From assembly GCA_001770015.1 (NCBI GenBank), contig MEQB01000002.1, positions 82,528-138,635 of the forward strand: 56,108 nt of DNA, written 5' to 3'. The stretch is from Bdellovibrionales bacterium RIFOXYC1_FULL_37_79. Lineage in GTDB: Bacteria > Bdellovibrionota > Bacteriovoracia > Bacteriovoracales > Bacteriovoracaceae. Positions 1-56,108 of this stretch are shown piece after piece. The translations under genes and the position numbers were made by a program. Every line of letters begins with the position of its first letter. Position 1 is the stretch's first letter. Below the pieces are notes generated by a model. It saw only the letters and a program-made list of their open reading frames with translations, did no database searches and had not been told where the DNA came from.

Positions 1-184
1 TTGGTTCAACGGCGGGGATCTCGTCATCCAGAATAGGAAGGTCAAGATCTGGGGTAGTGTCAACGGCGACAACATCGGTACCCTCAAGATAAGCTTTCTC
101 GAAAAATTCTTCTTTTTGACAAGCTGACAAAACGATTAATAAAGAAGCGATAAAACATAATTTTGTAAATGTTGTGAAAACCAT
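1..184 (-). CDS. Putative lipoprotein (N-terminal part only)
   Basis: The reading frame starts at the minus-strand ATG at 184 and runs off the left edge of the window. An AGGAGA ribosome-binding site lies just upstream, at about 190-195. The first residues form a short hydrophobic signal ending in the lipobox LSAC (Cys at about residue 22), so the product should be a lipid-anchored envelope protein. What follows is acidic and rich in Asp, Pro and Val (for example DTTPDLDLPILDDE), typical of a flexible linker. No domain is recognisable in the 61 codons available, so no function is proposed. Confidence 0.7.
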   Translation of the reverse strand, partial: MVFTTFTKLCFIASLLIVLSACQKEEFFEKAYLEGTDVVAVDTTPDLDLPILDDEIPAVEP

Positions 185-759
185 ACCGTCTCCTACTGAA
201 ACGGCCATAAAGTCGATAATGGTCTCAACTTTATATTCCGGTTTTCCTGCTTTTGTTTCTATCAAACGTACATATGGAACAAACGTCCTACACAAAAACA
301 CAGATTTCAAAAAGCATAAGAAAAATAAAACCTAAAAGTCTCTAACAGTTCCGTTCATTGAATTGAAAAAAACTATGGTGGTGTTCTAGCATACATATTA
401 GTCCCCCTTTTTTCTGTCTGGTCTGACATCTTTTCACATTCATAAGGCCACAACATGAGATCTCTTGATTTTGTCGTGGGGCACACGTGCAGCTGCAAAA
501 TCAATTAAACAAAAACATTGTTTTTTACATTCTAATCCCGCTTTGATATGGGAACAATTAATATCTATGGGGGAGTGATCGTCTCAAAAAAAACAGTCAG
601 TTGAAATGAGTTAAAAAATGATTTTCATATTTTTAACTAGTTAGCTGGCCAGCTAATAAAAGTAATCTTTTACCCAGCGACTGCCTACTATTTCAGGTAC
701 AAAATTTATGATCTGTGAATTCTTGTGCTAATGGATTGGACTCATAAAAAACCGAATTT
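185..759. other. Long intergenic region without a convincing gene
   Basis: This 575-base gap lies between the acyl-CoA dehydrogenase gene and the lipoprotein gene, both on the minus strand. All frames are broken by stops and no coding-like stretch stands out. It must hold the promoter of the lipoprotein gene and the end of the etf transcript. The only clear element is the palindrome at 641-656. No tRNA or known riboswitch was recognised. Confidence 0.5.
641..656. repeat. Perfect 16-bp palindrome
   Basis: TTAGCTGGCCAGCTAA is self-complementary over all 16 bases. It lies about 105 bases past the stop codon of the acyl-CoA dehydrogenase gene. In RNA it could fold as a 6-bp stem with a GGCC loop, but no clear U-run follows on the minus strand, so it is a poor rho-independent terminator. 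A dimeric protein binding site upstream of the lipoprotein gene is the other option. Confidence 0.4.
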
Positions 760-2478
760 TCAGATTTCCCTTATTATCCCTTCGTGTAACGAAGCGATCG
801 AATAATCATCTGAAGCGATAAATGCAAGCCGGCTTCTGCTTTCTGGAATGGCCTTGCTGGTATAGATTTGAGCCATTTGTTTCTTTCTTTGATTTTTTAG
901 TCCATCAATGGAAAGCAGATAGGAGTTCACGGTGTAAAGTGCCATCTCGGTCAGTCTCCTGGCGTGAAATTCAATTGATAAGGTATCGTTTCTTTTCTTT
1001 ATGTGAGAGATTGCCAGTTCTAAATTGGTGCGCAGTTCCTGCAGTGCTTTGAAAAGTTCAGGCGCTTGATGAAAATCGTTATCATTTTCATATTCGTTGA
1101 GTCGTTCGCTGATAAGACCGCAGGTAATTCCCCCAATGGCCGCCACAATTTGCATTTGGGTGGTGCCTTCGTAAATATTGGTGATTCGCTGATCCCTTGC
1201 ATGTCTTTCCACGTTGAATTCCGTGGTATAGCCAACGCCGCCATGAATCTGGATGGCATCATAGCAAATTTTATTGCCGACTTCAGTGTTATGGGCCTTG
1301 GCAAGTGGAGTAAAGAGTCCTGCGAGTTTGGTATATTTACTCACCTCATCCCGCAGATCGGATTTTCGTTCGGGATATTTTTCCATCCTTTCTTCCAGAC
1401 CTTCCTTGAGGTCAACAATTTTGCTGGTTTCATACAGCAAGGCCCTGGAAGCTTCCAATCCAATTTTCATATCCGTAAGCATTTCATAAACTGCGGTAAA
1501 ACTTAAAATTTTCTTTTTAAATTGATTTCGTTCTTTGGCATATTTTAAGGACTCTCTGTAAGCCGCTTCCGCAATGCCCAGGGATTGGGCGGCAATACCG
1601 AGTCTGGCACCATTCATCAGACTCATGGTGTATTTAATAAGTCCCATGCGGCGGGTGCCCAGTAGCTCACATTTGGCGTTGTTAAATTGAATTTCACAAG
1701 TGGGTGAGCCGTGAATGCCCAGTTTATGTTCAATTCTTCTTATAGTGAGATTTTGATCTCGTTCGTAAACAAATAATGAAAGTCCTCTTCCGTCGGTGGT
1801 TTTATCTTCACTGCGAGCAAGTACCAGCGAAATATCAGCGCAACCGTTGGTGATAAATCTTTTAACCCCATTTAAATACCAGGTTCCGTCCGGGTCTTGA
1901 TGGGCCTTGAGCATAACCGCCTGGAGGTCACTTCCGGCGTCTGGTTCGGTTAAGGCCATGGCACCCATGACTTCTCCTTTAGCAAAACGCGGAAGAAATC
2001 TTGTTTTTTGATCTTCTGAACCAAATTTACAGATGGTGTCTGCAATATCTTGCAGTCCCACCAGATTCATTAGAGAGGCATCGGCTCTTGAGACCATTTC
2101 GATGCACATAGAGTAGATGGTTTTAGGAAGATTAAGTCCTTCGAATTTTCGTGGGAGAGTCATTCCCATGAGATCCGCTTTTTTAAGAATATCAATGGCC
2201 TCCTTCGTACCCTTGGCATAATAGACTTCTCCGTCCCTATAAGTCGCTCCCTGTTGATCAACTTCGGTGGCCCTTTGGGCAATATAATTACCGGTGATAT
2301 CCCCGACAATTTCTAAAATCTTTTTATAGTTATCCACGGTGTCTTCATAATCAAGTGGAGAGTAGCTGCAGGTCTTTGAGTCTGTGAAGTTGTCTTCTTT
2401 GAGTTCAACAATCCTTCGAAGATCCATATTTTCCAGGTGGAAGATTATATCTTGGTTATCGTTGTAAAAATTTGACAT
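760..2478 (-). CDS. Acyl-CoA dehydrogenase, long DmdC-like type
   Basis: This flavoenzyme should oxidise an acyl-CoA to the trans-2-enoyl-CoA and pass electrons to ETF. At 572 residues it is longer than the usual 380-400 because of an N-terminal extension and an extra C-terminal helical domain, as in the 3-methylmercaptopropionyl-CoA dehydrogenase-like branch. The FAD/substrate motif ALTEPDAGSD is at about 175-184. The catalytic base is probably E437 in IYEGTTQMQ, preceded by the conserved IHGGVGYTTE. The gene is the last of a minus-strand operon, starting 4 bases after etfA ends, so its electron acceptor is encoded beside it. The exact acyl substrate cannot be told from sequence. Confidence 0.92.
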   Translation of the reverse strand: MSNFYNDNQDIIFHLENMDLRRIVELKEDNFTDSKTCSYSPLDYEDTVDNYKKILEIVGDITGNYIAQRATEVDQQGATYRDGEVYYAKGTKEAIDILKKADLMGMTLPRKFEGLNLPKTIYSMCIEMVSRADASLMNLVGLQDIADTICKFGSEDQKTRFLPRFAKGEVMGAMALTEPDAGSDLQAVMLKAHQDPDGTWYLNGVKRFITNGCADISLVLARSEDKTTDGRGLSLFVYERDQNLTIRRIEHKLGIHGSPTCEIQFNNAKCELLGTRRMGLIKYTMSLMNGARLGIAAQSLGIAEAAYRESLKYAKERNQFKKKILSFTAVYEMLTDMKIGLEASRALLYETSKIVDLKEGLEERMEKYPERKSDLRDEVSKYTKLAGLFTPLAKAHNTEVGNKICYDAIQIHGGVGYTTEFNVERHARDQRITNIYEGTTQMQIVAAIGGITCGLISERLNEYENDNDFHQAPELFKALQELRTNLELAISHIKKRNDTLSIEFHARRLTEMALYTVNSYLLSIDGLKNQRKKQMAQIYTSKAIPESRSRLAFIASDDYSIASLHEGIIREI

Positions 2479-2482
2479 ATAT

Positions 2483-3484
2483 TTATCCTCGGTAGGCCTT
2501 GATCATTTTAGGTATAACGTCTTTAACATCACCGACGATACCATAATTGGCGATTTTAAAGATGGGAGCATCAGGGTCATTATTGATGGCAATGATTCTT
2601 TTGGCCTCACTCATGCCGGCCATATGTTGAATCTGACCGGATATACCGCAAGCGATGTAGAGGTTGGGCCGTACCGTTATGCCCGTTTGACCGACTTGAT
2701 GGTCTTTGTTGAGCAGACCGGCATCCACCACTGGACGAGAGGCCCCGACTTCACCACCGAGAGTTTTAGCAAGTTGTTTGATGAGAAAAATGCACTCGGG
2801 AGTGCAGGCCCCCATGCCGCTTGCCACGATGATTCTAGCTTGCTTTAGATCCACGGTTTTTTCTTCGCGGATGACGTCAAGAATTTCGCTTAAAAAATCA
2901 CTATCAGATAGATTACATGGTTCAGAGATGATTTCAGTTTTTTGGTTGGTATCGGGGGTGTTTTGCTTCATGACACCTTCACGCACAGTGGCCATGGAGG
3001 GATTTGATTCTGGTGAAACAATGGTGGCCACGATATTTCCACCAAAGGCCGGTCTTATTTGTAGCAGAGTATTTTCAAAGGTCTGCTCCTTGATGCTATG
3101 ACTGCCGATTTCCAGTTTGGTGCAATCAGCAGTGAGTCCGCAACAGAGTTCGCTGGCAACTCTGGGGGCAATATCACGACCGGTGGTCGTGGCGCCAAAA
3201 AGCACGATCTGGGGTTTATATTTCTTGATGATGTGGGACACTAGCTTGGAAAAGGGCACCGAAGAGAAATGGTTTAAGCGTTTATCTTTGATGTAGTAGA
3301 GTTTTTGGCATCCATAGTGGCCAAGTGGGGAAAGTTCTTCTGCGGCATTGTGAGATAAAACCACCCCGTGCACTTCGCAGTTTAATTTTTTAGCAAGCCG
3401 GGTTGCTTCGCTAACCAGTTCCAGACTGACATCTGCCACTTTTTGATTATTATGTTCAATAAAAACCAGGATTGGTGCATTCAT
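2483..3484 (-). CDS. etfA: Electron transfer flavoprotein alpha subunit
   Basis: This is the FAD-carrying subunit of the ETF heterodimer, which takes electrons from acyl-CoA dehydrogenases and delivers them to ETF-quinone oxidoreductase. The C-terminal FAD domain is well conserved at about residues 230-320, with GASRPVVDAGL, QVGQTG, LYIACGISGQIQH and PIFKIANYGIVGDV. The N-terminal Rossmann-like domain covers about 1-190. Length (333 residues) is normal. It sits between etfB (8 bases upstream) and the acyl-CoA dehydrogenase gene (4 bases downstream), so the three are almost certainly co-transcribed. Confidence 0.96.
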   Translation of the reverse strand: MNAPILVFIEHNNQKVADVSLELVSEATRLAKKLNCEVHGVVLSHNAAEELSPLGHYGCQKLYYIKDKRLNHFSSVPFSKLVSHIIKKYKPQIVLFGATTTGRDIAPRVASELCCGLTADCTKLEIGSHSIKEQTFENTLLQIRPAFGGNIVATIVSPESNPSMATVREGVMKQNTPDTNQKTEIISEPCNLSDSDFLSEILDVIREEKTVDLKQARIIVASGMGACTPECIFLIKQLAKTLGGEVGASRPVVDAGLLNKDHQVGQTGITVRPNLYIACGISGQIQHMAGMSEAKRIIAINNDPDAPIFKIANYGIVGDVKDVIPKMIKAYRG

Positions 3485-3492
3485 TTTATCTC

Positions 3493-4371
3493 CTATCCAA
3501 AAATATGCTCGTTTTTCAGCTCGTCAATCAAGGCACCAATGCCGGCCTCAGTGTTTGGAATATCTTGCATATTTTTACTATTGGCGGTCAAAACCACTTT
3601 TTCGATATGTTTAACTTTGGTGGGAGAACCGGCCAAACCAATTTTAATACTGTCGGCGCCAATGGAGTCAGCACTCCATTCAGTGATATATTTTTTAGTC
3701 CGATCTTCCGGGGTTTTCAAATAGGTTTCGTCGTAGGATTCCTCGACTTCTTTTTTAGTGATGTTTTTAAACATCATGACTCTTTTAACGCTGGGAAATC
3801 TTGGCTCATTGGCCTCGGCGGTAACAGTGATCAGTACCGGGAAACCAGATTTAACAATTTCTTGTCCGTATTCAGTTTGTCTTCTAAGGGTAATGGAGTT
3901 GTTTGTGACTTCTTCTACTCTTATAATATTGGTAATCTGGTTGATTTTCAGTTTTTCGGCAATCTGCGGGCCAACCTGGGCGGTATCGCCATCAATGGCC
4001 TGTCTTCCGCAAAAAATGATGTCATATCTGCCGATTTTTTCAATCGCACATTTAAGCGAGTAAGAGGTGGCCAGGGTGTCCGCCCCGGCAAATTTGCGAT
4101 CAGAGATTAAGACGGCTTCATCAGCACCGCGGTAGAGTGCATCTTTCAAGACTTCAATCGCCTTGGGAGGGCCCATGGTGATGACGGTTATTTTGCCACC
4201 AAGTTGGTCTTTTACTTTCAGGGCCTCTTCAAGTGCATTCAAATCTTCGGGATTAAAAATGGTGGGGAGCATTGCCCTATTAACAGTACCATCCTCTTTC
4301 ATGGCATCTCCCGATATGTTATGAGTATCCGGGACTTGTTTGACGGTTACAATAATGTTGAGCGCACCCAT
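3493..4371 (-). CDS. etfB: Electron transfer flavoprotein beta subunit
   Basis: This is the AMP-binding partner of EtfA. Family hallmarks are the N-terminal VKQVPDT, the stretch TIFNPEDLNALEEAL and the signature GRQAIDGDTAQVGPQIAEKL around residues 120-140. At 292 residues it is somewhat longer than the roughly 250 typical of the family; the additional length seems to lie at the C-terminal end. It is the first gene of the etfB-etfA-acyl-CoA dehydrogenase operon. The 150-base gap to the divergent fabI gene must carry its promoter. Confidence 0.96.
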   Translation of the reverse strand: MGALNIIVTVKQVPDTHNISGDAMKEDGTVNRAMLPTIFNPEDLNALEEALKVKDQLGGKITVITMGPPKAIEVLKDALYRGADEAVLISDRKFAGADTLATSYSLKCAIEKIGRYDIIFCGRQAIDGDTAQVGPQIAEKLKINQITNIIRVEEVTNNSITLRRQTEYGQEIVKSGFPVLITVTAEANEPRFPSVKRVMMFKNITKKEVEESYDETYLKTPEDRTKKYITEWSADSIGADSIKIGLAGSPTKVKHIEKVVLTANSKNMQDIPNTEAGIGALIDELKNEHIFG

Positions 4372-4449
4372 GTAAATGACTCCTTAAAGTACAATTCTAA
4401 AGCCATGTCATTCTAAAGATAGAGTGCTAAATTGACTACTTAAAATATG

Positions 4450-4477
4450 TTGATTTTTATCAAGATTTGATTATGAT
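4450..4477 (+). promoter_or_regulatory. Candidate sigma-70-type promoter for fabI
   Basis: TTGATT at 4450-4455 and TATGAT at 4472-4477 are separated by 16 bases and lie about 65 bases before the fabI GTG start. The -10 matches the consensus at five of six positions. This is read by eye only, and AT-rich DNA produces such matches by chance. Confidence 0.4.
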
Positions 4478-4542
4478 GATCTATGTAATAAAGATCTGGT
4501 CATCGTCACTACTCATTATCTTTCATGATAAAGGGAATTACC

Positions 4543-5310
4543 GTGGATTTACTAAAAAATAAAAATGCTCTGATTCTGGGGGTGGCCAATGAGCGATCCA
4601 TTGCCTGGGGAATAACCAAAGAACTAAAAAAGTACGGCGCAAATATCGGGCTTACCTATCAAAGTGAACTATTCAAAAAAAGAGTTGATCCGCTGCTTGC
4701 CACTTTTCCGGTTGATTTTTTACAAGAGATGGATGTGACCAATGATCTTCATTACTTGAATTTAAAGGAAGTGATAGAAAAAAAATGGGGGAGGGTGGAT
4801 ATTCTGGTGCACTCACTTGCTTACGCTGATAAAGAGGATTTAAGAGGGAGATTCAGTGATATTTCAAGACCTGGTTTTATGAAAGCCATGGATATCTCGG
4901 TCTATTCTTTCATAGCACTGCTTAAACATTTGAAAACCATGATGCCTGCCGGTAGTTCGGCGATGGCCATGACTTATCATGGGTCCCAGAAAGTTTTGAA
5001 AGGTTATAATGTCATGGGATCTGCCAAAGCCGCTTTGGAATCGGCCATTCGATACCTGGCCGATGATTTGGGCGAGGACCAAATTAGAGTCAATGCCATT
5101 TCAGCCGGTCCTATTAAAACCCTGGCCTCGTCAGGTATAAAAACCATTCAAAACTTCAGAGAGATTATTGAACAAAGGGCCCCTTTGCATAGGAATGTGA
5201 CTACCGAGGATGTCGGGGGAGCAGCCGTCTGGCTGGCCAGTGATTTATCCAAAGCGGTGACGGGTCAAATTATTTATGTTGATTCGGGAATTTCGATTAC
5301 GGCGATGTAG
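4543..5310 (+). CDS. fabI: Enoyl-[acyl-carrier-protein] reductase (NADH), FabI type
   Basis: FabI reduces trans-2-enoyl-ACP in the last step of each fatty-acid elongation cycle. The cofactor signature GVANERSIAWGI follows the first strand. The catalytic pair is visible as Y155 and K162 (Y-N-V-M-x-x-A-K), with a second Tyr at 145, close to E. coli Y156/K163/Y146. The GTG at 4543 is chosen because AAGGGA lies 6 bases before it (4531-4536). The in-frame ATG at 4525 has no ribosome-binding site and would add six residues ahead of the normal FabI start. The 3' end overlaps the convergent gene by 14 bases. FabI is the target of triclosan-like inhibitors in other bacteria. Confidence 0.95.
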   Translation: MDLLKNKNALILGVANERSIAWGITKELKKYGANIGLTYQSELFKKRVDPLLATFPVDFLQEMDVTNDLHYLNLKEVIEKKWGRVDILVHSLAYADKEDLRGRFSDISRPGFMKAMDISVYSFIALLKHLKTMMPAGSSAMAMTYHGSQKVLKGYNVMGSAKAALESAIRYLADDLGEDQIRVNAISAGPIKTLASSGIKTIQNFREIIEQRAPLHRNVTTEDVGGAAVWLASDLSKAVTGQIIYVDSGISITAM

Positions 5311-7315
5311 ATATCTCTCCCAGCCGGGCAATAATCTTGTTTCCTTCCACTCGGATATTTTCATCCGCAAAAAAGTTTTTCATGAGAAACAAGATGGCAT
5401 TTTTTTTCAGTAGAGGACCGGCGGAAGCCTTCATCACGGTCAGAATGATTTCGGAAGTGGTCTTGTTATACATGATTTTGCCTTCAAATTTCGGTTCGGT
5501 GGGAATCAACATGACACTCATTTTAAGTTTGAGGATGAAATTGGAATTGGCAGTAACAAAGTCCACGTTTTCATATTTGGTTCTCTTGCTTGCTCCATTC
5601 AAGGCATTTTTAACGGTTTTGATCTTGATTTTGGTATTGTTGACACAATTATCCAGCACGTTGTTGACGTTGAGATCCTGAAAATTTTCAAACGTGACAT
5701 TGGGGTTGCATAAAAAACTCATTTTTTCAAAGTAAATACTATTGTTGTTAAGCTTATAATTGGCCGCAGGGATGTTTAGGAATAATTGATTCTTATCCAC
5801 GGACACATCTTTGATTTCCAGTTGCAAGGCATATTTGTTATTAGTGGCCTTGATAAGTGGAATTTTAAGCAGCGAGTTTTCAAAGCACCTACGTTGCAGT
5901 AATTCAAAATCCAGTGGGGGGTCATCTTGATTTCTTTTACAACTGGCCTCAATGTTATGAATGGATGCCTTGATAGTGGGTGAGGTGATAGTAATCTGCG
6001 GGGCATTTAAGATAAATTGGTTGTTTTTTATATTGGCGCTGGAGATGTTGATCTTGACCTGGGTTTGGGTTTTGGGGTCGTTTAAATCAATGGTGGGAAG
6101 TTCGATGGTTCCATCCATCAGACAGTCGGTAATGAGGGCACTCAGGTCAAAGCTTTTGATGTTGTTACATCTGGCCGAAACGGTGGGAATCAAAAAACTA
6201 CTGGTGTCTTTGCTGCCTGAAATATTGTTAATGCGGGCATGGATTTTGGTTAAATCCTCCTGCTTGGTTTCGTAATGAAAGTTGTCCATTTTTAATAAAA
6301 AATCCTTGGATTGATAACTGAGATTTTCTATATCACTACGGAGTTCACTGGCACATTCGAACAGCATCTTTTGAAAATCAAAAGTTTCAAGGGCATTAAG
6401 GTGGGTTTGCGCATGACATCTGAAAGCGGTTTTTTCGGTGCTAAAGACTGCCTGGTCCTTCATTTCGATCTGACTGCTTTTTAAATTGAAATCAAAGTGA
6501 TAATCATTGATCGCCATTTGGTTGTTAAAAAGAGTGGCCTTGATTGATTGTTCGGGGAGAAATACTTCAAACCAGCCTTTTTTAAGATTTCCCTCGGTCA
6601 GACATCCCCGGACAAAATCAATGCCTTGGGAATTCGGGGTTACCCAGTTTTTTTGACACTCGATATTGCTTTCTTTGAGCGCAACTTCTAGCGTGTTTGA
6701 AGCGTAGTTTAATTGATTGGCATCAACTTTTAAGCGGTCTGGGGTCAGCGTTATGCTGTTGGCGTTGATTTCCAGATCGGACTCGGTGTTGTTGAAATGA
6801 ATGGAAGGCGAGATGACTTGATCATAGGAAGTTATCTGGGAATTGTTTAAACAGCGCTCAATATCGATTTCATTGTTGTCCAGAAAGCATTCCAGGCCAA
6901 ACATGATGGCCTTTAAATAATAGGTGGAGGTTTCAATTTCAAAATAGTCAGATTTAATTGCCAGAATATTATTATAAAGTTGAAAGTTAAAATGATGGGA
7001 GAGAATTTTTTTATAATTGATGCCATCAAAATTGGCCAGACTGGGAAAGGTATAATTAAAATCTCCGCCTACTACCTGAATCATTTCAGGATTGATGTTG
7101 ATGGCATATTTTTTCAATTTTTGATCTCGGAGGGTTACGTTGGCAAAGGCACTGGCGAAGGTCAGATGGGTCAGTTCAGTGGAGCCAAAAAGATTAATTT
7201 CGTCGGATAAAATGGATAGATTGGAAAGACCTACATCGATTCTTTTTTCAAACATGGTGGCCCAAGAGGAGGTTGAAAAAGCGGATAGCAGGGTGATGAG
7301 AACCAGATAGATCAT
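5297..7315 (-). CDS. Exported protein with six Cys-pair repeats, function unknown
   Basis: The 672-residue product starts with a Sec signal peptide (hydrophobic 1-14, likely cleavage after SWA at 19). Its cysteines come in six pairs: 143/155, 220/238, 300/321, 383/398, 459/477 and 536/557. The first Cys of each pair recurs every 76-83 residues, between segments of alternating polar and hydrophobic residues that look like beta strands. This points to a tandem-repeat protein with a disulfide-closed loop per repeat. The last 100 residues (about 575-672) lack Cys and may be a separate cap. AsmA/TamB-like or beta-solenoid folds are possible, but I do not recognise a family. The 3' end overlaps fabI convergently. 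Confidence 0.85.
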   Translation of the reverse strand: MIYLVLITLLSAFSTSSWATMFEKRIDVGLSNLSILSDEINLFGSTELTHLTFASAFANVTLRDQKLKKYAININPEMIQVVGGDFNYTFPSLANFDGINYKKILSHHFNFQLYNNILAIKSDYFEIETSTYYLKAIMFGLECFLDNNEIDIERCLNNSQITSYDQVISPSIHFNNTESDLEINANSITLTPDRLKVDANQLNYASNTLEVALKESNIECQKNWVTPNSQGIDFVRGCLTEGNLKKGWFEVFLPEQSIKATLFNNQMAINDYHFDFNLKSSQIEMKDQAVFSTEKTAFRCHAQTHLNALETFDFQKMLFECASELRSDIENLSYQSKDFLLKMDNFHYETKQEDLTKIHARINNISGSKDTSSFLIPTVSARCNNIKSFDLSALITDCLMDGTIELPTIDLNDPKTQTQVKINISSANIKNNQFILNAPQITITSPTIKASIHNIEASCKRNQDDPPLDFELLQRRCFENSLLKIPLIKATNNKYALQLEIKDVSVDKNQLFLNIPAANYKLNNNSIYFEKMSFLCNPNVTFENFQDLNVNNVLDNCVNNTKIKIKTVKNALNGASKRTKYENVDFVTANSNFILKLKMSVMLIPTEPKFEGKIMYNKTTSEIILTVMKASAGPLLKKNAILFLMKNFFADENIRVEGNKIIARLGEISTSP

Positions 7316-7496
7316 AATAATGCTCCAAGTGTATTGATGGTGAAGATATACAATAAAAATTGACTCAGTGGGTAAAAATATGGCTTTTTTGTAGTAATTA
7401 CAGCCGTAAACTCGATTAAATTGCTTGGGAATTTGGTTAGTCAGCAGCTTTCCAATAGGTAAATATGTTCTTGTTATTATTTAAATTTGAATCGTT

Positions 7497-7502
7497 TATA
7501 AT
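7497..7502 (+). promoter_or_regulatory. TATAAT -10-like hexamer
   Basis: A perfect TATAAT lies 32 bases before the ATG at 7535, a distance that suits a transcript with a short leader. No good -35 hexamer is seen at 17 bases; TTGTTA at 7471-7476 is 20 bases away. An AGGGA ribosome-binding site follows before the ATG. Weak evidence. Confidence 0.35.
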
Positions 7503-7534
7503 AGGATAAAAGGTCTGTTTTTAGGGACTGATAA

Positions 7535-8632
7535 ATGAACTTTATTTTAAATTTCAAATTATCCAACGACACCAAATTTAAGCATATAACAGCTTTTAAG
7601 GTGGCATTTGTACCCTTTATTTCACTGGTCATTATCTCTTTTGGATTTTGGATTTTTCTAGAAACCATGTATGGCTTTTTTTTATCGAGTATGATCAAGA
7701 CTTTTAATCTCAAAGGCATGTTTTATCAACAAGTCCTCACCGATCTTAAAAGTTATACGCCTTTGTTTTTTTTGTATTTTCTTTTCCTTTATGCGATTGG
7801 ATTTTATCTTGCCAATCTTTTGCTTAGAAGTTTTAGGAAAATTGGGAAATTTGCCGCCAAGTTGACCGATGATCCCAGCGCTGAATTTAAACTTTCGACT
7901 CTGGAAAAGCGGGAATACCTGATGCGTTTTGCAAAATTATTTTTTGAATATATGGCGGAATGTCGGGGGTCCGGAATGGTCCTTAAAACCGAAATACCAA
8001 TGAAGTTTTGGAATATCAGAGGCGTGGTTTTTGATTATATACATTATCTCATCTATGTGCTTTTGCTTTTTGTGATCACCATCGTTACCACACTCGGGCT
8101 TGATTTTGTCAGCAAGGATATCTATCAAAAGATCACGAATTTTGCAGTGGATGTTTTACAAATAAAGCAAAATCACATGCTTTTTTTTAGTACCCAACAA
8201 GAACTGCTTTCTGCTATCGTCATGGTGACCACCGTGACCATGGTGCTGGTTTACTTTATTATCGCCAATCATCTTTTTGCAAAAACTAATGGTGTGACCT
8301 ACGCTTATTTCAGAACCCTGAAGGATGTAATACAGGGCAATTGGGAGGAACGGATCAGTCTTCGCTATGGCGATCCGGGCACCAATGATTCTGAATTTGT
8401 TAATCTCTTGATTGATTCAGTGGATGAAGAAATTGATGAATTGGTAGAACTGGAAGAAACGATTGAAGCCGACAAGGATAGAAGTGGTGAAATTGATTTA
8501 GAAGGTCTCACACCATTACGAGAAGTAGCTGTAAATGATGTACATAACGAAAATACCACGAATAATAATGAGGCAGTGGTTTTGGAATTGGAGTCGCCTC
8601 CACCGCTGCCATCTCTTCCAAATAAGAAATAA
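7535..8632 (+). CDS. Inner-membrane protein with four predicted helices and acidic cytoplasmic tail
   Basis: Four hydrophobic segments are evident at about residues 21-45, 72-95, 163-187 and 222-246. After the last helix comes a segment (about 255-300) whose pattern (LKDVIQGNWEERISLR) recalls a HAMP linker. The tail then becomes strongly acidic (290-325) and ends in the proline cluster PPPLPSLP. No kinase, GGDEF or methyl-accepting output domain follows, so it is not a standard chemoreceptor or sensor kinase. The next gene, a lipoprotein with PLD domains, begins 23 bases downstream, so the two may work together at the envelope. Function unknown. Confidence 0.8.
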   Translation: MNFILNFKLSNDTKFKHITAFKVAFVPFISLVIISFGFWIFLETMYGFFLSSMIKTFNLKGMFYQQVLTDLKSYTPLFFLYFLFLYAIGFYLANLLLRSFRKIGKFAAKLTDDPSAEFKLSTLEKREYLMRFAKLFFEYMAECRGSGMVLKTEIPMKFWNIRGVVFDYIHYLIYVLLLFVITIVTTLGLDFVSKDIYQKITNFAVDVLQIKQNHMLFFSTQQELLSAIVMVTTVTMVLVYFIIANHLFAKTNGVTYAYFRTLKDVIQGNWEERISLRYGDPGTNDSEFVNLLIDSVDEEIDELVELEETIEADKDRSGEIDLEGLTPLREVAVNDVHNENTTNNNEAVVLELESPPPLPSLPNKK

Positions 8633-8655
8633 TTGACCGTTACAAGGGGAAAACA

Positions 8656-10392
8656 ATGAAATCGAGTATAATTTATTTTTTTAGTATTGTTCTATTTACC
8701 AGTTTGATTTCCTGTTCTTTTTTAAAAACCGGGGATCGTACCCCTTCCAGCTCCACTGGGGAGGGATTTCTGCCTGCGGATTTGACTAATTCAGTCTTTG
8801 GCGAAATTGAAAATGCCACCGTTCATTTAACCGGAGATTCGGGCTTTTTTAAAAAAGTAGCCATGCTGGAAAATGCCTTGCCGGGAAGTACCATCAGTAT
8901 GGCCTATTTTATTTTTGAAGATGATTATTCATCTGCTTTTTTGGTGCAAAAAATGCTGGCGGCTGCTGATCGGGGAGTTAACATCCGTCTGATGGTTGAT
9001 TACTTTATGAGTGAAAAATATATTCCGTGGCTACAGTTTATAAGTTCCAATCCTAAAATAAAAATTAAACGATTTAGGCCACCGACTAAAGATTTTAAAA
9101 ATTATCTTGATAACGAGTTGGCGATGAAAGCGTCCGACGCTTTTATCAAGGGACTCATGAGTCAAAACAGCGAACTGCTGCTGATGGGGATGATGTCCTC
9201 CGATACCGTTAAACCCTTAATCGAAAGTCAGGCCAAGTTGCTTGAAGATTTGAAAAAATTAAAAGAGAAAGGTGGGATTTCCCCGGAAGAACTAAATGGT
9301 TTAAAGTTTAGTGTGTTGCAATCGGTGATGACCAACCCTGGTGCTTTAGAGACGGTTAAATCATTGACCAAGATGAGAAGTTTTTTGAGAACCTTCTTGC
9401 GCAGGATGCACCATAAAATTGCGATTGCTCATACCAGTAATGGCAAGGAATTTATCGTGGGCGGCAGAAATATTAGCGATGAGTATCATATTGGCGCAGA
9501 CGAATTAAAGCATGAAAAGAATCTTTTAAAAGGGCGCTCCTATCCATTTTATGATTGTGAAGTGTCGGGGTTGTTTGCGGTCCATAATTCCACTGAAGAT
9601 TTTGAAGATACCTTTGACAAACTGTGGGGTTCCACCCTTGCCGTTTTGCTTCCTAACACCAAGTTGGAATCAGCGGTTTTGGGTGAGCTTCAAAAAAATA
9701 TGTTAACCAAGGCAAACATTTATTTGGAAAATATTGCGCGAATGAAAGAACGCGGGGAGCATGGGACGTATGCCATTAGTGATAAGGTGTTGGCCCAATA
9801 TGTAGAAAACAGTTATCTATCAAAACTAGATGGCAAGGAGATCACCCTGGCATGGCAACATTTAATTGAAAATGCCACTAGCAAGATACAAATAGTCTCG
9901 GCTTACCTTTACCTCTATCCAGAACTCATTGAATCCCTCAAAGTGGCTGCGTCCAACGGGGTGCAAATCGATATCTATACCAATTCGGCCACTACGACAG
10001 ATCTAAGTATTGTAAACGTCGGGGCCTATAGCCAGATGAATGATTGGATTGCTAAGATCGGTGCGGTCAATTTTTATGAATTGGGATTGGGCAAGCAAGA
10101 AGGATCGTTGCATGCTAAAATTATTAATGTAGATGATATTTTCGTGGGGATTGGATCGGCCAATTCCGATCCTCGCAGTCATTTATTTGATACCAATAAT
10201 TTGATGATTATGAATTTCAAAAAACCAACCAGTGCTGCGCAGGAAGTGTTTTCCTTTTATTTAGAAAAACTCCCCTGGGAAAAGATTACCCCTAAAAAGT
10301 TACAAGGCATTTTGAGTAATCTCCAAACAGATGAAAAATCCAAAACAGTTTTGAAAGTGACGCAACTTCAAGATGTCATTGATCAGCTTTAA
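8656..10392 (+). CDS. Phospholipase-D-superfamily lipoprotein (cardiolipin-synthase-like)
   Basis: The N-terminus is a lipoprotein signal with lipobox LISC (Cys20). Two PLD half-sites can be seen. The first is H252-H-K254 followed four residues later by His259 where the motif wants Asp, then GGRNISDEY, as in bacterial cardiolipin synthases. The second is a full HxKx4D in LHAKIINVD, followed by GIGSANSDPRS. About 95 residues (150-245), Met- and Leu-rich, are inserted ahead of the first motif. It could cleave or transfer phosphodiesters of phospholipids in the envelope. Loss of the first motif's Asp leaves activity uncertain. It follows the four-helix membrane protein by 23 bases. Confidence 0.88.
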   Translation: MKSSIIYFFSIVLFTSLISCSFLKTGDRTPSSSTGEGFLPADLTNSVFGEIENATVHLTGDSGFFKKVAMLENALPGSTISMAYFIFEDDYSSAFLVQKMLAAADRGVNIRLMVDYFMSEKYIPWLQFISSNPKIKIKRFRPPTKDFKNYLDNELAMKASDAFIKGLMSQNSELLLMGMMSSDTVKPLIESQAKLLEDLKKLKEKGGISPEELNGLKFSVLQSVMTNPGALETVKSLTKMRSFLRTFLRRMHHKIAIAHTSNGKEFIVGGRNISDEYHIGADELKHEKNLLKGRSYPFYDCEVSGLFAVHNSTEDFEDTFDKLWGSTLAVLLPNTKLESAVLGELQKNMLTKANIYLENIARMKERGEHGTYAISDKVLAQYVENSYLSKLDGKEITLAWQHLIENATSKIQIVSAYLYLYPELIESLKVAASNGVQIDIYTNSATTTDLSIVNVGAYSQMNDWIAKIGAVNFYELGLGKQEGSLHAKIINVDDIFVGIGSANSDPRSHLFDTNNLMIMNFKKPTSAAQEVFSFYLEKLPWEKITPKKLQGILSNLQTDEKSKTVLKVTQLQDVIDQL

Positions 10393-10410
10393 TATAATAA
10401 AATATAACAT

Positions 10411-10445
10411 AAAAAAAGAAGGCCGCAATTATTTTGCGGCCCTCA
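10411..10445 (-). terminator. Rho-independent terminator of acs
   Basis: A GGCCGC stem (10421-10426) pairs with GCGGCC (10436-10441) around a nine-base loop. Read on the minus strand, the hairpin is followed by TTC and then a run of seven T (A-run at 10411-10417). It lies about 30 bases past the acs stop codon. The plus-strand side lacks a T-run, so it serves the minus strand best. Confidence 0.8.
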
Positions 10446-10471
10446 AAAAGTCATTTTAAAAAATGTTTAAC

Positions 10472-12370
10472 TTAGATTTTCTTTGCACCTTTAATAATTT
10501 CTTCAACTATTTCAGGATTTAAAAGAGTAGAGGTATCGCCCAGTGAACTGGTGTCGTTTTCAGCTACTTTTCTAAGAATTCTTCTCATGATCTTTCCTGA
10601 ACGAGTCTTGGGAAGACCAGAGGTTAATTGAATCTTATCAGGTTTTGCAATTGGCCCAATAATTTTGTTAACAAGCGCATTGAGTTCTTTTTTGAAAGCT
10701 TCCTGGTCTGTGGGTTTTTCCGTACAGATAACATAAGCGTAGATACCTTGACCTTTGATTTCATGGGGGTAGCCAACAACAGCTGATTCAACTACTTTTT
10801 CATGTTGGTTAAGTGCATCTTCAACTTCTGCGGTACCAATTCGGTGACCAGATACGTTGATAACATCATCCACCCGACCAGTAATTCTATATTGGCCTTT
10901 TTCATCTCTTCGCGCACCGTCGCCAGTAAAATATTTGCCTGGGTAAGTGGTGAAATAAGTATTTTTAAATCGATCCATGTCACCGTAAATACCACGGGTC
11001 ATACCAGGCCATGATCTACTAATACAGAGGTTACCATCAGCTGGGTTCCCTTTAATTTCTTTGCCATCGGCATCCACCAGCATTGGTTCAACCCCAGGAA
11101 GTGGAATCGTTGCAAAGGTAGCTTTATGAGGAGTTACTCCTGCAAGGTTAGAAATCATGATACCACCGGTTTCAGTTTGCCACCAAGTATCGGCGATGGG
11201 GCATTTGCTTTTTCCAATATTTTTGTAGTACCAATCCCAAGCTTCTTCGTTGATAGGTTCGCCAACGGTACCAAGCACTTTTAAAGAAGCAAGGCTATGT
11301 TTGTTAACAAAGTCTAATCCTTGGGCCTGAAGAGCTCGAATAGCGGTAGGAGCGGTATAGAAATGGGTTACCTTGTGTTTATCAACGACTTGCCAGAATC
11401 TTCCAGCGTCTGGGTAGGTTGGAATGCCTTCAAACATGATGGTTGTAGCACCTGAAAGCAGTGGACCGTAAGCAATATAAGTATGTCCAGTCACCCAACC
11501 GATATCAGCGGTACACCAGTACAAATCGTTTTCGTTGACTTGAAATACGTTTTCAAAAGTAAATTTTGCCCAAGTCATGTAACCGGCAGTGGTATGAAGT
11601 TGGCCTTTTGGTTTTCCGGTTGAACCTGAAGTATATAGGATAAAGAGTGGATCTTCTGCATCCATAGAGGCAGGAGCACAGGTATCAGAGGCTTTGGTTA
11701 ATTCATCGTGCAACCAAAAATCTCTGCCAGCTTGCATATTTACTTTGTTTCCAATTCTTTTTGCTACGAGAACAGTTTTAACGGTTGGGGATTTAGCTAA
11801 CGCTTCGTCAGCAGTTTCTTTGAGAGGAACGGTTTTGTTGCCTCTATAAGAAGCATCATTGGTTACCAGTACGGTGGATTTGGCATCAATCATTCTATCT
11901 GCCAAAGCGGTGGCTGAAAAACCGCCGAATACTACAGAGTGAATAGCACCAATTCTGGTACAGGCCACGATACCAATCAGAAGTTCTGGAACCATGCCCA
12001 TGTAGAACGTTACGATATCACCTTTTTTTACGCCTTTGTTTTTTAAAACATTGGCCATTTTGTTAACTTCTTTATGCAGTTGTTTGTAGGTGTAACGTTT
12101 GACATCTTCATTGGGATCATTTGGTTCAAACAATAAAGCGACTTTATCGCCTTTCGTTGCCAGATGTCGATCTAAACAGTTTTCAGACATGTTGAGTTTG
12201 GCGCCTTCAAACCATTTGTAATCCAGGTTTTGGAAATTTCCTGAACAAACTTTGTTCCACTTCTTATGCCAAGTAAATTGTTCGGCATAATCGCCCCAGA
12301 ATTTTTCTGGATTTTCCATACTTTGTTTGTGAGCTTTTACATAATCGTCTTGTGTACGAATTCTAGTCAT
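10472..12370 (-). CDS. acs: Acetyl-CoA synthetase (AMP-forming)
   Basis: This enzyme activates acetate to acetyl-CoA through acetyl-AMP. The adenylate-forming signature TSGSTGKPKG is intact. The hinge and C-terminal lid motifs are clear (YRITGRVDDVINVSGHRIG). The regulatory, acetylatable lysine is K593 in PKTRSGKIMRR, so control by reversible lysine acetylation is possible. Length (632 residues) is normal. The start is supported by AAAGGA seven bases before the ATG. The gene stands alone, with its own terminator at 10411-10445, and is divergent from the next gene. Confidence 0.97.
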   Translation of the reverse strand: MTRIRTQDDYVKAHKQSMENPEKFWGDYAEQFTWHKKWNKVCSGNFQNLDYKWFEGAKLNMSENCLDRHLATKGDKVALLFEPNDPNEDVKRYTYKQLHKEVNKMANVLKNKGVKKGDIVTFYMGMVPELLIGIVACTRIGAIHSVVFGGFSATALADRMIDAKSTVLVTNDASYRGNKTVPLKETADEALAKSPTVKTVLVAKRIGNKVNMQAGRDFWLHDELTKASDTCAPASMDAEDPLFILYTSGSTGKPKGQLHTTAGYMTWAKFTFENVFQVNENDLYWCTADIGWVTGHTYIAYGPLLSGATTIMFEGIPTYPDAGRFWQVVDKHKVTHFYTAPTAIRALQAQGLDFVNKHSLASLKVLGTVGEPINEEAWDWYYKNIGKSKCPIADTWWQTETGGIMISNLAGVTPHKATFATIPLPGVEPMLVDADGKEIKGNPADGNLCISRSWPGMTRGIYGDMDRFKNTYFTTYPGKYFTGDGARRDEKGQYRITGRVDDVINVSGHRIGTAEVEDALNQHEKVVESAVVGYPHEIKGQGIYAYVICTEKPTDQEAFKKELNALVNKIIGPIAKPDKIQLTSGLPKTRSGKIMRRILRKVAENDTSSLGDTSTLLNPEIVEEIIKGAKKI

Positions 12371-12582
12371 TGCAATATCCTTTTGGTAGGGGTTTATAAA
12401 AAAATGTACTAATTATTTTTTACTATTTAACATAAAAAAGCCCATGGATACAAGTGTTTTATCTACTAGTGCGCAGTATTATTGATGGACTATTTTGGTC
12501 TGGATACTAAATTTATCCGAAGATGATTTATTTCATATATAATGTTGTCATAAGGATGTTTAATTTTTATTTGAGGAGTGGC

Positions 12583-13629
12583 ATGAAAATTTTATTAATC
12601 GTGATAACTTTCACAGTGGTGGTTCCGCTCTCCAGCTGGGCCATTAGTAAAAGTGGAGTCATTATTTCGTATAGTGAATCCGCTGATTATTTTGAAGTTA
12701 TGGAAAATCTCAGTGTGGCCCAAACCCCGGTCTCTTCGACGTACATGCAGCATTTAAAGAATTCTTTTTTTGAAAATTCCGCTGATAAGCAGTGGATGGA
12801 CTGGTACCAGGATTTTAGAAAAAAATATTATAAGACCTTTAGGGAGACAGAAGGAAGTTTTTTTTCTGAGCTGGATTTGGTGGTTGATCCGGTCATGGAG
12901 TCTTTTTTTGATTCCAACCGGCCATTACTGGCCATTACCAATTTAAAGGATAAATTAAAGGCCGAGGAGTTACAGTCCCTGGGAAAGTTTTATGAGCATT
13001 TTAATTCTAAAATTGCCGAGTTGGTCAGGCTGAGTGCCGCTCGGGAAGCCGAAGTTGCCAATTTGGAAAAAGAATTGAAAAAAACAAATTTCAAAAGCAT
13101 CTTAAATTCGGCGGCGACCTTTTTTTCCATTCCAAAGCATTTGAGCAATTATATTCGAGTGCATTTTGTCTGGTTTCCCAAAGATGAACAGATGCAAGTT
13201 AGTTACGCCAATAATTATATTGTCATTAGAATTCATCCAGAAAAATCCAGTGAACTCAGGAAAGAAGATATCATGAAAATTCTTATCAATTATTTAATGA
13301 GGGTTATGCCCAGTGGTCAAAAAAAGGTGTTGACCGATAAGATGCTAGGGGGATGTGATCCTTCCAAATATTTTCCCCGCCTGGATATTTTGCAGGAACC
13401 GCTTTCGATGATGATTGGGGAAATGTATTTGGGGAGTAAATATGATCGCAAGACCTTTGATTTATCCAAAACCTGGAGTAAACATCCATGGGTCAATACT
13501 TATGCAAAATTACTCTATCCAAAAGTTGAAAAAAGTTTGAAAGATAAGCAAAGTATCATGTCAGCGGAATTTTGGGAATCGACTATCACGATTTGTGATG
13601 ATTTGCTGACCTTGGGAAAACTCATTTAG
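12583..13629 (+). CDS. Exported protein of unknown function
   Basis: The start at 12583 is preferred because GAGGAG sits at 12573-12578 and the product then begins with a clean Sec signal (MKILLIVITF, cleavage probably after SWA). An upstream in-frame ATG at 12523 would add 20 residues ahead of the signal. The mature part (about 320 residues) is helical and charged, with a likely coiled coil around 135-165 of the short form (AREAEVANLEKELKKT). No catalytic motif was recognised. The HMG-CoA-lyase-like gene begins two bases after its stop, so the two share a transcript although no functional link is evident. Confidence 0.8.
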   Translation: MKILLIVITFTVVVPLSSWAISKSGVIISYSESADYFEVMENLSVAQTPVSSTYMQHLKNSFFENSADKQWMDWYQDFRKKYYKTFRETEGSFFSELDLVVDPVMESFFDSNRPLLAITNLKDKLKAEELQSLGKFYEHFNSKIAELVRLSAAREAEVANLEKELKKTNFKSILNSAATFFSIPKHLSNYIRVHFVWFPKDEQMQVSYANNYIVIRIHPEKSSELRKEDIMKILINYLMRVMPSGQKKVLTDKMLGGCDPSKYFPRLDILQEPLSMMIGEMYLGSKYDRKTFDLSKTWSKHPWVNTYAKLLYPKVEKSLKDKQSIMSAEFWESTITICDDLLTLGKLI

Positions 13630-13631
13630 CC

Positions 13632-14465
13632 ATGGAGAAGTTAGTAATCAAGGAAGTATCTCCCCGGGATGGTTTGCAAATTCTAAAGCCGGTTTCATTG
13701 GAGGTTAGAGAGCAGTTTGTCAGGAAACTGATGTCTGCTGGAATTAAGCATATTGAAGTGGGCAGCTTTGTTAATGAAAAAAAAGTCCCGCAGATGGCAA
13801 AAACCAAGGAACTCATTATTCGTTTGCAAGATGTAATGAATAAGACACGCTTGTTTGCTCTGGTTTTTACTCCTTCTAAAATGAAGGATGTAATTGAAGC
13901 AAAACTTTCGGAGATATCGGTCATTATTAGTGCGAGTGGAACTTTCAATCAAAAAAATTTAAATTGTTCAACTTTCGAGGCAATTAATCGAGTTAAAAAT
14001 ATTATTACTATCGCAAATGAGAATAATATAAAAGTCAGAGCATATGTGGCAATGGCGTTTGGTTGTCCCTATGAAGGGGATGTGCCAGTTAAAAATGTTA
14101 TGGAGATTGCACAGACATATTTGAAATTAAAAGTAGATGAATTAGTTTTTGCGGATACGATAGGTTTTGGCACACCTGAAAAAATCAAAGAAGTCCTAAC
14201 GGAAGCAAAAAAAATCTGTAGTGAAAATATGATCGGAATGCATTTGCATGACACCAAAGGCATGGCCGAAAAAAATACGTTTGAGGCTATAAATCAGGGA
14301 GTGCGTATTTTTGATAGCTCAGTCGGAGGTCTAGGCGGATGTCCATTCGCCAAGGGGGCAAAAGGGAATATTTCTACGGAAAGTATGCTTGATATTGCCA
14401 AGAACCTTGGATTTTCTACGGGGATTGATCGCAAGAAATTGAAAGAAGCCTTGGAAGTGTTATAG
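13632..14465 (+). CDS. Hydroxymethylglutaryl-CoA lyase-like enzyme
   Basis: A TIM-barrel enzyme of the HMG-CoA lyase/isopropylmalate synthase superfamily, predicted to split 3-hydroxy-3-methylglutaryl-CoA into acetoacetate and acetyl-CoA, the last step of leucine breakdown. The N-terminal SPRDGLQ carries the metal-binding Asp. The late motif MHLHDTKGMA supplies two metal-ligand His residues. The family signature GLGGCPFAKGAKGN contains the active-site Cys. At 277 residues it is a little shorter than most (about 300). It begins two bases after the preceding gene. No other leucine-catabolism gene is close, although the etf/acyl-CoA dehydrogenase operon lies in the same window. Confidence 0.88.
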   Translation: MEKLVIKEVSPRDGLQILKPVSLEVREQFVRKLMSAGIKHIEVGSFVNEKKVPQMAKTKELIIRLQDVMNKTRLFALVFTPSKMKDVIEAKLSEISVIISASGTFNQKNLNCSTFEAINRVKNIITIANENNIKVRAYVAMAFGCPYEGDVPVKNVMEIAQTYLKLKVDELVFADTIGFGTPEKIKEVLTEAKKICSENMIGMHLHDTKGMAEKNTFEAINQGVRIFDSSVGGLGGCPFAKGAKGNISTESMLDIAKNLGFSTGIDRKKLKEALEVL

Positions 14466-14591
14466 GTACTTTTAATTTCTTTTATATTATTTAACTAATC
14501 TGTACTACTGGCACACAATAGTATTAATGCTTATTAAAAGGAATAAACTCAACTGCTTAGTTGGTCAAATTAACTAAACCAGATATAGTAA

Positions 14592-14878
14592 TTATCCTCG
14601 TTGAATGGTAGTAATTGGCCTTTTTATTTCTTTCTTCTTTTGTTTATCTTCATTTGAAAATCCCATGTCGCACTCATCAATGAAATGTCTCAAAGAGAGC
14701 ATGCCAAAATCAAGTCCTTTCATAGATTTCAATACATCATGTGTTAAGCTACCATTCACTTTTATATTTTTTTTATCTAAGCAATAAACGGGCAAGGAAT
14801 ATATTTTATAATCGTCTTTTTTCAGTATGTGTTTTTTTTCAAAGTTAAATCGTAATAACCGCAAAAAAAGTTACTCAT
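14592..14878 (-). CDS. Small overlapping gene, apparently needing a -1 frameshift
   Basis: An ATG (14878-14876) overlaps the stop of the caspase-like gene as TAATG. It opens a frame of 16 codons leading into AAA AAA AAC, then stops after two more codons. A_AAA_AAC (14837-14831) is a canonical -1 slippery heptamer. A -1 shift there enters a 79-codon open frame ending at 14592, giving a protein of about 95 residues. The long frame alone has only a TTG start at 14864. The C-terminal part is charged and lysine-rich with no recognised domain. Alternatives are an indel in the A8 run (sequencing or mutation) or a non-coding region. Confidence 0.35.
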
Positions 14879-17430
14879 TACTTATTTCTTCCGCCTAAGT
14901 CGTTTAGGCAGCCTTGGAAACGCATCGAGGTGATGGCAGCCTTGATTTCTTCCATGCGGGCAGGATTTAATCCAAGTTGTTCATTTAATAAAGGGTGGTT
15001 GGCATTATATATTTTAACCAGTATCTCCGGATCGCTAGGTTTAATTTTTCTTAGTTTATTGGCGGCACGATTACGAATTGGTTCCTTGGGATCGTTTAAC
15101 AAGTCTGCCAGTATATGTTGCAGCTTTGGATGGGAAAGATCATTGGTTTCTTCGAGATTGATAAAGGCACAGGTTTGTACATCCAAGTTGGAATCGGTGA
15201 GGGCTTTAACAATGGCTGAGGCAATGTCGGGATCTTTGGGACTTAAATTAACCAGTGTTTCCAGGGAAGAAAGCCGCACGGCCGGGTCGGGATGAGCAGC
15301 CATTTGCAGCAAGGTATGTTGAACATTACCACTTATCGATGGAGCACGGGATGTTTGAAAGTATTTTTTGTCCTTACTCAAATAGTTTAGTAGTTCAGGT
15401 GAGGGTGATAGGTCATCAGGTATCGGCTTAGCAAAGACAAAATCAAGATGAGAATTGTTGTAAGTGTTTTGTTGAAATATTTCCAGATGGTTTTTTTCTA
15501 GATTATTTAAAATTTCGGCTTGTACTTTTGGGTACAACTTATGCTCCGTAAATTTACTCAAATATTTTTCCAGAAGATTTTGCTCAAAAAAACGCGTATC
15601 ACCGTTTCCAGACAGGTTTTGGGTGACCAGTTGCAGATAATCGGGATCAGGTAAATTGAAAAAGGCAAGCGCAATCCGTGGATCGTTTATGTCGAGGTCA
15701 GTCAGTAATGTTGGATCTTTTAGCATGGTATCAATGATGTTCTTTCGAAATTTATTAATGCCAGGATGTCTCCCGATTTTTTCAAGAAATTTATTAAAAA
15801 TATCGAGTTTGATGATGGGGGGATGGTTGGTTTGAAAATCCCATGCGATCAGATCTAAATTTTTTTCCAAGTTTGGTGAAATCAAGGCATCTTGGGTGGA
15901 TAAAAGGTCATTGATGAACCAACCTTGAGCCTGAGCCTTATCGATGTTTAAGGAAGCAAACAGGGAGTTCATTTTTTGGTTTAACTGGTCTGAAGTGAGT
16001 GTGGGGGACTGATTTCCCAGGGCCAGGAGTTCTCTTACCTTAGGTAATAATTTTTGGCGATCATTGTTTTTAAAAATTTTTATGATGGCCTGTTCAATTT
16101 TTTCAGTTTTTTCAAGGTTTGCTAAGGTCTTTAAATACGCCATGATGGGAGTCATATCTTCGAGAGGATTAGTTTTGATCAGCTGGTCGACAAAAGCGTC
16201 AAGATCGTCAGCAATAAGATCAATAGTGGCTTTTGAAATGTTTAATTGATTATAGTTGGATGGATTTTCCTTGAGTACACTTTTGACCAATGTTTTAAAA
16301 TCTTCAATATTTTTTTCAGGGGTCTGGCGGCGGATTCGGTGGGTATGCGGGATTAAGTCTGGGTCTGCTTGAGTGGTAAAAGCCTCCTCCGCACCATAAG
16401 GCTCAACCTGGAGCAATTTGACCAGCTCAGGATCAGCTAAAAAATTTAATAATGAAGGAGCGTCACGGTTAAGGATAGCCTTTTCCAGTTGTAAGCGTTT
16501 TTGAAAGTTTAAGTCAGTGGAGGATTTTTCAATTTCATCAAGCACGCTAATCAGTTTTTTTTGCTTGTCCCGATCGCCTTGTAAATTTTCCTTCATACGG
16601 GCCAGAATGTGCAAAAAATCCCGTGGATCACAGGATTTTAAAATAATATCGATTTCATCTTTGGTCAGATTCATAAGACCTGAAGTATTGCTCCATCCAA
16701 GCGGGGTGGTAACATCGGAATAACCAAGGTTGCCAATCAGCTTCATGACTTTTTGGAAATGCGTGCACCCGATACAAAATTTTTCTTGCATTGGCCCCAT
16801 TTTTTTTAAATGCTCTTCCGCAGTTTTGATTTTGGTGAATAAGACCCGGGAAAAACCTACTCCGTCGGGATCTGAAGAAGTGAGTAGATTGATATTGTAA
16901 TCATTGATATGATTTCCTAGTTGGGTTTTAAGGGAGTCAACCCAGCTACCCGAATGGCACATATCACAGACCAGGTTGAGATGCAAAATCTTGCCGGTTT
17001 TTTCCTGGTAGGCTTTGATTTGTGGCATAAGTACGGCAAGCAATTTGGAATGTTCAACCTCGGTTGACCCGCATAACATTTTGTTTCCGACACATCCATG
17101 AGTATTGAGGATGAGGTGAAGTTGTGGTAAAGCTTTTCCCTCAAGTCTGGTCAACACTTGTGATAGTTTTGCACCAAAGTCATCAAAGCTGGCCTCCCAG
17201 GTGAGTAAATCAGTAGTGGATGCCTTGTTTTCTTTTATTAGTTTGTCTAGATAATCACTGGATTCTGCAAAGAGAGATTGATCAGTATGCATGCTCCATA
17301 CGAGTGCCGCATGATCGGCCCCAACCAGAGTACGGGTAAGGAGAATAAAAATAATGATATAAAAAGTTTTTGCAAGCATATACAACTGATTTATCGGATG
17401 ATATGCCGGAGTTCTTGATATCCGAATCAT
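14878..17430 (-). CDS. Exported caspase-like (C14/metacaspase-type) protein with HEAT-like repeats
   Basis: The N-terminal domain shows the caspase-fold His/Cys dyad. H111 is in ILNTHGC after a hydrophobic strand, and C158 is in LVCDMCHSG, close to the D-x-C-H-S-G of metacaspases, 47 residues apart as expected. The region after about residue 230 is helical, and about 690-830 reads as HEAT repeats (DPAVRLSSLETLVNL, LDVQTCAFINLEET, EPIRNRAANKLRKIKP). A hydrophobic signal near the start (residues 18-37, best from the internal Met18 at 17379) suggests export. Target and role are unknown. Neither start has a strong ribosome-binding site. Its stop overlaps the start of the small gene at 14592-14878. 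Confidence 0.82.
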   Translation of the reverse strand: MIRISRTPAYHPINQLYMLAKTFYIIIFILLTRTLVGADHAALVWSMHTDQSLFAESSDYLDKLIKENKASTTDLLTWEASFDDFGAKLSQVLTRLEGKALPQLHLILNTHGCVGNKMLCGSTEVEHSKLLAVLMPQIKAYQEKTGKILHLNLVCDMCHSGSWVDSLKTQLGNHINDYNINLLTSSDPDGVGFSRVLFTKIKTAEEHLKKMGPMQEKFCIGCTHFQKVMKLIGNLGYSDVTTPLGWSNTSGLMNLTKDEIDIILKSCDPRDFLHILARMKENLQGDRDKQKKLISVLDEIEKSSTDLNFQKRLQLEKAILNRDAPSLLNFLADPELVKLLQVEPYGAEEAFTTQADPDLIPHTHRIRRQTPEKNIEDFKTLVKSVLKENPSNYNQLNISKATIDLIADDLDAFVDQLIKTNPLEDMTPIMAYLKTLANLEKTEKIEQAIIKIFKNNDRQKLLPKVRELLALGNQSPTLTSDQLNQKMNSLFASLNIDKAQAQGWFINDLLSTQDALISPNLEKNLDLIAWDFQTNHPPIIKLDIFNKFLEKIGRHPGINKFRKNIIDTMLKDPTLLTDLDINDPRIALAFFNLPDPDYLQLVTQNLSGNGDTRFFEQNLLEKYLSKFTEHKLYPKVQAEILNNLEKNHLEIFQQNTYNNSHLDFVFAKPIPDDLSPSPELLNYLSKDKKYFQTSRAPSISGNVQHTLLQMAAHPDPAVRLSSLETLVNLSPKDPDIASAIVKALTDSNLDVQTCAFINLEETNDLSHPKLQHILADLLNDPKEPIRNRAANKLRKIKPSDPEILVKIYNANHPLLNEQLGLNPARMEEIKAAITSMRFQGCLNDLGGRNK

Positions 17431-17547
17431 GCCCTAATCGTGTATTTATTTGGTCATTTATTCGAACAATTCACAAGACAAAAAGTAAAACGGTCAGATA
17501 TGGTAAATTTTATAACCGGCTCGCTATAGAATTTGAAAACACTTTAA

Positions 17548-18711
17548 TCAATTGAAAATCTCTCGAATACCATCTTGCCAATGAATTGCTTTAATTTCCT
17601 TGGTGAGCATGTTGGGGTTATTATTTGTACAAAGGACCAAACCGGCGGCTTTTTTAAAAGAAGGTAGAAGTGTGATTAATGCCTTTACTTCGCTTGAATC
17701 AAGGACTTCACAGGATTTTATTTCAATGAGAAATGTTTTTAACCGAGATTCGACAATCAGGTCGATCTCTTGGCCTTCTTTAGTTTTTAAATAACTAATT
17801 TTATAATCTTTTTCCAGATAAATATTTTGTTTGATTATTTCGTTGACAATAAATGATTCAAAATAATTTCCATATTCATAACTTTTTGGCTTCAGCGGAT
17901 AGTTTAGTTCTCCTCGGATTGCCCGAACAATGCCCGTATCAAAAAAATAAAATTTAGGTGATTCGATTTGCTGTTTTCTTATCGATTTGTGATAAGCTGG
18001 AATAAGGTGTCCCATCAGGGTATCGGATAGAATCTCAAAATATCGGGCAACACTTTTGTCGGTAATTTGGGCCTCTTTTGCCAGCTTTGAATAATTAATA
18101 ATTTCCCGGTTGGACTGCGCTGCTACTTCTAAAAATCGGTGGAAGGGTTCTATTTGGCGAACTAACTGTTCAACTATAATCTCCTCTTTTAGGTAGGTTG
18201 AAACATAGCTCTTAAGATATCTTATTTTGTCTTGTTCATTGTAAAGCTCTTTATTGTAAAGCTTGGGAAGTGATCCGAATTGTAAAACCTGCAAAAGATC
18301 AAATTGTTCTTTTAGCTCCAAGTAGCTAAAAGAAAATAAAGAAAAATTAAAGGCCCTACCGGCTAGCATATTTGCCTGTGATCTTTTTAGTTTTCTGGCA
18401 CTTGATCCAGTGAGTACAAATTTTACTTTATATTTTTCAATTAATTGTTGAACAGCATCCAATATGGAAGGAACTTTTTGAACTTCATCGATTATAATCC
18501 ATTCCGGTTTTTTGGCACTTGCCATATATTCATCAACCAGTAGTTGAGGCCGTTGTTTATAGCGAAGTTCAAAGTCAAGATTTAAAAAATCAATCCAGAA
18601 CGCATTTTTATTTTTAAATATCTCATGAATCAGGGTCGTTTTGCCACAACCCCTTGGGCCAAAGAGAAAAAAACTGTTTGATTCAGATAGGTTAAGCAGT
18701 CTTCGTATCAT
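17548..18711 (-). CDS. AAA_14/DUF4143-family ATPase
   Basis: The protein has a P-loop GPRGCGKTT at about 18-26, a Walker B region WIIIDEVQKVP near 90-100, and the sensor-like LTGSSARKLK. The C-terminal half is the DUF4143 region, with a PD-(D/E)XK-nuclease-like core (about 300-350: GQEIDLIVE, then LIEIKSCE). Such genes are widespread, mobile and mostly of unknown function; toxin-antitoxin or stress roles have been proposed. It is flanked by unrelated genes. A perfect 11-bp inverted repeat abuts the start codon, which suggests self-regulation. Confidence 0.9.
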   Translation of the reverse strand: MIRRLLNLSESNSFFLFGPRGCGKTTLIHEIFKNKNAFWIDFLNLDFELRYKQRPQLLVDEYMASAKKPEWIIIDEVQKVPSILDAVQQLIEKYKVKFVLTGSSARKLKRSQANMLAGRAFNFSLFSFSYLELKEQFDLLQVLQFGSLPKLYNKELYNEQDKIRYLKSYVSTYLKEEIIVEQLVRQIEPFHRFLEVAAQSNREIINYSKLAKEAQITDKSVARYFEILSDTLMGHLIPAYHKSIRKQQIESPKFYFFDTGIVRAIRGELNYPLKPKSYEYGNYFESFIVNEIIKQNIYLEKDYKISYLKTKEGQEIDLIVESRLKTFLIEIKSCEVLDSSEVKALITLLPSFKKAAGLVLCTNNNPNMLTKEIKAIHWQDGIREIFN

Positions 18712-18742
18712 ATGTCGAAATTATCCGCTATTTTCGACATAT
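18710..18742. promoter_or_regulatory. Inverted repeat abutting the start codon of the DUF4143 ATPase gene
   Basis: ATATGTCGAAA at 18710-18720 is matched perfectly by TTTCGACATAT at 18732-18742, with 11 bases between. The left arm overlaps the first two bases of the ATG (18711-18709). It may act as an operator for a dimeric regulator, or as an RNA hairpin that hides the start codon. Either way it is well placed to control the ATPase gene. Confidence 0.6.
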
Positions 18743-18796
18743 CGTCAACCTGATTAAGACTGGTAAATTTGTTGAATATATCGCTTGGAAGCTATC

Positions 18797-20905
18797 TTAT
18801 TTGGTCTCGCTTATGGCCTTTTTTATAGTCTCTTCAATCTCACGAATGGTAATGGTCTCTCCCAGATCATGAAATTTTTTATTTTTGGAGACGATAAAAT
18901 AGGCGGGAACTCCGACGTAACCATGCTCCTTTAGCCATTTAGTGATTTCTTCATCACCACTGGTCCAGTCGGCAAGGATTAATTTTAAATTATATTTTTT
19001 GACCAGGGCCTTGAATTCATCAGTGTTTAAAATGATTTCTTCATTAACTTTGCAAGTCAGGCACCAGCTGGCGGAAAAATCGATGAAGCTTATTTGATCA
19101 CTGGGATATTCATAAGCGGGATGCCATGGCGAAAAATTCAGTCCTTTCGTTTGTTTTTCCCGGATTAATTTTAAGGAATTTATTTTGTCCAAATCGTTGG
19201 AGGTTTGAACTTTGATCACAAATACCACGAAGAAAGATAAGCTTAAGCATAAAAAGAGTAAACGCAGTTTGTGCCACTTACCCCTTAGGATAAAGCTTAC
19301 CAACGCGGTAAGTATGGCAGGGCCTAGGGTGGTTAGGATCACGTCTTGATCAATCAATGAGGTGAGTACGGTGAGAAGCCAGGCGCTGGTGAGAAGCAAG
19401 CTTAACCCTAAAAATTTTTTGAAAATATTCATCCAGTTGCCTGGTCTAGGAAGAAGGATTAATGCCCTTGGAAATATTCCAGTTAAAATAAAAGGGAAAG
19501 CAAGGCCCAGTCCGATGAATGAAAATAAAATGAAAATATTTAAAGGGGTGGTGGTAAAGGCAAAAGTCAGGGCGGTTCCCAGCAGTGGAGCACTACAGGG
19601 GGTTGATAAAATAACCGCCAGGATGCCTCCTGCAAAATCAGCAAATAATCCTTCTTTGAGACGAAGGTTTCCCATTAATTTGCCACCGGGGGTGCTAAAT
19701 TCAAAAAGTCCGAACATATTGAGGGAAAAAATAAAAAGGGCCAGCGTCATGAGGCCTACAAAAGAAGGGGACTGGAGTTGAAAGCCCCAACCGATTTGTC
19801 CGCCTGCTGATTTGATTAAAAAAACGATCAATGCCAAAACAATAAAGCAAAATAAAACTCCGGTGGTGTATGCCAGGTTGTGGAAGAAGATGCTTTGGTG
19901 AGATTCTTGTTGGTGCTTAATAAGGCCAAAAAGTTTTAAGGAAACCACGGGTAAAACACATGGCATGAAATTCAAAATAAGTCCACCTAGTAAGGCCAGC
20001 AGTATGTAATACCATACTGACGGCAAAGTCTTGATTGTGGATGGTGCCAAAACCTTGCTGGATGGGTTGGCAGATTTGAATTGATGGGTTAATTGGAAAG
20101 TTTGTAACGTATTGGGATCTTGATAGAGAAAGGTGAATAAATATTTGTTTCGGAGATCCTCGAGGGTTGGAAAGGCCAGGGGCGGTTCCAGATATTCCCC
20201 TTCAAAGTTTCCCTCCATGGTTCCGGCAAGATGCCGTTCGTTTTCAATCACTAATTTTTCGCTGCCAAAATTAAATTGATGGGTGGTAAGTGGAACCAAA
20301 AAGTTTTGGTGAGCAGGAAATTTTTGGGTAAGTGGGTCTTTAAAATTATAATAGATCAGGATCTTTTGGTTTTTTTCGTCCCGTATCAGGTTGATGGTCA
20401 GTTTTTCAGGTGAGTTGATGACGGTGGGAAGTTTTTCAAAGTATCTTTGCAGTCGCAGATCATCGTGAAAATTTTTTTGATTCAAGGTTATTTCTTTTTC
20501 TGCAAGGCCTGGGACACAGATGTTTTTGCAGGCCAGCCAGCTGGTTTTTATTTTCATTGTTTGATGGAGCCAGGCTTTTTCCAGTTTAAAAAATAAAGCA
20601 AAAGCGCCGGAGTATCCATAGGTGTTTATGCCACCGTACTTGATGGTTTCGGGAAAAGGCCATAATGGCTCGGGTAACTCAACTCTTTTATTATCTATAA
20701 AAAATTGAAATGCGGTAGCCTCCCCTGAATCCCCCGGGTTTTTAAAATAGGTATGCCATCCGTTTTTGTGTTGGTATTCTAAAACCAGGAAATAATCATG
20801 ACCGGTTTTAAAAAGATGGGGTGAAACTTCAACCATCTGTTCCTTGGCCAATAAGGCCCAGGGTATAACCGTTAAAAATACTGTTAACCACCATGAAATA
20901 CGCAT
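18797..20905 (-). CDS. Thiol:disulfide interchange protein, DsbD/ScsB-like
   Basis: This inner-membrane protein should carry reducing power from cytoplasmic thioredoxin to periplasmic or envelope disulfide proteins. Three parts are visible. An N-terminal periplasmic domain after a signal peptide has C126 and C130 (ACKNIC). A central domain of about eight helices has paired Cys in FMPCVLPV and STPCSAPL. A C-terminal thioredoxin-like domain has C615-x-x-C618 (SWCLTCK) and a cis-Pro in GVPAYF. At 702 residues it is longer than E. coli DsbD and the N-domain looks ScsB-like. Its likely clients include Cys-rich exported proteins such as the one at 5297-7315 (inference). Confidence 0.9.
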   Translation of the reverse strand: MRISWWLTVFLTVIPWALLAKEQMVEVSPHLFKTGHDYFLVLEYQHKNGWHTYFKNPGDSGEATAFQFFIDNKRVELPEPLWPFPETIKYGGINTYGYSGAFALFFKLEKAWLHQTMKIKTSWLACKNICVPGLAEKEITLNQKNFHDDLRLQRYFEKLPTVINSPEKLTINLIRDEKNQKILIYYNFKDPLTQKFPAHQNFLVPLTTHQFNFGSEKLVIENERHLAGTMEGNFEGEYLEPPLAFPTLEDLRNKYLFTFLYQDPNTLQTFQLTHQFKSANPSSKVLAPSTIKTLPSVWYYILLALLGGLILNFMPCVLPVVSLKLFGLIKHQQESHQSIFFHNLAYTTGVLFCFIVLALIVFLIKSAGGQIGWGFQLQSPSFVGLMTLALFIFSLNMFGLFEFSTPGGKLMGNLRLKEGLFADFAGGILAVILSTPCSAPLLGTALTFAFTTTPLNIFILFSFIGLGLAFPFILTGIFPRALILLPRPGNWMNIFKKFLGLSLLLTSAWLLTVLTSLIDQDVILTTLGPAILTALVSFILRGKWHKLRLLFLCLSLSFFVVFVIKVQTSNDLDKINSLKLIREKQTKGLNFSPWHPAYEYPSDQISFIDFSASWCLTCKVNEEIILNTDEFKALVKKYNLKLILADWTSGDEEITKWLKEHGYVGVPAYFIVSKNKKFHDLGETITIREIEETIKKAISETK

Positions 20906-21002
20906 TTTTCTTTCCTCGATTTAACAAATATTCTACTATGATAATTTATAATAGTATGAAAGGAAATTGCTTGATCGAGAAATATACTGGAAAATATAAA
21001 GG

Positions 21003-21371
21003 ATGAAAAGATTTTTACCATTTAGTCTGTTTTTTGTCTTGGTGGTGCTGCTCTTTGGTTGCGCCAGAATTAAATATACAACGCGAGAAAAAAGAGTGGA
21101 GATTTTTGAGCACGGTGGACGAAATGTGGAATTTACGGTGATCGGGAGAAAAAATTTTTATTTGTGGGGCCATTTTCCCAAGGATTCCACGGTCTATCTT
21201 GATGAAGTGGTTCATCAAGCAACCGGATATTTTGACCCGGCGGAAATCAGCATTGAAGATTTTCAAAGTTTTCCCCAATTCCTGGCCAGTTTTTTCAGTA
21301 TAGGTCTTTATACTCCAAGAAGTTACCGGATTAAAGGATACGCCATCAGGCCAAAACAATATGATCAATAA
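21003..21371 (+). CDS. Bor-like lipoprotein
   Basis: The signal ends in LLFGCA, giving a lipidated Cys at about residue 20. The remainder is about 100 residues. The stretch FFSIGLYTPRSYRIKGYA resembles the end of phage lambda Bor and its relatives (a G-x-I/L-Y-T-P motif followed by basic residues). Bor-family lipoproteins sit in the outer membrane; in lambda lysogens Bor affects serum resistance. The role here is unknown. The gene overlaps the next lipoprotein gene by 11 bases, implying coupled translation. Confidence 0.7.
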   Translation: MKRFLPFSLFFVLVVLLFGCARIKYTTREKRVEIFEHGGRNVEFTVIGRKNFYLWGHFPKDSTVYLDEVVHQATGYFDPAEISIEDFQSFPQFLASFFSIGLYTPRSYRIKGYAIRPKQYDQ

Positions 21372-21798
21372 AATATTAGTGTTCTTATCATTTATCCTGG
21401 TTTCATGCGGTAGTAGTAATATTTTATTATCACCTGAAATGTGCGCCTCCACCGGAACCTGGGCGGTGGATTATTCCAAGGTGGAAGAGCAGCAACTGGT
21501 TAAACAAAGAGGGCTGGGATTTTACATCACGAAGAAAGTTTGGACGCCGCTTGGACTTTTTAAAACGCATACGGTTTACTTGAGGGATCTGCTTAAATTG
21601 GGCGAGATCGAATGCAGTGATGTTTATAATTTGGATTACACGGTTTATGGTGATTGGCAGGATGCGCTTAGAAGTTTTGTGCCCTTTATGGGGTCAAAAA
21701 CCGTGAGCATTTCTGGCACGATTGATCCCATCACGAAAACCAGGGAGTATCGGGAGCTAATAAGGGATAGTAAAATTATTATTTATGAAGAGGAATAA
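21361..21798 (+). CDS. Lipoprotein of unknown function, coupled to the Bor-like gene
   Basis: The start overlaps the end of the preceding gene (ATG at 21361 inside its last codons). The signal peptide ends in LVSCG, a good lipobox with Cys at about 16. The mature protein of about 130 residues contains a predicted beta-rich centre (YITKKVWTPLGLFKTHTVYL), and its last third (GSKTVSISGTI) looks like a strand-rich envelope domain. No catalytic residues stand out. Two adjacent small lipoproteins with overlapping frames suggest a joint envelope role. Confidence 0.75.
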   Translation: MINKILVFLSFILVSCGSSNILLSPEMCASTGTWAVDYSKVEEQQLVKQRGLGFYITKKVWTPLGLFKTHTVYLRDLLKLGEIECSDVYNLDYTVYGDWQDALRSFVPFMGSKTVSISGTIDPITKTREYRELIRDSKIIIYEEE

Positions 21799-21807
21799 GT
21801 TTTTTTA

Positions 21808-23898
21808 TTATTTCAAACTATCAATTAAACCTTCAAAAAAATTCTTCTTGAAGACTTCTTTTTCTTGGTGATTCAAGTGATCAAGCGTGGTCCGGTCTTG
21901 CTTAATAAAAAGTTCCTGATCTTTAAGTCCAGATAAAAAACGACTCAAATGTCTGATTTGGTTATTACCATAAAGTGTTCGGCTCTGGCAGTGGGTCATG
22001 ATGAGTTTTTGGCGGGCCCGGGTGATGCCGACATAGCAAAGTCTTCTTTCTTCGCTGACATCATCATCACTTTGAATGGTCTTTTTATGGGGTAGCAGTC
22101 CTTCTTCCACCCCGGCCAGATAAACCGTATCAAATTCCAGTCCCTTGGCAGAGTGAAGCGTGATGAGTTGGACTTCATTTTTTTTAACGGATTCGTCGGA
22201 TTCTTCTTTTTGATCCTGCGAATCTTTCAGGAGAATTTTCTCGATAAAATTTCTTAAAGTGGCCCCCTCCTTATGGTAATAATAAAAACGTTCTGCGGAT
22301 TCAATGAAGGAAAGCACGTCTTTTTTGCGCATCTCCACTTGTTTGGCGCTGTCGTATTGTTTTTCCACAAAACCCAAATAATCAATTTCCTTTATCAAAT
22401 CCCCTATGGCTTCCGGCAACACCTTGGCGTGAAATATTTTTTTATATTGGTTGATCAGTAAAACAAAAGAGGCGATGGGAGAGGACTTATCGCTCACCTG
22501 GTGGGTGTCAGTTTCCATTTCCTTAAAAAGGGAGGACTTGTTTTGCAAGGCCTTGGTGAGATATTTTTTTAAAGTGACATTGCCAATTCCGCGGTTGGGA
22601 ATATTTAAAATCCGGCGTAACGCCAGTTCATCGTAAGGATTGAGGATCGCCATCAGGTAGGCCATCAGATCCTTGATTTCTTTTTTTTCATAAAATTTTT
22701 GTCCACCTATCACCGTATAGGGGATATTATTCATGCGCAGTTGATCTTCAAAAGGCACGGCCTGCAAGTTGCTGCGATAAAGGATGGCCATCTCATTTAA
22801 GGGGTGGTTGGTCCTTTCTGAGTGAGCTATATCTTCAATGATTATTCTGGCTTCGTGTTCGGGGTCTTTCATCTTCCATAGATAGGGTTTTTCAGTGGAG
22901 GATTGTTTACTCCAAAGAGTTTTGATTTTGCGATGTTTGTTTTCTTTGATGACCTGGTTGGAGAGATTTAAAATCGACGGACTGGAACGATAATTTTCTT
23001 CTAGCTTGATCATTTTGGCGCTAGGAAAATGTTTTTCAAAATCTAGTATATTGCTGATATCTGCTCCCCGAAAGGCGTAGATGGCCTGATCATCATCGCC
23101 GACTACACAGAGATTTTGGTGTGTGCAAGTCAGGTGCAGGATCAGATCAAATTGCAAACGATTGGTGTCTTGGTACTCATCAATCATGATGTATTTAAAT
23201 CTTTGTGAATATTTTTCCCGTAGCTCCTGATTTTCTCGTAACAGTTTATGGGTTAAAAATAAAATATCATCGAAATCAATGGCGTTATAAAATTTAAGTT
23301 TGTCCTGATAGTAGTGATAAACAAACTCGGTTGCCAGATCATAGGGTTCCTCGAGGTTAAAATAGACGGAGCTTGTAAATTCTTCGTTGGAGATGCATTT
23401 GGTTTTTAAAAAACTGATTTTTGAAAGAATCATTTTCCGGTCAAAACTTTTATCCGCCTTATATTTTTTTAAGGCCTCCCTGATGATGGAGAGCTGGTCG
23501 GAAGTATCATAAATACTGAAAAAACGGCCATAGCCCAGCTTTTGGATTTCTGATCTTAGAATACGCACTCCCAGGGCGTGAAAAGTGGAAAGGGTTAGCA
23601 AACTGGATTTTTTTTTACCAAGCAGATGTTCAGTACGTTCAAGCATTTCCTTGGAAGCCTTGTTGGTAAAGCTTACTGCCAGAATGTTTTCAGGAGAAAT
23701 GTTTAGGTTCTCCACCATGTGGGCAATTCGATAGGTAATGGTTCTGGTTTTACCAGTACCTGCCCCGGCCAAAATGAGTACCGGGCCTTCAATAATTTCT
23801 GCCGCCACTCTTTGTTGTGAATTTAATCCGTTTAAATTAAAAATGCAGATCCTCCAAGCTTGAGGAACCAATCTATAAAAGTGGAAAATATTAGTCAA
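21808..23898 (-). CDS. UvrD/Rep/PcrA-type superfamily 1 DNA helicase
   Basis: An ATP-driven 3'-5' DNA helicase, probably for repair or replication restart. Motif I is AGAGTGKTRT, motif II lies in MIDEYQDTN, motif III in VGDDDQAIYAFRGAD, and late motifs are LITLHSAKGLEFD and YVGITRARQKL. Length near 680 is typical. The ATG at 23898 adds about 18 atypical residues ahead of the normal family start and has no good ribosome-binding site. GGAGG at 23851-23855 instead stands six bases before an in-frame ATT at 23844, right where PcrA/Rep proteins begin, so translation may start at that rare codon. Which of UvrD, Rep or PcrA it is cannot be fixed by eye. Confidence 0.92.
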   Translation of the reverse strand: MTNIFHFYRLVPQAWRICIFNLNGLNSQQRVAAEIIEGPVLILAGAGTGKTRTITYRIAHMVENLNISPENILAVSFTNKASKEMLERTEHLLGKKKSSLLTLSTFHALGVRILRSEIQKLGYGRFFSIYDTSDQLSIIREALKKYKADKSFDRKMILSKISFLKTKCISNEEFTSSVYFNLEEPYDLATEFVYHYYQDKLKFYNAIDFDDILFLTHKLLRENQELREKYSQRFKYIMIDEYQDTNRLQFDLILHLTCTHQNLCVVGDDDQAIYAFRGADISNILDFEKHFPSAKMIKLEENYRSSPSILNLSNQVIKENKHRKIKTLWSKQSSTEKPYLWKMKDPEHEARIIIEDIAHSERTNHPLNEMAILYRSNLQAVPFEDQLRMNNIPYTVIGGQKFYEKKEIKDLMAYLMAILNPYDELALRRILNIPNRGIGNVTLKKYLTKALQNKSSLFKEMETDTHQVSDKSSPIASFVLLINQYKKIFHAKVLPEAIGDLIKEIDYLGFVEKQYDSAKQVEMRKKDVLSFIESAERFYYYHKEGATLRNFIEKILLKDSQDQKEESDESVKKNEVQLITLHSAKGLEFDTVYLAGVEEGLLPHKKTIQSDDDVSEERRLCYVGITRARQKLIMTHCQSRTLYGNNQIRHLSRFLSGLKDQELFIKQDRTTLDHLNHQEKEVFKKNFFEGLIDSLK

Positions 23899-23921
23899 TT
23901 CAAATTAATGGAGAGTGGTTA

Positions 23922-24467
23922 TTATCTTTTGCCTTTTGAAAAATTGCTTTGATAATTGTATATGGAAGCGGCTTCAATAATATCTTTTAACCGCGAGGGC
24001 TTGTAGATAATAGGGATTTTGTTTATAGTTTCTGGACGGAGGCTTTCGTCCCCTGTGAGGAGCACCAAACGGACATTTTGGTTGAGCTCCATAAATGCCT
24101 GTGCCACTCGTCCGCCATCGATCCCGGGCATCCGGTAATCCAACACCACAATATCGAACGCCTCCGGATTGGCCACATATCTTTCATAGCCATCGTCAGA
24201 TGTCACAAATCCTTCGGCATAGTGACCTTGGGCGTGAGCCTCATCTGTGAAGTATTCAATTAGCTCGGGACTGTCGTCAATGAACAAGAACGATTTGATA
24301 TTTTTATTCCAGGCCTGGTTAATATCCCGGATGAATTTTTTTAGATCAATGTCTTCAATAAAATAGTGATGGGTGTTTAAAAAATTGGTTAGATTGAATT
24401 TTTCATCCACCTGCACTTTTTGGATTTCTTTACCAGCTTGATTGAAAAGAGAGATATTCAAATACAT
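23922..24467 (-). CDS. Single-domain response regulator with N-terminal extension
   Basis: Residues about 57-165 form a receiver domain. The acidic pocket is D64/D65 (LFIDDSPE), the phospho-acceptor is D110 (VVLDYRMPGIDG), the switch Thr is in LLTGDES and the conserved Lys is K156 (IYKPS). About 55 residues precede it without a known fold, and no output domain follows, so it probably acts by protein contact. It lies between the helicase gene and dus on the same strand, but no histidine kinase is adjacent. Confidence 0.88.
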   Translation of the reverse strand: MYLNISLFNQAGKEIQKVQVDEKFNLTNFLNTHHYFIEDIDLKKFIRDINQAWNKNIKSFLFIDDSPELIEYFTDEAHAQGHYAEGFVTSDDGYERYVANPEAFDIVVLDYRMPGIDGGRVAQAFMELNQNVRLVLLTGDESLRPETINKIPIIYKPSRLKDIIEAASIYNYQSNFSKGKR

Positions 24468-24487
24468 CGGGGTTCCTTAACAAAGTT

Positions 24488-25579
24488 TTAACCATGTCCG
24501 CCGGATAAAAAAGGCAGGTCATGATTGATATGTTTGGAAATATTGTCTTCTAATAATTGGAAATATTCAACCAGATAATCATGCACATCAGCGTGTCCTT
24601 TTAGCGTAAAAAGTTTTTTTCGCAGGCCACTTGCCCCGGGGAAGCCAGCGGTTATCCAGAGGGCGTGTTTTTTAAGCTGGATTTCAAGAATCCGGTCTTT
24701 TTCGTAAAATTTTAGCATATTGGAATATAATTTGTGGATTACTTCCAAATGATCAAGCGGGGTGAACAAAATCTGATGATCAGGCGTATCTGGTGCGTAG
24801 GATTGCAGGAATAAAAAAGGGTTTCGCAAGGGACCACGTCCCAGCATAAAGGCCGGGCAAGACGAAGTTTGCATTTTTTCCCGGACAAACCTTGCACTGT
24901 GCAGATCACCGTTACCCACCACGGGGAGTTTGGCATTTCTGGCCACCAATTCAATATAGTCCCAATTGGCATAACCGCTATAAAGTTGATCCTTGCTGCG
25001 ACCATGTAAACATATAAACTCAATTTTTTCGTTATAGGCCATGTCGGCAATATCCTGCGCTACTATTTCATTTTTAGACCAGCCAGTTCTGATTTTCAAG
25101 GTCAAAGGAATGGAGATATTTTTTTTTACGGCAACAATTATTTTTTGCAGAAGCGCAAGATCTTTCAAGAGGGCCGCACCGGCCCCTTTGCCGACCACTT
25201 TTTTAACCGGGCAACCCACATTTATATCGATAAAGTGAGGCCCTAATTTTTCACAAAAGACCGATGCTCTGGCCATATCGTCGGGATTTTCGCCAAAGAG
25301 CTGGATGCCCACATTCTTTTCTGCCTTATTGATTTGTAACATCTTGAGGGTTTTTTCGTTATTATAATTGATGCCATGACAAGAAATTAATTCGGTGACC
25401 GAGCCGCCTGAACCAAGATCTTGCATGAGTAACCGATAAGGAACGTCGGTGATACTGGCGAGTGGTGCCAAAAGGAGTTTGGACGAAAAATGGATACTGC
25501 CCAGTTTGATGGCGGTTTTTTTTTGATTTAAAAAATCAATTTTTTCTTGTAGTTTGTTGGAAAAGTTGTATTCCATCAT
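24488..25579 (-). CDS. tRNA-dihydrouridine synthase, DusB-like
   Basis: An FMN enzyme that reduces uridines in the tRNA D-loop. Family motifs are LLAPLASITDVPYR at about 36-49, the catalytic Cys123 in INVGCPVKKVVGKGAGAALL, and LKIRTGW and the LHGRS motif later. The C-terminal part is helical as expected. Length (363 residues) is somewhat above usual. It ends 20 bases from the receiver gene and is divergent from ffh. Confidence 0.92.
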   Translation of the reverse strand: MMEYNFSNKLQEKIDFLNQKKTAIKLGSIHFSSKLLLAPLASITDVPYRLLMQDLGSGGSVTELISCHGINYNNEKTLKMLQINKAEKNVGIQLFGENPDDMARASVFCEKLGPHFIDINVGCPVKKVVGKGAGAALLKDLALLQKIIVAVKKNISIPLTLKIRTGWSKNEIVAQDIADMAYNEKIEFICLHGRSKDQLYSGYANWDYIELVARNAKLPVVGNGDLHSARFVREKMQTSSCPAFMLGRGPLRNPFLFLQSYAPDTPDHQILFTPLDHLEVIHKLYSNMLKFYEKDRILEIQLKKHALWITAGFPGASGLRKKLFTLKGHADVHDYLVEYFQLLEDNISKHINHDLPFLSGGHG

Positions 25580-25681
25580 TTATTATTACTGCCGGGGCAA
25601 ATAGATGGTGCAAAGGCCATCTGTGCAATTTTGTAAAAACATGTTATATACTCTAAAACATCTATCGAAAAGGAAAGTTGA

Positions 25682-27148
25682 ATGTTTGATATTTTAAGCG
25701 AAAAATTTTCAGATGCCTTTAAAGTGATAAGAGGCAAACATAAGATCAGTGAAGCTAACATCGAGGAAGCCTTAAGTCAGGTTAAAACTGCCTTATTGGA
25801 GGCAGATGTTAATTTCAAAGTGGTTAAAAATTTTGTATCTGCAGTGAAAGACAAGGCCATTGGCGAAAAAGTCATTGCCGGGGTTAATCCCCAGGAACAG
25901 TTTATTAAGATTGTCCACGACGAGCTGGCCAGTATCATGGGTAGTGCCAATATTGAACCCAACTTGGAAAGAAAAGATACCTTGCCGATCTTGGTGGTGG
26001 GGCTCAATGGACAGGGGAAGACGACATTTTCAGGCAAACTTGCTCTTTATCTAAGAAAAAAGAAAAAGAAAAGTGTGCTGTTGGTTCCCGCTGATACTTA
26101 TAGGCCAGCTGCCAAAGACCAGCTTGTAACGCTTGCCAAATCCATTGACATAGAGTGGTTCGATTCAGATTTATCGTCCTCCCCGAAAGAGATTGCTTTA
26201 AGCGCCATGAAATATGCCACTGATAAAAAAATTGATATTACCATTATAGATACGGCAGGCAGGCTTCATGTGGATGAACATTTGATGAATGAACTCCGTG
26301 AGGTCAAGGAAGCTCTCAATATTTTTCATCCGGAAGTTTTGATGGTCGCTGATGCCATGACCGGCCAGGAAGCCGTGAACGTGGCCAAGACTTTTCATGA
26401 TTCGATCGGATTGACGGGCGTGGTGCTTTCGAAAATGGATTCAGATGCCAGGGGAGGAGCGGCGCTTTCTATAAAACATGTAAGCGGGGTGCCGATTCAG
26501 TATATTTCTACCGGGGAAAAGATGAAAGATCTGGAACTCTTTCATCCAGATCGACTGGCCAAAAGAATTTTGGATATGGGGGATGTTTTATCATTAGTGG
26601 AAAAGGCGCAAGAAGAGATTGATGAGGATGAAGCGGAAAAAATGATGAAGCGCCTTTCAAAAAATAAATTTACGGTGGATGATTTTTTAAATCAAATGAA
26701 TATGATTTCCAAATTAGGTCCGCTTACCTCTTTAATGAAAATGATTCCAGGAATGGGAGGCATGCTTAGAGAGATCGGCGATATAGGACCTGCGGAAAAT
26801 GAAATGAAAAAAATCAAAGTGATTATTTCATCAATGACCAAGGAAGAAAGAGACAATTATAAAATTCTAAATGACTCTCGCATTAAGCGGATTGCCAGAG
26901 GTTCAGGAAATCCAGAGGGCTCCATCAAAGATTTCATTGCTAAATTTAAACAAATGGAAAAAATGATTGGACCGATGATGCAGATGATGAAAGGTGGTAT
27001 GCCTGACATGGGGGCCATGGGGATGCCCGGAGGAATGCCCGGAATGGGGCCGCAGAAAGGTTTCAGGCAGCAAGCTGACGCTTCCTTTAAAAAGAAAAAA
27101 GGCAAAGGTGGAAAGGGTACTTGGGGTGGTGGATATTTTTCACGCTGA
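25682..27148 (+). CDS. ffh: Signal recognition particle protein Ffh (SRP54)
   Basis: Ffh binds SRP RNA and signal sequences and delivers ribosomes to FtsY at the membrane. The GTPase motif G1 is GLNGQGKTT (family usually has G-A in place of the inner residues), G3 is DTAGRLH and G4 is a TKMD-like SKMDSDARGG. The methionine-rich M domain follows (about 320-440), with the RNA-binding RIARGSG. The C-terminus carries an unusual Met/Gly/Pro-rich tail (GMPDMGAMGMPGGMPGMG) then a Lys/Gly tail. A ribosome-binding AGGAA sits just before the ATG. It precedes rpsP and khpA, as in many bacteria. No SRP RNA gene is seen nearby. Confidence 0.97.
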   Translation: MFDILSEKFSDAFKVIRGKHKISEANIEEALSQVKTALLEADVNFKVVKNFVSAVKDKAIGEKVIAGVNPQEQFIKIVHDELASIMGSANIEPNLERKDTLPILVVGLNGQGKTTFSGKLALYLRKKKKKSVLLVPADTYRPAAKDQLVTLAKSIDIEWFDSDLSSSPKEIALSAMKYATDKKIDITIIDTAGRLHVDEHLMNELREVKEALNIFHPEVLMVADAMTGQEAVNVAKTFHDSIGLTGVVLSKMDSDARGGAALSIKHVSGVPIQYISTGEKMKDLELFHPDRLAKRILDMGDVLSLVEKAQEEIDEDEAEKMMKRLSKNKFTVDDFLNQMNMISKLGPLTSLMKMIPGMGGMLREIGDIGPAENEMKKIKVIISSMTKEERDNYKILNDSRIKRIARGSGNPEGSIKDFIAKFKQMEKMIGPMMQMMKGGMPDMGAMGMPGGMPGMGPQKGFRQQADASFKKKKGKGGKGTWGGGYFSR

Positions 27149-27257
27149 GCTCTCTCATTATATCCCGATTAGAATCATTAATACTATTGTGTTCAAAAAA
27201 CCTTTAATTCTAGTTATTTACTCTAGGTTTAGAATACTAATAATCTGTATATTCTTC

Positions 27258-27288
27258 TTGACTTGTAAGCTGGGACGGTTTATTTAAT
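27258..27288 (+). promoter_or_regulatory. Possible promoter for rpsP-khpA
   Basis: TTGACT at 27258-27263 is a good -35. The best -10 is TTTAAT at 27283-27288 with a long 19-base gap, or TTTATT at 27280-27285 with 16 bases. It falls in the 188-base gap after ffh, where an own promoter for rpsP would be expected. Tentative. Confidence 0.35.
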
Positions 27289-27336
27289 TACCACTGTTAT
27301 TATCAACTATAAATCATACTAAGTTAGGAGTTGTTT

Positions 27337-27579
27337 GTGATTAAGATTAGATTAGCGCGAAGAGGAAGAGTTCATACACCTATTTATTCCATTGTTGCCA
27401 TTGATTCTCGTTCGGCACGAGATAGTCGTTGTTTAGAACAATTAGGACAATACGTTCCAACCGAAAAAGAAGTTTTGAAAAATGTTAAAGCAGAACAAAT
27501 TTCTGCTTGGGTTGACAAGGGTGCTGTTCTTTCAGATACCGTAAAGTCCTTGTTTAAAAAAAATAATATAAAAATATAG
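27337..27579 (+). CDS. rpsP: 30S ribosomal protein S16
   Basis: The product matches S16 (MIKIRLARRGRVHTPIY, DSRSARDSR, LGQYVP). The GTG at 27337 is selected because TAGGAG (27325-27330) is six bases before it and S16 proteins begin exactly with this (V/I)KIRL stretch. The TTG at 27331 directly abuts the ribosome-binding site. The protein is 80 residues, normal for S16. khpA follows 71 bases downstream; rimM, trmD and rplS, which often follow, are not here. Confidence 0.97.
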   Translation: MIKIRLARRGRVHTPIYSIVAIDSRSARDSRCLEQLGQYVPTEKEVLKNVKAEQISAWVDKGAVLSDTVKSLFKKNNIKI

Positions 27580-27650
27580 TGATTTACTGATGGTCAAAGG
27601 GACCGTTTTATAACTTAAGGCCCTAGGTCTTAATAGCGTGGGAGTTGAGC

Positions 27651-27890
27651 ATGTCTGAACTTAGAGATCTGATAGAGTACGTAAGCAAGTCTTTAGTGGA
27701 CATACCCGAAAAGGTGGATGTCACTGAGATAACTGGTGAACAGACCACTGTTATTGAACTAAAGGTTGATAAGACTGACCTCGGCAAGGTGATTGGAAAG
27801 CAAGGCCGTACCGCCAGGGCCTTACGAACCATTTTAAATGCAGCTTCCACCAAGCTTAAGAAACGTTCAGTATTAGAAATTATCGAATAA
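27651..27890 (+). CDS. khpA: KH-domain RNA-binding protein KhpA
   Basis: A short (about 79-residue) single KH-domain protein. The GxxG loop is in [13 protein letters not shown], and the C-terminal helix is followed by KRSVLEII. In firmicutes KhpA pairs with KhpB/EloR and influences cell division and elongation; other bacteria also carry it beside rpsP. The ATG at 27651 has GGGAG about six bases upstream; the TTG at 27645 is less likely. A strong terminator follows. Confidence 0.92.
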
Positions 27891-27940
27891 CTCCGAAAGC
27901 AAGATCTGAATGGGTCGTTTGGAAGTTATATCGCATATAG

Positions 27941-27979
27941 AGTGTTGTTGTCAGTTGCTTGATCACAACACTTTTTTTT
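27941..27979 (+). terminator. Rho-independent terminator after khpA
   Basis: AGTGTTGT (27941-27948) pairs with ACAACACT (27965-27972) across a 16-base loop, followed by a run of eight T. It lies about 50 bases past the khpA stop and should end the ffh/rpsP/khpA transcript. The convergent queF gene ends just beyond. Confidence 0.8.
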
Positions 27980-27989
27980 GTCCATTTCT

Positions 27990-28481
27990 TTAAGGTTTTG
28001 AATATTTTCCAGGGAAATAATCTTCTAACCGTTCTGCCTTGATTTTTTTATATCTTGAAGAAGATGACGATTGGGAGCAATAAGGCCAGATCGCAATGCC
28101 ACCCCGGGGATTAAATTCGCCGATAACTTCGATAAATTTTGGTTTTAGCAGTTTAAACAAGTCGCGGCAGATAAGATGAATGCAGTCTTCGTGGAAGGCC
28201 CCGTGATTTCTAAAGCTGAAGAGATAAAGCTTTAAAGATTTTGATTCAATCAGTTTTTGGGACGGAATATAATTAATGAAAATTTTTGCAAAATCAGGCT
28301 GGTTGGTTTTTGGACAAAGGGAGGTGAACTCATTACATAAAAGACTGACCCAAGCATCTTCAACGCCGCCAGAAAAATTGACGGATTCCAGCACGCTCGG
28401 AGCATATTTAGTGGGGTAGATCGTATTTTTACTTCCAAGCCCCAGTTTGTCTAATTCTTTGTGGTTTCTTTTTTTAATCAT
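27990..28481 (-). CDS. queF: NADPH-dependent 7-cyano-7-deazaguanine reductase, short type
   Basis: QueF reduces preQ0 to preQ1 in queuosine synthesis. The catalytic Cys is C56 in [13 protein letters not shown], with the partner Asp at 63 in QPDF. The E(S)KSLK motif at about 79-84 and the FHEDC motif near 96-100 are also present. At 163 residues it is the short (YkvM-like) subfamily. The C-terminus has a Ser-rich stretch ([10 protein letters not shown]) that departs from the core. No other queuosine gene lies in this window. Confidence 0.93.
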
Positions 28482-28541
28482 TGTTTGACCAACCTATCCA
28501 ATTAATCTAGTTTTGAAAGTTCTATATCATAGAGGATTTAC

Positions 28542-29504
28542 ATGGGAAAGTGTGATTGTAAACTTATCTTAATGCAAATTGGATCGCCAGCGACCCTCAG
28601 TGAAGCCGCCATTAAAACCTATCTCTATGAATTTTTATCCAATAAGAAGGTGGTGGATTTGCCCCATTTTATCTGGTTACCTATTCTTGAAAATATTATT
28701 TTGAGGTTCCGGGCAAAAAAACTTTTTAAGCGTTATGAGAAAATTTGGGATGGGCAGGAATTTTTACTGGTAAAACAAACCAGATTGCTTTGTGAAAAGA
28801 TTAAGACCGAGCTTAAATCCCAAAACATTGAGTGTGACTATGCTTTTTATTATGGAAAAAAAACGATCCAGGATATTTCTCTGGCCGAAACGTCAAGCGT
28901 TGTATTACTGCCTTTATTTCCCCAATATTCAAGATCCACCTGGGGGATTTTAGAGGAACTTCGGATAGAGGGAGTGCAAGTCAAATGGATATCTCCATTT
29001 TATGAGGAGGATTTTTTCATAGATAATGTTTTTCAAAAGATTTATAAAAAACTAGTGGAGATTGAAACGAATCAGACGGCCGTGGAGGTCGTGTTAATTT
29101 CTTTTCATAGCGTGCCGCTTCGGCAAATAAAAAAGTATCAGGATCCCTATCTGATTCAATGTGAAAAAACATTTCAAAAATTAAAAGCGAAGTTAGCCAA
29201 GAAAATAAGTTGTCAAAATATCGTCATGTGCTTTCAATCAAAATTTGGAAAAGGTCGCTGGGCCAAACCGCTACTTGGTGATTTGCTGGAACATCAATTT
29301 AGGGGAAAAAAGGTGGTGGTGGTTTCCCCTTCTTTTGTTAGTGATTCACTGGAAACCTTGGTGGAAATAAATGAGGAACTAAGAGAGTCGGTGGAAAGGG
29401 AAGGTGGTGCGCTTTATTACGTAGATTGTCCTAATTTGGATGATGGGTGGGTGAAGGGGCTTGCTAACTTTTGCCTGAAAAATATCAAGTCAGATATGGA
29501 TTAG
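28542..29504 (+). CDS. hemH: Ferrochelatase
   Basis: This enzyme inserts Fe2+ into protoporphyrin IX in the last step of haem synthesis. Key residues are visible: H189 in ISFHSVP and E271 in SDSLETLVEI, which correspond to the metal-handling His and Glu of the family. The stretch LLPLFPQYSRSTWG is also typical. Length (320 residues) fits bacterial ferrochelatases. No membrane tail is present. The gene stands alone and its 3' end overlaps the next convergent gene by 20 bases. Confidence 0.95.
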   Translation: MGKCDCKLILMQIGSPATLSEAAIKTYLYEFLSNKKVVDLPHFIWLPILENIILRFRAKKLFKRYEKIWDGQEFLLVKQTRLLCEKIKTELKSQNIECDYAFYYGKKTIQDISLAETSSVVLLPLFPQYSRSTWGILEELRIEGVQVKWISPFYEEDFFIDNVFQKIYKKLVEIETNQTAVEVVLISFHSVPLRQIKKYQDPYLIQCEKTFQKLKAKLAKKISCQNIVMCFQSKFGKGRWAKPLLGDLLEHQFRGKKVVVVSPSFVSDSLETLVEINEELRESVEREGGALYYVDCPNLDDGWVKGLANFCLKNIKSDMD

Positions 29505-30159
29505 ATTTTTTCTCATCCCCAATCGTGGTAGTGGGCCCATGACCTGTGATGACAACGGTTTTATCGGGGTAAATAAATAATTTATTTTTTATAGAGTCAA
29601 CGATCTGGTCAAAATCACCACCGGGTAAATCGGTTCTGCCTACCGATTGTTTAAATAAGGTATCTCCCGCAATAAGCAAAGGGTAGCCGAAGTTTTCGGT
29701 AAAGAAACAACATCCTCCCTGGCTGTGCCCCGGGGTGTGGATAACCTTGAGTGACAAGGAGCCTTGGTCAAATTCAATGATTTGATTATCACTTAATAAA
29801 TAATCAATAGGTGCAAGCTCAATTTTAAGACGGTACCCAAAGATCCCCGCTTGGTTAGTAAGATCTTGGTAAAAATGTTTATCACCCTGGTGAAGATAAA
29901 GCGGAGCCTTGGTTATTTTTTTTAGTTCCGAGGAAGAGGTTATATGATCAAAATGTCCATGGGTATGCAGGATATGCGTGACTTTTAATTGATTTTTTTG
30001 GATGAGTTGATAAACGGGGTCTATGCTGAAACCGGGATCTATAACCAACGCATTTTTACTGGCTTCATTAAAAATCACGGTACAATTGGAGGCAAAATCG
30101 CCTACCGGAAAAGTGACGATGTGAAGACTATCTTTTTTGGTTTTGTAAACTTCCATCAT
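29485..30159 (-). CDS. Metallo-beta-lactamase-fold hydrolase (glyoxalase II-like)
   Basis: The zinc motif HxHxDH is complete (H67, H69, D71, H72 in HTHGHFDH), with further ligands in HTPGHSQGG and the later AGDTLF and GHGPTT. The size of 224 residues and the layout fit the YcbL/hydroxyacylglutathione-hydrolase-like group that often acts on thioesters. It overlaps the RimK-like gene upstream by four bases (ATGA), so the two are translationally coupled. Substrate not known. Confidence 0.88.
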   Translation of the reverse strand: MMEVYKTKKDSLHIVTFPVGDFASNCTVIFNEASKNALVIDPGFSIDPVYQLIQKNQLKVTHILHTHGHFDHITSSSELKKITKAPLYLHQGDKHFYQDLTNQAGIFGYRLKIELAPIDYLLSDNQIIEFDQGSLSLKVIHTPGHSQGGCCFFTENFGYPLLIAGDTLFKQSVGRTDLPGGDFDQIVDSIKNKLFIYPDKTVVITGHGPTTTIGDEKKSNPYLT

Positions 30160-31049
30160 TTTTTTCCCTCATCTAGTCCGGTTTGGATTATTTCCATGGC
30201 AACATTATTACCAGTAATGGCCTCCATTTGTCTAAAGCCGGGTACCAGATTTATTTCCACTACCATAAATTGATCCTGCCATAAAAAAAGGTCCAAAGCG
30301 GCATAATTGGCCCCTGATTTAAAAAAAGCATTTTGAGCAAATTCAATCAATCCAGCGGGAAGATTTTTTAACTTACAAGCGGTACCATGGTGAGCGTTGG
30401 CTCGGAAATCATTTTGATCCGGAGTTCTTTGAATTGCTCCAAGGATGCCTTTGCTGGTTGCCAAAATTCTATATTCATAGGCTTCTTTCAAAAAGGGTTG
30501 AATCAAAAATTTTTGATCCCGGATGGCCCATAGAGTTTCCAGGATACTTTTTAGAGATTTAACTCCAATAATCAAATTAGTGCCAACTCCTTGGTTACCC
30601 CGGGTGGTTTTGATGATGTAAGCGGGAGGAGTTTTGGGATCCACATGATAAGGGGAAAGTTTTTCGATTATTTTATCCAGTTCGGTGGGGCCTAATCTTT
30701 TTCTGAGTCCAAAGGCCGGAATGACTGCTATTTGATGTTGACGAAAAAAAACAGCTTGTTGTTCCTTATCACGAAGCTTTTCAAAGGCATTAAGATTATT
30801 TACTATCTTTGCCCCATTTGCTTGCAGCATACCTGAAAAATTTAAATCATAGTTTTCATGTTTTATTCCAGTCACCCTGTGCAGGACCAAAGTATCGCTT
30901 AGATTTTTGCTTGTTGAGCTGGTTAAATCGAGCAAGCACTCATAAGGATTAATCACCTTGGTATCAAGCCCCAGTGACATAGCGGTTTCAAGCAAGCGCT
31001 TGGAGCTTTGGATATCAGAATGCTCGGAGAGTAAAATAAAATTTTTCAT
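30156..31049 (-). CDS. ATP-grasp ligase, RimK family
   Basis: The product resembles RimK-type ATP-grasp ligases, which join an amino acid such as glutamate to a peptide or protein C-terminus or a small metabolite. Visible motifs include KTTRGNQGVGTNLI (ATP-binding loop), the NDFRANAHHGTACKL stretch typical of RimK and EINLVPGF with the late metal-binding Glu/Asn. Length 297 is normal. The downstream hydrolase gene starts in its stop codon. The true substrate is unclear; ribosomal protein S6 modification is only one possibility. Confidence 0.88.
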   Translation of the reverse strand: MKNFILLSEHSDIQSSKRLLETAMSLGLDTKVINPYECLLDLTSSTSKNLSDTLVLHRVTGIKHENYDLNFSGMLQANGAKIVNNLNAFEKLRDKEQQAVFFRQHQIAVIPAFGLRKRLGPTELDKIIEKLSPYHVDPKTPPAYIIKTTRGNQGVGTNLIIGVKSLKSILETLWAIRDQKFLIQPFLKEAYEYRILATSKGILGAIQRTPDQNDFRANAHHGTACKLKNLPAGLIEFAQNAFFKSGANYAALDLFLWQDQFMVVEINLVPGFRQMEAITGNNVAMEIIQTGLDEGKK

Positions 31050-31101
31050 TTGAAATTCTTATGGTTTGGTAATATTGTTAGTCATTAAAAAAAGTTGAAT
31101 T

Positions 31102-32211
31102 ATGCTACCACCAAGTTACAGGTTTGAATATGGTAATCAGTTGATTATGGAAGATAGAAATTATTTTGTTTTGCAGACAGTCTTGATCATTTTTTTATTG
31201 GCAGGTGCCTGTGCTAAACAAGCTACCGTGGCAGACATTCCGTCATTACCAGTCATTGATACGGAAGTTAAGGAAAACATCTTCGAAAAAATACCAATAA
31301 GGGAAGGTCCAAGTGCTGTAAACACCCCCAAGGTTATAGAATTTTGTAAAAAAATTGAGAATAAATTTGCACAATTGGGATGGGTTTCTGCCCGTTGTGA
31401 GAAAAATAAATGGCATCATGTGCGAAATTCCTCTCTTGGCAATCCCTTGGTGTGGACGGTTTTCGGTGACGAAAATGCCCACACGACAGAAAAAAAAGAT
31501 TGCACGATGTTTTTTTGTGGTGTTCACGGTGATGAGACGACTACCATTAAATTCTGCTTTGACTTGATAGACACTTTATTGGCCAAACCACCGGAGTATT
31601 TTAATGAAAAACTGGTGGTGGTGGTGCCGATTGTAAATCCCGATGGGTTTTTCACTGCTCCCTCTACCAGGACTAATCATCGGGGCGTCGATATCAACCG
31701 GAATTTCCCAACCAAGGACTGGAATAAGAATGCTCTCAAATTCTGGGTGCAAAAGTTTAAAAAAAATAAGCGTCGTTTTCCCGGGCACCATGCCATGAGT
31801 GAGCCTGAAACTGTCTTTCATGTAAATATTATCAAAAGATATAAGCCAACTAAGATTGTTTCATTACACTCTCCCTTAAGTTTTGTGGATTACGATGGGC
31901 CGGGAGATTTTAAAAAAGAGACGAATAAAGTTGGAACTGAAGCGAGTAATTTACTTTTACAAATGAGTGAAAGTTCTAAAAAATTTCGTATTTCCAATTA
32001 TCCCTTTTTTCCAGGAAGTTTGGGTAATTGGGCGGGCAACGAAAGGGATATTCCAACCTATACACTCGAATTGCCGTCCTCCGATCCACTGATGGCCACT
32101 CGTTATTGGGTTTTGTTTCAAGAAGCTATTTTTAAAGTGATTGATAAAGATTTAAATGTTTTGGATAGTTCCCGGAACCAGAAAGTGGATATTGAAAAAT
32201 TTGAGGACTAA
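31102..32211 (+). CDS. Zinc peptidase of family M14, MpaA-like, membrane-anchored or lipoprotein
   Basis: The M14 signature is clear: H142-G-D-E145, the third ligand H256 in VSLHSPLS, the substrate-binding NRNF in GVDINRNFP, and catalytic E323 in YTLELP. Similarity to MpaA suggests cleavage of gamma-D-Glu-diaminopimelate bonds in peptidoglycan peptides (inference). The N-terminus has a hydrophobic segment (about 22-36) followed by Cys37, a weak lipobox (AGAC). Initiation at Met16 (31147) would give a cleaner signal, though neither start has a strong ribosome-binding site. It is divergent from the RimK-like gene. In predatory bacteria such enzymes could work on prey or own cell wall. Confidence 0.88.
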   Translation: MLPPSYRFEYGNQLIMEDRNYFVLQTVLIIFLLAGACAKQATVADIPSLPVIDTEVKENIFEKIPIREGPSAVNTPKVIEFCKKIENKFAQLGWVSARCEKNKWHHVRNSSLGNPLVWTVFGDENAHTTEKKDCTMFFCGVHGDETTTIKFCFDLIDTLLAKPPEYFNEKLVVVVPIVNPDGFFTAPSTRTNHRGVDINRNFPTKDWNKNALKFWVQKFKKNKRRFPGHHAMSEPETVFHVNIIKRYKPTKIVSLHSPLSFVDYDGPGDFKKETNKVGTEASNLLLQMSESSKKFRISNYPFFPGSLGNWAGNERDIPTYTLELPSSDPLMATRYWVLFQEAIFKVIDKDLNVLDSSRNQKVDIEKFED

Positions 32212-32359
32212 AATACTCGGATAATCTTTTCTAGCAGTTTTTTTTGCTGCCTAACCCGTTAATATTGTTATTATATATTATTTTTTATTATTATATTTAA
32301 TAACTTTTAAGGCGTTCATTCGTTTTACTTGCATATAAATAAAGAAAGTTAGGAAAAAC

Positions 32360-32914
32360 ATGCTTTCAGATAATGATTTAGCCATAGGAATTAAAAAAGG
32401 TGATCCGGATACCTTTACTTGTTTGTATAATCAGTATTCTTTTAAATTGTTAAATCATATATACAAACTAGCAGGTAATAGGGAAGAAGCGGAGGAAATT
32501 CTAGCTGATGTTTTCCTGACCATAATTAAAAAAATTTCCTTCTATCAAGAAAGTAATGTCGAGGGGGCAACGCTTAAAGCATGGATGTTTCGGATTGCCA
32601 GCAATAAAACCATTGATCATTTAAGAAGGAAAAAAAGAGAGCAACTGGTTAAACACAAGTCAATCATAGAGGATTTTGGTACCAGCATGGAAGATAGAAT
32701 TAACCTAAAAAGTGATCTTGGTTATGTGGATTTACTGATAAAAAAGTTACCCCTACTGCAACGTACGATAATGTCCTTGAAGGTGGTTGAAAATTTTAGT
32801 TATATGGAAATTTCAAGGGTAACAGGTTTAAGTGTGGATATGATCAAGCAAATTCTTTTCAAGGCACGATGTAATTTAAAAAATGAGTTCAACTTACAAG
32901 AGAGGGTAAGGTGA
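32360..32914 (+). CDS. ECF-type RNA polymerase sigma factor
   Basis: Region 2 spans about residues 18-92 (LYNQYSFKLLNHIYKL, then AWMFRIASNKTIDHLRRKKR, the -10 recognition helix). Region 4 is about 124-175 with the helix-turn-helix FSYMEISRVTGLSVDMIKQILFKAR. Regions 1 and 3 are absent, as in extracytoplasmic-function sigmas. AGGAA precedes the ATG. Its stop overlaps the start of the next gene (GTGA), a common arrangement for sigma/anti-sigma pairs. A TATAAA lies at 32334-32339, but the -35 is unclear; an ECF-specific promoter may be involved. Confidence 0.92.
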   Translation: MLSDNDLAIGIKKGDPDTFTCLYNQYSFKLLNHIYKLAGNREEAEEILADVFLTIIKKISFYQESNVEGATLKAWMFRIASNKTIDHLRRKKREQLVKHKSIIEDFGTSMEDRINLKSDLGYVDLLIKKLPLLQRTIMSLKVVENFSYMEISRVTGLSVDMIKQILFKARCNLKNEFNLQERVR

Positions 32915-33408
32915 AAAATAAATATTCGAAGATAACTCTTTGTGCTCATTTTGACGGGGAACTCTTAGAGAAAGTTTCAAGTAAGATATCCCAGGATCTC
33001 GTGGAGAATGCCGAATCTGTAAAATTCCTGGAAGAAATTGCTGAAATTGATAATCACTTTAATGCCGCTACCCCTGTAGTGATTAGTGAAAAGACGAAGG
33101 AGAGAATATTTCGGGAAGCTTTTAATTTGCTGGATAAAAAGAGGGCGCCTCAAAAAGAAAAAATTCAATCTATTGATCTAAAAATCTTTAAAATTAGAGA
33201 AATATTTAACAATATATCTTTAGAATTGCAATTTAGCACCGTGGCTTTAATGATCCTGATCTCGGGAACCTTGCTGATTGGCCGGGGTAAAATCATCCCC
33301 GGAAAATTCGAGGCTTTCAAGGTTGAAACCACGATCTACTCATACCAGGAAATTGATAATAACGTTGAAGATAAGAATGATTTAAATGATACAAGCGAGG
33401 AAATATGA
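32911..33408 (+). CDS. Putative anti-sigma factor, single-pass membrane protein
   Basis: It starts with GTG inside the sigma gene stop (GTGA). About 107 charged cytoplasmic residues precede one hydrophobic helix (about 108-125, STVALMILISGTLLIG), followed by about 40 periplasmic residues rich in Asn, Asp and Glu. The order sigma gene then overlapping one-helix protein is the usual anti-sigma layout. No zinc-binding H-x3-C-x2-C motif is present, and similarity to known anti-sigma domains is not obvious, so the call rests on context. Its stop overlaps the next ATG (ATGA). Confidence 0.65.
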   Translation: MKNKYSKITLCAHFDGELLEKVSSKISQDLVENAESVKFLEEIAEIDNHFNAATPVVISEKTKERIFREAFNLLDKKRAPQKEKIQSIDLKIFKIREIFNNISLELQFSTVALMILISGTLLIGRGKIIPGKFEAFKVETTIYSYQEIDNNVEDKNDLNDTSEEI

Positions 33409-34139
33409 AAACATGGTTCTTTTTTATGATGATTTTTTTATCAAGTATAGCAATCGCCAATGGGTTGCAAATAAAAGACGGCAAAGTTTTGCCATTTGAA
33501 TTCAAAAACGTGTCCTTGGAAGTTGCCATAGAAGAAATTTCGAATGTTCTAGATCTTTCGGTTGCTTATAATAAAAGTGACTTAAAAGAAAAACTTCCGG
33601 TTACTTTGAAAGTAGTCAGTGCCATAGAAAAAGAGGAGCTGAAGGAATACTTTTTTAGAATCTTGAGCATGCATAATATGTCATATTTAGAAGAAGATTT
33701 TGGTGGCATAATCATGCCAACTAGAAATTCAAGAGATTTTTATATCCCACTATACGAAGGACAAAAAACACCTGATACAAATAATAATGTCCTAAGCTCT
33801 TACCGCATGCAATACCCTTTTGGTGGTATGTTTATTAGAAACATGCGACCAGATTTATCCAGGTATGGCCGGATTATGGATTTTCCCAAGGCCCGGTCAA
33901 TCTTAATTTATGATACCGGAAAGAAGATTCAATATTTTCTTGCCAGTCTAAAAGAATTTGATACCAAAGAGAATTTTGATCGTTATATTGAAAAACGGAA
34001 AGAGGACGCAATTAAGGAATCCAAGAAATCCAAAGAAGAGAAGAAAATTGCAATGCTTGAAGACCAGATTAAAGAATTGGAAATGAGTAGCAAAAAGAGT
34101 CAAGAAATAAACCCCACGCCTAAAAATGACAAAAAATAA
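33405..34139 (+). CDS. Periplasmic STN/secretin N0-N1-like protein without a barrel domain
   Basis: A Sec signal (1-19, cleavage after AIA or ANG) leads to a segment at about 31-105 with the STN/N0 pattern (FKNVSLEVAIEEISNVLDL...PVTLKVV). A second segment at about 135-188 resembles a secretin N1 domain (RNMRPDLSRYGRIMDFP, then SILIYDTGKKIQYFLASLKEFD). The C-terminal 50 residues are a highly charged coiled coil. No secretin or TonB-receptor barrel follows (only 244 residues). It is coupled by ATGA overlap to the putative anti-sigma gene and its neighbour is a paralogue, so it may present signals to the anti-sigma factor (inference). Confidence 0.7.
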   Translation: MKTWFFFMMIFLSSIAIANGLQIKDGKVLPFEFKNVSLEVAIEEISNVLDLSVAYNKSDLKEKLPVTLKVVSAIEKEELKEYFFRILSMHNMSYLEEDFGGIIMPTRNSRDFYIPLYEGQKTPDTNNNVLSSYRMQYPFGGMFIRNMRPDLSRYGRIMDFPKARSILIYDTGKKIQYFLASLKEFDTKENFDRYIEKRKEDAIKESKKSKEEKKIAMLEDQIKELEMSSKKSQEINPTPKNDKK

Positions 34140-34151
34140 GGAGAAAAAAAT

Positions 34152-34871
34152 ATGTTGAAAATTATAATTACCTTTTTATTGACGATTACAGCTTTGAGTA
34201 TTAATGCCAGGGAAATTAGCTTTATAAAAATGATTGATGAGTACGCAAAAAATTATAAATTGAGTTATTCAATTTCCCCTGGCGTAAAGGATTTTGAGAT
34301 CACTTTGAGGGGAAGGAAAATTGATAAACAAGAGGATGTATTTAAGATTATTACAACGATGGGAGCGCTTAACGGTTTGGGTGTGGCAGTAGATAAGTCA
34401 GGTGGTTATTTTAAAATTCTGTCTGGCAAAGACATGAGAGAAGAAGATCTTTCGATCCTAACCGATGAAAAACTTATCCCTGATAACTATCAATATATAC
34501 GGTTTATTTATAATATAAGGTATCTAGATTCCCGCGAAATAGTCAGAGGGCTCAGGCCATTGATGAGTCGTTATGGGAGGATTAGGGATGATGGCATTGG
34601 TAATAAGGTGGTGATGATAGACACGGCAAAAAATATTTTAAAAATTTTAAATGTTATTAAAACGCTTGATATACCCGAAACTCGAAAATATGCAGAAGAG
34701 TTGCATGAATTCAATGAAGAATTTCAAAAATTATCTGAATCCAGAGAAGGCTTTCTAAATGTTTTAGCAAAACAGCATGCTCTTTTTATCATCCTGTTCT
34801 CTCTGATCTTTTTGATTATAGGTTTTATGATCAGAGGATATATGATTAGAAGAATTGAAGGGGGACTTTAG
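34152..34871 (+). CDS. Membrane-anchored STN/secretin N0-N1-like protein, paralogue of the preceding gene
   Basis: After a signal-like N-terminus (1-19) come an N0/STN-like segment (about 22-91) and an N1-like segment (about 117-175) whose LRPLMSRYGRI closely matches MRPDLSRYGRI in the preceding protein. A strong hydrophobic helix lies at about 209-231, followed by a basic tail (RGYMIRRIEGGL), predicting a periplasmic N-part and cytoplasmic C-end. AAGGAG precedes the ATG and the gap to the previous gene is 12 bases. The operon ends here, with a hairpin at 34906-34926. Confidence 0.7.
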   Translation: MLKIIITFLLTITALSINAREISFIKMIDEYAKNYKLSYSISPGVKDFEITLRGRKIDKQEDVFKIITTMGALNGLGVAVDKSGGYFKILSGKDMREEDLSILTDEKLIPDNYQYIRFIYNIRYLDSREIVRGLRPLMSRYGRIRDDGIGNKVVMIDTAKNILKILNVIKTLDIPETRKYAEELHEFNEEFQKLSESREGFLNVLAKQHALFIILFSLIFLIIGFMIRGYMIRRIEGGL

Positions 34872-34905
34872 AAGGGCACCAAAGAAACCAGCCTAAACCT
34901 AGCCT

Positions 34906-34926
34906 CTTTTTGGTCCCACCAAAAAG
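34906..34926 (+). terminator. Stem-loop after the sigma/STN operon, possible terminator
   Basis: CTTTTTGGT at 34906-34914 and ACCAAAAAG at 34918-34926 pair perfectly over nine bases with a CCC loop, 35 bases past the operon's last stop. A T-run does not follow on the plus strand, so it may be a weak or factor-dependent terminator or an RNA-stabilising hairpin. Confidence 0.45.
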
Positions 34927-35057
34927 GTGAAAAATATACACATTTATGAATATGTTATTTACGTACTGTAATAACTTACATTATTGGAATATATTGAAAT
35001 CAAAAATTTTAATGTTTATAGTGTGATTTTAAGAAGTGTTTTTTGGGGAGGAAAATT

Positions 35058-35432
35058 ATGAAAAAATTAACGTTGATCGGATTGGTATTTTTAGTTTCGA
35101 TGTCATCTTTCGCAGCTACCAAACAAGCACGCTACGCTTGTGAAACAGTCTGGGGCCAGGATGTCGGCTCAATTACACTCTTTGGAGATCCTGTAGAAAA
35201 TATTTATACAGAAGTAGCGAGTAATGGAAATGCTATGAGCTTTAGGTCTGGAGTTACATATCGAGAATATTTATTTCTTTATGATGATGCTATGTTTAGT
35301 CAAAAAAGCTATGTTCTGGAAGTTGTAAATGATCAGGGCAGTTATGAAAAATTTGAAATGTTTGTTTACGACAAAGATCGGATTGTTCTTGGATCAAGGA
35401 AAATCTCTATGTATTCTTGCTCTCAAATCTGA
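35058..35432 (+). CDS. Small exported protein, function unknown
   Basis: The ATG at 35058 follows a GGGGAGG ribosome-binding site. A Sec signal (1-19, cleavage after SFA) precedes about 105 mature residues, with two Cys (YACETVWG and YSCSQI at the C-terminus) that could form a disulfide. The mature chain looks beta-rich (alternating YREYLFLYDD, SYVLEVV). No family was recognised. It stands alone in a stretch of otherwise non-coding DNA, which suggests an accessory gene. Confidence 0.75.
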   Translation: MKKLTLIGLVFLVSMSSFAATKQARYACETVWGQDVGSITLFGDPVENIYTEVASNGNAMSFRSGVTYREYLFLYDDAMFSQKSYVLEVVNDQGSYEKFEMFVYDKDRIVLGSRKISMYSCSQI

Positions 35433-36255
35433 TGCAAGATTAAATCCCGAGTTTGACACTTAATTTTAAACATCTTCTTTGATATCAATTATTTATTGGT
35501 TTTTTTCTTGTTTTGTGTGTACTACAGTCGATGTTTTGTTTTCGATTTTTAAAATTTTTGTTGGAGACTTTATTTGAGGGCATCAACAGGTTTCTTATTC
35601 CAAAAAATAAATAAATGGTAGATCGTCCTGAATTTTTACAGTGGAAGCCATCTTGGGCCAATCATAAGCTCGTGCTTGATTTACCCGTGATTGCTTCCAA
35701 CTTTAAATTGTCTATGTAAGCACTAATATCTAGAATTTTCTCAAAATCTGAGTATTCTTTAAGAGTTATTGAATGTCCTTTGTTAATTCGCAAAAAGTGA
35801 ATTGTATCATGTCGTTCTCGTCCAACATTCTAAGTGTTGCGATTCGACCTGAACCCATGTATGAAAATAAAGCTTTATCATTAGCATAGCAGGTGTCATC
35901 CCCGTAGTTTTTCCATGTTTCATTAAGATCTTTACAATTTTCTTTTTTTAGATCTTTATAGAGGTCAGAGGTGGCGTGGAGTGCGGTCGTTGACCAAATA
36001 GTGACTTACTTAGCATTTGCTTGTCTTAATTTTAGGTGGTTAAAAAATTCATTTAAAATTTATTTTGCGATTGCTTTCTTTTGGAATCCACCCAAGAGAA
36101 AAATGATAAGATAGCTAGGATGTTTGAGTCAGCTATTACATTTTTACAGAGGTTGACCTCACTACATATCCTTGTTAGGTAATTTCATGTTATTACAAGT
36201 CAGTAGAAATTAATTAACTAGTATGAAAGTATCAAAATATCATTGGAGGAGAAAC
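35433..36255. other. Mostly non-coding stretch with a frameshifted gene remnant
   Basis: About 820 bases separate two small exported-protein genes. The middle (35662-36005) holds a decayed minus-strand gene, listed separately. Elsewhere, no coding-like frame was seen. A promoter for the following exported-protein gene must lie near 36150-36240. No tRNA, CRISPR or transposase gene was recognised. Confidence 0.5.
35662..36005 (-). pseudogene. Frameshifted remnant of a small exported-type protein gene
   Basis: On the minus strand two partly overlapping frames look coding. Frame A (36005-35766) reads ALHATSDLYKDLKKENC, then WKNYGDDTCYANDKALF, and stops. Frame B (about 35830-35662) reads HFLRINKGHSITLKEYSDF, then KILDISAYIDNLKLEAI, and stops. 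Joined near 35790-35830 they would give a protein of roughly 115 residues. No start codon or ribosome-binding site is left at the 5' end. The frame break and the missing start favour a pseudogene. The family is unknown. Confidence 0.5.
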
Positions 36256-36846
36256 ATGAAGAGCGCAATTATTATTATGACTTTATTGAGTTTCACAATT
36301 TGGGATGTGTGTGGCAGTACAACCCTCAAGATCCCCGTATACGCCAACGATGGAGAGGAGAACTATATTTCGGCCAGTGATTTAAATAAACAATTAATCA
36401 AAGTAGGAATTAAACCACTACCTCTGTATCTAGAAATATCAAGTAATGATCAAAATTCTTACAAAAAATTTGAACAATTAGATAGAGAAGTTAGTCATGC
36501 GATGAAAAGTTTGGGCCATGAGTATGGTGAACTTAGGGATGAGATAATTCCAAACTCGGATATGCAAGGAACTTGTTATCTAGGCGATGGAGGCGAAGAA
36601 GTTGTTGATCTGGTTTTTTCGCTTGCGGATCATTTTTATACTGATCAAATGAATTTATGGGGTTGGAAACATCGAGATGAAATGAATATTGAAAGTGAAG
36701 AACCGGAAACCACCTTGAAATTTCTTAACGAAAATTCAGCAATATGGAAAAATTGGAACAGCGAAGATGATGCTGTTTTAATGGTGCTAGCCTATTCAGA
36801 TGATGGTGATGATATGAATGAATCCATAATCCCCAAATGTGAGTAA
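36256..36846 (+). CDS. Exported acidic protein, function unknown
   Basis: The ATG at 36256 follows GGAGGAG (36245-36251). A Sec signal (about 1-20, WDVCGS) precedes about 175 mature residues, strongly acidic and Asn-rich. Two Cys (GTCYLGDGG and the C-terminal IPKCE) may form a disulfide. The motif GTCYLGDGGEEVVDLV is distinctive but unknown to me. An in-frame ATG at 36223 lacks a ribosome-binding site. The gene sits in a small accessory patch with other unrecognised exported proteins. Confidence 0.75.
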   Translation: MKSAIIIMTLLSFTIWDVCGSTTLKIPVYANDGEENYISASDLNKQLIKVGIKPLPLYLEISSNDQNSYKKFEQLDREVSHAMKSLGHEYGELRDEIIPNSDMQGTCYLGDGGEEVVDLVFSLADHFYTDQMNLWGWKHRDEMNIESEEPETTLKFLNENSAIWKNWNSEDDAVLMVLAYSDDGDDMNESIIPKCE

Positions 36847-37049
36847 AATGTGGATAGGCTAAGTATATCCGACGGTTGAGGTCTTCAATCCGACGAGATT
36901 TGCATGATCAGCAGATTTTTTAACTAACTAAAATCAAAAGAAATTAAGATAAATTGCCAAACATTTTGGGCGATTTTTCTTTAGATTTATCTAAAGGTAC
37001 CGAAGAATCCCTAGAGATTTTTTATGTCATAACGTCAAAGGGGATGGTT

Positions 37050-38978
37050 ATGTTGCTTTCAAGTTTTTCAGAATTTAAGTTTTATCAATCATTTAGAATA
37101 CCAATTGAAGAAGCTGACGATCTTCGCTTTTTAGTGGAGATGGACGATCAAGCTGGAAAATCTGAGTATATTGAGGACGCCCGGATTAAAGATTTAAGTG
37201 TGACCGGGCTGGGGTTTCAAACCAAAACCAGAATCTCAGTGGGAACGCCACTGGATATTTCATTACAATTTAAAAAGGTGCATCTCGATTTGACGGGTAG
37301 AGTGGTGCGGGCCTTTTCGGTCGGGACCGGGGATGAAGAACTCATTTACGGTGTGGAGATAGATGAGGAGAAGAAAATTTATCGTTTTTTAGAAAATTTT
37401 ATTTCCAGTTTTTCAGCGGAAAGATTAAAGGAATGCCTGGTGGAATCCGCCTTGAAAGAAAAATATACCAAACCCAGTGATGGTTTTGAAATGTTTTCGC
37501 TTTTGTTGTCCCTGTTTAAGGATATCACCAATTTTGCAGATAAGGATGGGTTTGTCGATAGCATGCTTTCCGAGGTGGTGCGTATTTTAAATGCCCAAAG
37601 GGGATCAATTTTTTTAATTAATCCGGAAAAAAATGAATTGGAAGCAGCCGCAGCGATTGGGGTGAATAAAGAGGATCTGCGCTTTGATTACCGACTGGGT
37701 ATTGCCGGATCGGTATTTACCACTGGGGTTGCTTTAAATATTGATACGCTTAGGGATAAATCGAGATTTAATGAATTTTTTGATAAAAAATTCAATTACG
37801 AAACCCGTTCGATTATTTGTTATCCCATTCATAATCGGGAAGACAAGGTGATCGGGGTGATTGAGGTTTTAAATAAGAAGAATCAGGATCTGTTTACCGT
37901 GGAAGATGAAAAAACCATGAAGGTGTTGTCACTTATTTTTTCAGCGGTCTTTCATCAATATAATCCGATGACCGAAAATTCCCAGATAAGAAGATTTTCC
38001 AATCCCAGGGCCAGGGATAATGCCATGATTGGTAATACTCCCCATCTTAAATCCCTTAGAAGTAATGTGATCAAACTAAAGGATTTGGATTCCCCAGTGG
38101 TTATTATGGGAGAGATCGGAACTGGTAAGACTTTATTCGCTAAAATTTTACATTTTGAAGGACAAAGAGGACTTCAGTCCATTGAAATCATCGAATGCTC
38201 TGACAAGAATTTGGAAAAGATTGAAGATCAATTATGGGGAGAGGGATCTTATTTGAGCAAGTGTAAAGGTGGTACCGTGATTCTTCGGGATATCTCCAAA
38301 CTACCAATGCCATCGCAAGAAAAGCTTTTTGATGTTTTGGTGAATCGAAGATTACCTCATTTGGACAATTTGACTTTGGATGTAAGAGTCATTGCTACTA
38401 CTTGTGATAATTTGGATCATATGGTGGATGATGGGGAATTTCATCGTGACTTGTATGATTTTTTAAATAGGTCATATATTCATCTTGAGCCACTCAGACG
38501 AAGAGAAGAGGATATTCCACTATTGGTTGATTATTTTTTAAGACACGAGTGCAAACGACAGGGGTTGCTACTGAAAAGTTTTTCCACCAGGGCCATCTCC
38601 AAACTGAGCAATCATAACTGGCCTAGAAATATTGAGGAATTAAAACATTGCGTGGAAAGGGCCGTGCTTTATAATCCCAAAGCTCACATCATCACTGAAT
38701 TTGAACTGACCAATAATTCAGCACCGCTTTTTGATATGTCGGAAAAGGTCAGTATGTTCGGAGATATTCCCTTTGTAAGCGATCATTCGATCACCTTAAA
38801 AGACCGGGTGGCCATCATCGAAAGGGAAATGATTCTGGCCGAGATCAAAAGGTTAAACGGGAATAAATCACAGGCGGCAAAAACCATGGGTATCAGTAGA
38901 GAAGCGCTTCGTAAAAAACTTCTTTTAAGCCGGGAAGTTTTAGACAGTATAAAGTCGCTGGAGAAGAAAGCTGCTTAG
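37050..38978 (+). CDS. PilZ-GAF-AAA-Fis protein resembling a sigma-54 activator without GAFTGA
   Basis: The ATG at 37050 has AAAGGGG six bases before it; the in-frame TTG at 36954 does not. An N-terminal PilZ-like domain (RIKDLSVTGLGF) suggests c-di-GMP sensing. A GAF domain follows (about 160-300 of this start), then an AAA region with a Walker A GEIGTGKT. The GAFTGA loop needed to touch sigma-54 is missing and the Walker B region reads GGTVILRDI instead of GGTLFLDEI. A Fis-type helix-turn-helix (GNKSQAAKTMGISREALRK) ends the protein. It is likely a DNA-binding regulator working without sigma-54 (inference). Its 3' end overlaps the convergent htpX gene by four bases. Confidence 0.85.
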   Translation: MLLSSFSEFKFYQSFRIPIEEADDLRFLVEMDDQAGKSEYIEDARIKDLSVTGLGFQTKTRISVGTPLDISLQFKKVHLDLTGRVVRAFSVGTGDEELIYGVEIDEEKKIYRFLENFISSFSAERLKECLVESALKEKYTKPSDGFEMFSLLLSLFKDITNFADKDGFVDSMLSEVVRILNAQRGSIFLINPEKNELEAAAAIGVNKEDLRFDYRLGIAGSVFTTGVALNIDTLRDKSRFNEFFDKKFNYETRSIICYPIHNREDKVIGVIEVLNKKNQDLFTVEDEKTMKVLSLIFSAVFHQYNPMTENSQIRRFSNPRARDNAMIGNTPHLKSLRSNVIKLKDLDSPVVIMGEIGTGKTLFAKILHFEGQRGLQSIEIIECSDKNLEKIEDQLWGEGSYLSKCKGGTVILRDISKLPMPSQEKLFDVLVNRRLPHLDNLTLDVRVIATTCDNLDHMVDDGEFHRDLYDFLNRSYIHLEPLRRREEDIPLLVDYFLRHECKRQGLLLKSFSTRAISKLSNHNWPRNIEELKHCVERAVLYNPKAHIITEFELTNNSAPLFDMSEKVSMFGDIPFVSDHSITLKDRVAIIEREMILAEIKRLNGNKSQAAKTMGISREALRKKLLLSREVLDSIKSLEKKAA

Positions 38979-39871
38979 TTTTTTAATGCCGCAATCCTTC
39001 GATCCAAATCAGGATGAGTGGAAAGTAAGGCAATAAATTTGGATTTGTTGGAAATCTGAAGTGCCGCCAGGGCCTTGTTTTCCTTGGTACTTTCTTGCAT
39101 TACATGATAATTGCGTTTGAGTGCCTCAAGTGCGGCAATCATCTTGGGTTTACCAACTAAATCAGCGCTGCCTTTATCGGCCCGGAATTCCCGTAGCCTG
39201 GAAAAGAATGCCACTATCATGGTTCCGATCAATCCGAAAACAATTTCAAAGAAAAAGACCGCCATGATGTGGCCGAAAAAACCAAGTCCACCGCCACGGT
39301 CGTTATCTTTTCTCAAAGCCGAATCAAGTAGGAAAGCGGCGATGCGGGCAAAGAACATGACGAAAGCGTTCATGATTCCTTGGATTAAAGTCATCGTGAC
39401 CATATCACCGTTGGCGATATGGGATACTTCATGTCCCAGCACTCCTTCGATTTCATTTTGATCCATGCGATTTAATAAACCGGTAGATACGGCGACCATG
39501 GAGTTGTTTTTAGAAGGGCCGGTGGCAAAAGCGTTAATGTCCGGGGATTCATAAATGCCCACTTCGGGCATGCTGGAAAGTCCTGCGGCTTTGGCAAGTT
39601 CGTGCACTTTCATGACCAGATGACCTTGGGGGCCGGTCATGGATAGAACTTTTACTCCATAAATGGTTTTGGCCATCCACTTTGATATCCACAAACTGAT
39701 AAAGGCACCACCCGTACCCCAGACCAGGCAAAAGATAAAAAGTGATGAGTAATCAATTCCTTGAGCCGACAAATAGGGTTTGATGCCAAGCACGTTTAGA
39801 ATAATGGAAAGCATGACAATAATACCCAAGTTTACCAAAGCAAAAAAGGTCATTCGTTTAAACCAAGTCAT
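38975..39871 (-). CDS. htpX: Membrane zinc metalloprotease HtpX
   Basis: HtpX is an M48 protease that degrades misfolded inner-membrane proteins. The zinc motif HEVSH is in GVLGHEVSHIANGD, and a Glu ligand is in LREFRADKGSADL. Two N-terminal helices (about 7-27, 38-58) and two after the motif match the family. GGAG precedes the ATG. Length (298 residues) is normal. It is convergent with the PilZ-GAF gene. Confidence 0.95.
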   Translation of the reverse strand: MTWFKRMTFFALVNLGIIVMLSIILNVLGIKPYLSAQGIDYSSLFIFCLVWGTGGAFISLWISKWMAKTIYGVKVLSMTGPQGHLVMKVHELAKAAGLSSMPEVGIYESPDINAFATGPSKNNSMVAVSTGLLNRMDQNEIEGVLGHEVSHIANGDMVTMTLIQGIMNAFVMFFARIAAFLLDSALRKDNDRGGGLGFFGHIMAVFFFEIVFGLIGTMIVAFFSRLREFRADKGSADLVGKPKMIAALEALKRNYHVMQESTKENKALAALQISNKSKFIALLSTHPDLDRRIAALKN

Positions 39872-40030
39872 AATATCTCCGTTATAAGTTAATAATTATT
39901 ATAAAATAATTTCAAACAACACAATGATAGTACTTTTATTTTTGTCAAGTTTCTATTGGTATCATTCATATTAATTGTGTTGTCGTTTGTATAGAAACAT
40001 TTCATAAATGGTTTTTATTTCTTTAAGAAT

Positions 40031-40059
40031 TAGACCTTTTTTATTTTTGCTGCTATAAA
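40031..40059 (+). promoter_or_regulatory. Candidate promoter for glmM-tsaE
   Basis: TAGACC at 40031-40036 and TATAAA at 40054-40059 are 17 bases apart and lie about 50 bases before the glmM ATG. The match is four of six at -35 and five of six at -10. Read by eye only. Confidence 0.4.
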
Positions 40060-40107
40060 ATGACGTAATTAATTTTAATAGATAAGTAGTTGAGTGGGAG
40101 CAATGAG

Positions 40108-41472
40108 ATGGGAAAAAGAAAATTGTTTGGTACAGACGGAATACGCGGTAAGGCCAACATTTATCCGATGACTTGTGAGGTGGCGATGGCGCTTGGTCGG
40201 GCCGTCACTCACTATTTTAAAAAAACTTCCGGAAAGAACAAGCAACCGCTTATTGTGCTGGGAAAGGATACCAGGCTTTCTTGTTATATGTTGGAACTGG
40301 CCTTTTCTTCCGGAGTCTGTTCACAAGGCGGGAGAGTTGTTTTAACTGGTCCGCTGCCTACTCCTGGTGTTGCTTTTGTTACCGGTTCCATGCGGGCCGA
40401 TGCGGGGGTCATGATCTCGGCGTCTCACAATCAATATGAGGATAACGGGATCAAGATATTTGATGGAGAAGGCTATAAGTTGCCAGATAGCGTGGAATTG
40501 GAATTAGAACAAATGATTTTGGATCCTGACTTGATACCTTCCGTGGCCGGTTCGGAGCTAGGGCGGGCCACTCGATTGGATGAGGTCATCGGTCGATATA
40601 TTGTGCAGGTAAAAAATACTTTTCCCCAGTTTTATAATTTGTCAGGGACGCGCATGGTATTGGATTGTGCCAACGGGGCCAGTTATAAAGTTGGACCGAT
40701 GATTTTTGAGGAGTTAGGCGCCGAGGTCATTTGTATTGGTGATAATCCCAACGGGCAAAATATTAATGAGGATTGCGGTTCTCTTTATCCTTTCAAGTGC
40801 CAGGAAAAAGTGGTGGAATATCGGGCGGATTTGGGCATTTGTCTGGATGGTGATGCCGACCGGCTGATTGTGATTGATCAAAATGGAAACATTATTGATG
40901 GTGATATGATTATTGGTATTTCGGCCCGGCTGATGCTGGATAAAGGGGAGATTAAAAAAGGTGATACCGTGGTGGGTACGGTCATGACCAATCTGGGGCT
41001 TGAAAAATATTTGGAATCGATTGGTCTTAAGCTGCATAGAACTCAGGTGGGCGATCGTTATATCATGGAATACCTAAAAGAATCTGGGGCTGTTTTGGGA
41101 GGAGAACCTTCGGGACATTTGATCTTTAAAAATTATGCCACCACGGGAGATGGCATTTTGGCGGCCCTTATTGTGATGGAATGTTTGAAACGTTATAACA
41201 AACCCATTGACCAGCTGGTGGGTGATATCAAGCTTTATCCGCAGATCTTGAAAAATGTTAAAGTCGAAAAAAAGATTCCCTTCGATGAAGTGCCTGGGCT
41301 GCAAAACGCCGTCAAGACCATTGAAAGTAATTTTGCCGGAAAAGGGCGTGTACTGCTTAGATATTCAGGGACGGAAAACCTTTGCCGGATCATGGTGGAA
41401 GGAGAGGATCTCCAAGAAGTGGAGAAAGTTTGCGAAGCCTTGGTGAAAGTGGTTAAAAGAGAATTGGTCTAA
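40108..41472 (+). CDS. glmM: Phosphoglucosamine mutase
   Basis: GlmM converts glucosamine-6-phosphate to glucosamine-1-phosphate for peptidoglycan and LPS. The ATG at 40108 has GGGAG upstream and begins the family-typical MGKRKLFGTDGIRG; a TTG at 40090 would add six residues. The phospho-serine loop is ISASHNQYEDNGIK (family normally SASHNP), the metal loop is GDADR and the phosphate-binding loop is RYSGTENL. Length (454 residues) is normal. Its stop overlaps the tsaE ATG (TAATG). Confidence 0.96.
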   Translation: MGKRKLFGTDGIRGKANIYPMTCEVAMALGRAVTHYFKKTSGKNKQPLIVLGKDTRLSCYMLELAFSSGVCSQGGRVVLTGPLPTPGVAFVTGSMRADAGVMISASHNQYEDNGIKIFDGEGYKLPDSVELELEQMILDPDLIPSVAGSELGRATRLDEVIGRYIVQVKNTFPQFYNLSGTRMVLDCANGASYKVGPMIFEELGAEVICIGDNPNGQNINEDCGSLYPFKCQEKVVEYRADLGICLDGDADRLIVIDQNGNIIDGDMIIGISARLMLDKGEIKKGDTVVGTVMTNLGLEKYLESIGLKLHRTQVGDRYIMEYLKESGAVLGGEPSGHLIFKNYATTGDGILAALIVMECLKRYNKPIDQLVGDIKLYPQILKNVKVEKKIPFDEVPGLQNAVKTIESNFAGKGRVLLRYSGTENLCRIMVEGEDLQEVEKVCEALVKVVKRELV

Positions 41473-41945
41473 TGGTGATGCAAAAAAAAATGATAAAAAG
41501 TTGGACCTGTAAAGAGGAACGTGATCTGGATTTCATTGCAAAGGATTTTTTAAAACATACCCGATCACCGATGGCGGTCATTTTAACAGGTGTCGTGGGT
41601 GCAGGGAAGACCACTTTTTCCAAGTATTTTGCTAGGATGATTGCCGGTGCAAGTGATGAATGTGTATCCAGTCCAACTTACTCAATTATTAATGAAATGG
41701 AAAATTTTGTTCATGCAGATTTTTTTAGAGTAAAAAAATCTTCCGAAATAATTCACTTGGAAATTCCACTTTACATTGAGGGAAAACAATATTTTTTTAT
41801 TGAATGGGGAATTGATTGGCTCAGTGAAATTAAAAAAGAATTAAATTCTTCATTTACAATTTATGAATTAGAAATAATTGTTTCAACTCCCAAAAAAAAT
41901 ATTCTTCCACAGGAACGCATTTTTAGTTTGTATGTGCTTGATTGA
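41472..41945 (+). CDS. tsaE: tRNA threonylcarbamoyladenosine biosynthesis ATPase TsaE
   Basis: TsaE is an essential ATPase of the TsaBDE complex that makes t6A in ANN-decoding tRNAs. The Walker A is GVVGAGKTTFSK, followed by the switch SSPTYSIIN, the HADFFRV motif and the late IEWGIDWL. Length (157 residues) is normal. The start overlaps the glmM stop, so translation is coupled; linkage of tsaE to glmM or nearby wall genes occurs in other bacteria. Confidence 0.92.
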   Translation: MVMQKKMIKSWTCKEERDLDFIAKDFLKHTRSPMAVILTGVVGAGKTTFSKYFARMIAGASDECVSSPTYSIINEMENFVHADFFRVKKSSEIIHLEIPLYIEGKQYFFIEWGIDWLSEIKKELNSSFTIYELEIIVSTPKKNILPQERIFSLYVLD

Positions 41946-42309
41946 AAGCTCAGGGTTGGGGCAGGAAATATATTCCGACAGAATTGATCAAAATGATTTT
42001 TTAAGGCCTAAAAAAGCTTCCTATACATTAGTGTGAATCGTGCGTAACTATTCGTAATTAAAGCACAAAAAATGGTTCTGTCGGAGAAAAAAAAAAGCGT
42101 AAAAAATTAAATTTTTTTTTAATAAAATTTGTTTGACTTGACCCTTTTGGTCGGGTCATACTATTGATGTTGAAACAAACTGATTTAAAAAAATGATTGG
42201 TTTGCAACTTCAGCGAGAAAGAAAAATATGGATATTTTTCTCCAAAAGGCAGCACATGCATTTAATAAAAACTTAGCTTACGGGCTTTATTGGATTATGG
42301 AGGAGACCA
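41946..42309. other. Intergenic region with a distant inverted repeat and the rrf2 promoter
   Basis: This 364-base gap has no gene. TCCGACAGAA at 41974-41983 is the exact reverse complement of TTCTGTCGGA at 42076-42085, 92 bases apart. They could be chance, ends of a tiny mobile element or regulator sites. The right arm is followed by an A-run. The promoter and operator of the rrf2 gene lie at 42133-42162, leaving a leader of about 150 bases. Confidence 0.5.
42133..42162 (+). promoter_or_regulatory. Promoter and Rrf2/IscR-like operator upstream of the rrf2 gene
   Basis: TTGACT at 42133-42138 is a -35 candidate, with CATACT at 42157-42162 as a possible -10 (18-base gap). Between and over them lies TTGACCCTTTTGGTCGGGTC, starting at 42138. 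It contains the inverted repeat TGACCC/GGGTCA and fits the E. coli IscR type 1 pattern (YYGAC...GTCRRS...AT) well. It probably binds the Rrf2 protein encoded downstream (autoregulation). The match was made from memory of the consensus. Confidence 0.55.
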
Positions 42310-42858
42310 ATGAGACTTACATCAAAAGGACGTTATGCGATTAGGGCGATGCTGGATTTGACATCAAACAGTAATGGAAATCCAGTCAGGTTACAGGAAA
42401 TTTCACAAAGGCAAAACATTTCACTACATTATCTTGAGCAGCTGTTTAGAAAGCTTAGAAATGGCCAGGCAGTTAAGTCTGTCAGAGGTCCAGGTGGTGG
42501 ATATGTTCTATCAAGATCTATGGATCAAATCACCATTAGAGATGTGCTTGATTGCGTAGGCGAGAACATTAATCCGGCTAAAGATATCATTGGTAGTGAA
42601 GCTGAAAAAGCCGACACGGTTGAGTATCAGTTATCCAGAAATTACTTTCAAAATCTTGGTTTGATCATGAAAGAATATCTTGAGACGACTTCTCTTGGTG
42701 ACCTTATGAGAAAGTCCAAAGATATCAAAATTGAAAAAAGGGAACAACCCAATTTTACCCAAGAGATTTTGAATCAAAATGAAACTCCAGTGGTTTCAGA
42801 AGAAAAAAGTAATGTCGATAGTTTGATAAGAAGTCCATTTGGTGAAGTTAACCAATAA
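42310..42858 (+). CDS. Rrf2-family transcriptional regulator lacking Fe-S cysteines
   Basis: The N-terminal winged helix is typical (MRLTSKGRYAIRAMLDL, NISLHYLEQLFRKLRNG, GPGGGYVLSR). In IscR three Cys near residues 92-104 hold a [2Fe-2S] cluster. Here the matching stretch (GENINPAKDIIGSEAEKADT) has none, and C82 is the only Cys. A tail of about 45 extra residues follows the DNA-binding and dimer parts. It overlaps the cysteine desulfurase gene and has an IscR-like operator upstream, so it looks like the regulator of sulfur or Fe-S supply, but it must sense something other than a Cys-bound cluster. Confidence 0.92.
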   Translation: MRLTSKGRYAIRAMLDLTSNSNGNPVRLQEISQRQNISLHYLEQLFRKLRNGQAVKSVRGPGGGYVLSRSMDQITIRDVLDCVGENINPAKDIIGSEAEKADTVEYQLSRNYFQNLGLIMKEYLETTSLGDLMRKSKDIKIEKREQPNFTQEILNQNETPVVSEEKSNVDSLIRSPFGEVNQ

Positions 42859-43999
42859 AAGATACTACTTTGATTATAATTCATCTTCCCCGCTGGCCAA
42901 ATCAGTAATTGAATGGTTTGCCAGCGGGGATTTTTTTGTTACCAACCCTAACTCTCTTCATACTTCTGGAAAGAAGTCGCTAAAGTATATCAGAGAAACC
43001 CAAACATACTTGTTTGATACTTTTCAACTGGGGGCAACTCACCAGGTTTTTTTTCATTCAGGTGCCACTGAAGGGATTAATACGTTTGTTATCAATGAAA
43101 TTTCCACTGGTGATGAGGAAAAACACCTGATTCTGTTTGAAACCGATCACTCGTCAGCTTATAAAATTAAAAATATAACGGATCAATATAAGATAAATCT
43201 GCACCTGAAAACGTTGGTCAATAGCGCTGGTGAACTAAAAACTGATGAACTGATTCGTTTTATTAAAACCCTTAAAGGAAAAATAATTATTAATTATACC
43301 TGGGTTAACAATGAGACCGGAATAATCTGGCCGCTCGATGAGGCGGTGAGGATTAAACAGGCAACCGGTGCTTTTATTCATGTGGATGCCACCCAATCTG
43401 TTTGCAAACTGAAAGATTGGAATCTTTTATCTCCGATGCTGGATGCATATACTTACTCCGGGCATAAGTTTGGTGCCTTAACCGGAGTGGGATTTAGCTT
43501 TTATAAAAAGGATTATCCTATTAAATATCTGGTAAACGGGGCCAAGGGTGTCCTGCATGGCCGGCCTGGAACTCCCAATACCACCGGAATTTATTCGATC
43601 TATCTGGCCTTGCGGGAAACGATAAAAAAATATGACCATGATGAAAGTCTGGCGGCCATTAATTATTTAAAAGATCAGCTGGATAATTTATTAAAAAACC
43701 ATGGTTACGTTATCAGCAAAAATTCATTGAATTGTTGTACCAATACCTTAAGCCTTTTTTTCAATGCTAAAAAAGGGCTGGATGTATTAAATATGTTTGA
43801 TATGAATGGTATTGAGGTGGGAGTTGGTTCGGCATGTTCCTCAGGTATTTTGGGGCCTAATCGAGTTTTGATTGCCTATGGTGTAGATGAAAACAAATCC
43901 AACAATTCCATCCGTTTTTCCTTTGAAACAGATCTAACGATGGAAAAGGCCAAAACTTATTTTGAAATGATCAAAAAAATCTTACTGAAGGCCTTTTAA
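42842..43999 (+). CDS. Cysteine desulfurase (NifS/IscS-like)
   Basis: A PLP enzyme that takes sulfur from cysteine for Fe-S clusters or tRNA thiolation. The PLP Lys is K209 in YSGHKFG, the PLP-binding Asp/Gln are in HVDATQS and the catalytic Cys is in VGSACSSGIL near residue 332. The GTG at 42842 or the TTG at 42839 starts inside the end of the Rrf2 gene (about 17-base overlap), so translation is coupled. No scaffold gene (iscU or sufU-like) or chaperone genes follow; instead about 900 bases of non-coding DNA do. Confidence 0.9.
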   Translation: MKLTNKRYYFDYNSSSPLAKSVIEWFASGDFFVTNPNSLHTSGKKSLKYIRETQTYLFDTFQLGATHQVFFHSGATEGINTFVINEISTGDEEKHLILFETDHSSAYKIKNITDQYKINLHLKTLVNSAGELKTDELIRFIKTLKGKIIINYTWVNNETGIIWPLDEAVRIKQATGAFIHVDATQSVCKLKDWNLLSPMLDAYTYSGHKFGALTGVGFSFYKKDYPIKYLVNGAKGVLHGRPGTPNTTGIYSIYLALRETIKKYDHDESLAAINYLKDQLDNLLKNHGYVISKNSLNCCTNTLSLFFNAKKGLDVLNMFDMNGIEVGVGSACSSGILGPNRVLIAYGVDENKSNNSIRFSFETDLTMEKAKTYFEMIKKILLKAF

Positions 44000-44149
44000 G
44001 ACGCTCTGCGAAACGTAATCCTGGTTTTTAAATTATTTTGACCCCAACAAAGTGTCAAAAGAAACCAGTGGTGTTTCGATAAGGCCAAAATAAGCTAAAC
44101 TGTTGTTTTTTGCTCCATTATTTTTGGCATGGGGTATGCAACTATAAGA

Positions 44150-44290
44150 TCAAGGATGGTTGGTAACCGGGTTTTGGCCTTGATCAGCGACCAAAGTGTT
44201 TGTCACATTAGTCCTACCTTCGCCAACCTCACTATAAGGGCCTGAATAGGCACCTATCAGAATATATCCATAATCAAATCTATAGACACT
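44150..44290 (-). pseudogene. Short remnant, C-terminal end of an unknown gene
   Basis: A minus-strand frame of about 46 codons reads YRFDYGYILIGAYSGPYSE, then VGEGRTNVTNTLVADQGQNP, and ends at a stop. It is bounded upstream by an in-frame stop and has no start codon. Its Gly/Tyr-rich, non-repetitive composition is unlike random AT-rich DNA here, so it may be the end of a gene whose front was deleted. Not recognised. Confidence 0.3.
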
Positions 44291-44458
44291 TTAAACAAAC
44301 GATCAAGGCAAATCCTCATTTGGAAAAATGTTTTAACTGTATTGTAAAAGAAGTAAAACAAATAGAAATTATCATTCCCTTGCAACCTGTGCTGTAGGGA
44401 TTTCACTTTAGTATCTACTCTATAGTACCGTACTCATCTCGGTTGCGTGGCGTTCATA

Positions 44459-44494
44459 TAGACCTTTCGGTCCGAAAGCTTCGCTTTCAGTCTG
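44459..44494. ncRNA. Segment with overlapping hairpins, possible structured RNA
   Basis: CTTTCG (44464-44469) can pair with CGAAAG (44473-44478), while GAAAGC (44474-44479) can pair with GCTTTC (44483-44488). The two stems share bases and exclude each other. An outer AGAC/GTCT pair could enclose them. The local sequence is richer in G and C than its surroundings. Either strand could be expressed. It resembles an attenuator or small RNA, but no known family was recognised. Confidence 0.25.
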
Positions 44495-44919
44495 GGCTTC
44501 GTTTAAACTGAGTGGCCGTTCACATGTTCGCTGCTAGATTGATTCCATTCTTATCTTACCCCCGGCGCCTGACTCTCTTAGCTGAGTAACTATTGCTGTT
44601 TTTAATCGTCCACCTTTTGAAATTAACAGAAAAATAAGATAGTTGAATAGAACCTGTAGAAAAGATATGCTTTAGTCTCAATCTATGATGAGTTCTTGCT
44701 TTATATACAGGTAAATTTTCTTGTTGAGGTACCAACGGCCACTGTAATTGACTCCCAACTCATCGAAATTAGAATTGAACTTATTACAAAAGTTTTCGAG
44801 TCACATTTAATCTTGATCTTACATACGCAGAATAATCAAATTTAAATTTTTAAATTTTCATTTTATGTTTTTTCAGCTAATTTATTTACAAAATGAGAGT
44901 GAAGTCTTTGGAGGAAAAA

Positions 44920-45384
44920 ATGAAAAATATTTTATTAGTAATTTTTCTTATCGCATCGGCAAATATTTATGCGATAAATTTTTCAGGTAATTGGCAAGGG
45001 ATTGGAGATTTGGATCTTAATACAGATGTTGTTCAAGGAAAATTTTCCTGTAAAAATGTTACATTATCCATCAATCATACAGGATCGGCACTAGATATAT
45101 CTCAGTGTAAATTTGATGAATGTATTAACAATCAAGAAAATAATTTTTTTATAAAATGTGCCGAACTTCAGTTAGATATTCGCGATAAAAAACTTTTTTT
45201 TCAAGACAAACAAGTTGGTTTTATTAATGATAATGTTGCTTTAATAAATACAATGAAAGATGGATGGACTATTTCAACTACATTGAAATATCTCACGGAT
45301 GGTTCCATGGAGTATTCTTATGCTTCAATGAAGCCTCAGCCAGTAAATAGCGTAAGAACTAAAGCAAAATTATATCAGTATTAA
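44920..45384 (+). CDS. Exported small protein, function unknown
   Basis: The ATG at 44920 has GGAGG at 44910-44914. A Sec signal (about 1-18, cleavage after IYA) precedes a mature part of about 135 residues starting INFSGNWQGIGDLDL, which recalls the opening strand of small beta-barrel/lipocalin-like domains. Four Cys (FSCKN, SQCKFDEC, IKCAEL) could make two disulfides. Not recognised. It lies in the second accessory patch. Confidence 0.72.
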   Translation: MKNILLVIFLIASANIYAINFSGNWQGIGDLDLNTDVVQGKFSCKNVTLSINHTGSALDISQCKFDECINNQENNFFIKCAELQLDIRDKKLFFQDKQVGFINDNVALINTMKDGWTISTTLKYLTDGSMEYSYASMKPQPVNSVRTKAKLYQY

Positions 45385-45841
45385 AGATCTATAGCTCATA
45401 TCTTTTCATATTCTTATATTAGATGGGACAGTAGAAAAAACGAAAACTCCAGTGCAATGTTATAAACGGTGGATACTCTGTACGGTGGCATAGCGAATTT
45501 AAGGCCAACTTGATTAAAATTTTAAAAAAAATCAAATTGAAAATTGGTTTTTTTCTAAACCTTCTTTTTTTTGTCAAAGTCTCAAAAATGAGAAAATTCC
45601 CTGTGGTAATCTGAAATTAAAAATGTCTTTAAAAAATAATTAATTTTTATTTTTCAAGTGGTTAGCGAGTAATTGGTTAAAAATCAAAACTGGCATGTAT
45701 TGATTAGCTAGAATGATGTCTAATGATCTTGAATGAGCAACTTTTGTTTCAAATATGAAAAATCAGTTCATGAGATACAAGTAGTGATTGAGCTTAAAAT
45801 AACTCTTTGGTAATGCTTCAAGGTTAGCTTTTGGAGGAAAA
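45385..45841. other. Intergenic region with an IS-end-like repeat copy
   Basis: About 457 bases without a gene. The only noted element is the 20-base repeat at 45427-45446, which recurs in similar form at 46409-46428. TTGATT and AATCAA near 45510-45535 can form an AT-rich hairpin. The end carries the GGAGG ribosome-binding site of the ORF6N gene. Confidence 0.5.
45427..45446 (+). repeat. Copy 1 of an imperfect 20-bp direct repeat, IS-end-like
   Basis: GACAGTAGAAAAAACGAAAA matches the 20 bases at 46409-46428 at 17 positions in the same orientation. Its layout (GACA/C followed by an A-rich run) recalls insertion-sequence ends. The two copies bracket the ORF6N gene, about 980 bases apart. Confidence 0.4.
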
Positions 45842-46351
45842 ATGTCAGAAATTACACCTAAAAAAATTGAAAAGATGATCTATGTAATAAGAGGCCAAAA
45901 GGTAATGTTAGATAGTGATCTGGCTTCGTTGTATGGAGTTGAAACAAAAATGCTTAAACGGGCAGTGAGACGTAATATTGAACGTTTTCCAGATGAGTTT
46001 ATGTTTGAATTAACAAAAGAGGAATTAGAGAATTGGAGGTACCATTTTGGCACTTCCAATAAGGAAAAGATGGGCCTAAGAGTGCAACCATTTGTATTTA
46101 CGGAACAAGGTGTAACGATGCTTTCAAGTGTTTTAAGAAGCTCAAAAGCAATCCAAGTCAATATTTCGATTGTTAGAATATTTGTTAAAATGAGGAAATT
46201 ATTAGCATCAGAAGAATCATTGACTGATCGAATTGAAAAATTAGAAGAAGGAACAGATAAGTTGTTTAGAATCGTTTTTGAGAGACTTGATAATGTTGAA
46301 AGAGAAGTTCCTCTGTTTCCGAGAGATCGTAAGAAAATAGGGCTAAAGTAA
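45842..46351 (+). CDS. ORF6N-domain DNA-binding protein
   Basis: Residues about 10-95 match the ORF6N/KilA-N-type domain found in phage and mobile-element proteins (VIRGQKVMLDSDLASLYGVETKMLKRAVRRN, written in parts: VIRGQKVMLDSDLA and YGVETKMLKRAVRRN; then RFPDEFMFELT and FVFTEQGVTMLSSVLRS). The C-terminal part is a coiled coil (about 125-155). GGAGG lies six bases before the ATG. Such genes are common as singletons on chromosomes and may be defence- or phage-related. It lies between IS-end-like repeats, so transfer is plausible. Confidence 0.9.
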   Translation: MSEITPKKIEKMIYVIRGQKVMLDSDLASLYGVETKMLKRAVRRNIERFPDEFMFELTKEELENWRYHFGTSNKEKMGLRVQPFVFTEQGVTMLSSVLRSSKAIQVNISIVRIFVKMRKLLASEESLTDRIEKLEEGTDKLFRIVFERLDNVEREVPLFPRDRKKIGLK

Positions 46352-46408
46352 TTTTTCAATTTGTTGAAGCCTGTATCCATGCGGATTGTATATTTCCCTA
46401 GAATTCTT

Positions 46409-46428
46409 GACACTAAAAGAAACGAAAA
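46409..46428 (+). repeat. Copy 2 of the imperfect 20-bp direct repeat, IS-end-like
   Basis: GACACTAAAAGAAACGAAAA pairs with the copy at 45427-45446 (17 of 20 identical). Immediately beyond is the gene-end remnant at 46467-46562. The combination of a coding remnant followed after about 40 bases by this end-like sequence is what an IS 3' end looks like. Confidence 0.4.
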
Positions 46429-46466
46429 ATAGATTTTGCAACAAACAAAGATCCACCATTTTCTCG

Positions 46467-46562
46467 TTACGCAGCTGGCTTAAATTCTTCTTCATTTAAA
46501 AACTCACCGCCATCTGGATCGATCATATGAACAAATACGAGGATACTTGGTGGCGCAGTCCG
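46467..46562 (-). pseudogene. C-terminal fragment, possibly of a transposase
   Basis: A minus-strand frame reads RTAPPSILVFVHMIDPDGG, then EFLNEEEFKPAA, and stops at 46467. No start codon is present and the frame runs back into the end of the CoA-binding gene. Composition is coding-like. The adjacent IS-end-like repeat supports a transposase relic, but the family was not identified. Confidence 0.35.
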
Positions 46563-46564
46563 GT

Positions 46565-46945
46565 TTAAAACTGATCTGTGGAAAGCAAAACCAGGGTGCA
46601 GCCTTGGATGGTTTCAATATTATTCGCCGCTGCTTGTTTTAGGAGTGCCTCATTTTCGGTTCCGGGGTTGAAAATGATTCTTTTAGGTGCCGCTTTGATG
46701 ATTTGTTCGGTCAGTTCAGATAATTTTTCGCTGCTTACGTAGAGGGTCAAGGTATGAATTGGTTGCTGGATGTCTGAAAGAGTTTTTACTATTTTGATAT
46801 TGGAAAGATTGAGGTCTTTAGGGGAGACTCCGGCCAGGTGGTGATAACCATTTTCTAAAAGCCGTTGGTAAGCCTTGAAGGAGTAGCGGTCTTCATTATC
46901 TGATATGCCAAGGATGACAATAAAGCTAGATCGTTCAGTTTGCAT
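46565..46945 (-). CDS. CoA-binding-domain protein (YccU/CoA_binding_2-like)
   Basis: A small Rossmann-fold protein of 126 residues. Family features are the early VILGISDNEDRYSFKAYQRL, the turn around GVSPKDL, and the late RIIFNPGTENEALL and IQGCTLVLLS, typical of CoA_binding_2 proteins. The exact role is not established for the family. It overlaps the methyltransferase gene by one base (TAATG). Confidence 0.85.
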   Translation of the reverse strand: MQTERSSFIVILGISDNEDRYSFKAYQRLLENGYHHLAGVSPKDLNLSNIKIVKTLSDIQQPIHTLTLYVSSEKLSELTEQIIKAAPKRIIFNPGTENEALLKQAAANNIETIQGCTLVLLSTDQF

Positions 46946-47682
46946 TAGCGTATCTCCTTTAAAAATTCAAAGAAATAGGGCGCGGCCTTTAAATTTAGAA
47001 ATTCATTTCTATGGTTTGCCAGATCCTCATATTGTAGAGATTCGACCGAGGTGAAATTCAAGTGTGCGGAGGAGGTTTTTTGGCGAATAACCCCAATTCC
47101 GCAGTCACAATCCAGCACAAAGATATCCAAGTTGCGGTTATTTTTTCTCAAATGAGCAATGGATTTCCAAACATCGCCAGTCCATCCTCCGTCCCAATCG
47201 GGGTAATGGTCTTTTTTGGCAATATTAATTGCCTCATCAAAAGAAAGCGCTCTGATCGCCGCCGCTTTGGACCAGGGATTACAGTCGTGAATTAAAATAA
47301 TTCCATCATCGGCTAAAAATTTTAGGGTGTTTTCGATATCCCGCAAAACTTGTTTATATTCATGCAGGCCATCGATAAAAGCCACATCAATTTTTCTATT
47401 AGCAAATAGATGGGGGGCATCTTCTGAGAAAAAATCATCACTGGTTTTTTGGAAATAAATATTTTTTTCATCTAATATTTTTTTTACTTTTTTTGCTGGG
47501 GTCACCGGATCAACTCCTATTTTAAGCGGGCCATGGATGATTTCAAAAACTTTTCCCTGGTCAACCCCAATTTCTAGATAGGTCTTGGCCTTTTTTTCAT
47601 GGACAATGGTTTGGATTATTTTCACCCGTTCCAGTTTGGTGAAAAAGGGCAGCATGAATCTCCTAAGTGTTCTTTTGATCAT
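46945..47682 (-). CDS. Class I SAM-dependent methyltransferase
   Basis: The SAM-binding motif is YLEIGVDQGKVFEII near residue 35, with motif-like FIDGLHEYKQVLRDIE and GIILIHDCNPWS downstream, as in the Methyltransf_24 group that often acts on sugars, small molecules or cell-surface compounds. Length 245. The substrate is unknown. The CoA-binding gene starts in its stop codon. Confidence 0.88.
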   Translation of the reverse strand: MIKRTLRRFMLPFFTKLERVKIIQTIVHEKKAKTYLEIGVDQGKVFEIIHGPLKIGVDPVTPAKKVKKILDEKNIYFQKTSDDFFSEDAPHLFANRKIDVAFIDGLHEYKQVLRDIENTLKFLADDGIILIHDCNPWSKAAAIRALSFDEAINIAKKDHYPDWDGGWTGDVWKSIAHLRKNNRNLDIFVLDCDCGIGVIRQKTSSAHLNFTSVESLQYEDLANHRNEFLNLKAAPYFFEFLKEIR

Positions 47683-47809
47683 GACATATTATCCTGAGAA
47701 AATAAGTTAATGTTATGAAAATAACAATCACGCAGATGATTGTATATGATTTTTTTTGATTTTTAGATGGGAAATAAAACTGGAAGATATTATAATTAAA
47801 TAAATTGGG

Positions 47810-48940
47810 ATGAAAGAATACCTCTTCAACGGTGACCAAAAGATGGAAGATTTGTTTTATAAAAAGATGTTGATGACGGCTCCGTTTGGATACGCCTATC
47901 ATCGCATTATTCTTGATCGCAATCAAAATCCCGTGGATTATGAATTTATAGAGATAAATGAGGAGTTTGAAAAATTAACCGGCCTGAAAGCGGCTAACAT
48001 CCTTGGAAAAACCGTTAAAACGGTGCTGCCTGATATTTCCGATGGCGAATTTGATTGGATCAAACATTACGGTAATGTGGCAATAAACGGTGAACGAACC
48101 GAATTTGAACAGTATGCATTGCCTCAAGATAAATGGTTCAGCGTGCAGGCCTATTCTAGCAAAAAATACTTTTTTTCCACGATCTTCATCGATATTACTA
48201 AACGCAAACAGGTGGAAAATGAAAAACAGCAAATGCAAGCGGAATTATTTCACGCTTCCAAACTCGCCACCCTGGGGACTTTAGCGGCGGGTGTGGCCCA
48301 TGAAATTAACAATCCTTTGGCCATCATTGTGGGGGCGGTGGATATAATTGAGGGGCGTCATGAAAATCTCGAAGCACAGGATTTGCTGAAATCCACTCAA
48401 ATGATCAGAACTGCAGTGGACCGGATTTCCTTGATTGTCAAAGGCTTAAAGACCTACGCTAGAAAAGATATGGAAAATTGCATTGATGTGGATGCCCATG
48501 CGGTGATCAATGAGACATTATTGTTTTTAAGGGGCGTTTATAAAAAAGAGAATATTGAGATAAAGACTAAATTGGATGCCCCTTATTTTAGAATTTGTGC
48601 GAGCAAGGGCAAGTTTCAGCAAGTGATTGTCAATTTACTCAATAATGCCAAAGACGCCTTCACCAACCGGCGCAATGGATTGATCCAAATTGTAACCCAA
48701 ACCTGTGATCGTTATCTGGTGATAGAAATCATAGACAACGGAGTGGGTATTCCCGCAGATTGTCTGGCTAAACTTTTTGATCCATTTTTTACCACCAAAG
48801 CTCCCGGTAAGGGCACCGGGCTTGGGCTTTCCATTTGCCAGTCCATCATAGAATCGTTTGGGGGAGAAATAAGTGTCACTAGTAAAACGGGGACGGGTTC
48901 TACCTTCAAGATTAAACTGCCTATCCATCAAGATAAGTAA
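47810..48940 (+). CDS. PAS-domain sensor histidine kinase, cytoplasmic
   Basis: An N-terminal PAS domain (about 15-135, with FIEINEEFEKLTGLKAANILGK, given here in parts FIEINEEFEKLTG and AANILGK) is followed by a HisKA dimer domain with the phospho-His in GVAHEINNPLA near residue 164. The HATPase motifs are N (NLLNNAKDAF), G1 (DNGVGIP), F (FDPFFTT) and G2 (GKGTGLGLSI). No membrane helix is present, so the signal should be cytoplasmic. No response regulator gene is adjacent; the single receiver at 23922-24467 is a distant candidate. Confidence 0.93.
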   Translation: MKEYLFNGDQKMEDLFYKKMLMTAPFGYAYHRIILDRNQNPVDYEFIEINEEFEKLTGLKAANILGKTVKTVLPDISDGEFDWIKHYGNVAINGERTEFEQYALPQDKWFSVQAYSSKKYFFSTIFIDITKRKQVENEKQQMQAELFHASKLATLGTLAAGVAHEINNPLAIIVGAVDIIEGRHENLEAQDLLKSTQMIRTAVDRISLIVKGLKTYARKDMENCIDVDAHAVINETLLFLRGVYKKENIEIKTKLDAPYFRICASKGKFQQVIVNLLNNAKDAFTNRRNGLIQIVTQTCDRYLVIEIIDNGVGIPADCLAKLFDPFFTTKAPGKGTGLGLSICQSIIESFGGEISVTSKTGTGSTFKIKLPIHQDK

Positions 48941-48956
48941 TGTATTTGAGGTCGCT

Positions 48957-49586
48957 TCAGGAATCGAGTTTATCTAAATCTACATCGGCGGCAATTTTGA
49001 CACCTTTGATGACGGTGGCCTTGTTTTTAATAAAAGGAAAACTGAGTTTGAAGGCACCAGCAAAGTCGTAATCAAAGGCGATACAGATGGTTTTAGGAAC
49101 GAGATCTTTTAAAATATTATAGTAATAATCCTTGGGAAGATTGGAGAGGGATGTCTCGATCTGATTAGCTTCATCTTCCATGGGAATTTCGTGCATCGGG
49201 CGAGTGGAGCTGTTTTTAACGATAATGGCCCCTTGGATCTTTTCTTTGGGGATGTCATTGGTAAGATTCCAGGTGGCGGTATTGAAAAAATCGAGATAGA
49301 AAAAAGAATTATTGTATTTTAATTTGCGAGGCAGGGTGAGGGCCTGCAAAAATTTGCGGGTGGAGGGATCTTTGGCCCGTCTTTGCAGTTTATCAACCAA
49401 TTGACTGTCTTCCACTCTTAAAATATAAGCGCCGGGAACTTTGGTGGATCTAAAGAGCATATATTGGAAAGCGATACTGAAGAGAGTGAAAAGCTTATGC
49501 TGATTTAAATGGATATGGGGTTGGTTCAGTTCGACTAAAGTCTTCACAGACTCGTAAAGGTCTTTCTTTGATAATTGATCACTCAT
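48957..49586 (-). CDS. Protein of unknown function
   Basis: A 209-residue cytoplasmic protein without signal or membrane helix. Its composition is ordinary and charged. Motifs seen are an N-terminal helix-rich region (KKDLYESVKTLVELN) and a central pair of strands (NNSFFYLDFFNTATWNL). No family was recognised. It is convergent with the kinase gene and divergent from the LysR gene. Confidence 0.75.
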   Translation of the reverse strand: MSDQLSKKDLYESVKTLVELNQPHIHLNQHKLFTLFSIAFQYMLFRSTKVPGAYILRVEDSQLVDKLQRRAKDPSTRKFLQALTLPRKLKYNNSFFYLDFFNTATWNLTNDIPKEKIQGAIIVKNSSTRPMHEIPMEDEANQIETSLSNLPKDYYYNILKDLVPKTICIAFDYDFAGAFKLSFPFIKNKATVIKGVKIAADVDLDKLDS

Positions 49587-49762
49587 CTTTAGCTGATATC
49601 TCCACTACTTCAATTTTCAAAACTGTCTTAAAGTTTTTAATGTATATTTTGGGAATTGTAAAGGAAGTAAATGGAAGATATTTTTAATAAAATATTCATC
49701 AATAGATGTCCAAACAAGAAAAATTGTATTATTTTCTATAGTATCTGATTTTTATTTACAGG

Positions 49763-50674
49763 ATGATGATTATGCTTGAAATTTCCCAATTACAAACTCT
49801 GGTTGCCGTGGCCAAGGAGAATAGCTTTTCCAAAGCGGCGGATGAGCTGGGAGTCACCCAGTCGGCCATTAGCCAGAGTATTAAGAATTTGGAGACCAAA
49901 CTGGGGGTGACCCTTTTTAATCGCTTAGGGAAAAAGGCGGTGCTGACCAATGAGGGCGAGAAACTCCACCAACTGGCTTCCACTTTTATAACTCAGTTGA
50001 ATAATACCGTAGATGAAATCAGACATGATAAGGACAAGATGAGTGGTCCGATAAGAATTGGAACCTTGACGGGTATCGGGAAAAGCTGGCTTGGATACGA
50101 GATGTTGGCTTTGTCCGAAAGTTTTCCAGAGCTCAAAGTGGAAGTAAAATTTGGTTTTGAAGAAGATTTGCTTAAATCCTTTGAAGGGCGCCACTTGGAT
50201 TTTCTGGTTTTGCCAGAATCGGTGTTGTCCAAATGTAGTGGGGAGCGGATTTATATTATTCAAGAGAAATTGGCATTGGTTTATCCTAACGATAATAAAT
50301 TTCAATTGGGGGATCATGTTACTTTGGAGAGTATCGGCCATGTGCCGACCATTCTTTTTGAATCCCACGATCATCTGCATGCCAAATGGTGTAAAATGGC
50401 ATTGGGGGGAATACCTGAGCATGTCAATGTGAGATTGGTGATTAATTCTCACGGTAAAATGCTGGAGGCCGTTCATAACGGGCTTGGTATCGCCGTGATT
50501 CCAACCCATGTCTTAAACAGATCGTACTACAATGATAAAATTTCAAGACTGGGCAGTAAATTTGAAGTGGAAAATGATAAATTTTATCTGGTTTATCATA
50601 AGGAAGGTCTGGACTTTCTAAGGATTAGAGAAACGATTGATCGCCTGGTTAAAAATAAAAAAAGATTATTATGA
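49763..50674 (+). CDS. LysR-family transcriptional regulator
   Basis: The winged helix-turn-helix at about 5-65 is typical (LQTLVAVAKENSFSKAADEL, then VTQSAISQSIKNLETKLG). The remaining 230 residues form the periplasmic-binding-like effector domain. The target genes and ligand are unknown. It overlaps the following nucleotidyltransferase gene by four bases (ATGA), so the two are translationally coupled, an unusual pairing. Confidence 0.95.
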   Translation: MMIMLEISQLQTLVAVAKENSFSKAADELGVTQSAISQSIKNLETKLGVTLFNRLGKKAVLTNEGEKLHQLASTFITQLNNTVDEIRHDKDKMSGPIRIGTLTGIGKSWLGYEMLALSESFPELKVEVKFGFEEDLLKSFEGRHLDFLVLPESVLSKCSGERIYIIQEKLALVYPNDNKFQLGDHVTLESIGHVPTILFESHDHLHAKWCKMALGGIPEHVNVRLVINSHGKMLEAVHNGLGIAVIPTHVLNRSYYNDKISRLGSKFEVENDKFYLVYHKEGLDFLRIRETIDRLVKNKKRLL

Positions 50675-51966
50675 AAGGCCTTGGTCATCCTAAAATTCCT
50701 TCCACGGATGTTTTATTTTCCAGGGAAATTATTGATTTACTGAATTTTATTCAAGCCGAGGGTTTTATTTTAACCTTGGTGGGAGGAGCTGTGCGGGATT
50801 ATCTTCTTTATCAAAAAATCCCGGATGATCTGGATTTTGAAATAAGAAGGCCAGGGGAAGAAAGCGAGGATGCCTGGAAGAATTTTTTAACGTCACTGGC
50901 CGATGATTTAAGAAAAAAGTTTCATTTAAAAATGGAATTTTTAGAATTTGGAATTTTTAAGTTTTTCTATCATGGTAAAAATTTTGAATTTTCCTCACCA
51001 CGGGTTGAGCTATTTGAGGAAGATAAAAAAAAATGGAATCATAAGGATTTTGCGGTTGCGCTTTTGAGTAATTTGGATTATCCCGCTGCCTTTGTCCGGA
51101 GGGATTTTACGATTAATGCCATTGGTTTTGAATTATTAGAAAATCGTGCCATGAGATTAATCGATCCACTACAGGGGGTTTTGGATCTCGAGCGGAAAGT
51201 TTTAAGGCCATGCGGGAGTCATTTTTTCAAGGACCCGATCCGTTTTTTACGATTGCTTAGATTTGCGATCAATACGGGGTTTGAGATTTCCAGTGAGATT
51301 CGCTTAAAGCTTGATCAGTTTAATTTGGAGGATTTGACTCATTCTTATTTTTTGAAAGAGGCATTTAAAACCAATCCCTTGAAATTTTTCAGACTGTTTT
51401 TTCATCATGTAACCCAGGCCTTTATAACCTGTAATCCGCAGCTGGTTCCTCTTTTTTTTCTGGCCAAGGATGATGATGTGCCAAGCGAACAGGCCAGGCA
51501 GATCAAGGATGAAAAAAGTTTGATTGTCTGGATGATTTTTTCCAAGCGGTATTTGGATAAAAATATTTTAGAGTTTGCCCATTATGCCAAAGTGAATAAG
51601 ACTTTTATGAAAAATATGTTTGGACTCAGAGATGGATTAATGTCTTTGCTGGTGATGGATTTGCAACCACTATTAAGTCTTCTCACCCAAGCAAAGTTTG
51701 GGGAATTACCCGAGCAAAAAGACCTGGTTTTAATTGGTGATTTTTATACATCATATAAACGCAGCTCCAAGCAGATGGCTGCCTATCTACCGCTTTTACC
51801 AGACCCCTTGCTCAAAAGAGTTTATCAGTTATGGGAGGAGATTTTCAGCTTTTATCCCCGTGATTTAAATACTATAGGGGGGATACCTCCTGCATCCAGA
51901 AAAGCTTATGGAATTTTTTTGATGTTAAAAAATTATCATGAGACCCGGCAAAAACTTCCTAAATAA
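50671..51966 (+). CDS. CCA-adding enzyme/poly(A) polymerase family nucleotidyltransferase
   Basis: The class II nucleotidyltransferase head is visible: LVGGAVRDYLL then DDLDFEIRR (catalytic Asp pair) and FVRRDFTINAIGFEL. The neck motif FFKDPIRFLRLLRFAI follows. The family both adds CCA to tRNA and polyadenylates RNA; sequence by eye cannot tell which. Length 431. Translation is coupled to the LysR gene. Confidence 0.9.
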   Translation: MKGLGHPKIPSTDVLFSREIIDLLNFIQAEGFILTLVGGAVRDYLLYQKIPDDLDFEIRRPGEESEDAWKNFLTSLADDLRKKFHLKMEFLEFGIFKFFYHGKNFEFSSPRVELFEEDKKKWNHKDFAVALLSNLDYPAAFVRRDFTINAIGFELLENRAMRLIDPLQGVLDLERKVLRPCGSHFFKDPIRFLRLLRFAINTGFEISSEIRLKLDQFNLEDLTHSYFLKEAFKTNPLKFFRLFFHHVTQAFITCNPQLVPLFFLAKDDDVPSEQARQIKDEKSLIVWMIFSKRYLDKNILEFAHYAKVNKTFMKNMFGLRDGLMSLLVMDLQPLLSLLTQAKFGELPEQKDLVLIGDFYTSYKRSSKQMAAYLPLLPDPLLKRVYQLWEEIFSFYPRDLNTIGGIPPASRKAYGIFLMLKNYHETRQKLPK

Positions 51967-52042
51967 AATTAACTGGAAAAATTTATCTCTTTGTGGCAAA
52001 CTATAATCGGGCTTTGTGTATGATATTAACAAAGGATATGTG

Positions 52043-52468
52043 ATGCCTGATTTACATAGTATACTCGCAGATCACAAATCAAAAAGAAGAAAGAGTTTGA
52101 TCTCTACGCAAGAGCAGCAGGAGCTAAAAAGGGCCTCAACATCCCAGATCCCGGATATTTTTTTTGATGAAATTCTGAAGAATTACAAGTTAACCCGTAT
52201 TGAGATTATTGTTTTGATGTTTCTTTATCGCCAGGTGTGGTGTAGGCCCAATCTTTACAAAGTTTATGGGATCTCCCAACTTTTAAGCCATACTGAAATG
52301 GCAAAAACATTAGGGTTGTCCCTGGAAGAGGTGCACTCCTCGCTTAGAAAGTTGGAAGAATATACCTTTATTGAAACGGTTCGCTCTGGTCAGTACTTTG
52401 TGCGAAAATATTTTTTCAAACAATATGATGAGGAATTCAATCAGACATATGATGACTTTGAAATCTAG
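52043..52468 (+). CDS. Small winged-helix-like protein
   Basis: The start at 52043 has AAAGGA at 52031-52036, six bases upstream; the in-frame GTG at 52016 does not. The product (141 residues) is basic at the N-terminus (DHKSKRRKSLIS). A helix-turn-helix pattern (LTRIEIIVLMFLYRQV, HTEMAKTLGLSLEEVHSSLRKL) is seen in the second half, with a likely wing (FIETVRSGQYFVRKYF). It may be a DNA-binding regulator. No specific family assigned. Confidence 0.75.
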   Translation: MPDLHSILADHKSKRRKSLISTQEQQELKRASTSQIPDIFFDEILKNYKLTRIEIIVLMFLYRQVWCRPNLYKVYGISQLLSHTEMAKTLGLSLEEVHSSLRKLEEYTFIETVRSGQYFVRKYFFKQYDEEFNQTYDDFEI

Positions 52469-52567
52469 GTCAGCTCGATTTTTTATCCAATAATAACGGC
52501 GAGTCATGATTTTCTATACCACTCAAATAAATTCTAATGTTATAATATTCCTATAAGTGAAGGGAAT

Positions 52568-54523
52568 ATGGCAGAAAAAGATAAGTCAGGTAAAGAAGTC
52601 AGAGTGGTGGTTTATATTGGAAACGATAAGAAGTATTTTGATAATATCCGTCAAAGGTATATAAATTTATACCAGTCTGATAAATATGAGTTTGAGTTTC
52701 ATGAACTGTGGAGTTTTGAAGAGGATAACTATTACGGTATTTTCATTAATGTGCTTAGTTTAAAACCAAACATTGTTTATATTGATGTTACGGAACGGAC
52801 TGAGCAGCTACTGGATATCGCCTTTTTAGTTTCTCAAGATATCAGGTTTCACAAGGTGCCCGTGGTGGGCCTTATTGAATCACCCAATATGATTCACCCT
52901 TGTCGTTCGGCAGGTCTTAGTTTTACCCATATAAAATGTGCTGAGTATCATGATCTGGTTTATGATCCCATGTGTGTCGCCTTTCCGGCGGATGCCATCA
53001 AGCCTGAATTTGTGGAAGCCAAGTTCAGTGAAAATATGGATCTGGTGGTTGATTTTAAAATTCTTTCCATTTCTGCCACAGGATTGCATGTGGAGGGAAA
53101 CATCCGCTTGGAAAAAGGGCAGGTCATTGAACTTAGAAATTATCTTCCTAAAAATATCGTGCCGTCTAGCAGGTATGTGGTAAAACAAATTTATAATAAG
53201 AATCTCTACTACGATGCCATGTATGGTTATGATTTGGATTTTGTGTTTGTGGATGAGCCGCTGTTTGATGAAAAGGGACTTGAGATTGCGAGAAACAAGA
53301 CGGTAGCTCCCAACGAAGCAGAAAATAAGGCCCAAAAGGAAGAAGCCGTAGAGGTGAAGAAGGCCGAGGAAAGAGGCAAGAACAAGGCTAAAGAGCTTAA
53401 AAATGGTAAAAAGAACCAGGACGAGAAAGTTGAAGCGACCTCGGAGCTTGATCCCAAAGTGATTGAGAAAATGAAAAGAGAGCGGATTGCCGAGTATCAA
53501 TTGGAGCTGGAACAGGCCAAGAAAAAACATCGTGATTGGGTACGTGATCATTTAAACGATTATAAGTTTCCTAAAACGAAAGTGTTGTTGGTGGACCGAG
53601 ACATGGATGTGTTGGGGAAATTGTCAAAATCCCTGGAAGGGCGACCCTTTATTATAAGAACCCAGACTGCCCTCGATAAGGAACTGTGGGTGATTGATAA
53701 AGTCAGGCCAGATATTATTGCTTTTAAATATTTTTATGATGAATCAGAGGAGGAAGGAGAAAGTGAGGTTCCTGAAAAACAGGACGGGAATGATTTTATA
53801 GAAGAAAGTGATGATCCATTCTCGGCGGTAAATCAGCTGCTCAATTTGATTAAAAAAGTAAAAGAGGAAGAGCGCTATCAACCGTTTATTGTCATATTCA
53901 ACTGTGATTCCTACGATTCTGAATCCTTTAGGAATACTTTCGGCTACCCCAAGGTGTTAGTGGTCAAGGAAAAGATCAATCTGCCATTTATTTTGGGTAT
54001 GGCCAAGATGCATGAGGAAAAAAATGAAAAGAGATACAAGCAACTGGTGAGTGCTAAAATTGCCCAGCTCAAAAAAGAAAATCCAGAAAAATACCGCAAT
54101 CTCAAGGCGGAGGATTTTGAAGAGCAAAAGTATGAGATCAAGAAAAACATCAAGCTAAGTTTTGCGGAGGCCAGGTACAAGGTGACGATGACCAGAATGA
54201 CCGAATCGGAGGTGGGTTTTAAAGTCGATACCCCTTTGGAATTGAAAACTTATCGATTTGATGAACCCATTCCACTGTCCATTTTTATTCTTCCCCCGGA
54301 TGAAAAAAAAGCCAAAGAAGGAGCTAATAAGGCAGGAGAGTTTTTCTACGATGCCCTGATTCACTCCGTGGGAGAGGATCGCAAAAAAAGTATCCGGCTT
54401 TTTGTTAACGATTTTTTCTTTGAAAGTGTCAATGAGCAAAGAGAAAAGGAAAAGGCGGAATTTTTAGAAAAAAACCAGGCCTTTATTGAGAAAAACGAAG
54501 TGGATTCAGGTGGAAAAAAATAG
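52568..54523 (+). CDS. Large protein with two receiver-like and two PilZ-like segments
   Basis: The 651-residue chain shows a receiver-like N-terminus (about 10-120; VVYIGND, then NIVYIDVTE) and a PilZ-like segment (about 150-230; ILSISATGLHVEG). A long charged coiled coil (about 235-320) leads to a second receiver-like part (about 335-485; KVLLVDRDMDVL, with Lys where the phospho-Asp belongs in IAFKYFYD) and a second PilZ-like segment (about 535-640; MTRMTESEVGFKVDT). Key PilZ Arg residues are not clear, so c-di-GMP binding is uncertain. It looks like a duplicated, partly degenerate signalling scaffold. It ends convergently with the DUF1624 gene, overlapping by 18 bases. Confidence 0.8.
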   Translation: MAEKDKSGKEVRVVVYIGNDKKYFDNIRQRYINLYQSDKYEFEFHELWSFEEDNYYGIFINVLSLKPNIVYIDVTERTEQLLDIAFLVSQDIRFHKVPVVGLIESPNMIHPCRSAGLSFTHIKCAEYHDLVYDPMCVAFPADAIKPEFVEAKFSENMDLVVDFKILSISATGLHVEGNIRLEKGQVIELRNYLPKNIVPSSRYVVKQIYNKNLYYDAMYGYDLDFVFVDEPLFDEKGLEIARNKTVAPNEAENKAQKEEAVEVKKAEERGKNKAKELKNGKKNQDEKVEATSELDPKVIEKMKRERIAEYQLELEQAKKKHRDWVRDHLNDYKFPKTKVLLVDRDMDVLGKLSKSLEGRPFIIRTQTALDKELWVIDKVRPDIIAFKYFYDESEEEGESEVPEKQDGNDFIEESDDPFSAVNQLLNLIKKVKEEERYQPFIVIFNCDSYDSESFRNTFGYPKVLVVKEKINLPFILGMAKMHEEKNEKRYKQLVSAKIAQLKKENPEKYRNLKAEDFEEQKYEIKKNIKLSFAEARYKVTMTRMTESEVGFKVDTPLELKTYRFDEPIPLSIFILPPDEKKAKEGANKAGEFFYDALIHSVGEDRKKSIRLFVNDFFFESVNEQREKEKAEFLEKNQAFIEKNEVDSGGKK

Positions 54524-55219
54524 CTGTTTGATTCCCAATAAGAGTCCAAACATAATCGGTTGATGAATCAAATAAATCAAAAGTGAGTGTTTTCCCAGGA
54601 AAAGAAAGATTTTTCCAAGGCGGGGGACATTTTTAATGGAGAACAAAAGTTGTCCTGACTTAAAATGGGCAGCGGCTATCCCGATCAGAAAGGCCCCCAT
54701 CCAGGGGAAGGGGGAAATATAGTCTAGGGAAGGGTGTGCCAGTTTGATCCAGGCTCCGTCCCATCCCAGAAAGTCAAAGATAAATAAAGCGATGCCGGTG
54801 CACCCCGAGATTCGAGGGGATTTTATAAAAACAGGCCCAATCAGGCTCAGAAAGGTAATACAGTGTAGGGTGCCAAAATAAATCCATTTTTCGGGAAAGA
54901 GTATGTAGGAACTCAGTGATACCAGCAGCGAACATCCAGCAAGAAGCAAGATGCGCTTGAGATATCTGGAGAGCATGAATTTTTTTACGTGAGCAAGGGT
55001 TAATGAAATTCCTGTGCAAAAAAGGAATAAAAAGACGATTACTCTGGGGAAAAGGTACCAAAAAGGGTGGTTGGGCATATCAATTTTGACAAAGCCCAGA
55101 TTGTTTAAATCGTATGAAAAATGAAAAATGATCATTAGTAAAACAGCGAGTCCCCTTATTAGATCGAGCAAAAGGGCCCGTGGCGAGGATTTTAGAGGAG
55201 GATGGTGGGTTACATTCAT
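54506..55219 (-). CDS. DUF1624/heparan-glucosaminide-acetyltransferase-like membrane protein
   Basis: A multi-helix inner-membrane protein whose opening LLLDLIRGLAVLLMIIFHFS is typical of DUF1624 proteins, related to membrane acyltransferases. About six to seven helices are evident. The start at 55219 fits the family length; the ATG at 55330 would add 37 residues and overlap the divergent gene. Neither has a good ribosome-binding site. Its 3' end overlaps the double-PilZ gene. Confidence 0.85.
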   Translation of the reverse strand: MNVTHHPPLKSSPRALLLDLIRGLAVLLMIIFHFSYDLNNLGFVKIDMPNHPFWYLFPRVIVFLFLFCTGISLTLAHVKKFMLSRYLKRILLLAGCSLLVSLSSYILFPEKWIYFGTLHCITFLSLIGPVFIKSPRISGCTGIALFIFDFLGWDGAWIKLAHPSLDYISPFPWMGAFLIGIAAAHFKSGQLLFSIKNVPRLGKIFLFLGKHSLLIYLIHQPIMFGLLLGIKQLFFST

Positions 55220-55372
55220 AGGAATATTATAGGAGATACTTCTTTGAAACAGAATTAAAATATCAAAGAAAAGAAATGTTCTTGCCGAGTAATAAGGCAT
55301 AAGGTTATAATGTTTTAAAGATTGAAACATGGGTGTGGAAAAGATAATATTGGAAGGACGATTTGTTTAAAT

Positions 55373-55858
55373 ATGAGTGAGCCAACCGTGAACTTGAATT
55401 TTAAGCAGGCTAAGACGGATAAGGATATTCGTGATATTTTTGATCACACCATTGATGCCTTTAGTGATACACCGGATTTCCATTGGAATCTAAGTGAGAT
55501 CAAAAAGGAAGTAAAAGATGGATGGCAGCTTTATGCGTGTCAGCTGGATAAAGAAATTATTGCGGCCCTTTTTTTGAAAATTGACGGGAAAGTATTATTG
55601 AGTAAGAATACTGCTGTAAAAATGAATTATCATGGAAGTGGTTACTCCCATAGGATCAAAGAGTTTTTAGAAGAGTTTGCCTGTGGTAACAAGTTAAGTG
55701 AGATCAGGCATTATTGTAGAATAGATAATTTTAGAATGTACTCTTTGAATGAAAGTCATGGCTATGAAAAAACCCAGAATGTGCTGGGTGAGGATGGTCA
55801 GATTGTGGAGTGGGTGAAAGTTTTTGACGGCACTAAAAAAGTTAGAAAAAGGAAATAG
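55373..55858 (+). CDS. GNAT-like acetyltransferase
   Basis: The product (161 residues) has the size and layout of a GNAT N-acetyltransferase: a strand with IIAALFLKIDGKVLLSK, an acetyl-CoA-loop-like segment (NYHGSGYSHRIKEFLEEFA, in place of the usual Q/RxxGxG/A), and HYCRIDNFRMYSLNESHGYEKT near the end. The loop is imperfect, so the call is moderate. The ATG at 55373 has GGAAGGA 14 bases upstream, rather far; the ATG at 55322 has none. Confidence 0.65.
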   Translation: MSEPTVNLNFKQAKTDKDIRDIFDHTIDAFSDTPDFHWNLSEIKKEVKDGWQLYACQLDKEIIAALFLKIDGKVLLSKNTAVKMNYHGSGYSHRIKEFLEEFACGNKLSEIRHYCRIDNFRMYSLNESHGYEKTQNVLGEDGQIVEWVKVFDGTKKVRKRK

Positions 55859-55905
55859 TTTCCAGTTTTATAAACAATGAATCTGTTATTTACTCGGAGG
55901 TATCA

Positions 55906-56108
55906 ATGGCAGTTAAAAAGAAAGCAACTAAAAAAGTAGCAAAGAAAGCAACCAAAAAAGCAACGACAAAGAAAGTTGCCAAGAAAGCAACCAAAAAAGT
56001 TGCTAAGAAAGCAACTAAAAAAGCAACCAAAAAAGTGGTTAAGGCAAAAGTAAAACGTAAACCAAATCCTGCGTTTATGAAACCTATGACCCCAGATGCA
56101 TCTCTTGC
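55906..56108 (+). CDS. Histone H1-like/SWIB-domain protein (partial, runs off the right edge)
   Basis: CGGAGG (55895-55900) precedes the ATG. The first 45 or so residues are Lys/Ala/Thr repeats of the KKATKK(V)AKKATKK type, like eukaryotic and chlamydial histone H1 tails, able to bind DNA or RNA. Then KRKPNPAFMKPMTPDASLA begins a SWIB/MDM2 domain, which in chlamydiae and some bacteria follows such tails. The role is probably nucleoid binding. The gene continues beyond the window. Confidence 0.85.
   Translation, partial: MAVKKKATKKVAKKATKKATTKKVAKKATKKVAKKATKKATKKVVKAKVKRKPNPAFMKPMTPDASL
55915..56045 (+). repeat. Tandem repeats coding the Lys-rich tail
   Basis: Units near AAGAAAGCAACTAAAAAAGT and variants (AARAARGCWACYAAAAAAGY) repeat about every 12-24 bases. 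They encode the KKATKK-type tail of the SWIB protein. Such repeats can expand or contract by slippage, so tail length may vary between strains. Confidence 0.8.

Follow-up and report, generated by a model that had tools for sequence, protein, structure and literature searches.

A four-gene operon of Bdellovibrionota encoding an ECF sigma factor, a putative anti-sigma factor and two free-standing GspD-like N0-N1 proteins

Results

Organization of the operon

The DNA analyzed here, referred to as the window, is a stretch of 56,108 nucleotides from Bdellovibrionales bacterium RIFOXYC1_FULL_37_79, whose genome (G000) consists of 4.36 Mb in 74 contigs. Positions 32360-34871 of the window carry four tightly packed genes that encode an ECF sigma factor, a putative anti-sigma factor with one membrane helix, and two exported proteins, STN1 and STN2. 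The sigma gene overlaps the anti-sigma gene by 4 bases, the anti-sigma gene overlaps STN1 by another 4, and a gap of 12 bases separates STN1 from STN2. The features of the operon are as follows:

32301-32327, + strand: predicted ECF-type promoter of the operon (-35 TAAC at 32301-32304, -10 CGTT at 32321-32324, then TTA)
32360-32914, + strand: ECF sigma factor, 184 aa (Pfam Sigma70_r2, E 4e-11; Sigma70_r4_2, E 9e-10; orthologues at the same position in the other operons)
32911-33408, + strand: putative membrane anti-sigma factor, 165 aa (its gene overlaps that of the sigma factor; HxxxCxxC and weak zf-HC2 matches in some orthologues, RsiW match of the family profile)
33405-34139, + strand: STN1, exported, 244 aa (N0 about 33462-33734, N1 about 33774-33968, charged helix 33969-34136, no C-terminal TM)
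34152-34871, + strand: STN2, exported, 239 aa (N0 about 34206-34427, N1 about 34491-34676, then a long helix, a C-terminal TM and a predicted cytoplasmic tail)
34773-34832 (approximate) and 34833-34868, + strand: TM and inner tail of STN2, RGYMIRRIEGGL, the STN2 part best conserved between families

A reading made earlier from the sequence alone had described a packed sigma/anti-sigma operon with two exported N0-N1 proteins devoid of a barrel, one of them ending in a membrane helix; the open reading frames, Pfam, the profiles and the structural models confirm this description, and the protein with the helix is STN2.

Just upstream of the operon and on the same strand there is a gene for a zinc carboxypeptidase of the M14 family (31102-32211), which was not seen next to the operon in the relatives examined. 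Approximately 170 bases past STN2 lies a gene for a small exported protein without a Pfam match (35043-35432), and further on a large ORF (36954-38978) resembling by eye an activator of the sigma-54 type, in which an AAA+ part would be combined with a DNA-binding helix at the C-terminus.

The sigma factor and its promoter

The sigma factor comprises regions 2 and 4 only, both above the Pfam cut-off. The motif TAAC-N16/17-CGTT was present in the 200 bases that precede the sigma gene at all ten readable loci, the start codons of some of these genes being our own choice. At each of the ten the shuffle p was 0.003-0.007, a value that is not that of a motif fixed beforehand because the motif was read off some of the same sequences. 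A stricter form, built from the first three loci, occurred once per genome in five of six genomes and always at the operon; the reversed pattern, used as a control, gave four matches in the same six genomes, therefore single matches of the strict form elsewhere would mean little. Across the genomes scanned, the strict pattern matched the operon's own promoter alone, giving no sign of a wider regulon. The promoter that precedes the sigma gene has the look expected of ECF autoregulation, and the operon is probably autoregulated.

The putative anti-sigma factor

The protein encoded by the second gene has a single hydrophobic segment at about residues 108-124 (TM about 33232-33282), which follows the predicted cytoplasmic anti-sigma domain and precedes a periplasmic tail of about 41 residues (33283-33405). 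The copy in the window matched no Pfam family. Among its orthologues, the zinc anti-sigma motif HxxxCxxC reads HLEECESC in G150, HLLVCDQC in G145 and G146, and HIESCDKC in G074; zf-HC2 was matched weakly by three of the six aligned members (best E 0.004), and the family profile matched RsiW with an E value of 0.012. From its context and its relatives, the protein is taken as an anti-sigma factor that lost the zinc ligands in the clade of the window.

A FecR domain was not matched in the anti-sigma factor even at E 10, and given that its outer tail has just about 40 residues the protein is not FecR-like. The tail is also poorly conserved and has no recognisable STN or HR domain. The parallel with FecI/FecR/FecA-type signalling drawn in the sequence-only reading fails at this point, since the large FecR-type periplasmic domain is absent.

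STN1 and STN2 resemble the N0-N1 region of GspD

Profile searches matched both exported proteins to GspD N0-N1 models. STN2 matched the NCBIfam model TIGR02517 (GspD) with an E value of 3e-15 and STN1 did so more weakly (2e-4); against Pfam Secretin_N, STN2 reached 27.6 bits, the cut-off being 28.2. When the family profiles were compared with the solved N0-N1 region of XcpQ/GspD, E values of 2e-9 (STN2) and 2e-10 (STN1) were obtained. Within the families, PF21305 (GspD N0) was matched by five of eight STN1 members and two of seven STN2 members, and Secretin_N by six of seven STN2 members.

The AlphaFold models (pLDDT 81 for STN2 and 68 for STN1, with a low-confidence N1 in the latter) contain the N0/STN fold, and the Foldseek top matches of both were XcpQ/GspD structures. 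The whole-length TM-scores of 0.26-0.32, with an rmsd near 10 Å or more for most Foldseek matches, are low because of differences in the long helix and in how the domains are arranged. PulD (6hcg) aligned with the STN2 model with a TMq of 0.56 at 3.0 Å, and the isolated N0 of GspD (4jtm) gave a TMt of 0.69 for STN2 and 0.79 for STN1. From GspD, N0 and N1 are present in both proteins, and the further N domains and the C-terminal channel domain are absent; in sequence and models a helix is all that follows N1, with no secretin or TonB barrel.

The motif RPxxSRYGRI that the sequence-only reading had noticed is real in both proteins, and it is the sequence that marks the N1 domain of GspD throughout this phylum. 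At this motif the GspD of the same genome reads RNFRPFMTKNGRI, and other members of the family have RPFMSRYGRI. This GspD is encoded in an ordinary gsp operon (L048), together with GspC (a weak match), GspE and GspF. On the profiles and the models, STN1 and STN2 belong with the type II secretin GspD and not with the STN domains of TonB receptors.

The C-terminal region of STN2 and the cysteines

Between the two families that carry the operon (f1, which includes G000, and f8), the identity of STN2 rises along the protein, from about 13% in N0 and about 31% in N1 to about 46% in the TM and about 58% in the inner tail, RGYxIRRIEGGL. When the last 40 columns of the alignment were used as a query against 369 genomes of the phylum, nothing but the STN2 of the operon was retrieved at E < 1e-7. 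The tail is placed in the cytoplasm because positive residues follow the helix (positive-inside rule). In G074 the tail sequence has been lost and the helix kept.

In the three f8 genomes, the only cysteine of STN1 lies directly behind N1, and STN2 carries a cysteine at the corresponding position, as judged with an approximate start for G354; this suggests an STN1-STN2 disulphide pair in these genomes. The STN2 of G342 has an extra cysteine at position 24, in the signal-peptide region. The helices of STN1 and STN2 are not consistently of opposite charge across genomes, so this was dropped as evidence of pairing.

Distribution and origin

The profile searches covered 129 genomes of family f1 and 369 of the phylum. 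Of the 11 loci, which belong to two Bdellovibrionota families, ten have the same four-gene order, seven in f1 (G000, G001, G029, G150, G145, G146 and G074) and three in f8 (G342, G354 and G355), a count that includes G146, whose STN2 is cut by the contig end; at the 11th locus (G086) the contig ends inside STN1, and any upstream genes would lie beyond it. The operon occurs in eight of the 129 f1 genomes. G001 belongs to the same genus as G000, and the flanking genes differ among most loci, being common to G145 and G146, which are of one genus. A scan of the wider genome contigs with two short peptide patterns returned two loci, both of relatives. Ten proteins beside or near the operon in other genomes were also scanned, and none was a receptor or a secretin, three of the ten having no assignment, which argues against a neighbouring barrel gene that was simply lost.

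In G150, G145 and G074, STN2 is followed by a fifth gene for an exported protein of 150-170 aa; these proteins are alike by eye, and the one that was scanned had no Pfam match. The three f8 loci carry directly after STN2 a gene for an exported ankyrin-repeat protein.

L080 6800-7315; L081 1370-1825, - strand; L082 6825-7301: exported protein after STN2, f1
L109 6478-7095; L110 4754-5539, - strand; L111 6275-6892: exported ankyrin-repeat protein, f8

The searches also revealed a second, orphan GspD-like N0-N1 protein of about 205-245 aa, with a conserved pair of cysteines, no C-terminal TM and no adjoining sigma gene, found in roughly at least 40 of the 129 family genomes:

L037 5661-6389; L038 5830-6558, - strand; L039 5864-6499, - strand; L040 5724-6416; L041 5978-6637, - strand; L043-L047: orphan N0-N1 gene

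The idea that the operon and the orphan gene exclude each other was considered and rejected: seven of the eight f1 carriers seem to be without the orphan, but so are many non-carriers, and the comparison ignores kinship.

In a tree of the N0-N1 region, GspD (100/99), the orphan proteins (100/98), the f1 STN2 (98/91) and the f1 STN1 (99/94) each form a clade. The STN1 and STN2 of f8 group together (98/97), with an unsure deep placement, and a single clade for all STN2 across families was not rejected (p-AU 0.08).

Discussion

We propose that this operon encodes an autoregulated switch, made of an ECF sigma factor and a membrane anti-sigma factor, that is regulated by two envelope proteins derived from the N0-N1 region of GspD; we consider that this proposal has about an even chance of being correct. 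STN1 would be a soluble periplasmic partner, and STN2 would be held in the inner membrane through the helix at its C-terminus, the conserved tail reaching into the cytoplasm. Both proteins probably pair with each other in the periplasm, and the pair would probably contact the anti-sigma factor, either on its outer tail or next to its TM, and so control its cleavage or the release of the sigma factor. There are precedents for such control in RseB, a periplasmic regulator of the anti-sigma factor RseA (PMC8103513), and in the signalling domain of FoxA, which protects FoxR from proteolysis (PMC11637429). A further precedent is VreA, an N-domain protein without a barrel that is encoded together with a sigma factor and its anti-sigma factor (PMC2729926). 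It is known that GspC binds the N0 domain of GspD by strand addition (PMC3169554), so the short anti-sigma tail could in principle bind N0 likewise. The likeliest input would be the condition of either the type II apparatus (GspC/GspD) or the envelope, because STN1 and STN2 keep the N0-N1 signature of GspD, and a secretion-state signal that reaches the sigma factor, as raised in the sequence-only reading, is possible. On the other side, a comparison by hand gave no confident counterpart in STN1 or STN2 of the residues through which GspD N0 contacts GspC. The operon is not needed for type II secretion, given that many relatives with GspD are without it, and its co-occurrence with GspD is uninformative because GspD is nearly universal in f1 regardless of the operon.

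STN1 and STN2 could instead be outputs of the switch that act on the type II machine, as decoys or as assembly or quality-control factors for GspC/GspD, with the signal entering through the anti-sigma factor alone. The STN genes are downstream in the same, probably autoregulated unit, the proteins are similar to the GspC-contacting part of GspD (PMC3169554), and the family also has stand-alone GspD-like N0-N1 proteins that are not accompanied by the sigma factor. However, the TM and tail of STN2 are conserved above its N domains, a pattern more in keeping with a connection to the inner side of the membrane than with a purely periplasmic effector, and we regard this explanation as unlikely, if a serious one. 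Quite unlikely in our judgement is an RseB-like sensor unrelated to secretion, in which N0-N1 would be a mere scaffold that holds or shields the anti-sigma tail, the signal being a general one from the envelope (lipid, peptide or peptidoglycan). The order sigma, anti-sigma, periplasmic protein and membrane protein parallels rpoE-rseA-rseB-rseC, the order of the genes in the RpoE system, and among the folded domains of STN2, N0 is conserved least; nonetheless, the GspD N1 signature RPxxSRYGRI is kept in f1.

A third alternative, which takes up the inference of the sequence-only reading that an STN module has been freed, is cell-surface signalling of the FecI/FecR type with an STN domain that comes from a TonB receptor. 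N0 and the FecA-type signalling domain are the same fold, the STN1 model also matches FpvA, FoxA and PupR/PupB weakly, and VreA is a known case without a barrel (PMC2729926). Against this, GspD ranks first by sequence and by structure, N1 included, the anti-sigma factor is without a FecR domain, and no receptor was found among the neighbouring proteins scanned; this type of signalling is very improbable here. A FecA-derived origin of STN1 and STN2 was rejected because their sequence and fold are GspD-like over both N0 and N1. What stands of that reading is a module that is free-standing, duplicated and syntenic with no barrel nearby, and what finds no support is its descent from a FecA-type TonB receptor.

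Returning to the switch regulated by two GspD-derived proteins, its closest parallels can be sought in several known systems. The PUMA3 system of Pseudomonas aeruginosa (VreA-VreI-VreR), which has type II secretion genes in its regulon, likewise has genes for an ECF sigma factor and an anti-sigma factor (putative in the operon described here) next to that for a small periplasmic protein with an N domain of the secretin/TonB type and no barrel (PMC2729926). In contrast, VreA is one protein, its gene order is A-I-R, and the models of its N and C-terminal domains are based on FpvA and TolA, respectively (PMC2729926), whereas the operon described here encodes two GspD-type N0-N1 proteins, one with a conserved membrane anchor, and in the models of STN1 and STN2 no TolA-like C-terminal domain is present, just a helix past N1. 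The FecA-FecR-FecI and FoxA-FoxR-FoxI systems share with the operon an ECF sigma factor, a membrane anti-sigma factor (putative here) and a periplasmic partner (proposed here) with the STN fold, but here there is no TonB-dependent receptor and a short anti-sigma tail replaces the domain that contains the STN fold (PMC11637429). RpoE-RseA-RseB would be alike in that a gene for a periplasmic regulator lies in the sigma operon downstream of that for a one-TM anti-sigma factor (PMC8103513). STN1 and STN2 agree with the N0-N1 region of GspD in how the domains follow each other, in the sequence signature and in the fold (PMC3169554); GspD differs in that it continues into more N domains and the secretin channel and is encoded in a gsp operon, here L048. 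The RpoE system differs from ours in having no membrane-anchored secretin-like paralogue and, to our knowledge, RseB is not a secretin N-domain protein.

Conclusions

No published report of this gene arrangement was found in the open-access literature that was searched. If the proposal is true, secretin N domains serve as signalling parts of sigma switches independently of TonB receptors. The conserved tail of STN2 suggests that a contact is made at or inside the inner membrane, which is absent from the known STN-based systems compared here, and the operon offers a compact four-gene system for asking if bacterial cells monitor the condition of their type II secretion machinery.
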